Shown here: piece by piece, positions 1 to 64,000 of the stretch | How the letters are laid out: every line of letters starts with the position of its first letter | Numbering within the stretch: the first letter of the stretch is position 1 | The notes under the pieces: model-generated | Told to the model about the DNA's origin: nothing | The model's input: the letters and a program-made list of their open reading frames with translations, nothing else | Databases searched by the model: none | Translations under genes and position numbers: made by a program | Assembly: GCF_024227715.1 (NCBI RefSeq) | Contig: NZ_CP100448.1 | Location: 3,059,655-3,123,654, forward strand | Length of the DNA stretch: 64,000 nucleotides | Direction of reading: 5' to 3' | Source of the DNA: Halomarina litorea | GTDB taxonomy: Archaea > Halobacteriota > Halobacteria > Halobacteriales > Haloarculaceae

Positions 1-535
1 TGATTCGGCCGTCGAGCGCACCGGGCGCGACGTCGAGTTCGAGGCGCGACTCGCGACTGACGAGGCGGGCGGTCGTCTCGCGCATGTCGCTCGACGCCTC
101 GTGGACGCTCTCGCCGGGTATCGCCCCCGTCCGGGCGTACGGGAGCAGGTCGCGCTTGCCGACCATCACCAGGCCGTCCACGTCGGCCCCGTTCCGGACG
201 AGCGCCTGCACCTCGCTGACGAACTGCTTCAACTGCTGTTTGACGGGCGTGACCGCCATCACGCGCTCGCCCGCACCGTCCGCGACGGCCTGCAGGCCGG
301 CGACGAGGGCGATGAGCGTCTTGCCCGTCCCGCAGGCCCCCTCCAGCATGAGGTAGCCGCCGTCGGACATCGTGTCGAGGGCGCGTTCGACCCCGTCGGC
401 CTGCTGGGGGTACGGGTCGAACGGGAACAGGTCGGCCCACGCCGCGTCGATGGACTCGCGAGGGACCGTCCGCCCGTCGGCACCGCTCCCGTCCTCAGCC
501 TCGCGCTCCGGGACCGGCGAGTCGCTGTCGCTCAT
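1..535 (-). CDS. ATP-dependent DNA helicase, XPD/DinG type (N-terminal part, cut by window edge)
   Basis: Only the first 178 residues are present; the gene runs off the left edge. Residues 66-73 (GACGTGKT) form a Walker A P-loop preceded by the PYPQQ motif (residues 41-45) typical of the Q-like region of superfamily 2 Rad3/XPD helicases, and TPVKQQLKQF near residue 95 fits motif Ia. The ATG at 535 is supported by a GGAGGTG ribosome-binding site 7 nt upstream and a TATA-like box further up. The family unwinds DNA 5'-3' using ATP. The iron-sulfur domain and motif II lie outside the window, so the subfamily cannot be fixed. The acidic N-terminus is typical of haloarchaea. Confidence 0.85.
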   Translation of the reverse strand, partial: MSDSDSPVPEREAEDGSGADGRTVPRESIDAAWADLFPFDPYPQQADGVERALDTMSDGGYLMLEGACGTGKTLIALVAGLQAVADGAGERVMAVTPVKQQLKQFVSEVQALVRNGADVDGLVMVGKRDLLPYARTGAIPGESVHEASSDMRETTARLVSRESRLELDVAPGALDGRI

Positions 536-610
536 CGAGGACACCTCCCGAGGGGGACGAACGTGACGGAGGACGGGGCGGGAATCACTACGCGAGTCTC
601 GCTCCTCCTC

Positions 611-620
611 GGGTATAAAC
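611..620 (-). promoter_or_regulatory. TATA-like box upstream of the edge helicase
   Basis: On the minus strand this reads GTTTATACCC, a good haloarchaeal TATA box, about 80 nt upstream of the helicase ATG. A leader with a ribosome-binding site (GGAGGTG, 542-548) would follow, so this would be a leadered transcript. Confidence 0.4.
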
Positions 621-644
621 CGTCGGAGAGGGGCCGCCGAGGCG

Positions 645-1259
645 TCAGTCCACGTCGGCGACGACCCGCGCGGGCGCGCCGTCGCCGGGGTCGAGTGCGA
701 GCGGGAAGGCGTAGACGGTGACCCGGTCGGGCAGGTCGCCGAGGTCACGCAAGTTCTCGACGATGAGGCAGTCCTCGCGCAGGAGTTCGTGGTGTGCTCC
801 GAGGTCTGCATCCGGGGCGTCGACGCTCGGGGCGTCGATGCCCACGTCCACGCCGCGGGCGGCACACTCGCGGGCGCACGGCGGCGTGAGGTAGGGGTGC
901 TCCCAGTAGGTCTCCTCGCCCCAGTGGTCGTCCCACCCCGTCGAGAAGAGGAGGAGGTCCTCCTCGCCCGCCTCGGGGAGCAAGTCGGGGGTAATCGCCT
1001 CGGCGCGCCCGAGGGGGCAGTCGACGACGCGCGCGTCGTATCGGAAGCGGTCGACCGGGTAGGAGGTGATGGGCGCGCCGTCGGGTTCGACGTGTGCCGG
1101 CGCGTCGATGTGCGTCCCGGTGTGGGACGTCAGGCCGACCGCCGTGAGGTTGAACCCGGTGGCGTCGATAGTCGCGTGCGGGAACGTCTCGACGACCGGG
1201 TCGCCGGGGAACGCGGGCATGCCGTCCGTGATGACGTGCGAGAGGTCACGCACGGTCAC
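645..1259 (-). CDS. Cyclase / kynurenine-formamidase-like metal-dependent hydrolase
   Basis: The 204-residue protein belongs to the cyclase family (PF04199), metal-dependent amide or lactone hydrolases that include bacterial kynurenine formamidase. The signature HTGTHIDAPAH lies at residues 46-56 and supplies the metal-binding His/Asp residues; the opening DLSHVITDGMPAFPGDP is the conserved N-terminus of the family. I chose the GTG start because it gives TVRDLSHV at once; an upstream ATG at 1316 would add 19 residues of unfamily-like sequence. It is divergent from the lipoprotein gene. The substrate cannot be told from sequence; no tryptophan-degradation genes are nearby. Confidence 0.85.
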   Translation of the reverse strand: MTVRDLSHVITDGMPAFPGDPVVETFPHATIDATGFNLTAVGLTSHTGTHIDAPAHVEPDGAPITSYPVDRFRYDARVVDCPLGRAEAITPDLLPEAGEEDLLLFSTGWDDHWGEETYWEHPYLTPPCARECAARGVDVGIDAPSVDAPDADLGAHHELLREDCLIVENLRDLGDLPDRVTVYAFPLALDPGDGAPARVVADVD

Positions 1260-1491
1260 GCCGTGGGTCCGTCGGGTCGTCGGGACTCGCCAGTCGCTGG
1301 TCGGGTGCGCCCACACCGGAGGGCGACAGATGAGAGCGCGCTAGTGCGATATCGGTCCGTCGACGTCACTCCGTGGTCCTCCATACGGGTACACTACTGC
1401 CACCGAGAATATATAGGTACCACCCCATCCGTGACCGCGAGGCCCGTTGCACAATCGATTTACCTCACCCGCCGAAGGTCCAAGGGACTCA

Positions 1492-2325
1492 ATGAGATTG
1501 GTCCGCCAGACGGCAACGCTGTGCTGTATCGCCCTCGTCCTCCTCGCCGGTTGTTCCGGCGTCCCCGGATTCGGGGGCGGCGGTGAGGCCTACACCGCCG
1601 CCGACGAACCGCTGAACACCTCTACCCTCCAGGAGGACCACACCGAGAACCTCCGCGACGCGGGGTCGTTCACCGTCACGCTGAACGGCAGTTCGGCGGT
1701 CGGAAACGACACCAGCAGCCAGCAGACGGTGATTCGCGCCGACCTCGAGGCGAACCGCACCTACCAGCGCTCGCAGGTCGACCAGAGCCTCAGGGGACAG
1801 TCGAGCGGTGTGGTGTCCGAACTCTACCTCGACAACGGGTCCGGGTACGCCCGGTTCGTCCTCGGCTCCGGCAACCAGTCGCAGGCCCAGTACCAGACCG
1901 TCGACCTCTCCCAGTTGCCCCCCGGTAGTTCGGCGCCGAGCGAGCGGTTCCTCACCCTCGACCAGTCCTTCGCCATCACCGAGGGTGCGAACTGGACCCA
2001 GCAGGGCACCGAGTCCTTCCGCGGGACGACGGTGACCCGCTACACCATCGAGGGCGACTACAACGAGAGCGCACTCACCGGTGGAACCGCCGCGAACGTC
2101 AGCGACTTCGAGGCGACGTTGCTCGTCACCGCCGACGGCACCGTCCGGTCGTTCGGCTTCAACGCGACCGTCGAACAGCAGGGTCGGACCGTGAACGCCT
2201 CGAACACCATCGTCGTCAGCGACATCGGGTCGACCAGCGTCGAGGAACCCGACTGGCTGGACGAGGCGCGCAACGCCACCGGCAACCGGAGCGGCGCGCA
2301 GGGACAGGGCAGCCTCCCGGCCTGA
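1492..2325 (+). CDS. Secreted lipoprotein, haloarchaeal family
   Basis: The N-terminus has a basic start, a hydrophobic stretch and the lipobox LAGC with Cys21, so the 277-residue protein should be exported and lipid-anchored on the outer face of the membrane. The rest is rich in Asn, Thr, Ser and Gln with many N-glycosylation-like NxT/S sites, and alternating polar strands consistent with a LolA/LppX-like half-barrel. I recognise it only as a haloarchaeal lipoprotein family; no ligand or enzyme motif is visible. A CGATTTAC box about 35 nt before the ATG fits a leaderless transcript. Function unknown. Confidence 0.8.
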   Translation: MRLVRQTATLCCIALVLLAGCSGVPGFGGGGEAYTAADEPLNTSTLQEDHTENLRDAGSFTVTLNGSSAVGNDTSSQQTVIRADLEANRTYQRSQVDQSLRGQSSGVVSELYLDNGSGYARFVLGSGNQSQAQYQTVDLSQLPPGSSAPSERFLTLDQSFAITEGANWTQQGTESFRGTTVTRYTIEGDYNESALTGGTAANVSDFEATLLVTADGTVRSFGFNATVEQQGRTVNASNTIVVSDIGSTSVEEPDWLDEARNATGNRSGAQGQGSLPA

Positions 2326-2401
2326 CCGCGTCGTCACTCTCGGACGCCGTCCCCCGCCCCGGTCGCAACCTTCCTGTGTGCGCACCGCCTCCGCCTAGCC
2401 G

Positions 2402-3760
2402 ATGCGACGCGCGGCGACCGTCCTCTCGCTCCCCCCGGACCTCGCGGCCCGCCTCCGGCCCGCCGAACTGGCGGACCTGCACGCGCACGCCGCGCCGGAC
2501 GCGGTGCTCGCACCCACGAGAGCGGTCGCGCCGGGCCGCCTCCGCCCGCCCGGGAGCGACACCCCCGTCGTCACCCTCGACGGGGCCGTCCACGAGGTGG
2601 GCGACTGCCCGCTGGTGGCCTGCCGGGACGCGGGTGACCTCGCCGCCGTCGAGACGTGGGCGCGGCAGGGTCGACTCGGCGGCACCACCTACGTCCTGTC
2701 GGACCTCCTCTCCCTCTCGGTCGACACGGACCGACTGGCGACGACACTCGGCGGGGAGACGGGCTACCGGACGGCCCTCGGCGACCCGGACTGCGAGTGC
2801 GTCCACCTCGCCGCCTCGCTCCCCGCCGACTACCGCCGGGAGTGGGGCGGTCTCGTCGTGCAGGGGGTCGCGCCCGTCGAGACGCAGGGCGCACCCGCGG
2901 TCCCCCGCCTCACCCTCTACGGGGACGGCACCGTCGCCGTCGAGGAGGTGGGTGTCGACCGACTCGGCCTCCGCGCGGTGGACGGCGTGGGGGAGAAACG
3001 CGCCCAGACGCTCCGCGAGGCGGGCTACGACCGGTCCTCGCTGGCGGACGCGCCCATCCACGAACTCGCCGACCTCCCGGGGTTCGGGCGGGAGGTGGCC
3101 ACGTCCGCCGTCAGGAGTGCCCGCGCCGTCGAGCGCGACGAACTCTCGCGGACCGGCGACGCCCCTCTCCCCGACAACCCCGTCTTCGTCGACATCGAGA
3201 CGGACGGTCTGCGCCCGAGCGTCGTCTGGCAGGTCGGCGCCATGCGCGACGGGGAGTACCGCGCCTTCCTCGCCCGCGACCCCGACGAGGAGGCTGCCAT
3301 GCTCGACGCCTTCCTCGACTGGTTCGGGGGACCGTCGAGGGGAACGCTCGTCGCGTGGAACGGGTGGGGCTTCGACTTCCCCGTCCTCGAAGAGCGAATC
3401 GCCGCCGTCCGCCCCGACAGACTGGCCGGGTGGCGCTCCGCCTGCCGGTTCGACCCCCTCCGGTGGGCGCGCGACGAGGACAACGCCGTCCTCCCCGGCC
3501 GGACGAACACACTCGAAGCCGTCGCGGGCGCACTCGGCTTCGAGGGGGAGGACGCGGGCCTCACGGGAGCGGAGACGGCCCGACGCTACCGGGCGTGGCT
3601 GGAGGGCGGCCCCGAACCGGACTGGGCGCGCCACCGGACGTACTGCGAGAACGACGTGCGGATGCTCGCGCACGTCTTCGAAGCGCTCGAATCGACCGAC
3701 CGCGTCGCCCACGCGAACCACACGCCAGACACCCGACAGGGGTCGCTCTCGGAGTTCTGA
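2402..3760 (+). CDS. RNase H-like exonuclease with helix-hairpin-helix, YprB/MrfB-like
   Basis: The C-terminal half is a DnaQ/RNase H-like exonuclease fold of the YprB type: VDIETDG (residues 263-269) supplies the first Asp/Glu pair, WNGWGFDFPVL (319-329) the second acidic site, and YCENDVRML near residue 416 the last Asp. Before it lie helix-hairpin-helix segments at about 194-209 and 222-240, which bind DNA. The N-terminal ~180 residues are a divergent region without a clear motif. The stop codon overlaps the start of the downstream helicase (TGATG), so the two are translationally coupled. In Bacillus, YprB (MrfB) and the helicase YprA (MrfA) act together in repair of mitomycin C damage; the similar pairing here suggests a DNA-repair nuclease. 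Confidence 0.85.
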   Translation: MRRAATVLSLPPDLAARLRPAELADLHAHAAPDAVLAPTRAVAPGRLRPPGSDTPVVTLDGAVHEVGDCPLVACRDAGDLAAVETWARQGRLGGTTYVLSDLLSLSVDTDRLATTLGGETGYRTALGDPDCECVHLAASLPADYRREWGGLVVQGVAPVETQGAPAVPRLTLYGDGTVAVEEVGVDRLGLRAVDGVGEKRAQTLREAGYDRSSLADAPIHELADLPGFGREVATSAVRSARAVERDELSRTGDAPLPDNPVFVDIETDGLRPSVVWQVGAMRDGEYRAFLARDPDEEAAMLDAFLDWFGGPSRGTLVAWNGWGFDFPVLEERIAAVRPDRLAGWRSACRFDPLRWARDEDNAVLPGRTNTLEAVAGALGFEGEDAGLTGAETARRYRAWLEGGPEPDWARHRTYCENDVRMLAHVFEALESTDRVAHANHTPDTRQGSLSEF

Positions 3761-6156
3761 TGGACGCGAGCACGCTCGCCGGGACGTTCCCGAACTACAC
3801 CGGCCAACTCGCGGACGTGTTCGTCCAGAAGGCCCGCGAGGCCCGCACGGTTCCCGCGAGCGACGTCCTCGAACCGCCACTCGCCGACCGCCTCCCGCAC
3901 GACCTGTACTCCCACCAGGCCGAGTCGCTCGATCACCTCGCCGACGGAGAGGACGTCTGCGTCACCACGAGTACCGCCAGCGGGAAGACGCTCGTCTACG
4001 CCCTCCAGATGGCCCGCGCACACCTCGCGGACCCGAACGCGACGGGACTCCTCGTCTGCCCGACGAAGGCGCTCTCGCGCGATCAGGAGCGGGCGCTGAA
4101 CGACCTCTACGACACGCTGGACCTCGACCTCACCGTCCGGGTGTACGACGGGGACACGACGAGCGCCGCGAAACGCGACGTCCGCCGGACGGCTGACGTG
4201 GTGGTGACGAACTTCTCGGGACTGAACGCCTACCTGCCCCAGCACAGTCAGTGGGCGCGGCTGTTCGGGAACTGTTCGGTGCTCGCTATCGACGAGGCCC
4301 ACACCTACTCCGGCGTCCACGGGATGCACGTCGCGTGGGTGCTGCGCCGCCTCCGGCGGGTGCTCGCCCACTACGACGCCGACCCGCGCCTCGTCTTCAC
4401 CTCCGCGACCATCGGCAACCCGGCCGAACACTGCGAGAACCTCGCGGGGGCGGACGTGTGGGTGGTGAGCGAGGACGGCTCGCCCCGCGGACGGCGAGAG
4501 ATCGCCTTCTGGCGGCCGCCGGCGGACACCGACGGGGGCCAGCGACCCGCGGACGCGGAGGCCGCCGATTTGCTCGCGCACCTCGGGACCGACGGCGTCC
4601 AGTCCCTGCTGTTCGTCCGGTCGCGAAAGCAGACGGAACTGAACCGCGAACGGGCGAAGCGGGCGGCGACCCGGTTCAACCGGGGGCGACTCCGCGTGGA
4701 GTCGTACAACGCGGGCCACACGAAACGCGACCGGCGGGGCGTCGAGAACCGCCTCAAGTCGGGGGACCTCGACGGCGTCGTCACCACCTCGGCGCTGGAA
4801 CTGGGCATCGACGTCGGCAGCGTGGGCGCGACGCTCCTCACGGGCTATCCGGGGACCCGCCAGTCCTTCTGGCAACAACTGGGCCGGTCGGGGCGAGGCA
4901 CGAGCGACGCCCTCTCGATTCTGGTCGGACGCAACGACGCCATCGACAACTACGTCTTCCGGAATCCCGACTACGTCCTCGGCGACCACGTCGAGGACGC
5001 GGTCGTCGACCGCTCGAACAACACCGTCTACTCGCGGCACATCCTCTGTGCGGCCGACGAACTACCCCTCACGTACGACGACGCGCGCTACTTCGGGAGA
5101 GAGCGCCTCCGCCAGGCGGTCGAGATGTGGAAACGGGCGGGCTATCTGACCGGAACCCTCGACACCGGCGTCATCTACGACCGGCGCACCCGGCCGCAGT
5201 CCGAGGTGTCGATGTACGCCACGGGGGACACGGAGTTCGACCTGCGCACGCCCGACGACTGCGAGGCGGCGTTCGAACCCGTGGGACGCGCGCGGGCCTA
5301 CCGCGAGTTCCACCCCGGCGCGACCTACCTCCAGAAGGGCCAGCAGTTCGAGGTGGTGGGGTTCGACGAGTCGGGCCACCACCCGCGAATCGACCTCGAA
5401 CCGGTCGACGTCGACTACTACACGCAGACCAACCACACCACCCGCATCGGTGACCTCGAACCCGAAGAGACAGTCTCGCTGAGGGAGTATCGCCTCAACT
5501 GGGGGATGGGCACGGTGACCGTCCACTACGACACCTACGTCCGGAAGTCCGTCGCCACCGGCGAGCAGGTGGGCGTGGCACGCGAGACGGGCCTCCCGCC
5601 GCTGGAACTCCGCACGCAGGCCATGTGGTTGGAGGTTCCCCAGTCGGAACGGGAGCGCATCGGGCGCGCCTACGCGGGCGACACGGAGGGCCACCCGGAC
5701 CTCGCCTTCCAGGGGGCACAGCACGCCGCCGAGCACGGGATGATCAAGCTCGCACCCCTCGAGTTCATGCTCGATAAGTCGAACCTCGGGGGCATCAGCG
5801 TCCTCGACCACCCCGAACTGGGGCTGTCGGGCTGTGGTATCTTCGTCTACGACGGCGTCGAAGGGGGGCTGGGGTTCTCGCGGCGCCTGTTTGACGCCTT
5901 CGCCACCGTGGCGACGAACACGCGGGGGGTCATCGCGGGGTGTTCCTGCGAGGGCCACGAGGGCTGTCCGGGCTGTGTGATGGACTCCCAGTGCGGGAGC
6001 GGCAACACCCCGCTCCACACCGGGGGTGCGGTGGACCTCCTCGGGGCGGTTCTGCCGGACGACGGGGGGTCGAACGAAGACGCCGACTCCCCCTCACCCG
6101 AGGGCGAGGAGGGCGATGCCCCCGACGACGAGGAGGCTGGCGGCGAGGCGGCGTGA
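3760..6156 (+). CDS. DEAD/DEAH-box helicase with DUF1998, YprA/MrfA/Hrq1-like
   Basis: A 798-residue superfamily 2 helicase. The Walker A is TSTASGKTL (residues 70-78), motif II is DEAH (178-181), SATIGNP follows as motif III, and ELGIDVGSV and QQLGRSGR in the middle are motifs V and VI. Residues around 728-745 carry the cysteine cluster CSCEGHEGCPGC...C of the DUF1998 zinc-binding domain, as in MrfA and Hrq1. The family translocates 3'-5' on DNA and acts in repair of crosslinked or adducted DNA. The start is fixed by a one-base overlap with the exonuclease gene. The last ~35 residues are an acidic tail that overlaps the end of the convergent transporter gene by 63 nt. Confidence 0.9.
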   Translation: MDASTLAGTFPNYTGQLADVFVQKAREARTVPASDVLEPPLADRLPHDLYSHQAESLDHLADGEDVCVTTSTASGKTLVYALQMARAHLADPNATGLLVCPTKALSRDQERALNDLYDTLDLDLTVRVYDGDTTSAAKRDVRRTADVVVTNFSGLNAYLPQHSQWARLFGNCSVLAIDEAHTYSGVHGMHVAWVLRRLRRVLAHYDADPRLVFTSATIGNPAEHCENLAGADVWVVSEDGSPRGRREIAFWRPPADTDGGQRPADAEAADLLAHLGTDGVQSLLFVRSRKQTELNRERAKRAATRFNRGRLRVESYNAGHTKRDRRGVENRLKSGDLDGVVTTSALELGIDVGSVGATLLTGYPGTRQSFWQQLGRSGRGTSDALSILVGRNDAIDNYVFRNPDYVLGDHVEDAVVDRSNNTVYSRHILCAADELPLTYDDARYFGRERLRQAVEMWKRAGYLTGTLDTGVIYDRRTRPQSEVSMYATGDTEFDLRTPDDCEAAFEPVGRARAYREFHPGATYLQKGQQFEVVGFDESGHHPRIDLEPVDVDYYTQTNHTTRIGDLEPEETVSLREYRLNWGMGTVTVHYDTYVRKSVATGEQVGVARETGLPPLELRTQAMWLEVPQSERERIGRAYAGDTEGHPDLAFQGAQHAAEHGMIKLAPLEFMLDKSNLGGISVLDHPELGLSGCGIFVYDGVEGGLGFSRRLFDAFATVATNTRGVIAGCSCEGHEGCPGCVMDSQCGSGNTPLHTGGAVDLLGAVLPDDGGSNEDADSPSPEGEEGDAPDDEEAGGEAA

Positions 6157-6957
6157 GAAAGCGGCCTCGCGCAGGAGGAGACCGCCGAGGAGGACGGCGA
6201 CGACGGCCTGCGCGTTGACGACAGGCGAGGCTACGCTCGCGGGGAGGCGGGCGAACGCCAGCGCGATGAGGTGGTCGCCCAGCGCGAGGACCACGCCGAG
6301 TGCGAGGAGCTTCGGGAGGACGCGCCGGGGCAGGTCCCCGCGCTGTCGCCACCCGAACGGCGCGACGACGGCGGTGATACCGACCAGCGACACCCATACT
6401 ACCAGCGGGACCGGCAGCGAGAGTTCCTGTAAGAGGACGCGTTTCAGGAGGTCCACGACGGCGAAGACGGCCGCCCCCACCAGCGCCAGTTGCGCGGGGC
6501 GATACGAGAGCGCACGGCGGAACGGCGCGAGGAGGCCGCCCGCCTCGTAGTTGGCGAGGTAGATGCCCGCCGTGGCGACGAGGACGCCCGCAATCTGGAG
6601 GGGAGCGAGCACCGTCTCCAGCAGGAGGAGCTCCATCGGGAGGACGAACAGCGGGACGAGTTTGTTCAGCGGCGTCACGTACGAGACGTCCCCCAGTTGG
6701 ATGGCGCGGATGGAGAGAGCGATGGCAACGCCCGTGAGGAGGGCGGTGACGACCACGGCGCCGGCGTCGAGGGCGCTCACCGCGAGGTCGGCGGACCACG
6801 CGTCGAGGGCGACCGGGAGGTACCAGAGCGCCGCCGCACCCTCCGCGACGGCGAGGTAGGCCATCGCGGGCAGGTGGCTGAAGTAGCGCTTGTAGACGTA
6901 GAGGTAGGTGCCGTAGAGGAGGGCGGCGGCGACGGCGAAGCCGAGTCCCGTCCCCAC
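6094..6957 (-). CDS. EamA/DMT-family membrane transporter
   Basis: The 287-residue protein is almost entirely hydrophobic, with about ten membrane segments arranged as two EamA repeats; the second repeat ends with a segment starting VVNAQAVVAVLLGGLLLRE, the typical last-but-one helix of drug/metabolite transporters. The GTG start places the first helix right at the N-terminus; longer starts give arginine/proline-rich sequence that does not fit. The 3' end overlaps the convergent helicase gene by 63 nt. The family exports or takes up small metabolites, and the substrate cannot be predicted. The motif YGTYLYVYKRYF near the start is characteristic of the archaeal branch. Confidence 0.85.
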   Translation of the reverse strand: MGTGLGFAVAAALLYGTYLYVYKRYFSHLPAMAYLAVAEGAAALWYLPVALDAWSADLAVSALDAGAVVVTALLTGVAIALSIRAIQLGDVSYVTPLNKLVPLFVLPMELLLLETVLAPLQIAGVLVATAGIYLANYEAGGLLAPFRRALSYRPAQLALVGAAVFAVVDLLKRVLLQELSLPVPLVVWVSLVGITAVVAPFGWRQRGDLPRRVLPKLLALGVVLALGDHLIALAFARLPASVASPVVNAQAVVAVLLGGLLLREAAFSRRLAASLLVVGGIALLALG

Positions 6958-7118
6958 GTCGGGGACGACGGACTGGAGGGTGAGCGCGCGGGCGGGCGAG
7001 GGGGGACGCACGTCTCCCGGTCGGCGATGGGCGCACAAAGGCGGGCCGGTTCGCGCCGGGGGGCGGGACCGCGGAGACGGACCGAGGGGTTCAGGGCGTT
7101 CGACCACGTAGCGTGGCC

Positions 7119-7358
7119 ATGGCCGAGACGGACACCGAACGGGCGGACCACGAGGACGGGGGCGTCCTCTCCGGGAAGGCACGGACCGGTGCCGCCATCG
7201 CAGCCGTCGGCATCGTCACCTCGGGGCTGGCGCTCAACTTCCTGACGCAACTGGGCGCGCCCGGCGTCGGCACCGTCGTGTTCGTCACGGGGTTCGTGAC
7301 GACCATCGCGGCCCTCTGGTACGTCCTCCTGCGCCCCCTCGACCTCGGCGCGGAGTAA
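7119..7358 (+). CDS. Small two-helix membrane protein, hypothetical
   Basis: A 79-residue protein with an acidic N-terminal 20 residues, then two hydrophobic segments (about residues 25-45 and 53-73). An in-frame GTG lies two codons upstream of the chosen ATG. It has no recognised motif. Its short gap to the next small membrane protein (40 nt) suggests a two-gene operon of membrane micro-proteins. Function unknown. Confidence 0.7.
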   Translation: MAETDTERADHEDGGVLSGKARTGAAIAAVGIVTSGLALNFLTQLGAPGVGTVVFVTGFVTTIAALWYVLLRPLDLGAE

Positions 7359-7398
7359 CGGAAGGTTGAAAGTCGAACCGCGACGAGTAGGGACAAGG

Positions 7399-7659
7399 AT
7401 GTTCGCGCTTCCCCTGCAGGTCATCGACTCATTCCTCCAGCAGTACCACATGGGGCAGGTGTTCCTCGCGCTGTTCTTCGTGGGGTTGCTGGGGACCCTG
7501 CCGCTCAAGAGCAAGACCATCGTCGGACTCCACATCATCGCCTTCGGCCTCCTGTTCATCCTGACGCCGCTGTCATTGATGGGCGGGGAGTTCCTCTGGC
7601 GGGCCGTCGGCATCGCCCTCGTCTTCGTCGGGCCGATGATCATCGTCGTCGGCGAGTAA
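7399..7659 (+). CDS. Small membrane protein, hypothetical
   Basis: An 86-residue protein with three predicted membrane segments separated by short polar turns, one containing LPLKSKT. I chose the internal ATG (FALPLQV follows) because the longer frame adds basic residues across the intergenic gap. It probably forms an operon with the preceding small membrane protein. A T-run (CGTTTTCTT) follows the stop and may terminate transcription before the hairpin repeat. Function unknown. Confidence 0.7.
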   Translation: MFALPLQVIDSFLQQYHMGQVFLALFFVGLLGTLPLKSKTIVGLHIIAFGLLFILTPLSLMGGEFLWRAVGIALVFVGPMIIVVGE

Positions 7660-7681
7660 CCGCACCGTTTTCTTCGTCGAA

Positions 7682-7854
7682 CGTCCTCGCGGCCCCGAAG
7701 CTGCCGCTACAGCACCACTCTCCACGGGCGACCCGTGAGTCGCCCGTGGGGAAGCGAGACGGCTCCGCCGTCTCGCCTTCCTCGAAAACCCTGCATTGTG
7801 AGACGCTCCGCGTCTCGCAGGCTCCCAGAACCGCGAAGCGGTTCTGAGAGGACG
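7682..7854. repeat. Multi-hairpin dispersed repeat, copy A
   Basis: This 173-bp non-coding stretch holds four consecutive near-perfect hairpins: 7722-7749 (11-bp stem), 7754-7776 (10-bp stem, loop TCC), 7798-7818 (9-bp stem with one mismatch, loop TCC) and 7826-7846 (9-bp stem, loop GAA), plus a degenerate fifth at the left end. The ends read CGTCCTC and GAGGACG, a 7-bp terminal inverted repeat. About 150 bp is shared, in inverted orientation and with near-identical hairpin cores, with 37231-37407. It lies between a small membrane protein and the end of the AhbAB gene. It could be a MITE-like mobile repeat, a structured RNA or a bidirectional terminator. Confidence 0.8.
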
Positions 7855-7930
7855 AACAAACAGGCGCTCGTTTCACTCGCGCCTGAGAACCGCACTCGCT
7901 CCCGTCGGTCGCTCGTGTGGACGCTTCCGA

Positions 7931-8968
7931 TTACTCCTCGACCAGTTCCTCGTACTGTGCGCCCGTCTGTTTCAGCGTCGCCGTCGAGTAGAGGCGCTCG
8001 TGGGTGAAGGGGAGATGTTCGCCCGCGAGTTCGTCTATCTTCTCGTCGACCGCCTCCGGGTCGCGGCCGTGAATCATCGTGAACAGGTTGTACGGCCAGT
8101 CCTGGTCGGGGCGGCGCGGGCGATGGTAACAGAGCGTGACGTAGGGAAGACTACCGACTGCCTCGCCGCGCGTGTCGAGTTCGTCGTCTGGGACGTCCCA
8201 GACGACCATGCAGTTGGCGTCGAAGCCCGTCACGACGTGGTTGACGACACAGCCGACGCGCTTGACACACCCCGCATCCGTCAGCCGCAGGATTGCTTCG
8301 ACCACCTCCTCGGTAGTGGCGTCGATGGCGGCGGCCACGTCCGCGTACGGCGTCAGCGAGAGGGGGAACCCCGCCTGAATCTCCAGCAGGAGGCGACGGT
8401 CCAGCGCCGAGAGGTCGGCGGTGGCCTCCTCGCTGATGCGGGTGGCGCTGACGGTGGTCTCCACCAGCGATTCCCGCGCGAAGCGGTCGTCGTTGACGAC
8501 GGGGAACTCGAGGTCGATGTAGTAGTCCGTCAGCATCGGGAGGTTCAGCACCTCGCATCCCGTGCGCTCCTCGATTTCTGCGAGGATGCGGTCGCGCGTC
8601 GCACGGGACCCGGCGGTGACGACGAACCACATGTTCCACGGGTGGTCCCGGCGGTAGTTGTGGTTGACCTGCCGGTAGCCGTTGATGACCTCGGCCACCT
8701 CGTCGAAGCGCGCTTCGGGGGCCTGGACGGCCGCGAGCGTCGAACTCCCGATGACCGGCGGGTTGAGGACGGCCCCGAAGCGCCGGAAGACGCCCCGGTC
8801 GCGGAGGCGTTCGACGCGGGCCAGCGCCTCGGCCTCGCTCACGCCGAGTGCCGCGCCGACCCGCCGGAAGGGGCGCGGTTCGACGGGGAAGTCGCTCTGG
8901 TACTCGTCGATGAGGGCGGCGTCCACGTCGTCGAGGTCCGACCGCCAGTCGTCCGCCAGTGCGCTCAT
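7931..8968 (-). CDS. Fused siroheme decarboxylase AhbA-AhbB (Lrp/AsnC-like)
   Basis: The 345-residue protein contains two Lrp/AsnC-like halves in tandem, each with an N-terminal winged helix and a ligand-binding ferredoxin-like domain. The first half carries NHNYRRDHPWNMWFVV and the second CYHRPRRPDQDWPYNLFTMI, the two motifs that place it with AhbA/AhbB (NirD/L-type) siroheme decarboxylases rather than with true regulators. The enzyme converts siroheme to 12,18-didecarboxysiroheme in the archaeal heme route. In many organisms A and B are separate subunits; here they are one chain. Other ahb genes are not in the window. A regulator function is possible but less likely. Confidence 0.8.
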   Translation of the reverse strand: MSALADDWRSDLDDVDAALIDEYQSDFPVEPRPFRRVGAALGVSEAEALARVERLRDRGVFRRFGAVLNPPVIGSSTLAAVQAPEARFDEVAEVINGYRQVNHNYRRDHPWNMWFVVTAGSRATRDRILAEIEERTGCEVLNLPMLTDYYIDLEFPVVNDDRFARESLVETTVSATRISEEATADLSALDRRLLLEIQAGFPLSLTPYADVAAAIDATTEEVVEAILRLTDAGCVKRVGCVVNHVVTGFDANCMVVWDVPDDELDTRGEAVGSLPYVTLCYHRPRRPDQDWPYNLFTMIHGRDPEAVDEKIDELAGEHLPFTHERLYSTATLKQTGAQYEELVEE

Positions 8969-9051
8969 CGTCCCCCGTTGGGGCCACGGAACTTACAGGC
9001 TATCGGTTCCCGGCCGGGAACGCCTATCGGCACGCCGCCCCTCGGTGGCGT

Positions 9052-9936
9052 ATGGACACGGCACTCGCCGACATGAGCGACCGGGTGGTCCTGCTGACGG
9101 GCGCGACGAGCGGAATCGGGCGCGTCGCCGCCGAACGACTCGCGGAACGAGGGGCCGAACTCGTCCTCGTGGGCCGGGATCGCGAACGGGGGCGCGAGAC
9201 GCTTCACGAGGTGCGTGCTCGCGGTGGCGACGGGATCTTCGTCCGGACGGACCTCGCCGACCCGGAGGCGGTCCGGGGCCTCGCACGCGAGGTCGAATCG
9301 CGCTACGACCGACTGGACGTACTGGTGAACAACGCCGCCCTCTCGCTCCCGAAGCGCGAGGTCCTCGATTACCCGGGCGGTCGTGTCGAGAAGGTGCTCG
9401 CGGTGAACCACCTCGCGCCGTACCTGCTGACCCGCGAACTGCTGGACCGCCTGACCGAGAGCGCCCCCGCCCGCGTCGTCACCACCTCCTCCGGGGTCCA
9501 GTTCCGCGGCGACCTCGAACTGGACGACCCCGCCCTCGATGGCGGGTACGACGCTCTCGACGCCTACGCGCGGTCGAAACTCGCGAACGTGGTCTTCACG
9601 ACCGAACTCGCGGCCCGCCTGCCCGACGGTGTTACCGCGAACGCCTACCACCCCGGGTTCGTCCCCGGCAGCGGCCTCTACCGCGACGTCTCGCTCCCGG
9701 TGCGGGTCGGCGTCGGTCTCGCGAGGCGCCTCCCGTTCGCGGGCACCTCCGTCGCGGACGGCGGCGCGGGCCTCGCGTACCTCGCCGCCTCGCCCGACGT
9801 GGCCGACGTGTCGGGGGAATACTTCGTACGGACCGAGCGCGGCGACTACGACGACAGGGCCGACGACCCCGCCCTGCGGCGGGGGCTGTGGGAGGTGAGC
9901 GCGGCTCTGCTCGGCGTCGACCCCGACTGGCCCTGA
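9052..9936 (+). CDS. Short-chain dehydrogenase/reductase (retinol dehydrogenase-like)
   Basis: A 294-residue classical SDR. TGATSGIG at residues 16-23 binds the dinucleotide, VLVNNAAL near residue 92 is the NNA motif, TTSSG carries the catalytic Ser, and YARSK holds the catalytic Tyr and Lys. The arrangement and AYHPGFV after the active site resemble retinol-dehydrogenase-like oxidoreductases, but many of these act on other alcohols or ketones. It is divergent from the AhbAB gene with an 83-nt gap. Substrate unknown. Confidence 0.85.
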   Translation: MDTALADMSDRVVLLTGATSGIGRVAAERLAERGAELVLVGRDRERGRETLHEVRARGGDGIFVRTDLADPEAVRGLAREVESRYDRLDVLVNNAALSLPKREVLDYPGGRVEKVLAVNHLAPYLLTRELLDRLTESAPARVVTTSSGVQFRGDLELDDPALDGGYDALDAYARSKLANVVFTTELAARLPDGVTANAYHPGFVPGSGLYRDVSLPVRVGVGLARRLPFAGTSVADGGAGLAYLAASPDVADVSGEYFVRTERGDYDDRADDPALRRGLWEVSAALLGVDPDWP

Positions 9937-9990
9937 CGCGCCCACCACCGGAGGGGTAGAGCGAAAACCCCTCGCGCCGTACCCCCGGAC

Positions 9991-10500
9991 ATGAGCGCAC
10001 CCCCCCAGAACGTCCCCGACTGGGTCACGCTGACCGACGGCGAGGAGGTGGTCTGGTCCGGGCAACCGAGCATCTACCCCATCCTGTCGTCGCTCGTCGC
10101 GGGCTTCCTCGTCGCCCTCGGCGGGTTCGTCCTCTACATCCTGCTCCCGCAGGACCTCGCGTTCCGGTGGGTCGTCTACCTGCTCGTCCCCCTCGGGGTC
10201 CTCCTGATGGGCGTCGCGTACGTCCGCCACACCGCGACGCGCTACGTCGTCACCACCAACGAGGTGTACAAGAAGACGGGGCTGTTCTCTCGGGACGTCA
10301 CCAGCCTCCGCCTCGACCGGGTGCAGAACACCTCCTTCTCCCAGTCGCTCGGCCAGCGCCTGCTCTCGTACGGCGACGTCAACGTCGACACCGCCGGCAC
10401 CGGCGGCACCGAGATAACCTTCGAGAGCGTCGCGAACCCACAGAAGGTGAGCAGCCTGCTCACCCGTCAACTCGACCGGACGACCCCGCGGGCGAACTGA
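9991..10500 (+). CDS. PH domain-containing membrane protein (YdbS-like)
   Basis: A 169-residue protein with two membrane segments (about residues 30-50 and 58-76) followed by a bacterial PH domain of the YdbS/bPH2 type (PF03703), recognised by ATRYVVTTNEVYKKTGLFSR and the strand pattern after it. The N-terminus GEEVVWSGQPS is also typical. Such proteins sit in the membrane with the PH domain in the cytoplasm; their role is mostly unknown. It stands alone between the SDR and a convergent acetyltransferase. Confidence 0.85.
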   Translation: MSAPPQNVPDWVTLTDGEEVVWSGQPSIYPILSSLVAGFLVALGGFVLYILLPQDLAFRWVVYLLVPLGVLLMGVAYVRHTATRYVVTTNEVYKKTGLFSRDVTSLRLDRVQNTSFSQSLGQRLLSYGDVNVDTAGTGGTEITFESVANPQKVSSLLTRQLDRTTPRAN

Positions 10501-10504
10501 GTCC

Positions 10505-11041
10505 CTAGAGGTCGAGGCCGAGGACGACCATCTCCGGGCCGTCCTGCACCGAGAACGGTTCGTGGAGCGTCACCCACCCTCGGTCGGCGTAGAGCGCCCG
10601 CGCACCACCGTTGTCCACGCCGGTCGTGAGTACGCTCGTCGACTGCGGCCGGTCCGCGAGGAGGGCGTCGTGCAGGGCACCGCCCACGCCCTGCCTGCGG
10701 GCGTGGGCGACCACCCCGAGTTCGACGAACTCGAAACAGTCGGCGAGCCAGCGGTCGGCCCGCGCGTCGGGGAGCGCCGCGGCGAGTTCCCCGCGGTAGT
10801 ACTGGCCCGGGCGCGACTCGTAGCCGTAGGCGTACCCGAGGACCGTCCCCGGCGACGCGACCGACCCCCCGGTCGCGGCCACCAGCCCCCGGTAGCCGGG
10901 GAACTGCGCGTGTCGCCGGAACATCGTCTCGGCCGTCGCCCGGTCGGGCCGCCCGTGTGGCGACCTGCCGAAGACCCCCCAGTAGCAGTCCACCGCGCGG
11001 TCGAACGCCGGCGTGTCGGGAACCAGCGGCAGGAGGTTCAC
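10505..11041 (-). CDS. GNAT-family N-acetyltransferase
   Basis: A 178-residue single-domain acetyltransferase. ELGVVAHARRQGVGGALHDAL contains the R/Q-x-x-G-x-G/A acetyl-CoA pyrophosphate loop (RRQGVGGA), and DNGGARALYADRGW is the usual C-terminal strand-helix motif. The acceptor substrate cannot be predicted. The gene faces the PH-domain gene with only a few bases between stops. Confidence 0.8.
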   Translation of the reverse strand: MNLLPLVPDTPAFDRAVDCYWGVFGRSPHGRPDRATAETMFRRHAQFPGYRGLVAATGGSVASPGTVLGYAYGYESRPGQYYRGELAAALPDARADRWLADCFEFVELGVVAHARRQGVGGALHDALLADRPQSTSVLTTGVDNGGARALYADRGWVTLHEPFSVQDGPEMVVLGLDL

Positions 11042-11143
11042 GGTGGGGAGAGGCCGTCAGGGGGCAAGTCGGTTGTGGCCCGGCCGGCGGCCTGCGCAGC
11101 GACCGAACGCAACGCTTTCGGGCGTTCCGCCCGCAGTTCGACC

Positions 11144-12256
11144 ATGAGCGACGAATTCGGCGAGTGGCCGCTGAAGCGCCTCATGACCGACGTCGTGGGG
11201 TCGGGCCACAAGTCCGCCGACGACATGACGCGCGAACAGGCCCGCGAGGCGTTCGCCCGCATCCTCGGCGACGAACCGGACCCCACCACCCTCGGCGCGT
11301 TCTGGCTGGCCAACCGCTGGAAGCGCAACACACCCGAGGAACTGGGCGCGTACGTCGACGTGATGGCCGAGGAGTCGGTCGAGTTCGCCGCGCCCGACTG
11401 CGACCCCGTCGACTGCGGGGCGAACTACGACGGCAAAGGTCGGACGGCCATCCTCGGCGTCGGAGCGGGTCTCGTCGCCGCCGCCGCGGGCACGCCCGTC
11501 GTCGCCCACTCGGGCGACCGCGTCCCCACGCAGAAACAGGACGCCTACAAGCACGTGCTGGACGAACTCGGCGTCGAGACGGACCTCGCACCCGAGGAGT
11601 CGGCGGAGATGACCGACGAGGTCGGCTTCGGTTTCTACTACCAGCCCAACTTCAACCCCGGCGTGGCGGGCATCGAGGGTCGCCGCGACCAGATGGGTGT
11701 GCGCACGTTCGTCAACACCATCGAGACGCTCGCGAACCCCGCCGAGGCGGACGTCCACCTCGGCAGTTTCTACCACCTCCCCTACGCGAAACGCATCATC
11801 GACACGTTCGAGGCGAGCGAACGCTCCGACGTGGGCCGCGTCGTCATGTTTCAGGGGATGGAGGGGTACGACGACATCCGCCCCGGGTCGACCACCGTCG
11901 CCGTCGGTGAGATTCCCGAGTCGCGGCGCGACTCGGGAGCTAACCGGAACGGAGACCGTTCCGGTGATGACGGCGAGATGGAGGACTTCACCATCGAGAC
12001 GCCCGACTACGGCATGGACTTCGAGAACGAGGACCTCGCCGTGGAGGACGTCGCCGCCGACTCCGCGCGCATCACCGAGGAAGTGCTGGCGGGCGAACGC
12101 GACGACGAGTTCGCCGACGCCATCGCGCTGAACGGCGCGTTCCGCATCTTCGCCCGCGACGACTGCGATTCGCTGGAGGAGGGACTGGAGACCGCTCGCG
12201 CAGTCATCGAGGACGGGAGCGCCGCCGAGCGACTGGCCGCCCTGCGCGACTTCTGA
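11144..12256 (+). CDS. Anthranilate phosphoribosyltransferase-like protein (TrpD/YbiB family)
   Basis: The 370-residue protein follows the TrpD fold: an N-terminal helical domain with LTREQA-like sequence (MTREQAREAF), the glycine-rich GVGAGLVAAAAGTPVVAHSG phosphoribosyl-binding region, and MGVRTFVNTIETLANPAEA matching the TrpD GxRTxxNxxxPLxNP motif. Key TrpD loops are altered (DCGANYDGKGRT in place of GTGGD), as in nucleic-acid-binding YbiB-type paralogues, so it may not make tryptophan; no trp genes adjoin it. Near residue 258 the sequence is interrupted by about 18 residues (SRRDSGANRNGDRSGDDG) encoded by two perfect DNA hairpins, which looks like an in-frame insertion. Confidence 0.75.
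   Translation: MSDEFGEWPLKRLMTDVVGSGHKSADDMTREQAREAFARILGDEPDPTTLGAFWLANRWKRNTPEELGAYVDVMAEESVEFAAPDCDPVDCGANYDGKGRTAILGVGAGLVAAAAGTPVVAHSGDRVPTQKQDAYKHVLDELGVETDLAPEESAEMTDEVGFGFYYQPNFNPGVAGIEGRRDQMGVRTFVNTIETLANPAEADVHLGSFYHLPYAKRIIDTFEASERSDVGRVVMFQGMEGYDDIRPGSTTVAVGEIPESRRDSGANRNGDRSGDDGEMEDFTIETPDYGMDFENEDLAVEDVAADSARITEEVLAGERDDEFADAIALNGAFRIFARDDCDSLEEGLETARAVIEDGSAAERLAALRDF
11914..11965. repeat. Two tandem perfect hairpins inside the TrpD-like gene
   Basis: The first hairpin (11914-11938) has an 11-bp perfect stem and the loop GGC; the second (11943-11965) has a 10-bp perfect stem and the loop AGA, with four bases between them. The block keeps the reading frame and encodes a charged, low-complexity run. 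The architecture, perfect stems with three-base loops in tandem, matches the intergenic multi-hairpin repeat. Confidence 0.8.
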
Positions 12257-12270
12257 GGCGACTCGAAGTC

Positions 12271-12478
12271 TCAGACGCCCTCGGGGTGGCGTTCACCCCA
12301 CGCCCGAGTGCGTCGATGGCGGGGTCGAGCGACCGACCCGCCTCGGTCAGCGAGTAGACGGCGCGGACGGGTTTCTCCGAGCGAACCTCGCGGTCGACGA
12401 GGCCCGCCTCCTGCAGGCCGTCGAGCGTCTCCGAGCGTACCTTGTTCGAGAGGCCCTCGACGCCGAGTTCCGAGAAGC
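12271..12478 (-). pseudogene. Truncated, frameshifted HxlR-family regulator
   Basis: On the minus strand the translation FSELGVEGLSNKVRSETL, then LVDREVRSEKPVRAVYSLTEAGRSL, matches the C-terminal two-thirds of an HxlR winged-helix regulator. The start codon and the N-terminal helix with the family's sensing cysteine are gone; the sequence upstream (12479-12630) is unrelated and holds short GAGTGAA-type motifs. After IDALG the frame shifts: only by moving one base does the natural ending WGERHPEGV-stop appear at 12271. So it is both 5'-truncated and frameshifted. Confidence 0.75.
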
Positions 12479-12630
12479 TCCGAGACGCGAGCGGTGGCCG
12501 AAGGGAGCCGCGAGCAGGGCGGTTCGGAAGACGCGAGTGAAGCGATTCGGCGGTCGTCGTGGGTTCGCGGCTTCGCCGTGCGTCATCTCGCGGTTCTCAC
12601 TCGTCGCACCGCGACTCGCTCCGAACCGCA

Positions 12631-13605
12631 CTACTCCCTGAGTATCGCCACGTTCGCCAGCGCCTGCCCCGCCGTCACCGTCGCCTCCCGGGTGAGGGCG
12701 TATAGCAGGCCGTCGCGGTCCGCACGCACGTCCTGTAGCGCCTCGTAGGTCGTCGGATCGTAGACGGTGCCGAGCGGGTCGCCCTCCTCCACCCGCTGGC
12801 CGACCGCCGCGCCGGGGGCCGGACAGTACAGCCCCGAGTCCGTCGCCGGGACGCGCCCGAGGTGGTTCCGGGCGAGCACCCGGTCGCCGGGGGCGTCCGG
12901 GTCGCCGGCGAACAGGCCGAGTTCCCGCAGGACGCCCCGAAGCCCTGCACAGCCCGCCCGAATCGCGGGTTCGACCAGTTGCTTGTTGTGCGCGAGTTCG
13001 GGGGTGATGGCGGGGATACCTGCCTCGCTGGCGGCGACGCGGAACTTGCCGTCGAAGCCACGGTCGGCCCACTCGACGTCGGCCTCCTCGCCGGCGGGTT
13101 CGCCGAGGAGGAGGTCCGTCCCGAACGCCTCCGCCAGCGCGCGAGAGGCGTCGTGGCCCTCGCGGAAGACGACGTGGGTGAGCATGTCCGGCGCGCCGGT
13201 GTGGAGGTCCACGACGGCGTCGGCCTCCTTCGCGTACTCCCAGAGAGTGGCGGCCATGCGCTCGTGGAGCGTTCCGTCCGGGTCGCCGGGCCAGACGCGG
13301 TTCATGTTGGAGTGGACGGCGTCCAGTTGCTCGGGCGTGGTGTAGGAGACGCGGTCGAAGGTGAGGGGGTCCGCGACGGGGACGGCGACGACGCGACCCG
13401 ACAGGTCGGCCGAGAGGAGGTGGGCGTGGAGTCGCCGGAGCACCTCGGTCCCGTTTATCTCGCGGCCGTGCTGGGCGGCCTGGACGTACAGCGTCGGGCC
13501 GTCGTCGTCCCCTGCCTCGCCCGTGTAGGTGTGGATCGTCGTCTCGACGGCGACGCCCGAGGGGAGGCGAGCGAGCGTCACCCGCCTCGCGGTGTGGTGG
13601 GCCAT
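12631..13605 (-). CDS. Succinylglutamate desuccinylase/aspartoacylase-family zinc hydrolase
   Basis: The 324-residue protein matches the AstE/ASPA group of zinc carboxypeptidase-like enzymes. QHGREINGTE supplies zinc ligands His46 and Glu49, and VDLHTG supplies His135. The C-terminal part, with CPAPGAAVGQRVEEGDPLG, forms the beta-rich domain common in archaeal members. These enzymes deacylate N-acyl amino acids or related amides; the actual substrate is unknown. It starts with MAHHTARR and is divergent from a small membrane-protein gene. Confidence 0.8.
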   Translation of the reverse strand: MAHHTARRVTLARLPSGVAVETTIHTYTGEAGDDDGPTLYVQAAQHGREINGTEVLRRLHAHLLSADLSGRVVAVPVADPLTFDRVSYTTPEQLDAVHSNMNRVWPGDPDGTLHERMAATLWEYAKEADAVVDLHTGAPDMLTHVVFREGHDASRALAEAFGTDLLLGEPAGEEADVEWADRGFDGKFRVAASEAGIPAITPELAHNKQLVEPAIRAGCAGLRGVLRELGLFAGDPDAPGDRVLARNHLGRVPATDSGLYCPAPGAAVGQRVEEGDPLGTVYDPTTYEALQDVRADRDGLLYALTREATVTAGQALANVAILRE

Positions 13606-13694
13606 ACCGGGAATCTGGGCGTTCGCAGGCTTGTAGGTACGGGCCGGCGTGTAACGGGCGGCTACTTATCCCCCGTCCGGTCGTCCATCGGGCC

Positions 13695-14054
13695 ATGGCA
13701 ACCTTCACTGGCATCGCGGCGTCCATCGTCGGGTTCCTCGTGAGCCTGCTCGTCGGGGCGCTCGGCATCTACATCGGCGCGAGTCTCATCGCCAAGGTCG
13801 AAGACTACACGTACGCCATCGTGACGGCGCTCATCGGGTCGCTCGTCTGGTGGCTCCTCGGGTGGGTTCCGTTCCTCGGTCCCATCCTCGCGCTCGTGGC
13901 CTACATCTGGGTCATCAACCGGCGCTACCCCGGCGGGTGGGGGAGCGCCATCGGTATCGCCCTCGTCGCGTGGCTGGCGACGCTCGTGGTCGTGTTCATC
14001 CTCGCCTTCGTCGGACTCGTCCCGGCGGACGTGACGGGCGTCCCCGGCGTCTGA
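13695..14054 (+). CDS. Small integral membrane protein, hypothetical
   Basis: A 119-residue hydrophobic protein with about four membrane segments and the central motif WVPFLGPILALVAYIWVINR. The TACTTATC box upstream (about 13660) would allow a near-leaderless transcript. I do not recognise a functional family. It lies between the aspartoacylase-like gene and cyclophilin. Confidence 0.75.
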   Translation: MATFTGIAASIVGFLVSLLVGALGIYIGASLIAKVEDYTYAIVTALIGSLVWWLLGWVPFLGPILALVAYIWVINRRYPGGWGSAIGIALVAWLATLVVVFILAFVGLVPADVTGVPGV

Positions 14055-14135
14055 GGGCGCGTCGACCGGCGCTTCGGACCTCAGAGCGCTCGCGCGACCG
14101 GCACGCTTTTTTGTCGGCTGTCCCTCCACGAACCG

Positions 14136-14654
14136 ATGAGCGACGACAACCCCACCGCCGTACTCCACACGAACCACGGCGACATCACGGTCGAACTGTT
14201 CGCCGAGCGTGCCCCGCGGACCGTCGAGAACTTCCTCGGTCTCGCCACCGGCTCCCAGGAGTGGGAAGACCCCGAGACGGGCGAGACGCGGACCGACCCG
14301 CTCTACGACGACGTGCTCTTCCACCGCGTCATCGAGGGCTTCATGATTCAGGGCGGGGACCCGACCGGCACCGGGCGCGGCGGCCCCGGCTACCAGTTCG
14401 ACGACGAGTTCCACGACGACCTCGGCCACGACGGCCCCGGCGTCCTCTCGATGGCGAACTCCGGCCCGAACACGAACGGCAGCCAGTTCTTCATCACGCT
14501 CGGCGCACAGCCACACCTCGACGGCCGCCACTCCGTCTTCGGGGAGGTCACCGACGGGATGGACGTCGTCGAGGAGATCGGCAACGTCGAGACCGACGGC
14601 AACGACCGACCCACCGAGGACGTCGTCCTCGAATCGGTCACCGTCTACCGGTAA
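14136..14654 (+). CDS. Peptidyl-prolyl cis-trans isomerase, cyclophilin type
   Basis: A 172-residue cyclophilin that speeds proline isomerisation during folding. [21 protein letters not shown] contains the catalytic Arg and the FMxQGG motif; [17 protein letters not shown] and [11 protein letters not shown] complete the active site (one residue of the usual Trp position is His). No signal peptide, so it is cytoplasmic. A T-rich box GCTTTTTTG about 30 nt upstream of the ATG fits a leaderless promoter. Confidence 0.95.
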
Positions 14655-14684
14655 GCACCGACTTCGACTTCGACGCTCGCCCAT

Positions 14685-16124
14685 TCACGACCCGCTCTTC
14701 ACGCCCGACTCGCCTCGGTAGGCGCGACCGATGGCCATCCACGTCCCCGAGCGGAAGCGGTAGTAGGTGATGGCGGCGGGGACGAACGCCTCGGCGACGA
14801 GCGCGACGTACAGTCCCCAGACCCCGAGTGGCGTCACCGCGCCGAGATAGGCGAGGGGGACGGCAAACAGGTACATCCCGGCCAGTTGCGCGTACAGCGG
14901 CCATCGGGTGTCGCCGCTGGCGCGGAGGGGGCCGACACAGCCCCCGTCGACGCCCCGGAAGACGACGCTGACGCAGGTGACGACGACGAACGCCGTCACC
15001 AGCGGGAGGATGGCCGGGTCGTCGACGAACAGGCGCGACACCTGTTCGGCGAAGACGAGGACGCTCGCGGCGAGGACGGCGTAGACAGCGACGGTGAACC
15101 GGAGGACGTCGCGGCCCCACGCGGCGGCCTCGCGTTCCTCCCCCCGACCGAGCGCCTGTCCGACGAGGGTGCTGGATGCGAGGCTGAACCCCCAGTTCGG
15201 CGTGTCCAGTAGGTCGCGGACCCGGAGGGCGACGACGAACGCCGCGGCGACGTTCGGGCCGAACAGCCCGACGATGGCGAGTTTCGGGAAGTCCGCCCCC
15301 CGACCGGCGAGGTTGCGCAAGAGGAGGGGCGTCCCGACGTCCGTCAGTTCTGCGAGCGTCGCCCGGTCCACGGCAGGACCGGCCGGGGAGACGCGCACCG
15401 GGAACGCGCCGACTCCCGGAAGCCGGCCCCGAATCAGGCCGACGGCGAACGCCCCCGTGACGACGACGTTACCGACGACGGTTCCGGCGGCCGCCCCCTC
15501 GACGCCCGTCCCGAGACCGAACAGGAGGACGGCGTTGACGACGACGTTGACCACCGCGCCGCCCGTCCGCAGGACCATCGGCGTCCACGCGTCGTCCGCG
15601 CCGACGAGGGTGCGACTGGCGATGAGATTGAGGGCGGCGAAGGGCATCCCCACGGCGACGGCACCGAGGTAGCGCGCGCCGTAGTCGAGCGCCGGCCCCG
15701 AGTCGAGGAGGCCGACGAGGGCGCGGGGGAACGCCCAGCAGAGGACGGCGACGGGGACGACGACGACCAGCGAGGCGAGGACGCTCGTCTTCACCGTCCG
15801 TTCGAGTTCCTCCTCGGCTCCCGCGCCGTAGAAGCGCGACACCATGCTGATAGTGCCGCCGGCGACGCCCCCGCCGAGCGTGAACGCCAGGCCCCAGAAC
15901 GGCGTGGCGAACCCGACGCCCGCGATGGCCGCCGGTCCGAGGGCGAGGCCGACCATCGCCACGTCCGCCGCCGACTTCGACATCCGGGCGATACCGGTGA
16001 CGATGCGGGGCCACGAGAGGTCGGTGGCGCGCACCACGCTCCGCCGGTCCACGAGACCGAGTTGGGCGAGTGCCGCCCCGACGAGCAGGATGACCGACCG
16101 GACCGGGTTGTAGCGGGAGGGCAC
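14685..16124 (-). CDS. MATE-family efflux transporter
   Basis: A 479-residue protein with about twelve hydrophobic segments in two similar halves, as in MATE multidrug and toxin extrusion proteins that use Na+ or H+ gradients. Family-like stretches include MVGLALGPAAIAGVGFATPF in the first half and LVGQALGRGEEREAA in the second. I chose the GTG start (PSRYNPVRSV follows) because longer starts cross the promoter region shared with the divergent ferredoxin gene. Substrate unknown. Confidence 0.9.
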   Translation of the reverse strand: MPSRYNPVRSVILLVGAALAQLGLVDRRSVVRATDLSWPRIVTGIARMSKSAADVAMVGLALGPAAIAGVGFATPFWGLAFTLGGGVAGGTISMVSRFYGAGAEEELERTVKTSVLASLVVVVPVAVLCWAFPRALVGLLDSGPALDYGARYLGAVAVGMPFAALNLIASRTLVGADDAWTPMVLRTGGAVVNVVVNAVLLFGLGTGVEGAAAGTVVGNVVVTGAFAVGLIRGRLPGVGAFPVRVSPAGPAVDRATLAELTDVGTPLLLRNLAGRGADFPKLAIVGLFGPNVAAAFVVALRVRDLLDTPNWGFSLASSTLVGQALGRGEEREAAAWGRDVLRFTVAVYAVLAASVLVFAEQVSRLFVDDPAILPLVTAFVVVTCVSVVFRGVDGGCVGPLRASGDTRWPLYAQLAGMYLFAVPLAYLGAVTPLGVWGLYVALVAEAFVPAAITYYRFRSGTWMAIGRAYRGESGVKSGS

Positions 16125-16221
16125 GATCGGCCCTCCGTCCGGGTCGGATAAACCGGTTGAGATACCGTCATCCGGGCGTGGGACCGACAGCGCCAAACCC
16201 GCCCGCCGCGAACCCCCGTCG

Positions 16222-16557
16222 ATGGCCGACGAGCCAATCGACCCGAGCACCATCGGGGAGGCAGACGCCCCGCCGGTGTCCGAGAAACCCTACAAGATCA
16301 TCTTCGAGGCCAACAAGTGCATCGCCGCCGGGCGGTGTGCTGAGGTGTCCGCGAACTGGGAGATGGACCTCGGGAGCGGCATCGCCAAGCCCCTGACGTA
16401 CTTCTTCGACGAGTCGGAACTCGACCACAACGTCCGCGCCGCAGAGGTGTGTCCCGCGAAGAAAGACCGCGGCGTCATCCACGTCGTGGACCGCCGGACG
16501 AACGAGGAAGTCTCGCCCGACCCGCACGGCGACGGGACGCTGAGCGTCGACTGGTAG
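16222..16557 (+). CDS. Single-cluster ferredoxin (probably 3Fe-4S)
   Basis: A 111-residue acidic ferredoxin. The cluster motif is C33-IAAGR-C39 with C77-P, that is three cysteines in a C-x5-C...CP pattern seen in 3Fe-4S ferredoxins, some of which feed cytochrome P450 or other oxygenases; a 4Fe-4S cluster with a non-Cys ligand is the alternative. The sequence around it (YKIIFEANKCIAAGRCAEVS) is well conserved in haloarchaea. No redox partner is adjacent. It is divergent from the MATE gene. Confidence 0.85.
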   Translation: MADEPIDPSTIGEADAPPVSEKPYKIIFEANKCIAAGRCAEVSANWEMDLGSGIAKPLTYFFDESELDHNVRAAEVCPAKKDRGVIHVVDRRTNEEVSPDPHGDGTLSVDW

Positions 16558-16562
16558 ACCAC

Positions 16563-16577
16563 AACGGATTTTCCGTT
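16563..16577 (+). terminator. Hairpin with T loop after the ferredoxin gene
   Basis: A small hairpin, AACGG-ATTTT-CCGTT, begins six bases after the ferredoxin stop and precedes the tRNA. It may end the ferredoxin transcript. Confidence 0.35.
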
Positions 16578-16598
16578 CGCTCGCGGAGTACTCTCTGC

Positions 16599-16683
16599 GC
16601 GGGAGTGGCCGAGTCTGGACAAAGGCGGCGGACTTAAGATCCGCTCACTCAGGTGTTCGTGGGTTCGAATCCCTCCTCCCGCA
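16599..16683 (+). tRNA. tRNA-Leu (anticodon TAA)
   Basis: An 85-nt class II tRNA. The acceptor stem GCGGGAG pairs with CTCCCGC, the D arm is GCCGAG...GGC, the anticodon stem GCGGA/TCCGC encloses CTTAAGA with anticodon TAA, and a long variable arm follows, as expected for tRNA-Leu. The T loop TTCGAAT is flanked by GTGGG and CCCTC, which leaves one T-T mismatch in the T stem. There is no intron. CCA is not encoded. Confidence 0.95.
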
Positions 16684-16913
16684 TCCTCGGGCCGAGCGAA
16701 CGCGAGGCCCGTAGTGCGAGAACGAGGGGTTCCGAATCAGGCCGAGGTTCTGCGCGAAGCGCAGGTTCTCGGACGAGGTTCGAATCCCTCCTCCCGCACT
16801 GCCTGTCGCGAAGGACGTGAGCGACGGCAGTGAAACGAGAGGGCTTCGAACTAGCAAGGACGCGCGCAGTGAAACGAGCACGTCCGAGTCGAGTTCGAAT
16901 CCCTCCACATCCT
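16662..16913 (+). repeat. tRNA-Leu 3' end repeated three times at 115-nt spacing
   Basis: The tRNA 3' end (GGTTCGAATCCCTCCTCCCGCA) recurs exactly at 16777-16798, and a shorter match (GTTCGAATCCCTCC) recurs at 16893-16906. The shared GTTCGAAT starts at 16663, 16778 and 16893, so each step is 115 nt. The two 115-nt units are only loosely alike between these anchors (for example AGTG..AACGAG..GG.TTC.GAA in both). Neither extra copy has a matching 5' tRNA half. This looks like attachment-site duplication left by elements that used the tRNA, or a decayed tandem duplication. Confidence 0.8.
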
Positions 16914-17184
16914 CTGACCGGGCGATTGGAGCGCACCTCGCCCGCCATAGATGTCAGAATTCCAATTCCCTAATCCTTTGGGGGAGAGGTTTATCCACCT
17001 TCCCCGAGTGCGTAAGAATACCGACCCACTGACCACTCGTGTGCCAACGACCGGGCTTTGCCAAGCCACGGTGGGTCGTTCCTCGGGCGGCTTTGCCAGG
17101 CCGCCCCCGGCGCTACTACCGAAAGCGAATGCGCCGTCCCGCGACACGGTGTGCTTTTCCGCCTCTCGGCCCAACCCCCGTTCG
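16914..17184. other. Gene-free stretch with short hairpins
   Basis: No gene is visible. Two near-identical imperfect palindromes, GGCTTTGCCAAGCC (17054-17067) and GGCTTTGCCAGGCC (17089-17102), lie 35 nt apart, the second extended to a GC-rich stem. The part around 16950-17000 is less GC-rich than its surroundings. Confidence 0.5.
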
Positions 17185-17709
17185 ATGACTGACGAGGTGC
17201 CCGACGCGGCACGCCGCGCGTTCGAGGCTCACGACGCGTTCTCGGAGGACGCGGACGACGGCGCGTACCGACTGGAGACGACCGACTTCGACGGGCGCGT
17301 GACCGCGGCGGAGTCAGACACAGAGTGGGCGCTCCGCTACACCGTGACGGTCCGGGCGCCGACGCTCGACGCCGCCGTCGAGGAGGACGTCGGCCCGAAC
17401 TTACAGGAGGGGTGGCTCGACACGCTCGAACTCCGGAGCGCGGACGCACCCGGTGCCGTCCGGGAGCGCGTGACCCTCGACGACCACGCCGTCCGCACGG
17501 AGGGCGAGGAGGTGGTCGTCGAGTACGTCTTCACGATGGGCGACGCGGACCGCGCGCCCGCCGTGGCGAAGGCGATGGCCGAGTACGTCGAGGGGACGTA
17601 CATGGAGGGCGTCGTCCCGGGGTTCACCTACCGACCGCCGGTCGCGGACCTGCTGGACGAGGCGACCCAGGGCGACGGGAAGGAGGGCGGCGGCCCGATG
17701 CCGCTCTGA
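17185..17709 (+). CDS. DUF5813 family protein
   Basis: A 174-residue soluble acidic protein of a haloarchaeal family I recognise as DUF5813. It begins PDAARRAFEAHDAF and has a central part of alternating strands (WALRYTVTVRAPTLDAAVEEDV, VVVEYVFTMGDA). No catalytic residues or metal motifs stand out. It is followed convergently by htpX. Function unknown. Confidence 0.8.
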   Translation: MTDEVPDAARRAFEAHDAFSEDADDGAYRLETTDFDGRVTAAESDTEWALRYTVTVRAPTLDAAVEEDVGPNLQEGWLDTLELRSADAPGAVRERVTLDDHAVRTEGEEVVVEYVFTMGDADRAPAVAKAMAEYVEGTYMEGVVPGFTYRPPVADLLDEATQGDGKEGGGPMPL

Positions 17710-17743
17710 GACGGGAAAGAGTGAGACGGGAAAGGGAGAACGC

Positions 17744-18610
17744 TCAGGCCGTCTCGAGTTCGCGTTCGAGCGCGCGGAGTCGCTCGACGCGCTTCTCGGT
17801 GGTGGGGTGGGTGCTGAACAGCCGTCCGATGAACCCGCTGCGGATGGGGATGATGAAGAACGCGTTCATCTCCGACTGCTCGCGCAGGTCCTCTTTTGGG
17901 ACGCTGTCCATCGTGCCGTCGATCTTGAGGAGCGCACTGGCGAGCGCGCTCGGTTTCCCGGTGATGACGGCCCCGCCACGGTCGGCGGCGAACTCGCGGT
18001 AGCGTGAGAGCGTCCGGATGAGGACGAACGAGACGATCCAGACGGCCAGCGACGCGACGATGGCGACGATGACGCCACCGTTGTTCCGATCGCGGCCCCC
18101 ACCGAAGAACGCACCCCAGCGGACGATCATGAACGCGATGGTCGAGAGGAACGACGCGACGGTCATGACCGCCACGTCGCGGTTCTTGATGTGCGCGAGT
18201 TCGTGAGCCATGACGCCCTCCAGTTCCTCCTGGTTCAGCGTGCGCATGATGCCCGTCGTCACGCAGACGGCGGACTTCTTCTGGGAGCGACCCGTCGCGA
18301 AGGCGTTGGGGACGCGGCTGTCGGCCACGGTCACCTTCGGTTTGGGGAGGTCGGCCTGCTGGCTCAGTCGCGAGACCATCGCGTGGAGTTCGGGGTACTC
18401 CTCCTCGCTCACCTCGCGGGCCCCCATCGAGTAGAGCGCGAGTCTGTCGCTGAAGAAGAACTGCGCGACGAGGAACGGCACCATCAACACGAGATAGCCG
18501 ACGAGATTCGTCTGCGCTATCACCACCACGAAGACCAGGTAGAGGGCGAACAACAGGAACATCGTGAGCGCCATGCGCCCACGCAGTCCCCAGTCCGGTT
18601 TCCACTGCAT
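17744..18610 (-). CDS. htpX: Zinc metalloprotease HtpX-like
   Basis: A 288-residue membrane protease of family M48. Two N-terminal membrane segments (about 13-33 and 38-54) precede the zinc motif HELAH at residues 136-140; a further pair of hydrophobic segments follows, then EFAADRGGA near residue 219 supplies the third zinc ligand. HtpX degrades misfolded membrane proteins. I chose the ATG giving QWKPDWGLRGRM rather than a TTG three codons upstream. The gene stands alone between DUF5813 and the dpp cluster. Confidence 0.9.
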   Translation of the reverse strand: MQWKPDWGLRGRMALTMFLLFALYLVFVVVIAQTNLVGYLVLMVPFLVAQFFFSDRLALYSMGAREVSEEEYPELHAMVSRLSQQADLPKPKVTVADSRVPNAFATGRSQKKSAVCVTTGIMRTLNQEELEGVMAHELAHIKNRDVAVMTVASFLSTIAFMIVRWGAFFGGGRDRNNGGVIVAIVASLAVWIVSFVLIRTLSRYREFAADRGGAVITGKPSALASALLKIDGTMDSVPKEDLREQSEMNAFFIIPIRSGFIGRLFSTHPTTEKRVERLRALERELETA

Positions 18611-18733
18611 GGACCCCAATACGGCGTCGAGCGGTTAAACGTCACCGTCCTGTCCGTCACTTCCTCGCACGAGGACACGCGGCAACCGGCCCGACTCGCC
18701 CGAGGCTCGCTGCCGCGACGGCGGGTCCCTCCG

Positions 18734-20047
18734 CTAGTCGTCCGCGAGGGACCTGACCGACGCGGTCTGTTCGCCGTGGAGGTGACAGGCCGCGGGGTGG
18801 CCCGCCCCCGTCGCCTCCAGTTCGGGGTGGTCCTCCTCGCAGACCGTCGGGAACGCCTCGCGGAGTCGCTCGGCGGCCGTCTTCAGGTCGCCCTCGGCGA
18901 CGCGATCGAGGGCGTCCGAGAGGACCGCCTCGGCCTCCGGGTCCGACAGCGACTCGGGGAGGTCGAACTCGCGGCGAATCTCGCGCCGGAGCGCCGCCGC
19001 GTCCACCTCGCTCGCCGAGTCGTAGTCGCCCTCCTCGACGAGGAACGCGCGCACGGTGTCCACGTCGAGGTCGTCGGTCTGGACGCGGTGTCTGAGGTTC
19101 ATCACGTGTCGCCACTCAGATTGCTCGAAGTCGTACCCCTCGGGGGGGATGACTTCGGGACAGCGAGTGTGGAACCGGCACCCGGAGGGCGGGTTCGACG
19201 GACTCGGGACGGTCCCGGTCAGTTCGATGGCCTGCCCGCGCTTGCGGGGGTCCGCCGAGGGAATCGAGGACATCAGCGCCCGTGTGTAGGGGTGCTGGGG
19301 GTTCCCGAACAGTTCCTCGGTCGGGCCGATCTCGACGATCTCCCCGAGATACATCACCGCGACGCGGTCGCAGATCTCCCGCACCACGCCCATGTCGTGG
19401 CTGATGAGCAGGATAGCCAGCCCGAACTCCGCCTGCAGGTCGTTGATGAGTTCGAGGATGGCCGCCTGCACGCTCACGTCCAGCGCCGAGACGGGTTCGT
19501 CCGCCACGATGAGGTCCGGGTTGAGGACGAGCGCCCGGGCGAGACCGATGCGCTGTTTCTGTCCGCCCGAGAACTCGTGTGGGTAGCGGTCGTAGTCGTC
19601 CGCCGAGAGACCGACGCGTTCGAGGAGGTTCTCGACGATACGACGGCGGCGTTTGCGGTCGCGCATCCCGTGGATCTGGAGCGGTTCGGCGACGGAGTCG
19701 CCGATGCTCATCCGCGGGTCGAAACTCGACGTGGGGTCCTGGAAGACCATCTGGGCGCGCCGGCGGAAGGCCTTCAACTCCGTCCTGTCGAAGTCGGTGA
19801 TGTCCTCGCCGTCGAACAGGATTTCGCCGGCGGTCGGCTCCTCGACGCGCAACAGGGAGGTGGCGGCCGTGGACTTCCCACAGCCGGACTCCCCGACGAT
19901 GCCGACCGTCTCGCCGGGGTGCACGTCGAAGTCGATGCCGTCGACGGCGCGCACGCGACCGACCTCTCGCTGGAGGACACCCTGCGTGATGGGGTAGTGT
20001 TTGGTGAGGCCGCGGACCGACAGCAGCGGTCGGTTCGCGTCACTCAT
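18734..20047 (-). CDS. dppF: Peptide ABC transporter ATP-binding protein, DppF/OppF type
   Basis: A 437-residue ABC ATPase, last gene of a five-gene importer. Walker A is GESGCGKST, the signature is SGGQKQR, Walker B is [12 protein letters not shown], and the H-loop is LLISHD. The oligopeptide-transporter C-terminal cysteines are present (CRFHTRCP and GHPAACH), but about 95 extra mainly helical residues separate them, making the protein longer than the usual ~330. The start overlaps the end of dppD by 8 nt, so translation is coupled. With DppD it powers peptide import. Confidence 0.9.
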
Positions 20048-21110
20048 CGCGGCCACCCCCGTCGGTGCGGGCGGCCCCCGACTCCGACTCGGAGTCGCCC
20101 CTGCCGTCCGTCCGGCGGACCACGGACTCGTCGTAGCCCGCGCGGTAGTAGACACACGAGACGTCGTGGTCGTCCGCGACCGTCTCGTGGGCGGGTTGCT
20201 CGCCCGTCCGGCAGTCCTCGACGGCGTGGGGACACCGCGGGTTGAACCGACAGCCGTCGGGCGGGTCTGTGAGGTCCGGCAGACTGCCCTGGATGGCGTT
20301 CATCATACCACCGGTGCCGGGGAGACAGTCGAGCAGGCCCTGCGTGTAGGGGTGGGCGGGGTCCTCGAAGACGTCGAAGACGCCGCCGCGTTCCATCACC
20401 TTGCCCGCGTACATGACGACGACGCGGTCGGCGATCTCGGCGACGACGCCGAGGTCGTGGGTGACGAAGACGATGCTCATGTCGTACTCCGCCTGCAGGT
20501 CGTTTAGCAGGCGCAGTATCTGGGCCTGGATGGTCACGTCCAGCGCCGTCGTCGGCTCGTCGGCGATGAGCAGGTCCGGGTCCGAGGCGAGCGCCATCGC
20601 GATGACGACGCGCTGTTTCATCCCCCCGGAGAACTCGTGGGGGTAGTCGTCGACCCGGGCGGCCGCGTCGGGGATGCCGACGCGGTCCAGCAGGTCGACG
20701 GAACGGGCGCGGGCCTCGGCCTTCGAGACGTCCCGGTGGAGTCTGATGGCCTCGATTATCTGCGTCCCGACGGTGTAGACGGGGTTGAGCGCCCCCTGCG
20801 GGTTCTGGAAGACGTGGGCGATGCGGTCGCCCCGCACCGAGCGCAGTTCCTTCTCGGAGAACTCCGCGAGGTTCATCCCGTCGAACAGCACCTCGCCGCC
20901 GGCGATACGGCCCGGCGGCATGGGAATCAACTGGGTGATGGACTCGCAGGTGACCGTCTTGCCCGACCCCGACTCGCCGACGACGCAGACCGTCTCGCCG
21001 CGTTCGACGTCGAAGCTGACGCCGTCGACGGCGCGGACGACCCCCTCGTCGGTGTCGAAGTGGACGTGCAGGTCGCGGACCGAGAGCAACGGTTCGCTCG
21101 AACCGCTCAT
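20040..21110 (-). CDS. dppD: Peptide ABC transporter ATP-binding protein, DppD/OppD type
   Basis: A 356-residue ABC ATPase. Walker A is GESGSGKT, the signature SGGMKQR, Walker [13 protein letters not shown], and the H-loop FVTHDLG. After the ATPase domain comes the oligopeptide domain with [10 protein letters not shown] and further cysteines, which in this family may hold an iron-sulfur cluster. It overlaps the upstream permease gene by 4 nt (ATGA). It partners DppF in ATP-driven peptide uptake. Confidence 0.9.
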
Positions 21111-22297
21111 GTCTCACCCTCCGAGCGCGGGTCGAGTGCGTCCCTGAGCGCGTCACCCACGAAGTTGAACGACAGGACGGTGAAGAACAGGAAGATTCCC
21201 GGTATCGTCGCGATCCACCACGCCGCCGAGAGGTCGTCCTTCCCGCCGGTGATGGTCCGGCCCCACGACGGGATGCTCGGGTCGGTCAGTCCGAGGAAGG
21301 CGAACGCCGCCTCCACGAGGATGAACGACGGGATGAGCAGGGTCGCGGCAGTGATGACGGTACTCGACACGTTCGGCAGGAGATGGCGACGGATTATCCA
21401 TCCGTCGCTCGCGCCGGCGTTCTCCGCCGCGCGGATGTACTCCTCCTCGCTGCGCTGGAGCGCCTCCGAGCGAACCAGTCTGCCGACCCCCTCCCACCCG
21501 AAGAAGCCGAACAACACGATGAGGAGGAAGAGACTCGGCGTGAACAGGTACGCGAGGATGAGGAACAGGAAGAACGCGGGGAAGGTGGCCTGGATGTCCA
21601 CGTAGCGCATCAGCAGTTCGTCGACCCAGCCGCCGAAGTAGGCGGCCGTCGTGCCGACCAGACTGCCGACGGTGATGACGATGAACATCGTGATGAGACC
21701 GACCTGCATGCTCACGCGCATCCCGAGGATGATGAGCTTCAGGATGCCCTGTCCCTCGCTGGTCGTCCCCAGCGGGTACTCCCACGACCCGTAACAGCGC
21801 CCGCTGGCGATCTCCCCGACGCAGTCGAGGGGGACGTCCATCGAGACGGACGTGTAGACCGGGGGCTGGTACTGGGCGATGATGTTCAGTTCGGGGTTCC
21901 CGGCGATGGCCGGGCCGAACGTCCCGACGACGAAGATGACGGCGAGGTAGACGGAACTGAGCACCGCGACCCGGTTGCGCCGGAACCGCCGCCAGTAGTA
22001 CTTCGTCAGTCGCGGGTTGTCGTACAGCGGCAGGACCACGAAGTAGAACCCGACGACGAGCGTCAGCATCGACAGCCAGTCGACGGCGCTGACGTCGTAG
22101 CCGCCGAACACCGTCCCCACGCCGGGGAGGACGAGTGCCGGTATCGTCGTGAACTGGTTGGCGATGACGACGTAGTCGTAGACGGCGAGGCCGGCGAGAC
22201 CCAGCAGGGTCCCGAGGAAGGCGAGTTCGCGTCGGGAGACGCCGGCGCCGCCGATGGCGTCCCAGTCGACGTCCTCGAAGCGGTCTTCGGTCGCCAT
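21107..22297 (-). CDS. dppC: Peptide ABC transporter permease, DppC/OppC type
   Basis: A 396-residue inner-membrane permease. The C-terminal half has the binding-protein-dependent transport motif EYIRAAENAGASDGWIIRRH (EAA loop) that contacts the ATPases. The N-terminal region is longer than usual, with extra membrane segments before the standard TM1, and a loop with two cysteines (DCVGEIASGRC) that would lie outside the membrane. It overlaps dppB by one base and dppD by four. Confidence 0.88.
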   Translation of the reverse strand: MATEDRFEDVDWDAIGGAGVSRRELAFLGTLLGLAGLAVYDYVVIANQFTTIPALVLPGVGTVFGGYDVSAVDWLSMLTLVVGFYFVVLPLYDNPRLTKYYWRRFRRNRVAVLSSVYLAVIFVVGTFGPAIAGNPELNIIAQYQPPVYTSVSMDVPLDCVGEIASGRCYGSWEYPLGTTSEGQGILKLIILGMRVSMQVGLITMFIVITVGSLVGTTAAYFGGWVDELLMRYVDIQATFPAFFLFLILAYLFTPSLFLLIVLFGFFGWEGVGRLVRSEALQRSEEEYIRAAENAGASDGWIIRRHLLPNVSSTVITAATLLIPSFILVEAAFAFLGLTDPSIPSWGRTITGGKDDLSAAWWIATIPGIFLFFTVLSFNFVGDALRDALDPRSEGET

Positions 22298-23283
22298 TAT
22301 CGCCCCTCGTAGTCGATTCTCGGGTCGAGCACGGTGTAGGCGATGTCCTGCAGGAGGTTGCCGATGATGACGAGGAACACTGGGATGAGCGTCGTCGCCA
22401 GCACGAGCGGCGTGTCCTGCTGGATGATGGCCTTGTAGCTCAACTGCCCGAGGCCGGGGATCTGGAAGACCACCTCGGTGATGTACGCCCCCGCGAACAG
22501 CACCGCGAGGATGTCACCGATGAGGATGGTCATCAACGGGACCAGCGCCGGGCGAAAGATGTGTCTCAACAGCACCCGCCAGTCGCTCGCGCCCTTCGCG
22601 CGAGCGGTCTTGACGAACTCCGCGTGGACGTACTCCAGCGCCTCGGCGCGCGAGTAGCGCATGTTCGCCGCCATCGCCGCCGTCGACAGGACGACGACGG
22701 GCATGACGAGTTGCTTCGCGTTCGCCACCGAGAACACCCCGTGGTCCAGTATCGCCTGCGTCTGGAAGAACGTGGGCAACCACCCCAGCGTCACCCCGAA
22801 TATCAGTATCAGCATGATGCCGAACCAGAAGTTCGGGATGCTGATGCCGAAGAAGGCGACGAACGTCCCGAAGTAGTCCGTCTTGGTGTACTGGTGGGTC
22901 GCGGAGTACAACCCGATGCCGTACCCCAGTATCAGCGAGATGACCGTCGCCGGTAAGAAGTACATCAACGAGTAGGGGTACGCCTCCGCGATGGCGTCCA
23001 TCACCGGCTGGTTCCGGGTGAACGACCACCCCCAGTTGAGCGTCGCCATGTTCACCATGTAGTCCTGATAGCGCTCCAGCACCGGCTTGTCACGTCCGGT
23101 GATCTTCTTGAACGTCTCCTGTGCTTCCTCGACGTCACCGCCCGACGTCGCCGCGGAGAACGCGAACGCCGTCTGCCCGTTGCCGGGGGAGACCGCGAGC
23201 AGGCCGAACGTTATCGACAGGATGAGATACGTGGCTAGCACTGCCCACGCGACCCGTCGGGCGACGTACCATCGCATGCTCAT
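22297..23283 (-). CDS. dppB: Peptide ABC transporter permease, DppB/OppB type
   Basis: A 328-residue permease with about six membrane segments; MRWYVARRVAWAVLATYLIL opens the first. EYVHAEFVKTARAKGASDWR is the EAA cytoplasmic loop, and FQIPGLGQLSYKAIIQQD is the conserved last loop of the family. An ATG two codons further in is an equally possible start. It sits 15 nt after the binding-protein gene. Confidence 0.9.
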   Translation of the reverse strand: MSMRWYVARRVAWAVLATYLILSITFGLLAVSPGNGQTAFAFSAATSGGDVEEAQETFKKITGRDKPVLERYQDYMVNMATLNWGWSFTRNQPVMDAIAEAYPYSLMYFLPATVISLILGYGIGLYSATHQYTKTDYFGTFVAFFGISIPNFWFGIMLILIFGVTLGWLPTFFQTQAILDHGVFSVANAKQLVMPVVVLSTAAMAANMRYSRAEALEYVHAEFVKTARAKGASDWRVLLRHIFRPALVPLMTILIGDILAVLFAGAYITEVVFQIPGLGQLSYKAIIQQDTPLVLATTLIPVFLVIIGNLLQDIAYTVLDPRIDYEGR

Positions 23284-23298
23284 GTGTGTGCCCCCGGA

Positions 23299-25203
23299 TT
23301 ACTCGAAGCTGTAGCCGTCGGGGAGTGCGTCCGCGAGCATGTTCTGGGCGAGCGCCGTCCCGTACGTCTCGCCGTAGCCGAAGCGCGTCACCTTGTCGTC
23401 GCTGAACCAGGCCGAGTACTCGGGCTGGTGGGTGAAGCCGGGTTCGGCGTAGCCGCGGTTGATCTGCTCGACGATGACCTGCTTGTTGACGCCCGTCGTG
23501 AGCGCCTGCCGGACCTTCTGCTCGCGCAGCGGTTCCCAGCCGTTGGCGCGCTGGTTGTAGACGAGCATGCCACAGAACGCGCTTGGCACCTTGATGACCT
23601 TCGTGCTCTCGTTGTTCTCGTACTCCGTCGCCTTCGCCGGCGGGAGCGCCGTCTGGGTGATCTCGCCGGTCTTGAACGCCGACAGGCGGGTGGACTCCTC
23701 GCTGAACACCTGGTAGGAACGCTGGTTGAAGTACGGGACGTTGCCCTCGAAGAGACCGTTCTTGCCGTAGTAGCTGTCGTTACGCGAGGCGACGAAGACG
23801 GACTCGCGGTCCCAGCGGTCGAACTTGTAGGGGCCGAGGTTGCCGCTGGCGTACGCGAGCGTCTGGACCTCCTGGTCCTGGTTGAGCCCCTCGCCGTCGT
23901 CGTCGCCGCGGTACTTCTCGACGAGGCCTTTGGGCATACAGTAGGTCCCCCACATGACGGGCTTCTTGATGAACGCCGGGTCGACCTCCTCCAATTGAAT
24001 CTCGAAGCTCAGGTTGCCGGTCTTCTGGACGGCGATGGGCTTCTCGTTGCGGAACCACTCGCTCTGGTTGACGTCGCCCGCCCAGTTGTTCTCCGCCTGA
24101 TGGACCTCCTTGATGTAGTACACCCAGTCGTCGGCGGTCATCTGGCCGTAGTCCGCGCCCCACTGCAGGTCGTCGCGGAGGAAGAACTCGTAGTTCTGCT
24201 TGTCGGAGGTGTCGTACTCCTGGACCCACCGCGGCGTGAACTCGTCGTCGTTGTTCAGCGCGTAGGCCCCGTCCATCGTCAGGCCGATGCGGGCGTCCGT
24301 GGAGGTGTCGTTGTTCCGGATGGGGTTGAGTGTCTTCGCGTCGGTGGCCGACCCCGTAGAGAAGCTACCCTGCACCGAGGGGTTGGAGCCGCTACCGCCG
24401 GTGAAGTGCCAGCGCTGGGAGTCGAAGCCGAACGTCGGCCCGACGTTGAGGCCGCCGACGTTCTGCTGGAACCCCTCGAGGTCCGTACTGAACGTGAGGA
24501 AGTTCACGGGCTGGTCGCGCGAGAGGATACCGAAGACGTTCGAGAGGAGGTCCTGACGCGCCGCCTCGTCCGTCTCGGAGGACGCCTGGTCGAGTTTCGG
24601 GCCGATGGGTTCGGTCGGTTTGTAACCGTAGAAGTTGACCGTCGCCTGCGTGGTCTGGGAGACGTCCGTCCAGAACGGCGCGATAGACGTCGGCGTCCGG
24701 GGGTAGGAGTTGAACCCGATGCCGCCCATCAGGTCCCACTGCTCTTGGCTGACCGCCTCGTCACGGGGGCCGGCGTTGAACGTCGGCTGGCCGCCCTCGT
24801 AGGTCTGCTGGGCATACTTCGAGAGCATCGTGTTGAACGGCACGCCGGTCAGTTCGACGTTGATGCCCACCTTGCCGAGTTCCTGTTTGATGAGTTGCAT
24901 CGTCGTCTCGGTGGTACTCCCGCCCGTGGAGTACACCGCCGACAGCGTCACCTGGTTGCCGTCGGGGTCCATCAGCTTGCTCCCGAGCATCTCGACTTCC
25001 GTCGTCTGCTCCCCGCCGTCCGACCCGTTCCCAGCCGTCGTCCCGTTGGAACCGCCGTCGCCGTCACCGTCGGCGGACTGCTGGCTGCACCCTGCGAGCG
25101 CCACGGCACCGCCCGCGCCGAGGAGTTTGAGCACACTGCGGCGCCTCGAGCCGACGTTCGTTCGACCGCCCTCACGACCAGTGGGTTCGTTACCAGATGG
25201 CAT
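23299..25203 (-). CDS. Peptide ABC transporter substrate-binding lipoprotein, apparently circularly permuted
   Basis: A 634-residue exported lipoprotein: SRRRSVLKLLGAGG with lipobox LAGC (Cys39) is a Tat-lipoprotein signal, followed by a Gly/Asp/Ser linker. It is a family-5 peptide-binding protein, but the order is unusual. Residues ~75-265 (DPDGNQVTLSAVYSTGG, QELGKVGINVELTGVPF) resemble the C-terminal lobe, while the usual N-terminal TLNPI motif comes only at residue 291 and the usual mid-protein segment ALTTGVNKQVIVEQINRGY is at 567-585. The C-terminus ADALPDGYSFE would join naturally to residues 72 onward, as expected of a circular permutation. It leads the dpp operon from its own strong promoter. 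Confidence 0.85.
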   Translation of the reverse strand: MPSGNEPTGREGGRTNVGSRRRSVLKLLGAGGAVALAGCSQQSADGDGDGGSNGTTAGNGSDGGEQTTEVEMLGSKLMDPDGNQVTLSAVYSTGGSTTETTMQLIKQELGKVGINVELTGVPFNTMLSKYAQQTYEGGQPTFNAGPRDEAVSQEQWDLMGGIGFNSYPRTPTSIAPFWTDVSQTTQATVNFYGYKPTEPIGPKLDQASSETDEAARQDLLSNVFGILSRDQPVNFLTFSTDLEGFQQNVGGLNVGPTFGFDSQRWHFTGGSGSNPSVQGSFSTGSATDAKTLNPIRNNDTSTDARIGLTMDGAYALNNDDEFTPRWVQEYDTSDKQNYEFFLRDDLQWGADYGQMTADDWVYYIKEVHQAENNWAGDVNQSEWFRNEKPIAVQKTGNLSFEIQLEEVDPAFIKKPVMWGTYCMPKGLVEKYRGDDDGEGLNQDQEVQTLAYASGNLGPYKFDRWDRESVFVASRNDSYYGKNGLFEGNVPYFNQRSYQVFSEESTRLSAFKTGEITQTALPPAKATEYENNESTKVIKVPSAFCGMLVYNQRANGWEPLREQKVRQALTTGVNKQVIVEQINRGYAEPGFTHQPEYSAWFSDDKVTRFGYGETYGTALAQNMLADALPDGYSFE

Positions 25204-25223
25204 TGTAGTCAAAATTTGATTGG

Positions 25224-25235
25224 ACAATATATACC
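25224..25235 (-). promoter_or_regulatory. TATA box of the dpp operon
   Basis: On the minus strand GGTATATATTGT lies about 27 nt before the ATG of the binding-protein gene, so the transcript should be nearly leaderless. The surrounding 60 bases are strikingly AT-rich for this genome, which suggests a strong promoter and upstream factor site. Confidence 0.7.
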
Positions 25236-25370
25236 CTTCGATTGATAAAAATTGTATTTTGTCATGAACCCGGAGAATCGTGTAGGTCGGGACTTTCGTT
25301 GGACATTTGCCCACAGAACCTCTCGCGACGGGACCGTTCGGCTGCAAGGACCGGTGGAACCGGGTGTTCC

Positions 25371-26984
25371 TCAGTAGCCGACGGCGTTGCCGTCCTTTCG
25401 GGGTTCGGTGGCCGCCGAGAGGACGCCGTCGGCGTTGCGCGCGAACTGCGCCCCGCCGAACATGACGGGCGGGAGGACGGCCACGTCGTGGCCCTTCCGG
25501 GCGAGGGCGTTCTGTATCGCCCCGGGGACGCGCGTCTCGACGGCCAGACGGCCCGACTCCCGGTACCGCCAGCGCGGTTCGTCGAGCGCCGCCTGCGGCG
25601 TCATCCCCTCGTCGACGAGGTTCGAGACCACCTGCACGTGCCCCTGTGGCTGCATGAACCCACCCATCACGCCGAAGGCCGCCCAGTCGTCGGCGTCGAA
25701 GCGGATGAGCCCCGGGATGAGCGTGTGGAACGGGCGCTTTCGGGGTTCGAGGCGGTTCGGGTGGTCGGCGTCGAGCGAGAACGACGCCCCCCGGTTCTGG
25801 AGGGCGATGCCGGTGTCGCCGGCGACGAGGCCCGACCCGAACCCGGCGAACCGGGAGTTGATGTACGAGACGACGTTGCCCGCGTCGTCGGCGACACAGA
25901 GCAGGACCGTGTCGGCGTCCTCGGCGTGCGAGTCGGGTACCCCGAAGGAGTGGTCGCCGGCCCCCTCGCCGACTTCCTTTGCCCGCCGCCTCGCCCACTC
26001 GCGGGAGGCCAGCGGCGGCACGTCCTTGAACTCGGGGTCCGTGATGTAGCGGTGGCCGTCGTGGAAGGCGAGGGCCGTCGCCTCCGCGAAGCGGTGGAGT
26101 CGCTCGGCCCCCTCGTGGCTCGCGGCGTCGAGTTCGCTCGCGATGTTCAGCGCTTCGAGTGCGACGAGACCCTGGTTGTTCGGCGGGAGTTCGAACACCT
26201 CCGCGCCGTTGTAGGTGGTCGAGATGGGGTCGACGAACTCCGGTTCGAAGTCCGCGAGGTCCTCCATCGAGAGGAACCCGCCCTCGCGCTGGACTTCCTC
26301 GACGATGGCCTCCCCGATGCGGCCCTCGTACACCACGTCAGCGCCCTCTTCCGCGATGGCGCGCATCGACTCGCCGAGTCGCTCCAGTCGCATCACCTCG
26401 CCCGCCGCCGGCGCGCGTTCGCCGTCGACGAGGTAGGCGTCCCGGGCGTGGTCAGACTCGAAGAGGTCCTCCCCGCCCATCCAGTGGCTGGCGATGACCT
26501 CGCTGACGGGGTAGCCCTCGGTGGCGTACCCGATGGCGGGGTCGAGCGCCTCGGCCAGCGTCCGCTCCCCGAAGCGGTCGACGGTCGCCTCCCACCCTCG
26601 GGCGGTTCCCGGGACGGTGACGGTGTGCGGCCCCGTGAAGGGCATCTCCGCCTCGTCGGGAGCCACCTCCTCCTCCTCGGCGACGGCCTCGCGGACCCGT
26701 TCGCGCGTGGCGGCGGCGGGCGCACCCCCCCAGGCGCGCATCCCGCCCACCTCGCCGTCCGCGGTTCGGTAGAGCGCGAAGACGTCGCCGCCGAGTCCGG
26801 TCGAGGTGGGTTCGACCACGTTCAGGGCGGCGGCCGTCGCCACCGCCGCGTCGAAGGCGTTGCCGCCCTCCTCCAGCACCCGCAGACCCGCCTGCGCCGC
26901 CAGCGGCTGGCTCGTCGCCACCACCCCGTTGCTCGCGTACACCGTCGACCGGCGCGACCCGAAGCTGTCTACGTTCGTGTCCAT
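25371..26984 (-). CDS. Gamma-glutamyltransferase family protein (YwrD-like)
   Basis: A 537-residue Ntn hydrolase of the gamma-glutamyltransferase family. The autocleavage nucleophile is Thr359 in DADTVLLCVADDAGNVVSYINS, giving a large subunit of about 358 and a small one of about 179 residues; GLGGDVFAL and EGGNAFDAAVA near the N-terminus are also conserved. It lacks a signal peptide, unlike secreted bacterial GGT, so it should act in the cytoplasm, as YwrD-like members do. It cleaves gamma-glutamyl amides. It sits directly upstream of, and on the same strand as, the peptide importer, which has its own promoter. Confidence 0.85.
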   Translation of the reverse strand: MDTNVDSFGSRRSTVYASNGVVATSQPLAAQAGLRVLEEGGNAFDAAVATAAALNVVEPTSTGLGGDVFALYRTADGEVGGMRAWGGAPAAATRERVREAVAEEEEVAPDEAEMPFTGPHTVTVPGTARGWEATVDRFGERTLAEALDPAIGYATEGYPVSEVIASHWMGGEDLFESDHARDAYLVDGERAPAAGEVMRLERLGESMRAIAEEGADVVYEGRIGEAIVEEVQREGGFLSMEDLADFEPEFVDPISTTYNGAEVFELPPNNQGLVALEALNIASELDAASHEGAERLHRFAEATALAFHDGHRYITDPEFKDVPPLASREWARRRAKEVGEGAGDHSFGVPDSHAEDADTVLLCVADDAGNVVSYINSRFAGFGSGLVAGDTGIALQNRGASFSLDADHPNRLEPRKRPFHTLIPGLIRFDADDWAAFGVMGGFMQPQGHVQVVSNLVDEGMTPQAALDEPRWRYRESGRLAVETRVPGAIQNALARKGHDVAVLPPVMFGGAQFARNADGVLSAATEPRKDGNAVGY

Positions 26985-27210
26985 GCGAGAGGCAGGGTAC
27001 CGACTCCCATAGTCTCCCTCGTTCCGGCGGCGGCGAGCAGTTTCACTTTCACTCCCGTGTTGGCGGACGCGTGGGGGTGGATTCGCCGTCAAGGCAACGT
27101 GAGGGGGCCGCAGACGAACGAATCGTCCTCGGTGGCCGGGGTCGAAAATCCGCCCGCCGTCGGGCACTTTCGCGGTTCCGTCCAGTTTCACCCCGCCCGT
27201 GAAATCCATC

Positions 27211-27217
27211 TATAATC
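27211..27217 (+). promoter_or_regulatory. TATA box for the 84-residue CxxC protein gene
   Basis: TATAATC lies about 30 nt upstream of the ATG at 27243, at the spacing expected for a leaderless haloarchaeal transcript. Confidence 0.55.
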
Positions 27218-27242
27218 AGACACGCCCTCGTCGGAACCAACG

Positions 27243-27497
27243 ATGCAGACGACGGAACCGTACCCGGACGGCAGCGGCGAGGCCGACGCCCCCGCCCGCG
27301 TGGTCATCGACCGCTCAGACTCGCTCGCCCGCTGGCGGTTCGTCTGTCCCAACGGCCACGCCGACTGGGACCCGACGAACAACCACCTGTGGTGTGCCAC
27401 CTGCGCGGCACTCCACGGCGTCGACCCGGAGTACTGGGAACTGCTGGACAAGAAGACCGGCGAGACGGTCCCGTGGGCGGCCGTCGTCCTCCGGTAA
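27243..27497 (+). CDS. Small CxxC protein, hypothetical
   Basis: An 84-residue acidic protein with CPNGH and CATC separated by a short strand, enough for a single zinc-ribbon-like site (two Cys-type ligands, His and two Cys). WRFVCPNGHADWDPTNNHLWC is the conserved core. It has a leaderless promoter and is followed 25 nt later by a small membrane protein. I do not know its role; binding a protein or nucleic acid through the zinc site is a guess. Confidence 0.7.
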   Translation: MQTTEPYPDGSGEADAPARVVIDRSDSLARWRFVCPNGHADWDPTNNHLWCATCAALHGVDPEYWELLDKKTGETVPWAAVVLR

Positions 27498-27522
27498 CGC
27501 CGCGCCCACGCCGCCATTCACC

Positions 27523-27879
27523 ATGACAGACACCACCCCCACCGACAGTGGCGACCCGCACGCGGACCGCCCCGACCCCGGGCGGCCCGTCGAACCGACC
27601 CGCCCCGCAGGCCCGGACGACCACGGCGACCACCCCGCGGACCGCGCCCGTTACCTGCTCGCGGCGACGGCCCTCTCGCTCGCCCGCCTCGCCTTCGTCA
27701 GCGCCGTCCCCCTCGTGACGCTCTGCCTTCTCGTGGGCGTCGAGGCCCTCGTCGGTGCCGTCCCGACGATGGTCGTCACCACCGCCAGCGGGGAGTACGC
27801 CGTCCCCCTGACGCAGGCACTCGCGTTCGCCGTCGTCGCCCACCTCGCACGCCGCCTCTACGCGCTCAACGCGGGGTAG
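27523..27879 (+). CDS. Small membrane protein, hypothetical
   Basis: A 118-residue protein: a Pro/Asp/His-rich N-terminal tail of about 45 residues and then two hydrophobic segments (about 55-80 and 90-110) ending in RRLYALNAG. No family recognised. The short spacing to the preceding gene suggests co-transcription. Confidence 0.6.
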   Translation: MTDTTPTDSGDPHADRPDPGRPVEPTRPAGPDDHGDHPADRARYLLAATALSLARLAFVSAVPLVTLCLLVGVEALVGAVPTMVVTTASGEYAVPLTQALAFAVVAHLARRLYALNAG

Positions 27880-27938
27880 CCCGTTCCCGGCGGGGCCACG
27901 ACGCGGGACTTAACCGCTCCTGTCCGCTACCTCCGGCA

Positions 27939-29063
27939 ATGAGTTCCCGTTCGTCCGGCGAGTTCTGTCCTCGCTGTGGTGACCCGGTCGAACCGCGCGA
28001 GCAACCCCGGCCCGGCGACCCGGCAGGCCGGCAGGCCACGCTCTGTGATTCGTGTTACTTCGAAGGGTTCGACCTCGTGGACGCCCCCGACGAGTTGACC
28101 GTCAAACTGTGCGCCCGATGCGGAGCCGTCTACCGGGGCAACCGCTGGGTCGACATCGGCGCGGAGGACTACACCGACGTCGCCATCGAGGAAACCCAGC
28201 AGTCACTCGGCGTCCACGTCGACGCCGAGGAGGTGTCGTGGCTCGTCGACCCCGAACAGGTCGACGAGAACACCGTGATGATGCACTGTCACTTCTCGGG
28301 GGTGGCACGCGGCGCGGTCATCGAGGCCGACCACGACGTGCGGGTGCGCTTCTCGCGAGAGACCTGCACCCGGTGTTCGCGCATCGCCGGCGACTACTAC
28401 GCCTCCGTGATACAGGTGCGAGCGACAGAGCGTACCCCGAGCGACGAGGAGGTCGAACAGTCGGTCGACATCGCCGAATCGTTCGTCGAGGACCGCGAGG
28501 CGACGGGCAACCGCAACGCCTTCATCACGGAGATAGACGAGAGCCGCGACGGGGTGGACATCAAGCTCTCGGACACCCAGATGGGTCGGGCCATCGCCTC
28601 GCGCATCCGGCGGCGCTTCGGCGGCACCGTCTCCGACTCCCGGACCCTCGTCACGGAGGACGAGGATGGCAACGAGGTCTACCGGGTGACCTACGCCGTC
28701 CGCCTCCCCCCCTACCCGGCGGGCACCATCGTCCAACCGGAGGGCGAGGATCCCGTCCTCGTGCGCTCGGCCCACGGCAACCTCAAGGGCGACTACCTCA
28801 CCACGGGCGAGCACTACGAGGCGTCCAGCGACGACGGCATCGCCCCGGCCGCCCGCCGCCTCGGCCACGTCCGCGACGCCCGCGAGACGACGCTCGTCGC
28901 CATCGAGGACGAACACGCCGTACAGGTGCTCGACCCCGACACCTTCGAGACGAAGACCATCGCCCGCCCGGACTACCTCGACGAGGACGCGGAGACGGTC
29001 CACGTCTTCAAGAGTCGAGAGGGACTGTACGTCCTGCCCGAGGACGCCCTCGGGGACCGCTGA
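27939..29063 (+). CDS. nmd3: NMD3-family ribosome-associated protein
   Basis: A 374-residue archaeal NMD3. The N-terminal treble of CxxC pairs (CPRCG, CDSC, CARCG, then CTRC near residue 146) binds zinc, and the later OB-like and SH3-like regions (GTVSDSRTLVTEDEDG, RVTYAVRLPPY) match the family. Eukaryotic NMD3 escorts the 60S subunit out of the nucleus; in archaea it is thought to act on the large subunit. An ACTTAACC box about 28 nt upstream suggests a leaderless transcript. Confidence 0.88.
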   Translation: MSSRSSGEFCPRCGDPVEPREQPRPGDPAGRQATLCDSCYFEGFDLVDAPDELTVKLCARCGAVYRGNRWVDIGAEDYTDVAIEETQQSLGVHVDAEEVSWLVDPEQVDENTVMMHCHFSGVARGAVIEADHDVRVRFSRETCTRCSRIAGDYYASVIQVRATERTPSDEEVEQSVDIAESFVEDREATGNRNAFITEIDESRDGVDIKLSDTQMGRAIASRIRRRFGGTVSDSRTLVTEDEDGNEVYRVTYAVRLPPYPAGTIVQPEGEDPVLVRSAHGNLKGDYLTTGEHYEASSDDGIAPAARRLGHVRDARETTLVAIEDEHAVQVLDPDTFETKTIARPDYLDEDAETVHVFKSREGLYVLPEDALGDR

Positions 29064-29112
29064 GTTCGAGAGCCGACGCTACCGGAGGAGAGGACACACC
29101 GCGACACGCTCG

Positions 29113-29214
29113 TCACTCCTCGTCGGAAGTCTCCGGTGGACGACAGAGACCGCGACCCCGGAGGGTGGCGAGTCGGTCCTCGACCGGCCCCGAGAGCATG
29201 TCAATCGGAGTCAT
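29113..29214 (-). CDS. Possible 33-residue protein
   Basis: A short reading frame, MTPIDMLSGPVEDRLATLRG onward, ending PPETSDEE. The acidic end and codon use are haloarchaeal, and it fills a gap between NMD3 and the next small gene. There is no motif and no clear promoter, so this is a tentative call. Confidence 0.3.
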   Translation of the reverse strand: MTPIDMLSGPVEDRLATLRGRGLCRPPETSDEE

Positions 29215-29298
29215 GTGCCACCAGTTGTCGCGCGTGGGCAAAACACTTGCCCCCGTATTGCCCCCGCGCTTAAGTCCGGGTAGCCGCTCCTCATCCAC

Positions 29299-29385
29299 AT
29301 GGACCGCCAACAGCTCATCGCACTGGTGCTCGTCGGGTTGATGGTCACCTCCTCCGTCGTCGGCCTCGTCGCGAGCGTCCTCTGA
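29299..29385 (+). CDS. 28-residue membrane micro-protein
   Basis: MDRQQLIALVLVGLMVTSSV continuing GLVASVL is one membrane helix with a polar N-terminus, and matches a type of tiny protein common in haloarchaea. A GCTTAAGTCC box lies about 28 nt upstream, fitting a leaderless start. Function unknown; such proteins often assist membrane complexes. Confidence 0.6.
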   Translation: MDRQQLIALVLVGLMVTSSVVGLVASVL

Positions 29386-29426
29386 GTCGCCGCGACGACC
29401 CCCCTCCCGGGGGCGGGGCGACCGCC

Positions 29427-31154
29427 CTACTGCCAGACGTCGTCGAGCGGGTGGCTCCCCGTCGTCCGCCGTCCCTTCCGGCGTCCGGACGAGTTCGACG
29501 ACGAGTCGCTCGACCCGCCGAGCGCCGCGCCCGGGTCGAACGCCGGCAGGTCCGGTTCCGACATTCGGTCGACCTGCTCGGTGAACCACGGCGGCATGTC
29601 GTGGCTCGCCCGGTCGAAGAGGTCGAGCAGGGACGAATCCGCGAGGTACGTCGCGCCGTGGTCGTCCGGCGCGCGCACCACCCGCCCGCAGGCCTGAATC
29701 ACGGTCCGGAGGGCGCTCCGGTAGTACCAGCCCCACTGGCCCTCCTCCAGTCTGCGGGCCACCCGCGTGTCCCGCGTGTTGGGGTAGGGAGCCTTACAGA
29801 GGACCTGCCAGCGCGCGAGGTTCCCCTTCAGGTCGAGGGCCTCCTCCATCTTCACGGAGACGAACACGTCCGACCCGTCGCTGCGCTTCCACGAGTCGAG
29901 GGCGGCGTCCCGCCCCTCGGAGTCGTGCGTTCGGACCCGGTCGCTGACGCCGAACTCGCGCAGGAAACCCACCAGTTGCTCCTGAATCGCGTAGGAGTGG
30001 GCGTGAATCAGGCCCTTCTCGTCGGGGTGGTGTTGCATGAGGCGGACGACCAGTCGGGCGATTTTCGGTATCGTCTCCTCGCGGTGCTCGTAGGTCATCT
30101 TCCCCTGCGTCACGTCGAACAGCGGACGGTTCTCGACGGGGAACGTGTGGCGCACGTCCACGAGGGCGACGTTGTCGGGGTTCAGCCCCGAGGCGCGACA
30201 GAAGGCGTCCTTGTTCAGGATGGTCGCCGAGAGGAGCGCGAACGTCGAGCCACGGTCCCAGACGGTGTGTTTCAGGTAGCGTTCGGGGTCCATCGGTTTG
30301 ATGGTCACCGCGGTTCCCGCCCCGTCGTGTTGGTCGACCACCCACGTCGTCGCGCTCTCCGGGTCGCGGGCGTCCTCGACGAACCACTGCAACTCCCGGA
30401 CGAGTTCCGCGAGTCTGTCGCGCTCCGCGGCCTCCTCCTGTGAGAGTTCTATCTCGCTCCTGAGTTCCTCCTGTCGCCGCTGGCAGACGGTGACGAGGGC
30501 CTCCGCGTAGTTCGCGGCGTCCTCGCTGTCTTCGAGGGCCGGGGCGGGTTTGGCCTCCCAGAGGGGCACCGTCTTCGGCCCGAGTTCGATGGTCGCGTAC
30601 ATCTCGGCCCACTCCGCGAGGCCGTGGGCCTCGTCGACGACGACGACGTCGCGCATGCCGAACACCTCCGAGCCGGCCATCTGCATGAAGTACGCGAGCG
30701 TCATCGCCGCGATGGGCCGGTTCGAGGCGACGTCCCGGTCCGAGAAGTACGGACAGCGGTGTTTGACGGGGCAGTCGAACCCGCGTTCGCGGGCGCACGG
30801 TGCGCGGTCCACCGGCGTCGTCGTCTCGCCCGGCAGGATGCACTTGTAGTTGCCCTTCCCGCGGATGATAGAGAGGTCCGACAACAGTGGCTCGCTCGCC
30901 ACGTCGTCCAGTTGGGAGACCTGCGGGGTGGTGTAGTACGCCCCGATGGGTTCGTTGGCCTTCGCCTCGCCCGGACGACGGGCACAGCCCGCGATGGCCC
31001 GCGCGAGCAGGGACTTCCCGCTCCCGGTCGGTGCCCGCACGAGGACCACGTCGTTGCCCGCCTCGAACGCGCTCCGGATGTCGCGGAGGGCCTGTTCCTG
31101 TGCGCCGCGATAGGATGGCGCGGGGAACTCCTCCTCGATGCGGGCGGGGTTCAC
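29427..31154 (-). CDS. ATP-dependent DNA helicase with iron-sulfur domain (XPD/DinG family)
   Basis: A 575-residue helicase. Walker A is APTGSGKS (residues 41-48), four cysteines at about 105, 120, 128 and 134 form the XPD-type 4Fe-4S domain, motif II is DEAH (174-177), and LLSATILNKDAF is motif III; GRVVRAPDD near the end is motif VI. Such helicases move 5'-3' on single strands in repair or replication. The C-terminal 35 residues are a Ser/Gly/Lys-rich tail. It is the second member of this family in the window, beside the truncated one at the left edge. Confidence 0.92.
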   Translation of the reverse strand: MNPARIEEEFPAPSYRGAQEQALRDIRSAFEAGNDVVLVRAPTGSGKSLLARAIAGCARRPGEAKANEPIGAYYTTPQVSQLDDVASEPLLSDLSIIRGKGNYKCILPGETTTPVDRAPCARERGFDCPVKHRCPYFSDRDVASNRPIAAMTLAYFMQMAGSEVFGMRDVVVVDEAHGLAEWAEMYATIELGPKTVPLWEAKPAPALEDSEDAANYAEALVTVCQRRQEELRSEIELSQEEAAERDRLAELVRELQWFVEDARDPESATTWVVDQHDGAGTAVTIKPMDPERYLKHTVWDRGSTFALLSATILNKDAFCRASGLNPDNVALVDVRHTFPVENRPLFDVTQGKMTYEHREETIPKIARLVVRLMQHHPDEKGLIHAHSYAIQEQLVGFLREFGVSDRVRTHDSEGRDAALDSWKRSDGSDVFVSVKMEEALDLKGNLARWQVLCKAPYPNTRDTRVARRLEEGQWGWYYRSALRTVIQACGRVVRAPDDHGATYLADSSLLDLFDRASHDMPPWFTEQVDRMSEPDLPAFDPGAALGGSSDSSSNSSGRRKGRRTTGSHPLDDVWQ

Positions 31155-31202
31155 GCGAGAGAGGTGCGCCGCGGGCAGGGTAAAGTTGCCGACCGACCCC
31201 GA

Positions 31203-31412
31203 CTACCCGTCGAGGGCCGCCACGTCCGCTGCGGTGACGTCCCGGTCGTCGGGTAGGCGGTCGATGCAGTCGAAACAGAGGAAGAACTCCGACCCGTCGG
31301 CGAGTTCGAGCGTCATCCCTGCGGTCGGTCCCTGGTCGAACGACCAGAGGTTGGCGATGCCGCCCGCGATGCGGACCGACTCCCCACAGGCGTCACACGG
31401 TTCGCTCGCCAT
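31203..31412 (-). CDS. Small zinc-ribbon protein, hypothetical
   Basis: A 69-residue protein with CDAC near the N-terminus and CFDC in the middle, separated by a strand-rich segment, which should form one zinc site. It is encoded directly upstream of the iron-sulfur helicase on the same strand with a 48-nt gap, so the two may be co-transcribed. Function unknown. Confidence 0.7.
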   Translation of the reverse strand: MASEPCDACGESVRIAGGIANLWSFDQGPTAGMTLELADGSEFFLCFDCIDRLPDDRDVTAADVAALDG

Positions 31413-31859
31413 ACTCCCCCGACGGGGGCCGGTCACGTCAACGTACCGCCCCCGGACCCCTTCGACGTCTGACGATAAAACGCGCGTTTGATACTCCGCC
31501 AGGGGTTTATCAGTGCCGCCGGAACGAACTGGTGCCGGTCGACGCCCGGACTTCGGTTCCCGGCGTACCAGACCGGTCCCCGCAGGTCCCCACTCTCGAC
31601 CGCCTCTTCCCCCCTCGGGGGCGGTCGACCGGCGGCGCGGGCCGCCACACCCTCCCTCCCTCGGTCCGCCCGACGCCACCCGCTTGCCTCCTGCCCATCG
31701 GCGTCGGGCGGACCATCCAGACTCGCACGGCGAGCGACCGTCGCGGCAAGAATTGTTTCATCCGTCTCGTTGTTAATTTCACTCTCACGTACGCACAAGT
31801 AGTTTCATCTAGTGGGGTGGAGAAGCCCGGACACCCTCCGCGGGAGGGACACCCTACCA
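31413..31859. other. 447-nt gap without a recognisable gene
   Basis: No reading frame here looks like a haloarchaeal protein. The stretch contains several GC-rich palindromes, the longest being a 15-bp perfect inverted repeat, and its last ~100 bases become AT-richer (AAGAATTGTTTCATCC, GTTGTTAATTTCACT), as expected for the promoter region of the carboxypeptidase gene. Confidence 0.5.
31663..31714. repeat. 15-bp perfect inverted repeat
   Basis: GGTCCGCCCGACGCC (31663-31677) and its exact reverse complement (31700-31714) enclose a 22-nt spacer in a gene-free region. It could fold as a strong RNA hairpin or be an operator. Confidence 0.6.
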
Positions 31860-33293
31860 ATGAGACGACGACAGTTCCTCACGACGACGGGCCTCGCCGC
31901 CGCGACTGCCGCAGTTCCCGGTCTCGCCGCCGCCGACCCGGACGCCGAACCGCCGAACCCGAACGCCTACCTCACCAACGAGCAGTTGTACCGCCGACTC
32001 CGCCTGCTGACCCGGGAGAGCGATCTGTTCGACCTGCGGCGCATCGGGAAATCCGCCGGCCGCGGCGACCCCCTCTGGGAGGTCACGGTCGGCGAGGGGG
32101 ACACGAACGTCCACCTCATCACGCAGATTCACGGCGACGAGCCCGCCGGCACCGACGCCATCCTCGTCCTCTTCCGACAGATGGCCGCGGACCCGGACCG
32201 CTACGAGGACGTCCTCAGCGAGTTGACCATCACGGTGATTCCCCGCGTCAACCCCGACGGCGCGATGTTCGGGTGGGATACGGACTCTGACGGGGGCGAG
32301 GAGCGAATCACCCGCCGGCAGAACACCCAGGAGTGGAACGGGGGCGAGTCGCGCCACGAACCCTACTACCACTACGCCGAGGGCGACGACCACCCGTTCG
32401 CGGCCCCCAACCCGCCCGCCGGCTACGACATGAACCGCGACTTCACCCTCCTCGACGAACTCGACGACCATCCCGGGCAGGGCAACGGGTCGGGGCAGGG
32501 GAACGACCAGTACCTCCCCGCCGACTGGTGGAGTAGCTACGAGGCCGACGGGGAGACCCGATGGCAACTCGACGTGCCCTACGAGGGCTACACGCTGAAG
32601 CGAAGCGGTCTCCGTCTCTCGCCCGAGGTGCGCGCCGTGACCGAGTCGTTCCTCGAAGCCGACCCCGACTACGCCATCACGCACCACCACCAGGGGGTCC
32701 CGACGGTGCCCGACACCGACCCCGCCGTCCCGTCCGTGATGAGCGTCATGGCCGCCTTCGGCGAGTCGTACCTCGACAGGGCACCCTTCTACGACGGCGA
32801 GGGACCGGTCGAGGACGCGGTCAACCCGTTCATCGACCGGCAGACGAGCAAGCGTTCGCTCCGCCTGAACCGCCTCGTGCGCGACCGACTGGACGAGGTC
32901 ACCGGCCCGTGGGACGACTTCGAGTCCGTGACTCGCTACGGCTACACCACGCTGTGGGGGTCGTACCTCGACGCGCTCTGTCCCCGCACCGACGCCGCCG
33001 GGATGCTCTACGAGATCTCGGGGCAGTCCGACTCCGTCGGGTCGCGCGCCTACGGCCAGAAGGTCGAGGCTTCGCGCGTCGGTTTCGAGGAGACGTTCCG
33101 GGCGCTGGCCGCGGACCCCGGTCTCTCGTCGGTGGACGCCAACAGCTACTTCGACATCCCACTCGCGGGCGAGGAGTACCCGGAGATGACCGACGGCGAC
33201 TCGACGGACACCGGACGGGCGGCCGCACGCGGTGCGCGGGCCACCCCGACGGCGGGGCCAGCACTCCCGCACGACGCGTTCCGCCGGGACTGA
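31860..33293 (+). CDS. Secreted M14 zinc carboxypeptidase
   Basis: A 477-residue exported enzyme. MRRRQFLTTTGLAAATAAVP is a Tat signal peptide ending near AAADPD. QIHGDEPAGTDA holds the zinc ligands His and Glu of the M14 HxxE motif, NPDGAMFGW and YDMNRDF match substrate-binding regions, and THHHQGVPTVP probably supplies the third ligand. The catalytic Glu is likely in MLYEISGQ near the C-terminus. Tat export lets it fold before secretion, as is common in haloarchaea. It would trim C-terminal residues from peptides outside the cell. Confidence 0.88.
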   Translation: MRRRQFLTTTGLAAATAAVPGLAAADPDAEPPNPNAYLTNEQLYRRLRLLTRESDLFDLRRIGKSAGRGDPLWEVTVGEGDTNVHLITQIHGDEPAGTDAILVLFRQMAADPDRYEDVLSELTITVIPRVNPDGAMFGWDTDSDGGEERITRRQNTQEWNGGESRHEPYYHYAEGDDHPFAAPNPPAGYDMNRDFTLLDELDDHPGQGNGSGQGNDQYLPADWWSSYEADGETRWQLDVPYEGYTLKRSGLRLSPEVRAVTESFLEADPDYAITHHHQGVPTVPDTDPAVPSVMSVMAAFGESYLDRAPFYDGEGPVEDAVNPFIDRQTSKRSLRLNRLVRDRLDEVTGPWDDFESVTRYGYTTLWGSYLDALCPRTDAAGMLYEISGQSDSVGSRAYGQKVEASRVGFEETFRALAADPGLSSVDANSYFDIPLAGEEYPEMTDGDSTDTGRAAARGARATPTAGPALPHDAFRRD

Positions 33294-33359
33294 ATCGAAC
33301 CGGCAAACGCGGCCGCGAGGCGGGACGGAAGTTAACCGTTCGCCGCCCCTCCTTCACGT

Positions 33360-34292
33360 ATGCGTGTTCTCGTCACCGGTGCGACCGGGTTCGTCGGCGG
33401 TCGACTCGTCCCCGCCCTCCTCGCGGCGGGCCACGAGGTGGTCGCGCTGGTCCGCGACGCCTCGCGCTACGACGCCCCCGAGGGCGTCGTGGTGAAAGAG
33501 GGGGACGTCCTCGAACTCGGGAGCTTCGAACACGCGCTGGAGGGCGTCGAGGCCGCCTACTACCTCATCCACTCGATGGGTTCCGGCCGGGAGTTCGCAG
33601 AGCGCGACCGGCGGGGGGCCCGGCACTTCGCCCGCGCGGCGAGCGAGGCCGGCATCGAGCGCGCGTTCTACCTCGGCGGCCTCGGCGACGACCGGGACCA
33701 GCTCTCGAAGCACCTCAAGTCCCGCCGCGAGGTGGAACACATCCTCGCGGCGGGCGACTACGACCTGACGACGCTCCGGGCGGCCATCATCATCGGCGAC
33801 GGGAGCGCGAGCTTTCAGGTGGTCAGACAGCTCGCACAGCGTCTCCCGCTGATGCTGACGCCAACGTGGGTCGAGACGGAGTGCCAGCCCATCGCCATCG
33901 ACGACGTGGTCGCCTACCTCGTCGGGGCGCTCTCCGTCCCCGAGACGGCGGGCGACACCTTCGAGATCGGCGGGCCGGAGGTGCTCACCTACCGCGAGAT
34001 ACTGGAAGAGACGGCCCGTATCTCGGGGGGGTACCGCCCGGTCATCGTCGGGGTGCCCGTGCTCACGCCGCGCATCTCCTCGTACTGGATCGGTCTCGTG
34101 ACTGACGTGTCGGCGAGCGTGGCCCGCCCACTCATCGACGGCCTGCGCAACCCCGTCGTGGTGACCGATCACCGGATCGAGGACCTCGTCCCGTTAGCGC
34201 TGACGCCCTTCGAGACGGCCGTCCGGCGGGCGCTGGGGGAGGAGTCGTCCCCGGACGCCGACGAGCGAGTCGAACAGGAGGAGACGGCCTGA
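33360..34292 (+). CDS. NAD(P)-binding atypical SDR
   Basis: A 310-residue protein with the N-terminal nucleotide-binding motif TGATGFVGGRL and an NmrA/UDP-epimerase-like Rossmann fold. IHSMGSGREFAERDRRGARH and the AFYLGGLGDD strand are typical of atypical SDRs related to complex I assembly factors and NAD(P)H-binding reductases. No YxxxK pair is clear. Its stop codon abuts the start of the next membrane-protein gene, so they are one operon. Substrate unknown. Confidence 0.8.
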   Translation: MRVLVTGATGFVGGRLVPALLAAGHEVVALVRDASRYDAPEGVVVKEGDVLELGSFEHALEGVEAAYYLIHSMGSGREFAERDRRGARHFARAASEAGIERAFYLGGLGDDRDQLSKHLKSRREVEHILAAGDYDLTTLRAAIIIGDGSASFQVVRQLAQRLPLMLTPTWVETECQPIAIDDVVAYLVGALSVPETAGDTFEIGGPEVLTYREILEETARISGGYRPVIVGVPVLTPRISSYWIGLVTDVSASVARPLIDGLRNPVVVTDHRIEDLVPLALTPFETAVRRALGEESSPDADERVEQEETA

Positions 34293-35024
34293 ATGGCCAA
34301 GGTAGAGTTCGGGGAGGCATGGGTGTACGAGAGCATCGTCTCCGCGCTCCCCGGTATCGACGTCTCCCGACCGGTGGCCATCGGCATCCAGTTGGTGCTC
34401 TTCGAGGTGGCCGTCCTCGTGGCGGCGTGGTACTACGACCTCTGGACGGCCGCGCTCGCGGGGAGTGCCGCCGTCCTCGTCGCCGCCCTCGGGAGCGCCG
34501 AGATGCTCCGTATCTCAACGCTGGTCCGCTCGGAACCGCTCCCGGAGACCTACCGCAGACTCCTGTTCGGGACGTCCATCGAGGTGGTGCTGGCGGTGCT
34601 GGCGTTCATCGCGCTGGTCACTCAGCTGTTCGTCTTCGCCCCCCAGCGCGGCGGCCCGTCGCTCGTCGAGTCGCTGTTCGGCCCAGAGCCGCCGGTCGTG
34701 GTCGTCTACCTGATGTTGCTCATCCTCTGGGACGTCTGTTACCGCATCGGGACGGCGTGGTGGGCGAGCGTCGTCTCGCTGTGGCGCTCCTATCGCTACC
34801 GGTTCGACCCGCGGACGGCGCAGGCGCTCCGGCGGTCGGACCTCGAGATAATCGCCTTCTCCACCGCGCAGTTGATTCTGGTGCCGTTCGTCGCCGACCA
34901 GCCGGTCATCGCGACGGTCATCGTCGGCCACGTCGCGGCCGTCTGGGGGGTGACCGGGCTCTCGGTGGTACTGTTGACGGTCAGAACGAGAGAGGAGGAC
35001 GCTACTGGGACTTCATCCGCTTGA
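34293..35024 (+). CDS. Membrane protein, haloarchaeal DUF (probably DUF7530)
   Basis: A 243-residue protein with about six membrane segments and a charged loop between the third and fourth. MAKVEFGEAWVYESIVSALP is a recognisable conserved opening. It starts directly after the SDR stop codon. Its last seven codons overlap the convergent DUF5786 gene by 23 nt. Function unknown; the DUF assignment is from memory. Confidence 0.75.
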   Translation: MAKVEFGEAWVYESIVSALPGIDVSRPVAIGIQLVLFEVAVLVAAWYYDLWTAALAGSAAVLVAALGSAEMLRISTLVRSEPLPETYRRLLFGTSIEVVLAVLAFIALVTQLFVFAPQRGGPSLVESLFGPEPPVVVVYLMLLILWDVCYRIGTAWWASVVSLWRSYRYRFDPRTAQALRRSDLEIIAFSTAQLILVPFVADQPVIATVIVGHVAAVWGVTGLSVVLLTVRTREEDATGTSSA

Positions 35025-35175
35025 ACTGATCTAAGAGCGCCTCCGCCGAGTCGCCCGAGTCGTACTTCAGGGTCCCGTGGTACTCGGTGCGTTCGTCGTC
35101 GAAGTCCGTGTCGACGGTGGTTGACTTGGCCTCGCGGCGTTCGTGCTCGTCCTCGTCATAGGCACCCATTGACAT
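35002..35175 (-). CDS. DUF5786 family protein
   Basis: A 57-residue very acidic protein, MSMGAYDEDEHERREAKSTT onward, ending ALLDQFKRMKSQ. The sequence is a clear match to the haloarchaeal DUF5786 family. No zinc ligands or membrane segments are present; it is probably partly unstructured. It overlaps the end of the upstream convergent gene. A TACC/ATAC promoter-like stretch lies just upstream. Function unknown. Confidence 0.85.
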   Translation of the reverse strand: MSMGAYDEDEHERREAKSTTVDTDFDDERTEYHGTLKYDSGDSAEALLDQFKRMKSQ

Positions 35176-35308
35176 GGTATACGTACTCTTGCAAATTCCG
35201 CAGTATCAATGTACCGGTTAGGTTCATCGACGACCGTGATGAATCGACCGCGGCGGGCATCGGAGTCGGGGTCGTAACCGTTACCAGCACCGGCCCGAAG
35301 GGTGAGAC

Positions 35309-36358
35309 GTGGCAGGTCCCCTTCGGTTCCGCCGGTCCACCGAGTCGTGGTCCGAGCGGCGCGTCCGTCAGCAGTTGTTCGCCCCCCTGAACTCGCGGTT
35401 CGGCGCGACGATGGGGCCGGCAGACACGCCCGCGCCGAACGGATACGCCGCCCGCCGCCTCGACATGGACAACGGCGACTTCGCGCTGTTCGCCTGGCGG
35501 ACCGAGAGCGGCGAACCCGCCGTCGCCTACTGGCTCGGCAACACCGAGACGCCCGAGATTCTGTGGCGAACCGACAAGTTCGGCTTCGACGAGGTGCCCT
35601 ACGCCGTCACACGGTGGGCACAGCGCGAACTGCTCTCGGACCTGCGCGAACAGGACCCGTGGCTCGCCGACTACCAGCACGTCAGCTGGTTCTTCCTCCC
35701 CGTCTTCCACTCGAAGGACGGCCGGGAGAGCACGCGGGCGTTCTTCCGCGACCACGCCGCCGGCTTCCCCGACGCGGACCGCGAGACGGTCCTCGAGTTC
35801 TACGAGGGGTTCCTCGCGACGGGAGCGCTCGACTCCACCCGAGAGGTGATGGCCGGGAAACTGGGCACCAGCCCCCAGGTGGACGTAGTGCGCATGGGCG
35901 CGACGATGGCCGAACTCCACGCCGCGAAACTGCTCTACGAGTCGGGCCTGGAGTTCGTCCCCGAGGTGGACTTAGACAGCGGACACGCCCTCGACTTCGT
36001 CGTCGGCGACGGCGTCCGCGAGACGTCCATGGCCGACCTCCCCCGGGGAGGCGACGTCCTCGTCGAGGTCACCCGCCCCCGCCCGCCGGCACGCCGGAGC
36101 GTCGACACGCCCATCGCGGCGCTCCGGGCGACGGCGAACGCCAAGACCGACGACCAACTCGACGCCCACCCGGACGCCCTGCTCCTCGTGGACTGTTCGT
36201 CGTTCCGCGACGACGAGTGGAACACCGTCCGCGCAGAGAAGCCCTCCGTCGCCCACACGCCCGCCATCGTCTACCGCCTCCGGCCCAACGGGTCGGCAGA
36301 GGCCTACCGCCACGGCGACCCGACCCTCGACCTGAGCGGGTCCGTGCGCTGGGTCTGA
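35309..36358 (+). CDS. DUF5784 family protein
   Basis: A 349-residue soluble protein that starts at GTG and opens AGPLRFRRSTESWSERRVRQ, a recognised signature of haloarchaeal DUF5784. The N-terminal ~200 residues are aromatic-rich (WFFLPVFHSKDGR). The C-terminal part, GHALDFVVGDG then DVLVEVTRPRPP then ALLLVDCSSF, has the strand and acidic-residue order of a PD-(D/E)XK-like core, although the usual catalytic Lys is not obvious. Known function: none. The nuclease-fold idea is my inference. Confidence 0.8.
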   Translation: MAGPLRFRRSTESWSERRVRQQLFAPLNSRFGATMGPADTPAPNGYAARRLDMDNGDFALFAWRTESGEPAVAYWLGNTETPEILWRTDKFGFDEVPYAVTRWAQRELLSDLREQDPWLADYQHVSWFFLPVFHSKDGRESTRAFFRDHAAGFPDADRETVLEFYEGFLATGALDSTREVMAGKLGTSPQVDVVRMGATMAELHAAKLLYESGLEFVPEVDLDSGHALDFVVGDGVRETSMADLPRGGDVLVEVTRPRPPARRSVDTPIAALRATANAKTDDQLDAHPDALLLVDCSSFRDDEWNTVRAEKPSVAHTPAIVYRLRPNGSAEAYRHGDPTLDLSGSVRWV

Positions 36359-36385
36359 GGCGCCGGGGCTACAGATTCCTGAGGT

Positions 36386-36607
36386 TCAGAGGTTCAACTC
36401 GACGACTTCCACGCCCGCGCAGTCCGGACAGCGCAGTCGGTAGCGGATGTGCCCGTTGCGCGGGTCGGTCTCCAGTCGCGCGCGCCACTCGCTGTGGAGC
36501 ACCGCGTCCTCGAACCCGCAGTTCGTACACGTCACCAGCGCACGCTCGAGACCCTTCTGCAGGGCGCGGACGCCGCGCGGGTGGGAGTCGGGCAGGTGGT
36601 TCAGCAT
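36386..36607 (-). CDS. Small zinc-ribbon protein, hypothetical
   Basis: A 73-residue protein with CTNCGF at residues 27-32 and CPDC at 60-63, separated by a helix and strand (SEWRARLETD, GHIRYRLRC), which should form one four-cysteine zinc ribbon. It has an AT-rich promoter region upstream (ACTACTATCACTGCT on the minus strand). It is convergent with DUF5784. Function unknown. Confidence 0.75.
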   Translation of the reverse strand: MLNHLPDSHPRGVRALQKGLERALVTCTNCGFEDAVLHSEWRARLETDPRNGHIRYRLRCPDCAGVEVVELNL

Positions 36608-36864
36608 AGCAGTGATAGTAGGTGACAAGTAGCACAAAAGTTTGTCGCCTGTCGGAGGACGGATTGTGGGACGAGCGCGACTCGTGTCCGTGCCCGCGCG
36701 CGAGTCGCAGGGTCGCCACACAGGCCCGTATCGCGCGTGAGACGGCTGACGAGGGTGCCCTCGTCGAGCGCGTCTGGACACTCCGCGTCTCCCTCCGATG
36801 AGGGAAAGGCCCCTTCGGTACCGAAGCAGCGGTTGCATTGGTCGGCCGACGCACTGCAGTACCG

Positions 36865-37122
36865 ATGAGGACACAGAGTGGGGAGGGTTCGGACGAGTCG
36901 CTGACCGACGAGGAGTCCGCCGCGATTCACGCGGCACTCGACACCGGGTACTTCGACGGACCTCGGGGGACGTCCCTCGGCGGCGTCGCCGACAGGCTCG
37001 ACGTCACGGACCGGGAGGCGTCCCGACGGCTTCGGCGGGGGATGAGCAAGGTCGTCAGGCGGAACCGGGAACGCTTCGAGTGTCACCCCGATTCCGACGA
37101 ACGGTTTCCTCCCCACCGATAG
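36865..37122 (+). CDS. HTH_10-type helix-turn-helix protein
   Basis: An 85-residue protein made of little more than a DNA-binding domain. YFDGPRGTSLGGVADRLDVT followed by DREASRRLRRGMSKVVR closely follows the bacterio-opsin-activator HTH (HTH_10), which in larger haloarchaeal regulators forms the C-terminal domain. Here the sensor part is absent, so it may act as a stand-alone or truncated regulator. It lies just before the inverted multi-hairpin repeat. Confidence 0.75.
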   Translation: MRTQSGEGSDESLTDEESAAIHAALDTGYFDGPRGTSLGGVADRLDVTDREASRRLRRGMSKVVRRNRERFECHPDSDERFPPHR

Positions 37123-37230
37123 GTTCACGTGTTCCGGTACCGGCTCGACGGGTCCTCGACCACAGAAGTGCCGACTCACGAGCCGCTCCGGAAGAGTCGA
37201 CACTCGAGACAAGAACCGGAGGACAGCGTC

Positions 37231-37407
37231 CGCGTTCGGGCCTGTGGCCCGAACGCGGTTCTGGGAGCCTGTGAGACGCGGAGCGTCTCACAATGCAGGG
37301 TTTTGCGAGGAGGGCGAGACGGCGGAGCCGTCTCGCTTCCCCACGGGCGACCCGTGAGTCGCCCGGGGAGAGTGGTGCTGCAGCGGCGGCTTCGCCGCTG
37401 CGAGGAC
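37231..37407. repeat. Multi-hairpin dispersed repeat, copy B (inverted)
   Basis: Read on the minus strand this matches copy A at 7682-7854 over about 150 bp. It shares the central hairpins nearly exactly, but has its own end hairpins: 37231-37257 has a perfect 12-bp stem with loop TGT, and the other end has a 9-bp stem GCAGCGGCG/CGCCGCTGC where copy A is degenerate. The copies therefore differ in sequence at the ends while keeping hairpins. It lies between the HTH protein and the DUF5789-like gene. Confidence 0.8.
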
Positions 37408-37434
37408 ACCCGACGAGCAAACCGGTGGGGTGGT

Positions 37435-37722
37435 CTAGAAGGACAACTGCTCCGGGCCGTCCTCGCCGATGTCCGTCGGGTCGCGGTCCGAGTAGAACTT
37501 GCGCCCGATGGCCTTGCTCGACACCGAACTGTAGAGCGCGAGGCGCGCGCCCTCGGCGTCGTGGAACGTCTCGTCGTCGAGACTCCCGAGGGCCTCGCCC
37601 ACCGTCTCCCGGCCGTTGGGCAGGTCGAGGATGAGGTCGCCGTACTCGCGGATGAGGTCCTGCGTCGTCGCGGGGTAGTTGTGGGCGTCGAGCTTCTCGT
37701 TCGCGTCGGTGAACAGACGCAT
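37435..37722 (-). CDS. DUF5789-like protein
   Basis: A 95-residue soluble protein, LDAHNYPATTQDLIREYGDL then LPNGRETVGEALGSLDDETF, ending SDRDPTDIGEDGPEQLSF. This pattern matches the haloarchaeal DUF5789 / DUF2795-like group. I chose the internal ATG (RLFTDANEKLD follows); an ATG nine codons upstream is possible. GATTATAGTG about 30 nt before the chosen ATG fits a leaderless promoter. Function unknown. Confidence 0.75.
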   Translation of the reverse strand: MRLFTDANEKLDAHNYPATTQDLIREYGDLILDLPNGRETVGEALGSLDDETFHDAEGARLALYSSVSSKAIGRKFYSDRDPTDIGEDGPEQLSF

Positions 37723-37908
37723 ACATCCACGGACCACGGAATCCATCATAAACGTTCACTATAATCACCTTGCCCCGATATTAGGTCATAACCCATCATT
37801 GTAGATTGTGATAGATTCGCCCGCGGGTTCCACGCGTCGGTATGCAATGGAGGGACGCGGGCGGGCCGACTCCGGCGCGGTTTAACCCTCCGAGGTCGGA
37901 AGGGCGGC

Positions 37909-38688
37909 ATGGTCGTCGCGGACCTCCACGTCCACACCACGAACTCCGACGGGACGCTCGAACTCGACGAGGTTTCCGCCGCCGCCCACGAGGCGGGCGT
38001 CAGCGTCGTCGCGATAACCGACCACGACCGACTCCACCCGGACCTCCCGACGCCCGTGGCTCACCTCGACGGGGTCACCGTCGTCCACGGCATCGAACTC
38101 CGGGTCGACGCGGGCGACGGCCACCTCGACCTGCTGGGGTACGCCGTCCGACCCACGGACGCCCTCGTCGCGAAACTCGACCGCCTCCAGACCGACCGCG
38201 TCGAGCGCGCACGGCGGATGGTCGAACTGGTCGAGGAGCGCGAGGGCGTCGCGCTGGACGTGTCGTTCGAACCGGGCGTCGGTCGCCCGCACGTCGCGCG
38301 CGCAATCGCCGAGAGCGACGCCCCCTACGACGTGCAGGGGGCGTTCGACCACCTCATCGGCGACGACGGGCCGTGTTACGTCCCTCGGTCGGTCCCCGAC
38401 TTCGAGACGGGCCGTGACCTGCTCTCGGCGGCCTGCGGGTTGGTGGGACTGGCCCACCCGCTTCGCTACGACGACCCGGCGGCCGCGCTGGCGCACTGTG
38501 CGACACTCGACGCCGTCGAGTACCACTACGACTACGGCCGCGAGGTGGACCGCCGGCCAGTGGCGCGAGCCATCGAAGAACACGGACTGGTCGTCACGGG
38601 CGGGAGCGACGCCCACGGGCGGACGCTCGGGCGCGCCGGACTCGACCGCGAGGAGTACCGCGCGTTCCGCGACAGGGTGCGCCTCTGA
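37909..38688 (+). CDS. PHP-domain metal-dependent phosphoesterase (TrpH-like)
   Basis: A 259-residue PHP protein. DLHVHTTNSDG at the start and AITDHDR near residue 37 hold metal-binding His/Asp residues, GLAHPLRY and GGSDAHG near the end the others. Relatives hydrolyse 3'-5' nucleotides such as pAp or act as 5'-3' RNA/DNA exonucleases. A TTTAACC box 26 nt upstream fits a leaderless transcript. Confidence 0.88.
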   Translation: MVVADLHVHTTNSDGTLELDEVSAAAHEAGVSVVAITDHDRLHPDLPTPVAHLDGVTVVHGIELRVDAGDGHLDLLGYAVRPTDALVAKLDRLQTDRVERARRMVELVEEREGVALDVSFEPGVGRPHVARAIAESDAPYDVQGAFDHLIGDDGPCYVPRSVPDFETGRDLLSAACGLVGLAHPLRYDDPAAALAHCATLDAVEYHYDYGREVDRRPVARAIEEHGLVVTGGSDAHGRTLGRAGLDREEYRAFRDRVRL

Positions 38689-38817
38689 GCCGCGAGGCCG
38701 GGACGTCGCCCTCCGGCGGGTTCCACTCGAAGCCGTCCTCGACCGGATAAGCACGCCGGTAGCGGCCACTCGCCCCGCACCCGTAAGCGTTCAGTAGGTC
38801 CACGTCGAAGCGAGGGT

Positions 38818-38982
38818 ATGCAGTGTCACTACTGCGACCACCCCGCTGACATCGCCGTCGAGCGTGGCGGCGTCAAGGTCGGCCTCTGTACCACCCACTT
38901 CCGGGAACGCCTCGACGAACTCCAGGAGGACGGCTGGCTCGACGAACTCCAGGGCGAACTGGAGACCGACCGATTCGACTGA
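38818..38982 (+). CDS. DUF6757 family protein
   Basis: A 54-residue protein opening MQCHYCDHPADIAVERGGVK and continuing GLCTTHFRERLDEL. Three cysteines and a histidine (CHYC, C, H) make a compact zinc site. It matches a haloarchaeal small-protein family I recognise as DUF6757. The short acidic helix at the C-terminus is typical. Function unknown. Confidence 0.85.
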   Translation: MQCHYCDHPADIAVERGGVKVGLCTTHFRERLDELQEDGWLDELQGELETDRFD

Positions 38983-39074
38983 CTCGGCCGACGCGGACGG
39001 GTCGACGAGCGACGCCCTCCCTCTCTCTCCCTCTTTCGCCGCTGACACCGGCTTCCGACCCGTGAGTCGCCGTC

Positions 39075-39413
39075 CTACGCCCGACTTCCGTCCACGTCGA
39101 TGGCGTCGACGGGGCAGACGTCGACACAGAGCATGCAGTCGATGCACTGCGCCTCGTCGACCGGCGCGGCCTTCACCTCGCTGGTGGGGTGGCCGGGGGT
39201 GTCCACCCACTCGAAGACGTCGACGGGACAGTTCTCCAGACACGGACCGGAGCCGTCACAGATGTCGAAGTCCACGGCCACGTGTGTGCCGTGGATACCC
39301 AGTCGCTCGGGCGCGTCCACGGGACCCCAGACGTCGTAGTCGGCGTCCACGTCCAGCCAGTCGGAGACAGAGGTTCGCTCGCGGGACTCGTCGAAGTTCG
39401 GATCGATGGCCAT
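39075..39413 (-). CDS. Seven-iron ferredoxin, archaeal zinc-ferredoxin type
   Basis: A 112-residue ferredoxin with an N-terminal extension. Cys52, Cys58 and Cys62 (CDGSGPCLENCP) fit a 3Fe-4S site and Cys90, 93, 96 and 100 (CIDCMLCVDVCP) a full 4Fe-4S site. The extension carries GIHGTHVAVD and a later GHPTSE, so His41, His44 and His75 could bind zinc as in Sulfolobus ferredoxin; that part is inference. It is a likely electron carrier for 2-oxoacid oxidoreductases. It is divergent from the cupin gene. Confidence 0.85.
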   Translation of the reverse strand: MAIDPNFDESRERTSVSDWLDVDADYDVWGPVDAPERLGIHGTHVAVDFDICDGSGPCLENCPVDVFEWVDTPGHPTSEVKAAPVDEAQCIDCMLCVDVCPVDAIDVDGSRA

Positions 39414-39518
39414 CCGGTGTCCGGTTGACCGGTCGGACAGGTAAGCGTACCGCGTGAGGGAGGTGCCGTGTGACCCGATGTCGGGAGAGCTATGGCACTC
39501 CGTCGCACAACCCGCGAC

Positions 39519-39986
39519 ATGGAACACGTGCGCGTCGACGACGTCGACTCGTGGATGGGACCGGCGAGCGTCAAGCGCCCCCTCGGGCGGGCGCTCGGGA
39601 CCGAGGACGTGGCGCTCAGCTACTACGAACTCGACGCGGGCGAGAGCTTCGCCTTCGGCTACCACCGCCACGAAGGACAGGAGGAGGTGTTCTACGTCGT
39701 CTCGGGGGCGGTCACGTTCCGGACCGAGGACGGCGACGTCGTGGTCGAATCCGGCGAGGCGGTCCGGTTCGCCCCCGGCGAGTACCAGCAGGGGGTCAAC
39801 CGTGGCGACGAACGGGTCGTCGCCATCGCCCTCGGCGCGCCCGCCGAGAGCGGCGAGACGGACATCAGACGCGAGTGTCCCGACTGCGGCACGGAGACGT
39901 CACAGCGCATCGAGCGCGCGGAGGACGGCGACGCACTCGTCACGCTCTGTGTCGAGTGCGGCGCGGAGACGGGGCGGTTCGACTGA
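39519..39986 (+). CDS. Cupin-domain protein with C-terminal zinc ribbon
   Basis: A 155-residue protein. The cupin barrel has YHRHEGQEEVFYVVSGAVTF as motif 1 and FAPGEYQQGVNRG as motif 2 (its usual His is replaced by Gln). After it, CPDCGTE and CVECGAE form a zinc-ribbon-like hairpin. I chose the ATG giving EHVRVDDVDSW; one nine codons upstream is less family-like. The stop abuts the stop of the convergent protease gene. Substrate unknown. Confidence 0.82.
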   Translation: MEHVRVDDVDSWMGPASVKRPLGRALGTEDVALSYYELDAGESFAFGYHRHEGQEEVFYVVSGAVTFRTEDGDVVVESGEAVRFAPGEYQQGVNRGDERVVAIALGAPAESGETDIRRECPDCGTETSQRIERAEDGDALVTLCVECGAETGRFD

Positions 39987-40748
39987 CTACGCGAGGCCGT
40001 TCGAGATGACGAGGTAGGCCAGACCAACCGCGAAGGCGTCGTAGAGGCCGTGGACGAGTATCGGGACCAGCAGGTTGTCCGTCCGGGCGTACACCCACCC
40101 CAGTATCAGCGAGATGCCGAAGACGATGACCGTCGTGACGGTCACCGCGCCCCAGTCGGGCGTTGCGAGGTACTGCGTCGGGACGTGGACCAGCGCGAAC
40201 GGGACGCTCGCGAGGACGACGGCCGCGCGCTTCGAGAAGCGGTCGTACAGGCGCTTCTGGACGACGCCGCGAAACAGCAGTTCCTCGCCGGGGCCGATGA
40301 ACAGCAGCGACAGGGGCACCAGCCAGAGCAGGGTGACGGTCAGCCCCTCCTGTGCGGGGAGCGTCGCGGAATTTCCCGCGATGGGCAGGCCGAGCACGAG
40401 CGCGGCGGCGATGGCGACGAACCGGAAGACGGTGGCGCCGACGAACCCCCCGAGGGTCACCACCAGGGCGGCCCGGGTCGGCGACCGGAAGTCGAGGTAC
40501 GACAGGCCGCGCCCGGTGAGTGCGAGGTACGCGACGCTCGCGACGACGAGACCGGTGCCGTAGAGGGCGATGCTGGCGACGAACGCGGTCACCTCGTCGA
40601 GACCCGCGAAGAACGGCACCGCCGAGACGAGGTTGGCGAAGACGAACCCGACGAGGGCGACGAGCGACACCACGACGAGGAGCTTTACGCGACCGGTCCG
40701 GGCCGCGGGCGCGGGCGGTCGCTCACCGTCGGCTACCTGATACGACAT
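39987..40748 (-). CDS. CPBP-family intramembrane metalloprotease
   Basis: A 253-residue protein with about eight membrane segments. The family active-site residues are GEELLFRG (Glu-Glu and Arg), the His in FALVHVP, and the His in ILVHGLYDA. Relatives are Rce1/Abi-type glutamic-type intramembrane proteases that trim prenylated proteins or peptides. An acidic, proline-rich N-terminal stretch precedes the first helix. Substrate unknown. Confidence 0.88.
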   Translation of the reverse strand: MSYQVADGERPPAPAARTGRVKLLVVVSLVALVGFVFANLVSAVPFFAGLDEVTAFVASIALYGTGLVVASVAYLALTGRGLSYLDFRSPTRAALVVTLGGFVGATVFRFVAIAAALVLGLPIAGNSATLPAQEGLTVTLLWLVPLSLLFIGPGEELLFRGVVQKRLYDRFSKRAAVVLASVPFALVHVPTQYLATPDWGAVTVTTVIVFGISLILGWVYARTDNLLVPILVHGLYDAFAVGLAYLVISNGLA

Positions 40749-40883
40749 ACCAGCAGTATTCGCCGAGAGAGAAGATAACCGTAGCTGCGCCCCGACACTC
40801 CGTATCAGGGGAGCGTCGGACGCCCCTCGGGAGCCATCGGGAGAGTGGAGGGTTCTTCCAATCCCCGACCGTACCGACGGGCG

Positions 40884-41240
40884 ATGGTCACGCGCCTGGT
40901 CTACGACGACGACTGCGGCTTCTGTACGTGGTGTGCCCGCTGGGCGGTCCGACTCGCCCCCGTCGAGGCCGTCGGGTTCGCCGACCTCTCGGCGGCGGAC
41001 CGCGACCTGCTCCCCGACGACTACGAGACCTGCGCCCACCTCGTCGCCGGGCGGACCGTCTACTCCTGTGGCGAGGCAATCGAGCAGACCCTCGCCCGTT
41101 CCCACCCCGCCGCCGGCTACCTGTTCGGCGCGCTTCGGGGAGTCCCGGGCTACGCATCGGTCCGCGAACGGGCCTACCGGTGGGCCGCCGACCACCGGGA
41201 CTGGTGGGGAAAGGTCGTCAGCGCCGGGGCAATTCGCTGA
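40884..41240 (+). CDS. DCC-family thiol-disulfide oxidoreductase-like protein
   Basis: A 118-residue DUF393/DCC protein. VYDDDCGFCTWCARW contains the defining DxxCxxC motif, here with a third cysteine, and GYRLFGALRG-like sequence (GYLFGALRGVPGY) appears near the end. The family is thioredoxin-like and of uncertain role. It faces the acyl-CoA dehydrogenase gene. Confidence 0.85.
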   Translation: MVTRLVYDDDCGFCTWCARWAVRLAPVEAVGFADLSAADRDLLPDDYETCAHLVAGRTVYSCGEAIEQTLARSHPAAGYLFGALRGVPGYASVRERAYRWAADHRDWWGKVVSAGAIR

Positions 41241-41312
41241 CCGGGGTCGGGAGACTTCGGGAGAGAATCGAGTGCGGGCGCCCGCGCGAGGTCACTCGAC
41301 GAGTGAAAGGGA

Positions 41313-42476
41313 CTACTCGAATGCCTGGATGCCGGTGAGGTCGGCGCCGAGGATGAGCGTGTGGATGTCGTGGGTCCCCTCGTAGGTGTAGACCGTCTCC
41401 AGATTGGCCATGTGGCGCATCGGCGAGTAGTCGGCCGTGATGCCGTTGCCGCCCAGCATCTCACGTGCAATCCGAGACTGGTCGCGGGCCATCCGCACGT
41501 TGTGGCGTTTCGCCATCGAAACGTGCTGGGGGCGCAGCTCGCCGCGTTCCTTCAGGTCCGCGAGGCGGTGAGCCAGCAACTGACTCGTCGTAATCTGGGT
41601 CGCCATCTCCGCGAGTTTGTCCTGTTGAAGCTGGAAACGCGCGATTGGCCCGCCGAACTGTTCGCGGTCGGTCGCGTACTGTCTCGCCGTCTCGAAACAG
41701 TCCCGGGCCGCACCGATTGCCCCCCACGCGATGCCGTAGCGCGCCTGCGTCAGGCAGGAGAGGGGACCCTTCATGCCCTCGACGCCCGGCAGGACGTTCT
41801 CCTCGGGCACGTACACGTCGTTCAGGCCAATCTCGCCCGTGATGGAGGCTCTGAGTGACAACTTCTCGTCGATTTTGTTGGTCGAGACGCCGTCGAGGTC
41901 CGTCTCCACCAGAAAGCCCCGGACGGGCGTCTCGGCGGCCGACCGGTCGCGCGCCCAGACGATGGCCACGTCCGCGATGGGTGAGTTGGTAATCCACGTC
42001 TTCGCCCCGTTCAGCGTGTACCCCTCGTCGTCCTTCTCGGCGTACGTCTCCATGCTCGTCGGGTCCGACCCGTGCTGGGGTTCGGTCAGCCCGAAACAAC
42101 CCACCGCCTTGCCCTCGCCCATGTCGGGGAGCCACCGCGCTTTCTGTGCCTCGCTGCCGAAGGCGTGAATCGGGTACATGACGAGTGCGCCCTGCACGGA
42201 GGCCATCGAGCGCAGGCCCGAATCGCAGGCTTCGAGTTCCTGCATCAGCAGGCCGTACGCCGTCTCCGAGACGTTCGGCGAGCCGTATCCCTCCAGATTG
42301 GGGGCGTAAAAACCCAGTTCGCCCATCTCCTCGATGAGCTCGTTCGGGAAGGTGCCGTCGATCCAGTGCTGGCCGATGTCGGGACGGACCGTGTCCTCAA
42401 CGAACTCCCGCGCCGTGTCGCGAATCATCCGCTCTTCGGCGCCGAGGTCCGCTTCCAACCCCACGTAGTCAAGCAT
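41313..42476 (-). CDS. Acyl-CoA dehydrogenase (glutaryl-CoA dehydrogenase-like)
   Basis: A 387-residue flavoenzyme. CFGLTEPQHGSDP and TYAEKDDEGYTLNGAKTWIT are the FAD-binding strands, and the catalytic Glu lies in YTYEGTHDIH. EACDSGLRSMASVQ, which includes the substrate-binding Arg, and the overall layout resemble glutaryl-CoA dehydrogenase more than short-chain enzymes. It oxidises an acyl-CoA, passing electrons to ETF. Neighbouring genes do not show a pathway. Confidence 0.9.
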   Translation of the reverse strand: MLDYVGLEADLGAEERMIRDTAREFVEDTVRPDIGQHWIDGTFPNELIEEMGELGFYAPNLEGYGSPNVSETAYGLLMQELEACDSGLRSMASVQGALVMYPIHAFGSEAQKARWLPDMGEGKAVGCFGLTEPQHGSDPTSMETYAEKDDEGYTLNGAKTWITNSPIADVAIVWARDRSAAETPVRGFLVETDLDGVSTNKIDEKLSLRASITGEIGLNDVYVPEENVLPGVEGMKGPLSCLTQARYGIAWGAIGAARDCFETARQYATDREQFGGPIARFQLQQDKLAEMATQITTSQLLAHRLADLKERGELRPQHVSMAKRHNVRMARDQSRIAREMLGGNGITADYSPMRHMANLETVYTYEGTHDIHTLILGADLTGIQAFE

Positions 42477-42539
42477 GGCCCCACTCAGGACTGCCCCGGT
42501 AAAAGCACTCGCACTGGCCCGGCGCGGGCGGCGAGTCGG

Positions 42540-43271
42540 TCAGCGGGCGGGTTCGGCTTCCGCGCGCACCCGGCCGACGTACTCGGTGAAGTTCTCGAAG
42601 AGGCGCTTGGCCTCGCAGGCGGCCGCGTAGTTCTCCTCGGTGATGCCCGCGACCACCGCCTCGATTCGCTCGTCGCCGAGGAACTCCTTGCTCCGGGTGA
42701 CCGCCGCCGCGGTTTCCGTGTCGTACTCGGGGTGGAACTGGACGCCGAAGGCGTGGCCGACGCGGAAGCCGTGGATACCGTAGTCGTTCTCCGCGAACAC
42801 CTCCGCGCCCTCGGGGAGCGAGACGACCCGGTCGCCGTGGGTCGTGAAGACGGTGAACTCCTCGTCGACACCGGAGAGGAGCGGGGAGTCGGCGGTCCGG
42901 CGGACGGAGCGGTAGCCGATCTCGTACTCCGACATCTCCTCGACGCGCCCGCCGAGTGCGCTCGCGAGCAACTGGTGGCCGAAGCAGACGCCGAGGATGG
43001 GCAGGCCGTGGTCGTGGGCCATCCGGACCCACTCGCGCGTCTCGTCGATCCAGCCTTCGTCCCAGTAGGCGGAGGCGGCCGACCCGGTGATGACGACCCC
43101 GTCGAAGCGGTCGGTGGGGGTCGCCCCGGCCTCGAACTGATCGGTCGGCGGTAGCTGTCCGTCGTTCACGTCGAACTCGACGAGGTCGGCGTCGAGTTCC
43201 CGCCGGAAGTTGCGGCGGGTGCTCTCGGCGGCGTACGCCGCGTTGAGCAGTGCGAGTCGGGGACGTGTCAT
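42540..43271 (-). CDS. Class I glutamine amidotransferase
   Basis: A 243-residue GATase-1 protein, GuaA-like in fold. The nucleophile is Cys96 in ILGVCFGHQLLASAL, and VQFHPEYD holds the catalytic His and Glu. DGVVITGSAAS matches the oxyanion region. It has no synthetase domain, so it may serve a separate partner or hydrolyse gamma-glutamyl compounds such as gamma-glutamyl amines. Confidence 0.88.
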   Translation of the reverse strand: MTRPRLALLNAAYAAESTRRNFRRELDADLVEFDVNDGQLPPTDQFEAGATPTDRFDGVVITGSAASAYWDEGWIDETREWVRMAHDHGLPILGVCFGHQLLASALGGRVEEMSEYEIGYRSVRRTADSPLLSGVDEEFTVFTTHGDRVVSLPEGAEVFAENDYGIHGFRVGHAFGVQFHPEYDTETAAAVTRSKEFLGDERIEAVVAGITEENYAAACEAKRLFENFTEYVGRVRAEAEPAR

Positions 43272-43384
43272 TGTCACCGGTACGGATTCCCCCGGTTTCT
43301 GCGTTGCGCTCGCGCGAACACTGTCGGGGCCATCGGGTCGCGTCGCTGCACGGGAGGAGCGGTCGAAAGAAGGGAAGCGTGTGG

Positions 43385-45091
43385 TCAGTCGTCGAGGTCG
43401 ACCGTGAGCGTCTGCGAGTCCCCTCGTTCGAGGGTGACGGTCACGTGGTCGACGAGTTCCTGCTGGTCGGCCACCGACCGCTGGAACTCCGTGGTGCCCT
43501 CGGGCAGTTCGTAGCCCGCCAAGGTCATCGTCACCGACTCGCAGTCGGCGTCCTCGGCCAGCGAGACCTGCACCTGCGCGGTGCCAGTCGTCTCGTCGTA
43601 GGTGATGGCGCCGTACTCGACGGCGCACTCGTCGTTCGAGGCCGTCGCCGTGCCGTCGGGCCGCAGGAACGCGTCGGTGTAGGTCCCGTCCTCGACGAAC
43701 GAGACGGCCTGCACGAGGCGGCCCTGCCGCCCGTAGAACGCGTTCTCGTCCGACCCGAGGTCGTAGATGACCTCGCCGAACGCCAGGTCGACCTGGTAGG
43801 CGTCGACGGGGTCCTCCTCGGGCAGGTCACAGTCGACGGTCACGGTCCGGGAGTCGATCTCCCGGCCGTCGACCGAGGTGACGACGGTGTACTCGCCGTC
43901 GGGGACGTCTGCGAGCGTCCGTTCGCTGGTGGGCTGGACCGCGCCGCTGACCTCGTAGCCGTCGGGACCCGTCACGGTGACGGTGACCGCCACGTCGTTC
44001 GGGTTGGCGACTCGCATCGTCGCCACGCCGTCGGCACAGTCGACGTTCACGTCCACCGATTCGGGCGGTTCGGGCGGTTCTGGCTGGTCGCAGTCGACCG
44101 TGACGGTCGCCGTGGCGAGTTTCCGGCCGTCGATAGAGGTCGTGACCGAGTACTCGCCGTCGGCGAAGCCGCCGGCGCTCACTTCGGTGTTCGCGGCGAC
44201 CGTCACCGTCCGGTCGAAGCCGTCGGGGCCGGTCACCCTGACCGTCACCGGGACGTCGTTGGTGTTGTTGACGGTGATGACGCCGTCCTCGCCGACGCAG
44301 TCGACGGTGACGTCGACGGGTACGCGCTCGGGCGGTTCTGGCTGGTCGCAGTCGACCGTGACGACCTCGGATCCGAGTTCGCGACCGTTTACGGAGGTCG
44401 TTATCGTGTAGTTACCGTCCGGGAGGCCGTCGAACGACGTCTCCGTGCCCGCGGACACGCTGACCGTCCGCTCACGGCCGTTCTCGGGGGCGATGGTGAC
44501 GTTCACGTCGACGTCGTTGGTGTTGTTGGCGGTGATGACGCCGTCCTCACCGACGCAGTCGACGGTCACGTCGACCGGTTCGGGCGGTTCGGGGGGCTGG
44601 TCCTCGGGCACGCAGAAGACCACGAAGCTGATCTCCTGGTCGCCGGGCGTCGAGAGGATACCGTCGTCGCTCTCGGGGGCGTTCGCGCTGTCCGTCCCGT
44701 CGACGTTGTACTCGGCGGGAGCGTCGGGACCGCCCTTCACGAACACTTCGGCGACGGGTTCGTCGGAGGTGAAGCTGAACCCGGTCGTCTCGGCACCGCC
44801 GTCCTTCGTCGTCGTGCCGGTCACGTTGACCTCGTACTCGGTCCCGTCGATGGTGAACTCGAGCGTCCCCTGGTTCTCGATGGTGGTGAGTTCGTCACCT
44901 TCGACCTTGTAACCGAGTCCGGACGCACAGAGCACCTCGGGGGTGTTCTGTCCCCCGTTCTGGCCGTTGCTTCCGGCGCTCTGCATCGCGAGGTGGTCGC
45001 CCGGCCCCACGCTGATGACGCCGGCGGCGACGACCGAACTCAGGACGACGAGCACCGCGAAGGTGACCGCGCCGATACCCGTTCGATTCAT
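43385..45091 (-). CDS. Secreted or membrane-anchored protein with three cysteine-bounded repeats
   Basis: A 568-residue exported protein. NRTGIGAVTFAVLVVLSSVV is an N-terminal signal or anchor. Three repeats of about 78 residues lie at about 172-249, 258-335 and 345-422, linked by PEPPE-type spacers. Each begins VDCVGEDG or NVDCADG and ends TVTVDCD, with cysteines 69 residues apart, so each could close a disulfide across an Ig-like sandwich. Many NxT sites suggest glycosylation. N- and C-terminal domains (CASGLGYKVEG; DECAVEYGAI) are different. No family recognised; probably a surface or adhesive protein. Confidence 0.75.
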   Translation of the reverse strand: MNRTGIGAVTFAVLVVLSSVVAAGVISVGPGDHLAMQSAGSNGQNGGQNTPEVLCASGLGYKVEGDELTTIENQGTLEFTIDGTEYEVNVTGTTTKDGGAETTGFSFTSDEPVAEVFVKGGPDAPAEYNVDGTDSANAPESDDGILSTPGDQEISFVVFCVPEDQPPEPPEPVDVTVDCVGEDGVITANNTNDVDVNVTIAPENGRERTVSVSAGTETSFDGLPDGNYTITTSVNGRELGSEVVTVDCDQPEPPERVPVDVTVDCVGEDGVITVNNTNDVPVTVRVTGPDGFDRTVTVAANTEVSAGGFADGEYSVTTSIDGRKLATATVTVDCDQPEPPEPPESVDVNVDCADGVATMRVANPNDVAVTVTVTGPDGYEVSGAVQPTSERTLADVPDGEYTVVTSVDGREIDSRTVTVDCDLPEEDPVDAYQVDLAFGEVIYDLGSDENAFYGRQGRLVQAVSFVEDGTYTDAFLRPDGTATASNDECAVEYGAITYDETTGTAQVQVSLAEDADCESVTMTLAGYELPEGTTEFQRSVADQQELVDHVTVTLERGDSQTLTVDLDD

Positions 45092-45445
45092 TCTGGACCC
45101 TCCAGCGGCGTCGACACCGCGCTTCGACGACTGGTGGTCGCTACGTACTGGTTCGAGTACATCGAATAGATACTCAGGACAATCCTACTTCGTTATGTAT
45201 CTCCGTCAACAGCTAAACGAGGGGTTAGGACCCGTTCGTCGTCGGAGGCCGGCTGGCGACGCCGCAGTCGGGCGATTTACCGAGTCGCTACCGACCCGTC
45301 TCGAGGGGGTGTCGGACCGCTACCGGGTCGAACAGTCGGCGAACCGGCGTGACCGTCGTGGGAGGCCCCATCGCGCTACCACCGCCGCTGGTGGCGAGAA
45401 CGGGCCGCGCGAAAGCTACTTGTCCCGACCGGGACAGGCACATCC
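45092..45445. other. 354-nt divergent promoter region
   Basis: No gene is visible. The first ~110 bases are relatively AT-rich and should contain the promoter of the repeat protein (minus strand); the remainder is GC-rich and leads into the beta-lactamase-like gene. GTCCCGACCGGGAC at 45422-45435 is a small perfect palindrome about 10 nt before the next ATG. Confidence 0.5.
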
Positions 45446-46558
45446 ATGCCAACACGGGACGACCTCCGCTCGCTGTTCGAGTACCACCTCGAGTCGGGAC
45501 TCCACCACGGCGCACAACTCGCCGTCTACCACGAGGGGGAACTCGTCGCCGACCTCGCCGGGGGCGTCACCGGCCCCGACGGCGACCCGACGACGGCCGA
45601 CCGCCCCCACGTCCTCTTCTCCTGTACCAAACCCTTCTCCGGGGTCTGCGTCCACCACCTCGCCGACCACGGCCACCTCGACTACGACGACCCGGTCGCG
45701 GACCACTGGCCCGAGTTCGCCGAACCGGGCACGAAGAAAGCCGAGGTGACGGTGCGACACGTCCTCTCGCATCAGGCCGGCCTCCCGCAGGCGGGCATCG
45801 ACGGCCGCCCCGGCGACTGGGACGACCCCGACGCGGTCGCCGCGTCGCTGGAGGAGGCGGAACTCGCCTTCGACCCCGGCGAGACGGCCGCCTACCACGC
45901 GCTCACCTACGGGTGGCTGGTCGGCGAACTCGTCCGACGCGTGTCCGGAACGCCCATCGACGAGTACGCCGCGGACCACGTCTTCTCTCCCCTCGGGATG
46001 GACGACACGACCATCGGGAACGCGAGCGACGAGGTGGCCACTCTCGTCGGGTTCGACCCGTTCGACCGCTGCCGGGAGTCGGCGGCGGGCCTCGGGACGA
46101 TGACCAACGCGGAGGCCGCGGCGACGTTCAACGACCCCACGGTGCGGGGGGCGGTCGCCCCCGCCGCCACCGGCGTCGGGACGGCCCGCGACATGGCGCG
46201 GTTCTACGCCTGTCTCGTCAACGGCGGCGAACTCGACGGCACTCGAATCCTCAGTCGGGCGGCCGTCGAGGAGGCACTCACCCAGCAGGTGCGGGTCCCG
46301 CGCGACGGCACCCTCGGCGTCCCGCGGCGTTACGCGCTGGGGTTCGAACGCGGCGGCGAGGTGGAGGACAAGTACGGCACGCTCTCGCCGGAGTCCGTCT
46401 TCGGCCACGGCGGCCTCGGGAGCATCGTCGGGTGGGGCGACTCCGAGGCCGGACTGGGCGTCGCGTACGTCACCAACGGCATCCGCGACGAGTACGAACA
46501 CGCCACCCGCGCGAGCACTATCGCGGACGGCGTCCGGCGGACGCTCTCGCTGTACTGA
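45446..46558 (+). CDS. Serine beta-lactamase-like hydrolase (class C/PBP-like)
   Basis: A 370-residue cytoplasmic protein of the beta-lactamase/esterase family. The nucleophile motif is Ser59-C-T-Lys62, YHALTYGWLVGEL gives the catalytic Tyr, and FGHGGLGS replaces the KTG triad. No signal peptide is present. Members hydrolyse esters or peptides more often than antibiotics. Its stop abuts the stop of the convergent alpha/beta hydrolase. Confidence 0.88.
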   Translation: MPTRDDLRSLFEYHLESGLHHGAQLAVYHEGELVADLAGGVTGPDGDPTTADRPHVLFSCTKPFSGVCVHHLADHGHLDYDDPVADHWPEFAEPGTKKAEVTVRHVLSHQAGLPQAGIDGRPGDWDDPDAVAASLEEAELAFDPGETAAYHALTYGWLVGELVRRVSGTPIDEYAADHVFSPLGMDDTTIGNASDEVATLVGFDPFDRCRESAAGLGTMTNAEAAATFNDPTVRGAVAPAATGVGTARDMARFYACLVNGGELDGTRILSRAAVEEALTQQVRVPRDGTLGVPRRYALGFERGGEVEDKYGTLSPESVFGHGGLGSIVGWGDSEAGLGVAYVTNGIRDEYEHATRASTIADGVRRTLSLY

Positions 46559-47320
46559 CTACTCGGTCACGCGCTCGAGGAAGCCCGCGATGGCGTCGTT
46601 GGCCACCCGCGAGGACTCCACGAACGCGAGGTGCCGGCCCGGCACCTCGGTGAACGTCCCCTGCGGGAGGGCGTCGGCCAGTTCTCGACCCGCCGTGACG
46701 GGCACGACGGGGTCGTCGGCCCCGTGACAGACCAGCGCCGGGAGGGTCACCTCGTAGGGCGCGTCACAGGCGAACTCGAGCATCGCCGCCGCCTGCGCCG
46801 CGCGGCCCTCGCTCCTCGCGTCGTCGTCCTCGCGCCACTTCTCGATGCCCGCCACCACCTCCCGTTGCGTCTCGAAGAACGACTCCGAGAAACACGGCGC
46901 GAGCGAGTCGGGACCCCGCCCGGCCATCACGTCGAGCATCCCCTCGTCCACCGCCTCGCCCGAGAGCGCGGTGTCGAGGAGGACGAGGCTCCGCGCGCGC
47001 CCGTACTCGCGGGCGTACGCCAGCGCGACCATCCCGCCCAGTCCCGCGCCGACGAGGTGGACCCGGGAGACGCCGTGGTCGCGCAGGACCGCCTCCACGT
47101 CGGCGGCGAGCGTCGCCACGTCGTACGGACCGGGCGGAGCGTCCGAGTCGCCGGTCCCGCGCGGGTCGACGGTGAGCGTCTCGAAGGGGCCGGCGAGGGC
47201 GGCGTGTTGCCACCCCCAGAGCCACGCGCCGTAGCCGACGTCGTTCAGGAAGAGAACGGCGGGACCGTCGCCGGTCGTCTCGTAGCGGATGTCGACGCCG
47301 TCCGACCTCGCGGTGGGCAT
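46559..47320 (-). CDS. Alpha/beta hydrolase lacking the nucleophile serine
   Basis: A 253-residue alpha/beta-fold protein. VDPRGTGDSDAP and the acid in HGADDPVVP, plus His in GRHLAFVE, match the usual fold and two-thirds of the triad. The nucleophile elbow reads HLVGAGLGGMVAL (residues 88-100) where Ser is expected at residue 93; the codon is GGA, Gly. It is therefore probably not a classical hydrolase and may bind ligand or use another residue. The small WLWGWQHAAL region matches 3-oxoadipate-lactonase-like relatives. Confidence 0.82.
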   Translation of the reverse strand: MPTARSDGVDIRYETTGDGPAVLFLNDVGYGAWLWGWQHAALAGPFETLTVDPRGTGDSDAPPGPYDVATLAADVEAVLRDHGVSRVHLVGAGLGGMVALAYAREYGRARSLVLLDTALSGEAVDEGMLDVMAGRGPDSLAPCFSESFFETQREVVAGIEKWREDDDARSEGRAAQAAAMLEFACDAPYEVTLPALVCHGADDPVVPVTAGRELADALPQGTFTEVPGRHLAFVESSRVANDAIAGFLERVTE

Positions 47321-47375
47321 ACCCCGGTCTGGACGGGCCGCGAACTTAAGGGACGTCGTCTTCCACCGGGGAGTC

Positions 47376-47672
47376 TCAGGTCCGTGCGCGGCGCACGCGC
47401 ACCTCGCCGTCGCGCGTGACCAGCACGCGACAGCCGTTGCTCGTGAACCGGACGTAGTTCCGCCCGCCCACCGACCTCTCGCGCCGGGTGGCGAAGAGGG
47501 CGTCCAGTGCGTCCGGGTCGACCGCGTCGTGCAACGGCCGCAGGTCGAACGGGTCCGTATCGAGCGTCCGGGCGATACCCGAGATGACGGTTCCGCTAAT
47601 GGGGTGGCCGTCGGCCGAATAGACGTCACACGTCTCCGGGGTCATGGGAACGTCGTTGCTCTCGTCGCACAT
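47376..47672 (-). CDS. HalOD1 output-domain protein
   Basis: A 98-residue protein consisting of one HalOD1 domain: DTDPFDLRPLHDAVDPDALD then VRFTSNGCRVLVTRDGEVRV. HalOD1 is a haloarchaeal domain found alone or after response-regulator receivers; its exact output is unknown. It ends just before the divergent-facing alaS region and has an AT-rich promoter upstream (around 47690-47725). Confidence 0.85.
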   Translation of the reverse strand: MCDESNDVPMTPETCDVYSADGHPISGTVISGIARTLDTDPFDLRPLHDAVDPDALDALFATRRERSVGGRNYVRFTSNGCRVLVTRDGEVRVRRART

Positions 47673-47807
47673 TGTTGCGGATTTTCAACCTTCGAATGTA
47701 AGGGAGGGGCGGACCCGTATATACCCGGCGCCAGAGATACTAGGTGGTCGCCGGGGCGCTTCCCGAAACTGCTTGCCAGAGCCCCCCGGCAGGAACCGGG
47801 AACCGGC

Positions 47808-50594
47808 TCAGGCGTCGAGCTTCTGTTTGAGTATCTCGGGGGCCGCCGCCAGCGCCTCGTCGAGGGCGTCCACGTCGGGACCGCCGCCCTGTGCGAAGTC
47901 GGCCGGACCGCCGCCGCCGCCGCCGACGCGCGAGGCGAGTTCGCCGACGACCTCGCCGGCGTTGACCGCGACCCCGTCGGGGACGGCGACGACGAACTGG
48001 GCGCTCCCGGCGCCGGAGCCGATGACCGCCAGTTTGCCCTCCTCGGCCAGTGCGTTGGCCGTCGCGCGCAGTTCGCTCATGTCGGCGTCCAGTCGCTGGA
48101 CGACGGCGACGGTCCCGCCGACGTCGACCTCCTCGCCGCCACCCGCATCCGCGCGCGCCTCGGCGAGCTGTTCCTTCAGGTCCTCGATCTGCTTGCCCCG
48201 GGCCTTCCACTCCTCGAAGAACCGTTCGGCCGTCTCGGGGACCTCCGGCGGCGAGACGTCGAGGGCGTCGGCCGCCGCGTAGAGGGCGTCCTCGGTGCGC
48301 TGGGTGGCCTCGATGGCCGCGTCGCCCGCCGCGAACGTCACCCGCTCGACGCCGTCCTGTACCCGCTCCGTCGAGAGAATCTTGATGGTCCCGATGTCAC
48401 CCGTGCGCGCGACGTGGGTGCCGGCGCAGGCCTGCACGTCGTCGGCGACGTGGATGAGCCGGATGTTCGTCCCCGGCGGGATACCCCCCTGGTAGAGGTC
48501 GAAGCCGTACTTGCCCTCGGCCTCGTGGCGGTCGGGCCACTCCTGCGTGACGGCCGTGTTGTCCGTCACGACCCGGTTGGCCACGCGTTCGATGGCCTTC
48601 ACCTCCTCGCGCGAGATGCGCTCGTAGTGTTGTACGTCGATGCGCGAACTGTCGACGCCCTTCTGCGCCCCGGCCTGCCGGATGTGCTCGCCGAGGACCT
48701 GTCGGGCGGCGTGGATGACGACGTGCGTCGCGGTGTGGTGGGCCATCAGCCGACGGCGACGAACCGCGTCGACCTGCCCGCGGACGAACTCGCCCTTCCC
48801 GACCGGTTCGTCCGTCCGGTGGAGGATGACGCCGTCCTGTCGCTGGACGTCCACCACCTCGACGGTGACGTCGTCCGTACTCAGCGACCCGTGGTCGGCG
48901 GGTTGCCCACCGCCCTCGGGATAGAACATCGTCTGGTCGAGGACGACGTCGTAGCCCGCCTCGTCCCCCTCGCCGTCCTCGCCCCGGTCGATGACGTCGA
49001 GGACGACGGCCTCGAACTCCATGCGGTCCTGGTCCTCGTAGTAGAGGCGGTCCGTCTCCGGGAGGTCGGCGATGCGCTGGTCGGTCTCCGACTGGACAGT
49101 CTCCAGGTCGCCGCCGCCGTGGCGGGCCGCCACCTGCCCGTAGAAGTCGTCGGGGATGGACACCGACGCGCCGCGCTCCTCGGCGATCTCCTTGACCATG
49201 TCGGGCTGGATGCCGTGGGAGTCGTACAGTTCGATGACCTCCTCGAGAGGTATCTCCTCGCCCCGTTCGGCGTACTCCTCCGCGAGCTGTTCGACCCGGC
49301 GACCGCCGCGTTCGAGCGTCTCGCGGTACTTCGCCATCTCCGTGCGCACCATGTCGCGGACCGTGTCGCGGTTGGTGTAGCCCAGTCGCTCGGCCTGCAT
49401 GTCCACGAGTTCGTCGAGCGGGGCGTCCACGCCCACGTCGTCGACGAGGCGCTTCGTCCGCCGGAGGACGAGGCGGGCGAGGTAGCCCGACCCGGCGCTG
49501 GAGGGGACGATGCCGTCGCCCAGCATGTACGCGAGCGTCCGGCAGTGGTCCGCGATGGCGTAGATGGTCTCCAGCGGCTCTATCAACGCCTCGAGTTCGG
49601 CGCGCTCGACGCCGAGTTCGGCGGCGATGTCCCCGCGGGCCGTCTCCATGTCCTCGGCCTCGTCGATGTCGAGGTTCCCCGCCAGTTTCGCGGCGTCGTG
49701 AACGAGCGTCTGTTCCTCGTCGCTGAGGCTGACCCCGGCGTTCTCCTTGAGGAACGCGATCATCTCGGGGTAGACCGCCTCGTACACCGTCGGCGTTCCC
49801 TGCGAGACCCACGTCCACCGTTCGAGGCCGTACCCCGTGTCGACGATGTACGTGTCCATCTTCGAGTAGCGGTTGCCGTCCTTCAACTCGTAGTCGCCCT
49901 CGGGGTCCTGCTCCATCGACATGAAGACGAGCGTCGCCAGTTCGACGCCCCGGTAGATGACCTCGATGGCGGGGCCGGCGTTGCCGCCGCCGACCCACGG
50001 GTCCTCGATGTAGGTGATGTCCTCGACGTCCGCGCCCATCGAGGCGAAGAACTCGTCGCAGTACTGGACGGTCTCGTCCTTCCAGTACACCTCGCCGTGG
50101 TAGGCGTAGCCCTCGGCGTCCTCGCGCGTGTTGAACGCGTGGTGGGCCATCATCTCGAAGGCCATCGTGTGCCGTCCCGTCTTGCCCACGTTGTCGATGT
50201 CCTGCATCCGGATGCAGGGCTGGCTGATACAGAGGGGGTTGGCCGGCGGCGGCGTCTGCCCCGACGTCACCAGCGGCTGGAAGTCGTAGATGGACGCCTG
50301 CGTCAGCAGGACGTCGTCGCGCCAGCGGTTGGCCGCGACGGGGTACGGGTCGATGCGCTCGTGGCCGTTGTCCTCGAAGAACGAGAGGAACGCCTCGCGC
50401 ATCTCCTCCAGGGTGTACTCCTCGTCGAAGCTCGGGTCGTCGATGAAGTCGTACTGCTCGCAGGGCGGTTCGCCGCAGGTCTCGCGGTCGGGGACGCGGC
50501 TCCAGAAGTGCGCCCCACAGGAGTCACACTCGTGTCGTGTGAACCCCTCCTCCTCGAAGTACGCGAGTTGGTACTCCGCGTCAAGTTCGCTCAT
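47808..50594 (-). CDS. alaS: Alanine-tRNA ligase
   Basis: A 928-residue archaeal-type AlaRS that charges tRNA-Ala. The N-terminal extension has CDSCGAHFW and other cysteines typical of archaeal enzymes, [20 protein letters not shown] and the class II motifs follow, and the editing domain carries HHTATHVV and CAGTHV zinc ligands. The C-terminal part forms the DHHA1-like oligomerisation domain with a Gly-rich run. Length fits the family. It is monocistronic by spacing. Confidence 0.97.
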
Positions 50595-50751
50595 TAGTCC
50601 CACTTTGGCCCAGCGGCGCGTAAAACTGTTCCGAACCCCCGAGTGCGAGTCACACGGGCGCTGCCGGCCGATTCCGGTCGCGAACCGCGGACCCCGACTC
50701 ACGGCCCGTCCTCGGTACGGCTTATGCCTCACGCGCGCGTAGCAACCTCGC

Positions 50752-51249
50752 ATGGAATCCATCACTCGGGGGCTCCCCCGGGAGCGACCGCTGCTCACGC
50801 TCGCCGCCGCCGTCCTCGTCTGTGAACTCGTCGGCATCACGGGCGCGGTGTTCACCGCCACGGGCGTCGAGTCGTGGTACACCACGCTCGAACGACCCGA
50901 ACTCGCCCCGCCGAACTGGGTATTCGGTCCGGTGTGGACCACCCTCTACGCGCTGATGGGCGTGGCGGCGTGGCTGGTCTGGCGTGAGGGCCGCGGGCGA
51001 GAACTCCAGGTCGCGCTGGGCCTGTTCGGCGTCCAGCTGGCCCTCAACTTCGCGTGGTCGTTCGTCTTCTTCGGCGCGCAGGAGATCCTCTGGGCGCTGG
51101 TCGTCATCGTCGCCCTCCTCGCCGCCATCGTCGCCACGATGGGCGCGTTCTGGCGCATCGACCGCCGCGCGGCGCTCCTGCTGGTCCCCTACCTCGCGTG
51201 GGTGAGCTTCGCGACGTACCTCAACTACGCGTTCTGGGTCCTGAACTGA
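50752..51249 (+). CDS. tspO: TspO/MBR family protein
   Basis: A 165-residue five-helix membrane protein. [20 protein letters not shown] followed by [16 protein letters not shown], then [11 protein letters not shown] and [10 protein letters not shown], are the classic tryptophan-rich TspO motifs. The family binds porphyrins and other apolar ligands and may influence tetrapyrrole or pigment handling. It is divergent from alaS. Confidence 0.95.
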
Positions 51250-51274
51250 GGTCGGGAAGAGACCTCGTCCCGAC

Positions 51275-52255
51275 TTACTCCGCGCTCTCCAGCGCCAGCG
51301 ACGCCAAGAGCGCCTCTAACTGCACTTGTTCGTTCGCGCCGACCGTGATGCGGTAATCCGCCTCGCCGACCCGGTCCATCACGCGGACCGCCTCGCGGTC
51401 CGCGAGGCCGAACTCCCACACCGAGCGGTGCAACTGGTCGATGATGTCGCTGCCCGCGATGCCCTCCTCGGTCAGCAGGGTCTCGAGCTGGGAGCGGGCG
51501 GCCGTGAAGTCGCCGTCGAGGGCCTTCTCGACCATCTCCCGGATGGCCTCGGGGCGGGCGGTGGAGGTGATGGCGAAGACGGCCTCCTCGTCGACGGTGC
51601 CGCCCATCACGCTCGCGGCCTGCAGACCGTTGATGGCCTTGCGCATGTCGCCCGCCGCGGCGTAGACGAGGGCGTCGAGGCCGTCGTCGGTCATCTCGAT
51701 ACCCTCCTCCTCGGCGATGGCGCGAATCTGCTCGCCGACCGCGTCGTCCGACAGCGGCGCGAACCGGAAGACGGCACAGCGCGACTGGATGGGGTCGATG
51801 ATCTGACTGGAGTAGTTACACGAGAGGATGAACCGCGTGTTGTTCGAGAACTGCTCCATCGTCCGGCGGAGGGCGGACTGGGCGTCGCTGGTCAGCGCGT
51901 CGGCCTCGTCGAGGAAGATGATGCGGTAGTCGTGACCGCCGAACGACGACCGCGCGAAGTTCTTGATGCGGTCGCGGACCACGTCGATACCCCGCTCGTC
52001 GGAGGCATTGAGTTCGAGGAAGTTCTCCCGCCAGTCGTCGCCGTACAGTTCCTTGGCGATGGCCGTCGCGGAGGTGGTCTTGCCCACGCCTGCCGGCCCC
52101 GCAAAGAGCAGGTGGGGCAGGTCGTCCTTGGCGATGTAGCTCTGCAGGCGGTCGACGATGGCCTCCTGCCCGAACACCTCGTCGAGCGTCTGCGGGCGGT
52201 ACTTTTCGATCCAGACCTCCCGCCCCCGCTCGGGGTCCTGGGCTGCCTCGCTCAT
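51275..52255 (-). CDS. rfcS: Replication factor C small subunit
   Basis: A 326-residue clamp-loader AAA+ ATPase. Walker A is GPAGVGKT (residues 53-60), Walker B/DEAD box lies in [11 protein letters not shown], and the SRC arginine-finger motif in [10 protein letters not shown]. It opens the PCNA ring onto DNA with RfcL. Unlike many haloarchaeal rfcS genes it carries no intein. The promoter-like AGTTAAGT lies about 28 nt upstream on the minus strand. Confidence 0.97.
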
Positions 52256-52419
52256 ACCGGACCCAGTCGCGCGCGTCACTTAACTACCGCGAGAGGCGGT
52301 CGCGCAGTCGCGTCGGGAGACCGCCGGACGACGCCGGGTTCCACCGGAGTCGACCGGCGACGGGTGCGAGCAGACGGCAGGCAACACTTATCCTCACTGA
52401 CACCAATCACCACCTGATT

Positions 52420-53451
52420 ATGCACACGCACAGAGCCATCAGGACCGGTCTAGTCGCGCTCGTCGCGCTCGCGGTCGTCCTCGCGGGCGTCCCCGGCGTC
52501 GCGACGGCCGAGACCCGTTCGGGCGGGACCGTCGTCGTCGGCGCGGGCGAGGTCGTCGACGAGGGCCTGCAGGTGTTCGCGGGCACGGCCGTCATCGAGG
52601 GGACCGTCAACGGTGACGTCGAGGTCTTCGCCGGCACGGTCATCGTCGAGGGGACCGTCGACGGCGACCTGAGCACGTTCGGCGGAAGCGTCGAACTCGC
52701 CGAGGGTGCGGTCGTCACCGGCGCTCTCAACGCCGCGGCTGGCGACGTCACCGTCGCCGGGCAGGTCGGCGGGAACGTCGACGTCGGTGCCGGGACCATC
52801 CTGCTCGCGGACACCGCCCGTATCGGCGGCGACCTGAACTACGACGGCGAACTCGTCCGCGAGGGCGGGAGCGTCGTCGGTGGGGCCGTCACGCAGGACG
52901 GCACCAGCGTCGGTCCCGTCGACCTCGGCGCGTTCGACGCGGTGTTCGCGTTCTACGGCCTGCTGGCGTCGCTCCTGCTGGGTGCACTCGTCCTGCTGGC
53001 CTTCCCCGGCACGTCCGACCGCGTCGCGGCCACCGCGCTGACCGAACCCCTGCGCGCGGGCGGCGTCGGCCTGCTGACGCTCGTCGCCGTGCCGATAGCG
53101 CTGGTGCTCGTCGCCATCACGGTCATCGGCATCCCCATCACCATCGTCGGCGCGCTCCTGTTCGCCGTCGTCGCGTGGGTCGCCACCGTGTTCGGTCGCC
53201 TCGCGGTCGGCACCTGGCTGCTCTCGTACGCCGACGTGCGCAACCGCTGGGCGGGCCTGCTCGTCGGCTTCCTCGTCGTCGCCGCCGTGGGCTACGTCCC
53301 GTTCGTGGGGAGCGTCGTCGACTTCGTGGTGTTCCTCCTCGGCCTCGGCGCGCTGGCGCTGGTCGTCGCCCGCGCCTACCGCGGCACGTCCGGCTCCCGG
53401 CCAACCGAACCCGTCGGCGAGGACCCCGAGAGCGACCGCTTCGCGGCCTGA
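52420..53451 (+). CDS. Bactofilin-like polymer-forming membrane protein
   Basis: A 343-residue protein. An N-terminal signal is followed by a beta-helical stretch (residues ~37-150) of short repeats such as VIEGTVNGDVEVFAGTV and AGDVTVAGQVGGNVDVGAGT, which resemble bactofilin/polymer-forming domains. The C-terminal half has four to five membrane segments. The repeats probably face outside the cell and could assemble into filaments. Function unknown. Confidence 0.8.
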   Translation: MHTHRAIRTGLVALVALAVVLAGVPGVATAETRSGGTVVVGAGEVVDEGLQVFAGTAVIEGTVNGDVEVFAGTVIVEGTVDGDLSTFGGSVELAEGAVVTGALNAAAGDVTVAGQVGGNVDVGAGTILLADTARIGGDLNYDGELVREGGSVVGGAVTQDGTSVGPVDLGAFDAVFAFYGLLASLLLGALVLLAFPGTSDRVAATALTEPLRAGGVGLLTLVAVPIALVLVAITVIGIPITIVGALLFAVVAWVATVFGRLAVGTWLLSYADVRNRWAGLLVGFLVVAAVGYVPFVGSVVDFVVFLLGLGALALVVARAYRGTSGSRPTEPVGEDPESDRFAA

Positions 53452-53517
53452 TCCGGCGACTCCTCCTCTCGACTCGAACGCGACAGCCTGAAACCCGACA
53501 GCATCCGAGTGCCGACC

Positions 53518-53718
53518 ATGCACGTCACCGTCGAGGTGGTCGGCGACGAGACTCACGAGGTCGAGTCGCCGCCCGAAGGGACGTACGGCGACCTCCTCCA
53601 GTCGGTCGATCTCAACCACCACGAGGCCACGGTGCTGGTCGACGGCCGCCCGGTCCCCGAGGACGCGCCCGTCGAGGCCGACTCGGTGCAGGTCCTCAGG
53701 CTCATCAAGGGCGGGTGA
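53518..53718 (+). CDS. samp2: Small archaeal modifier protein SAMP2
   Basis: A 66-residue ubiquitin-fold protein ending in Gly-Gly (VQVLRLIKGG), with MHVTVEVVGDETHEVESPPE at the start. It matches Haloferax SAMP2, which is attached to protein lysines by the E1-like UbaA and also serves in tRNA wobble thiolation. The stop codon overlaps the start of the acetyltransferase gene by one base (TGATG), so they are translationally coupled. Confidence 0.93.
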   Translation: MHVTVEVVGDETHEVESPPEGTYGDLLQSVDLNHHEATVLVDGRPVPEDAPVEADSVQVLRLIKGG

Positions 53719-54146
53719 TGAGCGTCCGAGTCCGCACGGCGACCCCCGACGACTTCGTGCCCGTCATGCGGGTGCTCGACGGGTCGCTGCTCGACGTCGA
53801 GGCCACCACCGTCGAGGAGCGCATCGACCGGGGAGCGGTGCTCGTGGCCGTCGCTGACGGCGACACCGCCGGGCGCGTCGTCGGCACCCTCGTTCTCGAC
53901 ACGCTGGAGCCACACCCGGCGGCCCCCCGGCCCGAGGAGCAGGCGCCGGAGACGCGCCACGTCGAGGCCGTCGCGGTCCACCGGCGACACCGCTCTGCGG
54001 GCGTCGGGACGGCGCTCGTGGAGGCGGCGGCCGAGCGCTGTGACTACCTCACCGCCGAGTTCCGCGAGGAGGTCGGTCCGTTCTACGAGTCGCTGGGGTT
54101 CGACGTGGAGAGAGGCAACAGCGGGCGTTGTCACGGGATGCGATAG
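53718..54146 (+). CDS. GNAT-family N-acetyltransferase
   Basis: A 142-residue acetyltransferase. VEAVAVHRRHRSAGVGTALV contains the acetyl-CoA loop (RRHRSAGVGTA), and FYESLGF is the usual C-terminal motif. It is translated from an ATG that overlaps the SAMP2 stop codon. Coupling with SAMP2 could mean it acetylates SAMP2, its targets or its machinery, but that is only inference. The acceptor is unknown. Confidence 0.85.
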   Translation: MSVRVRTATPDDFVPVMRVLDGSLLDVEATTVEERIDRGAVLVAVADGDTAGRVVGTLVLDTLEPHPAAPRPEEQAPETRHVEAVAVHRRHRSAGVGTALVEAAAERCDYLTAEFREEVGPFYESLGFDVERGNSGRCHGMR

Positions 54147-54286
54147 CGAGCAGACGGCGGGGCGTCAGACCGAAGCGGCGTGCCGTGCTCCCACTCACAT
54201 CGGGTGGGGTCGGGCATCGTGCCCGCGGACCGCTTCGGGCGGGAGGTCAGGACATGGCGGGCGTGGTCCCGTCCTCCTATTTCAAC

Positions 54287-55660
54287 CTAGACCCGCGGCG
54301 CGACGAGGGCACGACCCGCCGCCAGCAGTTCCTCCACCCGGTCGGCGCTGTCGCCCTCCGCGTACACGCGGAGTTTGGGTTCCGTGCCGCTCGGTCGGAC
54401 GAGCACCCACGTCCCGTCCTCGAGGAATATCTTGAAGCCGTCCTTCGTGCCGACGTTCTCGACCGCCTTCCCGGCGATTCGCTCGGGGAGGTCGCCCTCC
54501 AGACTGGTCAGGACGTGGTCCTTGCGGTCCTCCGGGCAGTCGACGCTCACCCTGCCCTGGTGAATCTCGCCGTACTCGGCCTCGATGGCGTCGGCGCGGT
54601 CGTCGAGGGGGCGTTCGGCGTGCGCCTGCGCGAGGACGAGGGCGAGGAGGACGCCGTCCTTGTTCCGGAGGTGGTCGGTGATGCCGAAGCCGCCGGACTC
54701 CTCGCCGCCACAGAGGGCGTCGGCGTCTTTCATCCCCTGTGCGACCCACTTGAAACCGACCGGGACTTCGAGGACCTCCTCGCCGTGGTCGGCCGCGATG
54801 CGGTCGACGAGGAAGGTGGTCGAGACGGTGCGGACCGCTCCTCCGGAGTCGGATTCGAGGAGGTAGTCGTAGAGGACCGTATAGAGGAGGTTCGGGTCGA
54901 GGTAGCCACGGGCGGGCGTGACGACGGCGAGGCGGTCGGCGTCACCGTCGTTGGCGAACCCGAGGTCCGCGTCGCCCTCGGTGACCAGTTCCACGAGGTC
55001 GGTCAGTTTCTCGGCGCTCGGTTCGGGCGAGACGCCGCCGAAGCCCTCCGCCGCCTCGCAGCGCAGGCGCTCGACGGTCGCGCCCGCGCCCGCGAGGAGG
55101 TCGTCGGTGACTCCCCGGCCGCTGCCGTGCATGGCGTCGTAGGCGACCGAGAGGCCGTCGAGGTCGGCTCCGGAGAACTCCACGGCGTGCTGGCCAAAGC
55201 GCGTCGTGAAGGTGTCCTCGTGTATCTCGCCGCGGTCCGCCTCGGGGACCTGTTCCGGGTCGGCGAGGCGCGCTTCGAGGGCGTCGGTCACCTCGGGCAT
55301 GGCGGGCGCGCCATCGCCTGGCAGGAACTTCACGCCGTTGTACTCCGGTGGGTTGTGGCTCGCGGTTATCATCAGCCCCCCGGCGAGGCCCCGGTCGCGG
55401 ACGGTCCACGCGAGGACCGGCGTCGGGCAGTCCCGTTCGGAGGAGAGCACGTCGAAGCCGTTGTCCGCGAGCACCTCGGCGAGGGCCGTCGCGAACCGCG
55501 GCGAGTGGTCGCGGGCGTCGTAGCCGACGGCGACGGTATCGCCCGCCGACTGGTCCGCGAGGAGGTCCGCGACGGCCTGGCCGACCATGCGGACGCGCTC
55601 CTCGGTGAACGTATCGAGGGTCGCGCGCCAGCCGTCGGTCCCGAACTTGATAGCGTCCAT
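54287..55660 (-). CDS. Phosphohexomutase (phosphoglucomutase/phosphomannomutase family)
   Basis: A 457-residue alpha-D-phosphohexomutase. GLMITASHNPPEYNG holds the phosphoserine loop, GDADRLAVV the Mg-binding loop, GGEESGG the sugar loop and RPSGTEPKLRVYAEG the phosphate loop. The family interconverts 1- and 6-phosphates of glucose, mannose or glucosamine. A second paralogue lies about 3.2 kb away on the other strand; which takes which sugar cannot be decided from sequence alone. Confidence 0.92.
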   Translation of the reverse strand: MDAIKFGTDGWRATLDTFTEERVRMVGQAVADLLADQSAGDTVAVGYDARDHSPRFATALAEVLADNGFDVLSSERDCPTPVLAWTVRDRGLAGGLMITASHNPPEYNGVKFLPGDGAPAMPEVTDALEARLADPEQVPEADRGEIHEDTFTTRFGQHAVEFSGADLDGLSVAYDAMHGSGRGVTDDLLAGAGATVERLRCEAAEGFGGVSPEPSAEKLTDLVELVTEGDADLGFANDGDADRLAVVTPARGYLDPNLLYTVLYDYLLESDSGGAVRTVSTTFLVDRIAADHGEEVLEVPVGFKWVAQGMKDADALCGGEESGGFGITDHLRNKDGVLLALVLAQAHAERPLDDRADAIEAEYGEIHQGRVSVDCPEDRKDHVLTSLEGDLPERIAGKAVENVGTKDGFKIFLEDGTWVLVRPSGTEPKLRVYAEGDSADRVEELLAAGRALVAPRV

Positions 55661-55771
55661 GTCTGGGGCAGTTCGGCCGGCGAGAAAAATCCCCCTCTCG
55701 ACTCTCGGCCGGTCCGGAGCGCCGCGGCAGGGGCCGGTCGGCTTTTCGGCCGTCGTCCCCAAGGGGCGGTG

Positions 55772-56326
55772 ATGACGAGAGTTGTCGCCGTGTGCGGGAG
55801 CCGTCGCGACGGCAGTTACACGAGAGTCGCACTGGGTCACGCCCTCGACGCCGCGAGCGAGGCCGGCGCGGAGACCGACCTCCTCGACCTGGGGGCCGTC
55901 GACCTGCCGCTCTACCACCCCGACGTCGACATCGAGGAGCAGGGGGAGGCCGCCGCCCTCGTCGCCCGGATACGGGAGGCGGACGGCGTCCTCCTCGGGT
56001 CGCCCGTCTACCACGGGTCGTACTCCTCGACGTTCCGCAACTTCCACGACTACTGTGGCTTCGACGAGTACGAGGACACCGTCGTCGGCCTCTTGGCCAC
56101 CGCCGGCGGCGGGAGCTACGGATCGACGCTCGACCACATGCGCGCGACGGTCCGGGGAGTCCACGGCTGGGTCGTCCCCCACCAAGTGGGCATCCGGCGG
56201 GCCTACGACCAGTTCGACGCCGACGGCGCGTTCGTCGACCCCGCCCTCGAAGAGCGCGTGGCGGAACTGGGGCGCGTCGTGGTGGAACGGGCGCGCGACC
56301 GGGCCGCACCCCGGGCGAGCGACTGA
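55772..56326 (+). CDS. NADPH-dependent FMN reductase
   Basis: A 184-residue flavodoxin-like protein. VAVCGSRRDGSYTRVAL is the FMN-phosphate loop and GVLLGSPVYHGSYSSTFRNF the isoalloxazine region, typical of the FMN_red family (ArsH/azoreductase-like). It reduces flavins or quinone-like compounds with NAD(P)H. It starts 9 nt after a GGGGCGG stretch and is divergent from the phosphohexomutase gene. Confidence 0.9.
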   Translation: MTRVVAVCGSRRDGSYTRVALGHALDAASEAGAETDLLDLGAVDLPLYHPDVDIEEQGEAAALVARIREADGVLLGSPVYHGSYSSTFRNFHDYCGFDEYEDTVVGLLATAGGGSYGSTLDHMRATVRGVHGWVVPHQVGIRRAYDQFDADGAFVDPALEERVAELGRVVVERARDRAAPRASD

Positions 56327-56343
56327 GAGCGAGGCGGACCGAC

Positions 56344-56589
56344 TCAGTCGACCAGCCGCTCCTTGCGGGCGCGAGAGAGCTGTTTTATCTCGTACTCGCG
56401 AGACATCGCCGCCGACCTGCTGGTGTAGGACTCGACGTGGACCACCTCCAGCGGGGTCCGCCCGCGGGTGTACTTCGCGCCGGTCCCCGCGCGGTGCTGG
56501 GCGAGGCGTCGCTCGACGTCCGTCGTGTACCCGGTGTAGAGCGTGTCGTCGCCACAGCGCAGGACGTACACGTAGTGGGTCGCCGTCAT
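56344..56589 (-). CDS. GIY-YIG domain protein (UPF0213-like)
   Basis: An 81-residue protein containing a complete GIY-YIG-type domain: [20 protein letters not shown] has the VYVL/LYTGYT strands, [12 protein letters not shown] follows, and [14 protein letters not shown] carries the Arg and Glu. The domain is the nuclease core of UvrC and SLX1; stand-alone forms are small and of unknown role, perhaps in DNA repair. Confidence 0.92.
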
Positions 56590-56649
56590 CGCACAGGAAG
56601 TGGGCTTCGCGTGGTAGTTGTTACCACGGTTCGATGGCCCGTCGCCATC

Positions 56650-56799
56650 TTATTTGTCGCGTGCGCGCTCCCGGGATACCTCGGCGATACCCGCGTTCGC
56701 CGAACAGCTCGGACAGGCGTGAATCTGCCCGGACTCGTTCGCGAACACTCGGGCGAAGCGTTCCGAGACGTGCGCATTGCAGTGGTCGCACTTGGCCAT
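56650..56799 (-). CDS. DUF7563-like small zinc-finger protein
   Basis: A 49-residue protein, MAKCDHCNAHVSERFARVFA then GQIHACPSCSANAG, with two CxxC pairs forming one zinc site. A similar protein is encoded at 60165-60323, so the window has two paralogues. The family is widespread in haloarchaea. Function unknown. It is too short to be found by length-based gene calls. Confidence 0.85.
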   Translation of the reverse strand: MAKCDHCNAHVSERFARVFANESGQIHACPSCSANAGIAEVSRERARDK

Positions 56800-56868
56800 T
56801 GCTGCGCCGACGCGATGCGTCGACAGAGATGCATACTCGTCCCGACACCAAAAATGCTCGCGAACCTA

Positions 56869-57666
56869 TCACCCCCTATTTGAATCACGCGCACTCCGAC
56901 CCGCTCGGCGGATCGAGTCCACGAGACGGGCGATGCGACCCGCGTGGACGGCGGCCGCGAACCCCGCGTCGATGTTCACCACCGCGAGCGGCGCACAGGA
57001 CTGGAGCAGCCCCGCGAGCGCCGCCTCCCCGCGTCCACCGTGGCCGTAGCCCGTCGAGACGGGGAGGCCGACGACGGGCACGTCCACCTGTCCCGCGAGC
57101 ACCGTCGGGAGCGCACCCTCCCGACCCGCCGCCACGACCACCACGTCGTGTTCGCGGACGGTGCCGAGGGCGTCGAGCAGTCGGGGGAGGCCCGCCACAC
57201 CCACGTCGTCGATTCGCGTGACCGTCGCGCCGAGTTCCCGCATGGTGACGGCCGCCTCGCCCGCCGGTTCCGCGTCGGCCGTCCCGGCGGCGACGACGGC
57301 CACCCGCGCGTCGAGTGCGGGCGGTTCGTACCCCTCGCCGTGGACCACGACGGTCCGCGCTCTCGCGTCCCGGTCGACGGTCGCACCGGGGAACTCGTCG
57401 GTGACGGCCGCCCGAATCGCCCGCGCCGTCGCGTCGTCGGCCCGCGTCACGAGCGCTCGGTTCGTCGTCTCGACGGCCGTCGCGGTCAGCGTCGCCGCCT
57501 CGTCGGGCGTCTTTCCCTCGGCGAGAATGGCCTCGGGGACGCCCGCCCGCTCCTCGCGTGCCGCGTCGAATCGGCCGGCCTCGTCGGTGGCGTACCCGCG
57601 CAACTCCGCCTCCGCCGCGGCCGGCGAGAGCGTCCCGTCCGCCACGGCGTCGAGTAGTTCGCGCAT
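56869..57666 (-). CDS. larB: Nickel-pincer cofactor biosynthesis protein LarB
   Basis: A 265-residue LarB. The C-terminal domain resembles PurE: VVVVAAGREGALPTVLAGQV and VVGLPVSTGYGHGGRGEAAL, then NIDAGFAA. LarB carboxylates and hydrolyses nicotinic acid adenine dinucleotide, the first step to the nickel-pincer cofactor of lactate racemase. The N-terminal region (ELRGYATDEAGRFDAAREERAGVPEAI-type) is the usual helical cap. LarC, LarE and LarA are not in the window. Confidence 0.92.
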   Translation of the reverse strand: MRELLDAVADGTLSPAAAEAELRGYATDEAGRFDAAREERAGVPEAILAEGKTPDEAATLTATAVETTNRALVTRADDATARAIRAAVTDEFPGATVDRDARARTVVVHGEGYEPPALDARVAVVAAGTADAEPAGEAAVTMRELGATVTRIDDVGVAGLPRLLDALGTVREHDVVVVAAGREGALPTVLAGQVDVPVVGLPVSTGYGHGGRGEAALAGLLQSCAPLAVVNIDAGFAAAVHAGRIARLVDSIRRAGRSARDSNRG

Positions 57667-57831
57667 ACGGCCTCCTGCGCGCGCGAGCGACCAGAACCCA
57701 TCGAATCGCCCCGAACGGGGGTCGACCGCGCGAACGCTTCGGAAACCGTATATATAGGACGACTTTGTATCATCAATCTTGTGGCCTGAGAAGCCCGTGA
57801 ACGGCGGCGAGACGCCCCCACTTTGGCAAAG

Positions 57832-57839
57832 TTTATAAA
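57832..57839 (+). promoter_or_regulatory. TATA box of the half-histone gene
   Basis: TTTATAAA in the AT-rich context GCAAAGTTTATAAAGG lies about 29 nt before the ATG, so transcription should start a few bases upstream of translation. It is one of the strongest TATA boxes in the window. Confidence 0.8.
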
Positions 57840-57863
57840 GGACGTGCGTGAACTGACGTTTGC

Positions 57864-58031
57864 ATGGCAGACCTGATTGTCAAAGCGGCTGTCAAGGACG
57901 CGCTGGACGACATGAACGTTGCTTCGGACTTCTACGACGCGCTCGACGACGAGGTCCGCGACCTCCTCGACGACGCGGCACGCCGAGCAAAGGAGAACGA
58001 CCGGAAGACGGTCCAGCCGCGCGACCTCTAA
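57864..58031 (+). CDS. DUF1931-like half-histone-fold protein
   Basis: A 55-residue protein: MADLIVKAAVKDALDDMNVA then DFYDALDDEVRDLLDDAARR and ENDRKTVQPRDL. The last helix and RKTVQPRDL resemble the end of an archaeal histone fold, and DUF1931 proteins are histone-fold relatives. The chain is much shorter than a histone (about 66 or more) and very acidic. The family is recognised by me but has no known role; nucleoid binding as an acidic partner is inference. It has a strong leaderless promoter. Confidence 0.85.
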   Translation: MADLIVKAAVKDALDDMNVASDFYDALDDEVRDLLDDAARRAKENDRKTVQPRDL

Positions 58032-58080
58032 GTCGGGCTCCCGTTCTCACTTTATTTATCCGCGCCGACGAGCGACGGCT

Positions 58081-58761
58081 TCAGACCCGCTCGACGGTGA
58101 CGGTCTCGCCACCGACGTGGAGTTCGTCCGCCAGCCCGACGAACAGACCGTGTTCGACACAGCCCGGTGTCGCCGAGAGCGTCGCCGCCAGGTCGGCGGG
58201 GGCCTCGACGGGACCGAACGCACAGTCCAGCACGAGGTTGCCGTTGTCCGTGACGACGGGGCCGTCCTTCCGCTCGGCGCTTCTGAGCGTGGGGTCGCCG
58301 CCCTCAGCCCGGACCGCGCGTTCGACGACGGGCACCGCGTCGGGGAGCACCTCGACCGGAATCGGGTGGTCCAGCACGTCCGCCCGCTTGGTCTCGTCGG
58401 CGACGACGAGGAGGCGGTCGGCGCTGGCGTCGACGAACTTCTCACGGGCGTGGGCCGCCCCGCCGCCTTTCACGAGGTGCGCCCCCGCGAACTGGTCGGC
58501 CCCGTCGATGGCGACGTTCGGGAGCGCGTCCTCCAGCGTGACCAGCGGGATACCGACCTCTCTCGCGAGCGCGCGCGACTGGTACGAGGTGGGGATACCC
58601 CGGACGTCCAGTCCCGCCTCGACGCGGTCACCCAGCGTCCGAATCGCGTGGGCGGTCGTACTCCCCGTCCCGAGGCCGACGACCATGCCGTCCTCGACGC
58701 GGTCGGCGGCCGACTCCCCCGCGCGCCGTTTCGCGTCCTCGCTCCCGTCGGTGGCCTTCAT
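58081..58761 (-). CDS. rpiA: Ribose-5-phosphate isomerase A
   Basis: A 226-residue RpiA that interconverts ribose 5-phosphate and ribulose 5-phosphate. GLGTGSTTAHAIR binds phosphate, NVAIDGADQFAG holds the catalytic Asp residues and LVKGGGAAHAREKFV the Lys and Glu. Length is normal. In haloarchaea it supplies ribose for nucleotides since a full oxidative pentose pathway is often missing. Confidence 0.95.
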   Translation of the reverse strand: MKATDGSEDAKRRAGESAADRVEDGMVVGLGTGSTTAHAIRTLGDRVEAGLDVRGIPTSYQSRALAREVGIPLVTLEDALPNVAIDGADQFAGAHLVKGGGAAHAREKFVDASADRLLVVADETKRADVLDHPIPVEVLPDAVPVVERAVRAEGGDPTLRSAERKDGPVVTDNGNLVLDCAFGPVEAPADLAATLSATPGCVEHGLFVGLADELHVGGETVTVERV

Positions 58762-58863
58762 GCGAGTGCGTTCCGGGCCTCGGGACAAAAGCGCACCTCC
58801 CGGTCGGGGACGGGCGCTCCGTCAGGCGGAGTAGCTATGTAGGGCCCTCGTGTGCCACCCAGT

Positions 58864-60168
58864 ATGTTCGGGACCAGCGGTATCCGGGGACCCGTCGGTG
58901 AAACCGTGACCGCCGACCTCGCACTCTCGGTGGGTCGGGCGGTCGGCGTCGACGCCGACCGGGTCGTCGTCGGCCGCGACCCGCGGGCCAGCGGTCGGCT
59001 CCTCCTCGACGCCCTCACGGCGGGCCTGCGCGAGACGGGCACCGACGTGGTCGACCTCGGCGAGGCGGCCACGCCCACCGTCGCCCGGGCCGTCGCGTGG
59101 GAGGACTGCGACGCCGGCGTGATGGTGACCGCGAGCCACAACCCCGCCGAGGACAACGGCATCAAACTCTGGCAGCCCAGCGGGCAGGCGTTCGACGAGG
59201 CGGGCCGCGAGACGGTCGAGGGCCGCCTGCGCGAGGGCGAGTTTCCCCTCGAAGCGTGGGACGGCCTCGGGACGCGCGTCGAGGGGGGCGCCGACGAGCG
59301 ACACGTCGCGTCCATCGTCGAGAGCGTCTCGCTGTCCGGCGACGCCCCCTCGGTCGTCGTCGACCTCGGCAACGGCGCGGGGAGGGTGAGCGTCGAGGCC
59401 CTCCAGCGCGTGGGCTGTCACGTCGAGACGCTCAACGCCCAGCCGGACGGTCGGTTCCCGGGTCGGCCGAGCGAACCGAACGAGGAGACGCTGACCTCGC
59501 TCTGTGCGCTCGTCGGGACGACGGACGCCGACCTCGGCGTCGCCCACGACGGGGACGCAGACCGGATGATGGCCGTCGACGAGACCGGCGAGTTCGTCCC
59601 CAAGGACGCTTTGCTGGCCATCCTCGCCGCCGAGAGCGCCGACGCGGGCGAGGCCGTCGCCTGCCCGGTCGAGACCAGCCTCGCCGTCGAGGACTACCTC
59701 GCCGACCGCGACGTGCGCGTCGAGTACACCCCGGTCGGCGACGTGTACGTCGCGGAGGCGCTGGGCGGGGACGTGACCTTCGGCGGCGAACCCAGCGGCG
59801 CGTGGATCTGGCCCGAGGAGACGCTCTGTCCGGACGGGCCGCTGGCGGCCGCCCGCCTCGTCGAACTGGCCGCGGACCGCCCCCTCTCCGAACGCGTCGC
59901 CGACGTGCCCGACTACCCCATCCGCCGGGCGAACGTCGAGGTCGGAGACAAGTCGCGGGTGATGGCCGACGTGCGCGACCGGGTACTGGCGGAGTACGAC
60001 GGCGTCACCACCCTCGACGGCGTGCGGGTCGACCTCGGGGACGCCTGGTTCCTGATTCGCGCCAGCGGGACCCAGCCGCTGGTGCGGGTCAACGCCGAGG
60101 CTCGCGAGGCGGACCGTGCCGAAGAAGTGCTCGAAGAGGCGAGAGAACTGCTCGAAACGGCGCGTTAG
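58864..60168 (+). CDS. glmM: Phosphoglucosamine mutase-like phosphohexomutase
   Basis: A 434-residue phosphohexomutase. MFGTSGIRGPVGETV is the family start, VMVTASHNPAEDNGIKLW the phosphoserine loop, HDGDADRMMAVD the metal loop, GGEPSGAWIWP the sugar loop and RASGTQPLVRVNAEA the phosphate loop. The GTSGIRG start and GGEPSG loop favour the phosphoglucosamine/phosphomannomutase branch, so it may supply UDP-GlcNAc for glycans. It is a paralogue of the gene at 54287-55660. Its stop overlaps the convergent small zinc-protein gene by 4 nt. Confidence 0.88.
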   Translation: MFGTSGIRGPVGETVTADLALSVGRAVGVDADRVVVGRDPRASGRLLLDALTAGLRETGTDVVDLGEAATPTVARAVAWEDCDAGVMVTASHNPAEDNGIKLWQPSGQAFDEAGRETVEGRLREGEFPLEAWDGLGTRVEGGADERHVASIVESVSLSGDAPSVVVDLGNGAGRVSVEALQRVGCHVETLNAQPDGRFPGRPSEPNEETLTSLCALVGTTDADLGVAHDGDADRMMAVDETGEFVPKDALLAILAAESADAGEAVACPVETSLAVEDYLADRDVRVEYTPVGDVYVAEALGGDVTFGGEPSGAWIWPEETLCPDGPLAAARLVELAADRPLSERVADVPDYPIRRANVEVGDKSRVMADVRDRVLAEYDGVTTLDGVRVDLGDAWFLIRASGTQPLVRVNAEAREADRAEEVLEEARELLETAR

Positions 60169-60323
60169 ATACGGCGGGTCGAACGGGCCTCTCGGACGTT
60201 TGCGCCGTCTCGGATCTTGTCCTCACAGTTGGGGCAGACTCGCGGGTTGTCGAGTCCGTCCGGGGTGAACACCCGCGCGTACGCTGCCGTGACGAAGGAA
60301 CTGCAGTTCTGGCATTCGGGCAT
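60165..60323 (-). CDS. DUF7563-like small zinc-finger protein (second copy)
   Basis: A 52-residue protein: MPECQNCSSFVTAAYARVFT then VCPNCEDKIRDG, with two CxxC pairs. It shares the MxxCxxC..ARVF..C..C layout with the protein at 56650-56799. Two ATGs lie close together (MHMPEC); I chose the second, giving MPECQNC. The end overlaps the convergent glmM gene by 4 nt. Function unknown. Confidence 0.82.
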   Translation of the reverse strand: MPECQNCSSFVTAAYARVFTPDGLDNPRVCPNCEDKIRDGANVREARSTRRI

Positions 60324-60457
60324 GTGCATACGGGTACGAATTCCCCCAACATAACGATACGTGTCACAGCAACCCACACAAGTCCGAGCGCGGGACAGTC
60401 AGCCGTCGAGTCGGGTCGTCGACAACGCTTAATCTCGCGGACGGCCCACTACCACCC

Positions 60458-60781
60458 ATGGTTAATGATACTACGGCACAGAGTGGTGCGGTCCTCGCGA
60501 GCGGTCTCCGGTTCGGACAGGTGCTCTACGACGAGGACGGGGCGCCCGTCGGCCACATCCGCGGGTTCGACGAACACGGCTGTTACCTCACCGTCGAGGA
60601 GGGCGTCGGGATGGCGGACGCTCCGCCGGGCGACCACGCCTCGGTCGGCCACGAGGGCGAGGCGGAACTGATGTGGCGGTGCTGGGCCTGCGGGGCCGTC
60701 GGTCGCATCGCCCGCCTCCCCGAGGAGTGTCCCGACTGCGGGGCCTCGAAGGAGGAACTGTACTACTGGACGGAAGACTGA
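60458..60781 (+). CDS. DUF7130-like rubredoxin-type protein
   Basis: A 107-residue protein with an N-terminal strand-rich domain (GLRFGQVLYDEDGAPVGHIR) and a C-terminal metal knuckle CWACG...CPDCG followed by KEELYYWTED, typical of rubredoxin-like ribbons. I recognise it as the haloarchaeal DUF7130 group. It may bind iron or zinc; electron transfer is possible but unproven. The TTAATCTC box upstream (60430) fits a leaderless transcript. It is followed 25 nt later by panE. Confidence 0.82.
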   Translation: MVNDTTAQSGAVLASGLRFGQVLYDEDGAPVGHIRGFDEHGCYLTVEEGVGMADAPPGDHASVGHEGEAELMWRCWACGAVGRIARLPEECPDCGASKEELYYWTED

Positions 60782-60806
60782 GGACGCCCTCGGGGCTACC
60801 CCACCC

Positions 60807-61691
60807 ATGCACGTCGTCGTCGTGGGTGCGGGAAGTCTCGGGAGCCTGCTCGGGGGACTGCTGGCACGGACCCACGAGGTGACCCTCGTGGGGCGGGACC
60901 CCCACATGCGCCACGTCCGTGAGTCGGGACTCCGCGTCGAGGGCGCGGTGGAGACGACGGTCCGCCCCGACGCGCGGACGACGCTCCCCGCATCCGCCGA
61001 CCTCGCCGTGGTGACCGTCAAGGCCTACGACACCGCGACGGTCGCCCGCGACCTCGCGGAGTGCGACCTGAAGTGCGTCCTCTCGCTGCAGAACGGCCTC
61101 GACAACGAGGCGACCCTCGCCACGTCCGTCGACGCCCCCGTCCTCGCCGGGACGGCCACCTACGGCGCTCGCCTGCGCGACCCCGGTCGCGTCGAGTGCA
61201 CGGGCGTGGGGGAGGTGGTCCTCGGCGCACCGAAGGGCGGTCCCTCGTCCGACGCCGACCGGGTGGGCGAGGCGTTCCGCGCCGCCGGAATCGAGACGGA
61301 CGTCGCCGAGGACATGCCTCGCCGCCAGTGGGAGAAACTGGCCGTCAACGCGGGCATCAACGCGCCGACGGCCCTCGCCCGCGTCGAGAACGGGGCGCTG
61401 GTGGACGGGCCGGCGAGCGACGTGTCCCGCGCCGCCGCCCGCGAGACGGCCCGTGCCGCCCGCGAGCGAGGGGTCGACCTCTCCGACGAGGCGGCGGTGT
61501 CGGCCGTGCGGGCGGTCGCCGAGTCGACCGCGCCGAACCACTCCTCGATGCTGCAGGACGTCGAGCGAGGGCGGCGGACCGAAGTCGACAGCATCAACGG
61601 CGCGGTGGCTCAGAGCGAGGCGGACACCCCGGTGAACGGGACGCTCGCCGGCCTCGTCAGGGCGTGGGAGCGCGGACGCGGCCTCCGGTAG
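60807..61691 (+). CDS. panE: 2-dehydropantoate 2-reductase
   Basis: A 294-residue ketopantoate reductase. MHVVVVGAGSLGSLLGGLLA is the nucleotide-binding start, VTVKAYDT and LQNGLDNEATLA carry the catalytic Lys and Asn region, and WEKLAVNAGINAPTALA the second catalytic Lys and Asn. It makes pantoate for coenzyme A. Archaeal forms are targets of CoA feedback control. It probably shares an operon with the rubredoxin-type gene. Confidence 0.93.
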   Translation: MHVVVVGAGSLGSLLGGLLARTHEVTLVGRDPHMRHVRESGLRVEGAVETTVRPDARTTLPASADLAVVTVKAYDTATVARDLAECDLKCVLSLQNGLDNEATLATSVDAPVLAGTATYGARLRDPGRVECTGVGEVVLGAPKGGPSSDADRVGEAFRAAGIETDVAEDMPRRQWEKLAVNAGINAPTALARVENGALVDGPASDVSRAAARETARAARERGVDLSDEAAVSAVRAVAESTAPNHSSMLQDVERGRRTEVDSINGAVAQSEADTPVNGTLAGLVRAWERGRGLR

Positions 61692-61745
61692 CGAGGGCGG
61701 CGTCGCCACTGGGAGGCGGGGCGTCGAAAGAAATCGAGTCGGTCG

Positions 61746-62102
61746 TCAGAACGGGGCCTGCGGGCCTTCGTCGTCGTCGGAGTCGAGGTCGCCGCCGCGC
61801 GTCTCGCCGGGGAACGAGGGCGTCATGCCGCCGTCGCCGCCGCCCATGCCCGTGTCGGCGTGGACCTGCGTGATCTCGGGAATCTCCTTGGTCATCCGGC
61901 TCTTGATGGCCTGGATCGTCATCGGGGAGATACCGCACCCGGAGCAGGCGCCGCCGAGCTGGAGCGAGACGGACCCCTCCTCGACGTTGAGGTTCGTGAT
62001 GGCGGCGCTCCCGCCGTGCATCTGAATCTGCGGGAAGTTGCGCCGGAGGAAGTTCGTCACCTCCTCGCGAAGGTCGTCCTCGGATTTGGCTTCCGTACTC
62101 AT
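61746..62102 (-). CDS. NifU-like iron-sulfur scaffold domain protein
   Basis: A 118-residue protein with one NifU C-terminal-type domain: RRNFPQIQMHGGSAAITNL and GGACSGCGISPMTIQAIKSR, whose CxxC binds a transient cluster. The last ~35 residues are a Gly/Asp/Pro-rich acidic tail. It should help assemble or deliver iron-sulfur clusters in the cytoplasm. No suf genes are in the window. Confidence 0.92.
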   Translation of the reverse strand: MSTEAKSEDDLREEVTNFLRRNFPQIQMHGGSAAITNLNVEEGSVSLQLGGACSGCGISPMTIQAIKSRMTKEIPEITQVHADTGMGGGDGGMTPSFPGETRGGDLDSDDDEGPQAPF

Positions 62103-62145
62103 GTCTCCGGATAGCGGATGGGGACGCTTAGGTGTTTGGAACGGG

Positions 62146-62463
62146 TCACTCCACGTCGAACTTCCTGCGGAGCTCCGCGCGCAGTTCCTCGACGTATCGG
62201 TCGAGGACCGTCTCGAAGCGCTCTCGTTCGACCTCCACGCCCATCAGCCGGTCGTAGGGGTTCTCGGGAAGCTCGATGCGGAACGCGCCGTCGTCGTAGA
62301 ACGGCTCGCTCTCGTTGAGCACCTGCTGGTCGATGGCGTGGACGAGCGTCTTGTCGAACCGCGAGTTCATCGTGTCGAACGCACGCTTGTACGCCTCCTG
62401 AAGCTCGACGAAGTGCTCGACGTACTTCTCCTCGTTGAACGTCTCGGGGTCGAAGGCGGCCAT
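62146..62463 (-). CDS. DUF5783 family protein
   Basis: A 105-residue acidic, mostly helical protein: FDPETFNEEKYVEHFVELQE then AYKRAFDTMNSRFDKTLVHA. It matches haloarchaeal DUF5783. No catalytic or metal motif. It lies upstream of the NifU-like gene on the same strand with a 43-nt gap. Longer starts cross into the insertion-sequence flank and were rejected. Function unknown. Confidence 0.85.
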   Translation of the reverse strand: MAAFDPETFNEEKYVEHFVELQEAYKRAFDTMNSRFDKTLVHAIDQQVLNESEPFYDDGAFRIELPENPYDRLMGVEVERERFETVLDRYVEELRAELRRKFDVE

Positions 62464-62599
62464 GTGCGGTGGTTCCCCCGTGGCGGATAAAAAGCGGGCG
62501 GTCGCTGCGCGTAAATCACACTTCGCGATATCAAATCGAACGCCGCAGATGATGGGCATATGGCGAAATAACCGGTTGACATCTGAGTTTTAATCACCT

Positions 62600-64000
62600 A
62601 ATTCAGCCTGAAATCAGTTTGAGTGCCCGCTCAGCAGGTCGGTATCACTGACAATATTGAAATCAATCACGCCCGAGGCCAAAACAACGCGTCCGTCAGA
62701 ATGCTGCTGCTCACTGCCCGGTGTACACCGAAACTGCCGAGTCGTCTAATCGGGAGGGTCGAGTCCGAAGTAGTCCGACGCAACGGTGAGGAACAGGTCA
62801 GCGTCGATGTACGGTTCGTACGACGCGTTCTCACCCTCAATCGCGAGCTTCACCAGCAGGTCGACCAGTCGCCAGATGTTGTACAACACACAGGCGAATA
62901 CGAAGTTGAAAAACCGATACTCGTGGTTCTTGCTCGTCGTTCGGACGAGGAACTTCTTGAGCTTCTTGTATCCGTTCTCAATTCCCCAGCGGTGGCGGTA
63001 CTGGCGTACCAGCCGTTCGACCATATGAATGCGAACCGTCTCGTCGGAGGCGTCATCATCGGTGGTGATGTCAGGGTGATTCGTCTCGAACAAGGCGTAG
63101 CTCTGCTCGTGGTCCTCTTCGTCCTTTGCCTGTTCATCAACTCGCATCTCATCAAGCACTCCCTCGAAGCCCGGTGCGCGCTCTTCTGTCTCGAACGACT
63201 CGGCCTCCGCGAGGCCCTCCTCGACGAGGTGCTCAACCATCTCACCCCGGACGTCCTGTCGGTCAGAAGCGCGTGTCTCATCACTGGTGTCGTCCTCAGG
63301 TTCGGACTCTTCATTGTCGTCATCGGTGCGAACAGCAGGGACGAACAGCTTCTTACGTGACCGACCAGCAACCACGCCGTCGTCCTCAACGTGAACGAGT
63401 TTTCCCGCCCGGTTGAGGCGGTCGCACGTCGCGTTCTCTGACGAAAACTTTCTGGCGGCGTTCAGGTAGTACACTCTATGAGTATCACACGCGTCTTTCA
63501 CGCCTGCTGAATCGAACCCGCGGTCCATGAGAACGAGTTCGATGTTCACGAGTTCGCATGCTCGGTCGAGGAGTGTGTCGACAATGTCAGCGCGCTTCAT
63601 GCCTCGGTGAACAGGAACGGCATCAAGGACAAGTGGGATGTCCAACCCGATAATCTGGATAGACGCCCAGTTGAAGTGAACTTCGTCTGTTTCCGACCCC
63701 AGTATCCACTCTTCGGCGATGTTGTTGTCCTCGTCGCGCGTGAGTCTCCCGACCCACTTGTTCCCTTTCGTGATGTCAATAGCCGCGAACACTCCGCGGA
63801 CGAGTTCTGAGTTTCGCTGCGCCCGCTTGACGAGTGGCTGGTTCGTTCTGAACAGCATCTCCCGAACGTCTGCCGGAGCGAGCTTCGATAGTTGGTGGCG
63901 GTAGTTCGACCCACCAGACGTACGCTTTCGAGACGTCTCTGCGTAGAACGACACACTCCCGCCCGTTGCGCACATATCCTCACGCGGCCCCATGAATGCG
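62600..64000 (-). mobile_element. IS4-family insertion sequence (right part in window)
   Basis: Composition drops from about 65-70% GC to near 50% at about 62.56-62.6 kb and stays lower to the window edge, over a transposase with the IS4 signature. The end near 62.6-62.74 kb is non-coding and should contain one terminal inverted repeat, but the partner end lies beyond 64 kb, so I cannot define it or the target duplication. The left boundary given here is approximate. Confidence 0.75.
62746..63993 (-). CDS. IS4-family DDE transposase
   Basis: A 415-residue transposase as far as visible. Asp73 (AAIDITKG), Asp157 (LMDRGFDS) and Glu339 (WGIENGYKK) form the DDE triad, and Y332-R335-E339-K346 fits the Y(2)R(3)E(6)K motif of IS4 elements exactly. 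Between the second Asp and Glu is a ~97-residue insertion (about 222-318) that is very acidic. The first ATG here is 7 bases from the edge, so the true start may lie outside the window. Codons are less GC-biased than in neighbouring genes. Confidence 0.85.
   Translation of the reverse strand: MGPREDMCATGGSVSFYAETSRKRTSGGSNYRHQLSKLAPADVREMLFRTNQPLVKRAQRNSELVRGVFAAIDITKGNKWVGRLTRDEDNNIAEEWILGSETDEVHFNWASIQIIGLDIPLVLDAVPVHRGMKRADIVDTLLDRACELVNIELVLMDRGFDSAGVKDACDTHRVYYLNAARKFSSENATCDRLNRAGKLVHVEDDGVVAGRSRKKLFVPAVRTDDDNEESEPEDDTSDETRASDRQDVRGEMVEHLVEEGLAEAESFETEERAPGFEGVLDEMRVDEQAKDEEDHEQSYALFETNHPDITTDDDASDETVRIHMVERLVRQYRHRWGIENGYKKLKKFLVRTTSKNHEYRFFNFVFACVLYNIWRLVDLLVKLAIEGENASYEPYIDADLFLTVASDYFGLDPPD

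Follow-up and report, generated by a model that had tools for sequence, protein, structure and literature searches.

Gene content of the locus

The window analysed here, a 64,000-nucleotide stretch of the Halomarina litorea genome, carries a minus-strand gene cluster in the order GGT (gamma-glutamyltranspeptidase), SBP (substrate-binding protein), DppB, DppC, DppD and DppF, in which the SBP, two permeases and two ATPases with oligo_HPY make up a Dpp/Opp operon (Table 1). The SBP coding frame covers positions 23302-25203 of the minus strand, with its stop codon at 23299-23301, and translates into 634 aa. Long open frames were also observed on the antisense (plus) strand, at 18191-20245 over an ATPase gene and at 23284-25245 over the SBP gene, and these probably just reflect the high GC content.

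Table 1. Features of the permuted SBP gene and its neighbours (window coordinates)
Feature	Position	Strand	Basis or remark
Circularly permuted SBP_bac_5 substrate-binding lipoprotein, whole gene	23299..25203	-	634 aa
Tat signal peptide, twin arginine and lipobox ALAGC (Cys39); ancestral, kept N-terminally	25087..25203	-	Sequence; comparison with canonical proteins
Gly/Ser/Asp-rich flexible linker after Cys39, mostly pLDDT < 50	24991..25086	-	Sequence; model
Former C-terminal half, residues 72-270, now leading the chain	24394..24990	-	SBP_bac_5 profile 289-363; canonical C half
Fusion linker TGGSGSNP (residues 268-275), old C-terminus to old N-terminus	24379..24402	-	
Former N-terminal half, residues 276-634, now closing the chain	23302..24378	-	SBP_bac_5 profile 2-276
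Permease, DppB/OppB-like, next operon gene	22297..23283	-	Tree gives matching separate origins
Permease, DppC/OppC-like	21107..22297	-	
ATPase, DppD/OppD-like	20040..21110	-	
ATPase, DppF/OppF-like	18734..20155	-	
Gamma-glutamyltranspeptidase (GGT), upstream neighbour	25371..27209	-	

The SBP_bac_5 profile (PF00496) matched the window protein at 145 bits (gathering cut-off 32.4), in two stretches of swapped order. By sequence the protein is a Tat lipoprotein (SRRRSVLK...ALAGC39), for which lipidation is predicted, and its Gly/Ser/Asp-rich linker now runs into the former C-terminal half. Its elements depart from the standard SBP_bac_5 order by a cyclic shift relative to the canonical relative L011, and the protein is a permuted variant of the SBP_bac_5 (cluster C) family. 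We infer that it is the peptide-binding lipoprotein of a Dpp/Opp-type importer and still a working Venus flytrap; that its substrate is a peptide or a gamma-glutamyl peptide is a guess from gene context. SBPs of either order lie next to a GGT gene (permuted in L080 and L081, canonical in L084 and L026), so the permutation does not track this neighbour.

A congeneric genome, G001, carries the same cluster with a canonical SBP at the same chromosomal site (L084, G001:C7:231000-243000). In the comparison of the window region 18734-25203 with this genome, the GGT was 85% identical and most flanking genes 65-88%, whereas the SBP, DppB, DppC and DppD were just 49-62% identical, suggesting that the transporter part was exchanged or diverged fast.

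Swapped order of the two halves

The sequence-only reading had placed a C-lobe sequence early in the chain and the motif TLNPI late, and had given ALPDGYSFE as the C-terminus. The translation bears this out, as DPDGNQVTLSAVYSTGG starts at residue 79, TLNPI lies at 291 and ALPDGYSFE ends the 634-aa product, where it corresponds to the turn of a two-strand hairpin. When the halves were aligned to SBP_bac_5, profile positions 2-276 corresponded to residues 322-626 and positions 289-363 to the preceding residues ~86-180, which argues against a chance resemblance. A PDB search returned Bacillus subtilis AppA (1xoc), with chain residues 185-340, 349-402 and 437-508 matching window residues 456-624, 74-127 and 186-258, i.e. 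in swapped order, the pieces for window 74-127 and 186-258 being weak individually.

The nearest haloarchaeal canonical relatives matched both halves at ~40-50% identity in reversed order (C half, E-value ~1e-40; N half, ~1e-110). That the ends fit together, as had been proposed, was upheld by BLASTP, in which the two matches met on canonical relatives without loss. The window gene matched canonical L085 at 52%/50% identity with a 9-residue overlap between the matches; L067 matched L028 at 77%/71%, the first match ending at 561 and the second starting at 560; L019 matched L100 at 68%/65%, with end and restart both at 389; and L048 and L053 showed a gap of 0 on L100. Both halves are thus homologous to one canonical gene, swapped and with ends that meet, as expected of a natural permutant.

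Distribution of permuted genes among haloarchaea

A search of 145 related genomes yielded three full-length homologues in the swapped order of the window protein (61, 56 and 44% identical) and a fourth, L019 (34% identical), which is likewise permuted, together with many canonical relatives, whose counterpart of residues ~260-630 precedes that of ~70-270. A survey of ~391 haloarchaeal genomes with a permuted-order profile, followed by two group profiles, identified permuted genes in 42 of the genomes sampled, and genes of this kind are widespread in haloarchaea. Of the 42, 9 belong to group I (that of the window gene), 15 to group II (including a divergent branch, L068-L076), one to group III (L067) and 17 to group IV. 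A comparison set of 44 permuted and 44 canonical genes, with the loci of the first search included, was used.

The first three groups have their chain cut at a hairpin turn, which in canonical proteins reads approximately Y-x-Y/F-D-G followed by x-L-V-x-P-D-G. Group IV is cut ~30 residues earlier, its proteins ending in ...QPRWSQFYPSTDE and beginning, after the linker, with FPKFGVDDLYG... Linker length after the lipobox revealed no simple difference between permuted and canonical order. Close permuted pairs displayed dN/dS values of 0.03-0.32, similar to the 0.10-0.25 of canonical pairs, a value of 0.61 for L001-L007 being set aside as unreliable at so distant a divergence; the low values in close pairs point to purifying selection and indicate that permuted proteins are kept for a function.

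Permuted genes without a detected neighbouring permease, within the ~5-8 kb inspected, were L063, L064, L065, L066 and L057 (group IV) and L078 (group II). Not every permuted SBP therefore need serve an adjoining transporter, and these may be orphan binding proteins for distant permeases or for signalling.

A scan of a genome-contig collection returned bacterial genes with partial matches only, all inside the N half, and plasmid searches returned canonical relatives only and no permuted member; since the phylum-wide search used a strict E-value, permuted forms outside haloarchaea may exist.

Three individual loci showed irregularities. The group IV gene L055 (G293) is an open frame without a recognisable signal peptide or lipobox, possibly a frameshifted or decaying copy; one in-frame stop codon (L030:2671-2673, G088) splits a canonical SBP gene; and L085 (G330), a close canonical relative, encodes a Tat signal peptide without the lipobox Cys (GVAGVGSVGAQD), so that its product is perhaps released rather than tethered.

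Number of independent origins

In the main tree (62 rows, LG+C20), for which both halves were restored to canonical order, four order changes were obtained, all forced by well-supported branches; the number was four throughout 200 bootstraps and was unchanged after removal of two long rows. Placing groups I and II in a single clade was rejected (p-AU 0.0016), as was a single clade of groups III and IV (p-AU 0.00015), the groups in these tests having been named after tree inspection. At least four order changes were forced in each of the N-half and C-half trees alone. The tree of the DppB permease, from which the divergent group II branch had dropped out, displayed four order changes, three of them forced, with each group keeping its canonical neighbourhood.

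A single ancient permutation followed by several returns to canonical order would account for the hairpin cut site common to groups I, II and III. It is unlikely, however, because each permuted group has canonical relatives nested close to it (L067 and L028 being 77/71% identical), four changes are needed in the bootstraps, the AU tests reject both joint clades and the DppB tree agrees with separate origins. Moreover, group IV is cut at another site, every reversion would amount to another full permutation, and the canonical sisters show ordinary termini. That the permutation arose about four times, the first three groups sharing one cut site and group IV having another, is well supported; at least three separate origins is the cautious reading and four the best reading.

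Predicted fold of the permuted protein

Using an alignment of permuted proteins and canonical half-sequences as input, AlphaFold2 modelled the window protein as one confident fold, disordered at residues 3-61, at pLDDT 88.8 and pTM 0.86, compared with pLDDT 92.3 and pTM 0.87 for canonical L011. The order of helices and strands in the two models describes the same circle opened elsewhere, and L011 strands 373-375 and 378-380 appear equivalent to window residues 632-633 and 77-78, which flank both new ends. Tandem or standard-order domains would have spoken against a permutation, yet the predicted topology, compared with that of L011, was that of a single permuted fold.

In Foldseek, the alignments of which depend on chain order, the permuted model aligned over ~375 columns with a target TM of ~0.5, its top matches being SBP_5 structures, while the canonical L011 control aligned over ~580 columns with TM up to 0.87. 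Element order and Foldseek together suggest a predicted three-domain bilobal SBP fold, as in the canonical protein. A domain-swapped dimer, or halves that fold independently, would be conceivable in that domain-swapped SBPs exist in this family (AliC, PDB 8qlh), but the single-chain pTM of 0.86, the uniformly high confidence beyond the N-terminal linker and the short fusion linker make such an arrangement very improbable for the window protein.

Formation of the permuted gene

The permuted protein had been proposed to carry a new lipobox linker. This did not hold, as the N-terminal signal of the window protein, MPSGNEPTGREGG...RRSVLKLLGAGGAVALAGC, resembles that of canonical L011, MPSGNEESD...RRNMLKMLGIGGAAALAGC. 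Since signal peptides are alike in permuted and canonical proteins (MPSGNEP... in the window protein, MPSGNEE... in L011), the original start was retained, and the old signal is consequently now joined to the other half. In L067 the stretch at the junction (GGADESAGLPEDIEEPPAV) resembles the acidic linker that follows the lipobox in L028. A retained signal peptide and an old linker at the L067 junction fit a tandem duplication followed by fusion and loss of the outer halves.

In each such event the SBP gene would have been tandemly duplicated. The first copy would then have lost its N half, so that its C half came to follow directly on the original signal peptide and linker, and this C half would have been fused to the N half of the second copy, with removal of the second signal; a new stop would have closed the permuted chain. 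A tandem-duplicate intermediate was not found among the loci examined, and the route is deduced from its products. The most likely origin of the gene is tandem duplication plus deletion, with fold and transport role kept.

A chimera, in which a foreign C half became fused to an N half from an unrelated half gene, was considered for TpMglB-2 of Treponema pallidum by its authors, the permuted part of that protein matching EcMglB at only 13% (PMC4990184). For the haloarchaeal genes this is a highly improbable origin, as the N-half and C-half trees put each permuted group beside largely the same canonical relatives and the identity to one canonical gene is similar for both halves. An artefact, by mis-assembly or by reading two adjoining gene fragments as one, would suit the frame of L055 with no recognisable signal peptide but deserves practically no credence, given a single open frame at 44 loci in many assemblies, including one-contig genomes (G165, G278, G408), intact copies in many near-complete assemblies, signal peptides, and dN/dS values of 0.03-0.32.

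The proposal of a circular permutation is thus supported by homology in swapped order with ends that meet without loss, a confident single fold that is cyclically shifted, and 44 permuted genes in independent assemblies. The permutation is real, maintained by selection and recurrent.

Consequences for tether, hinge and permease docking

Canonical SBPs of the OppA/DppA type have their two termini in lobe I. With the original termini in lobe I and the cut in lobe II, the chain should still cross between the lobes twice; the hinge, which the sequence-only reading expected to be reordered, was probably not rebuilt, as judged from the order of elements and the domain limits of OppA/DppA. With the cut in lobe II, the linker that bears the lipid would be expected to lead into that lobe, and on the same grounds the lipid tether would have moved there from lobe I.

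A changed orientation toward the permease is possible. In Escherichia coli DppABCDF, scoop helices of DppB touch both DppA lobes (PMC12136057). The TpMglB-2 authors suggested that tethering might account for the unusual topology of that protein (PMC4990184). Tethering alone does not explain the haloarchaeal permutations, because most canonical relatives are tethered too. A bolder reading, rather less likely than not, is that permutation recurs, at least four times, because it is useful, a tether on the other lobe altering permease docking or movement; if true, haloarchaeal peptide-binding lipoproteins would form a natural hotspot at which permutation is selected.

Discussion

The permuted proteins share family, fold elements, the B/C/D/F operon and the Tat lipoprotein signal with canonical SBPs (DppA, OppA and AppA, and haloarchaeal L085, L011, L028 and L100), their nearest canonical relatives being 50-77% identical in both halves. 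They differ from these in the order of the halves, in where the termini and the lipid tether sit, and in the fusion of the old termini by a short linker. It is very probable, taking the explanation as a whole, that the gene encodes a working cluster C importer lipoprotein with a circularly permuted chain and a tether moved to lobe II, and that such permutations arose about four times, each via a tandem duplicate.

The one natural precedent found for a permuted SBP in the open-access literature searched, TpMglB-2 (Tp0684), belongs to another cluster. It is a naturally permuted, lipid-tethered ABC binding protein that retained flytrap function and was described as a 'type Ic / cluster Bc' ligand-binding protein, a single topology class (PMC4990184). 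Natural permutation, lipid tether and ABC binding role are common to TpMglB-2 and the window protein, but TpMglB-2 has a type I / cluster B sugar-binding fold, its permuted part is barely similar in sequence, and its cut inside lobe N added a fourth hinge crossing, compared with the two crossings expected here. The window protein falls outside the 'cluster Bc' class, having matched SBP_bac_5 and cluster C structures instead. Engineered permutants and permuted binding-protein halves, e.g. of ribose-binding protein, indicate that the fold tolerates permutation; these are laboratory constructs, neither natural, recurrent nor cluster C (PMC9815098). No earlier report of permutation in cluster C SBPs or in archaea was found in the open-access literature searched, and within that literature permutation is apparently undescribed for cluster C binding proteins.

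Permuted SBPs are broken up or only half recovered by profile searches (Pfam, NCBIfam) and by structure searches that depend on chain order. Circular permutation is, to our knowledge, rare in nature, and rarer still is its repeated origin within one family that has close unpermuted sisters. With about four events, two cut sites, comparable permeases and close unpermuted sisters that are up to 77% identical, the haloarchaeal genes represent a replicated natural experiment on binding-protein folding, tethering and docking, and their recurrent permutation is a natural test of how much rewiring a working protein tolerates.
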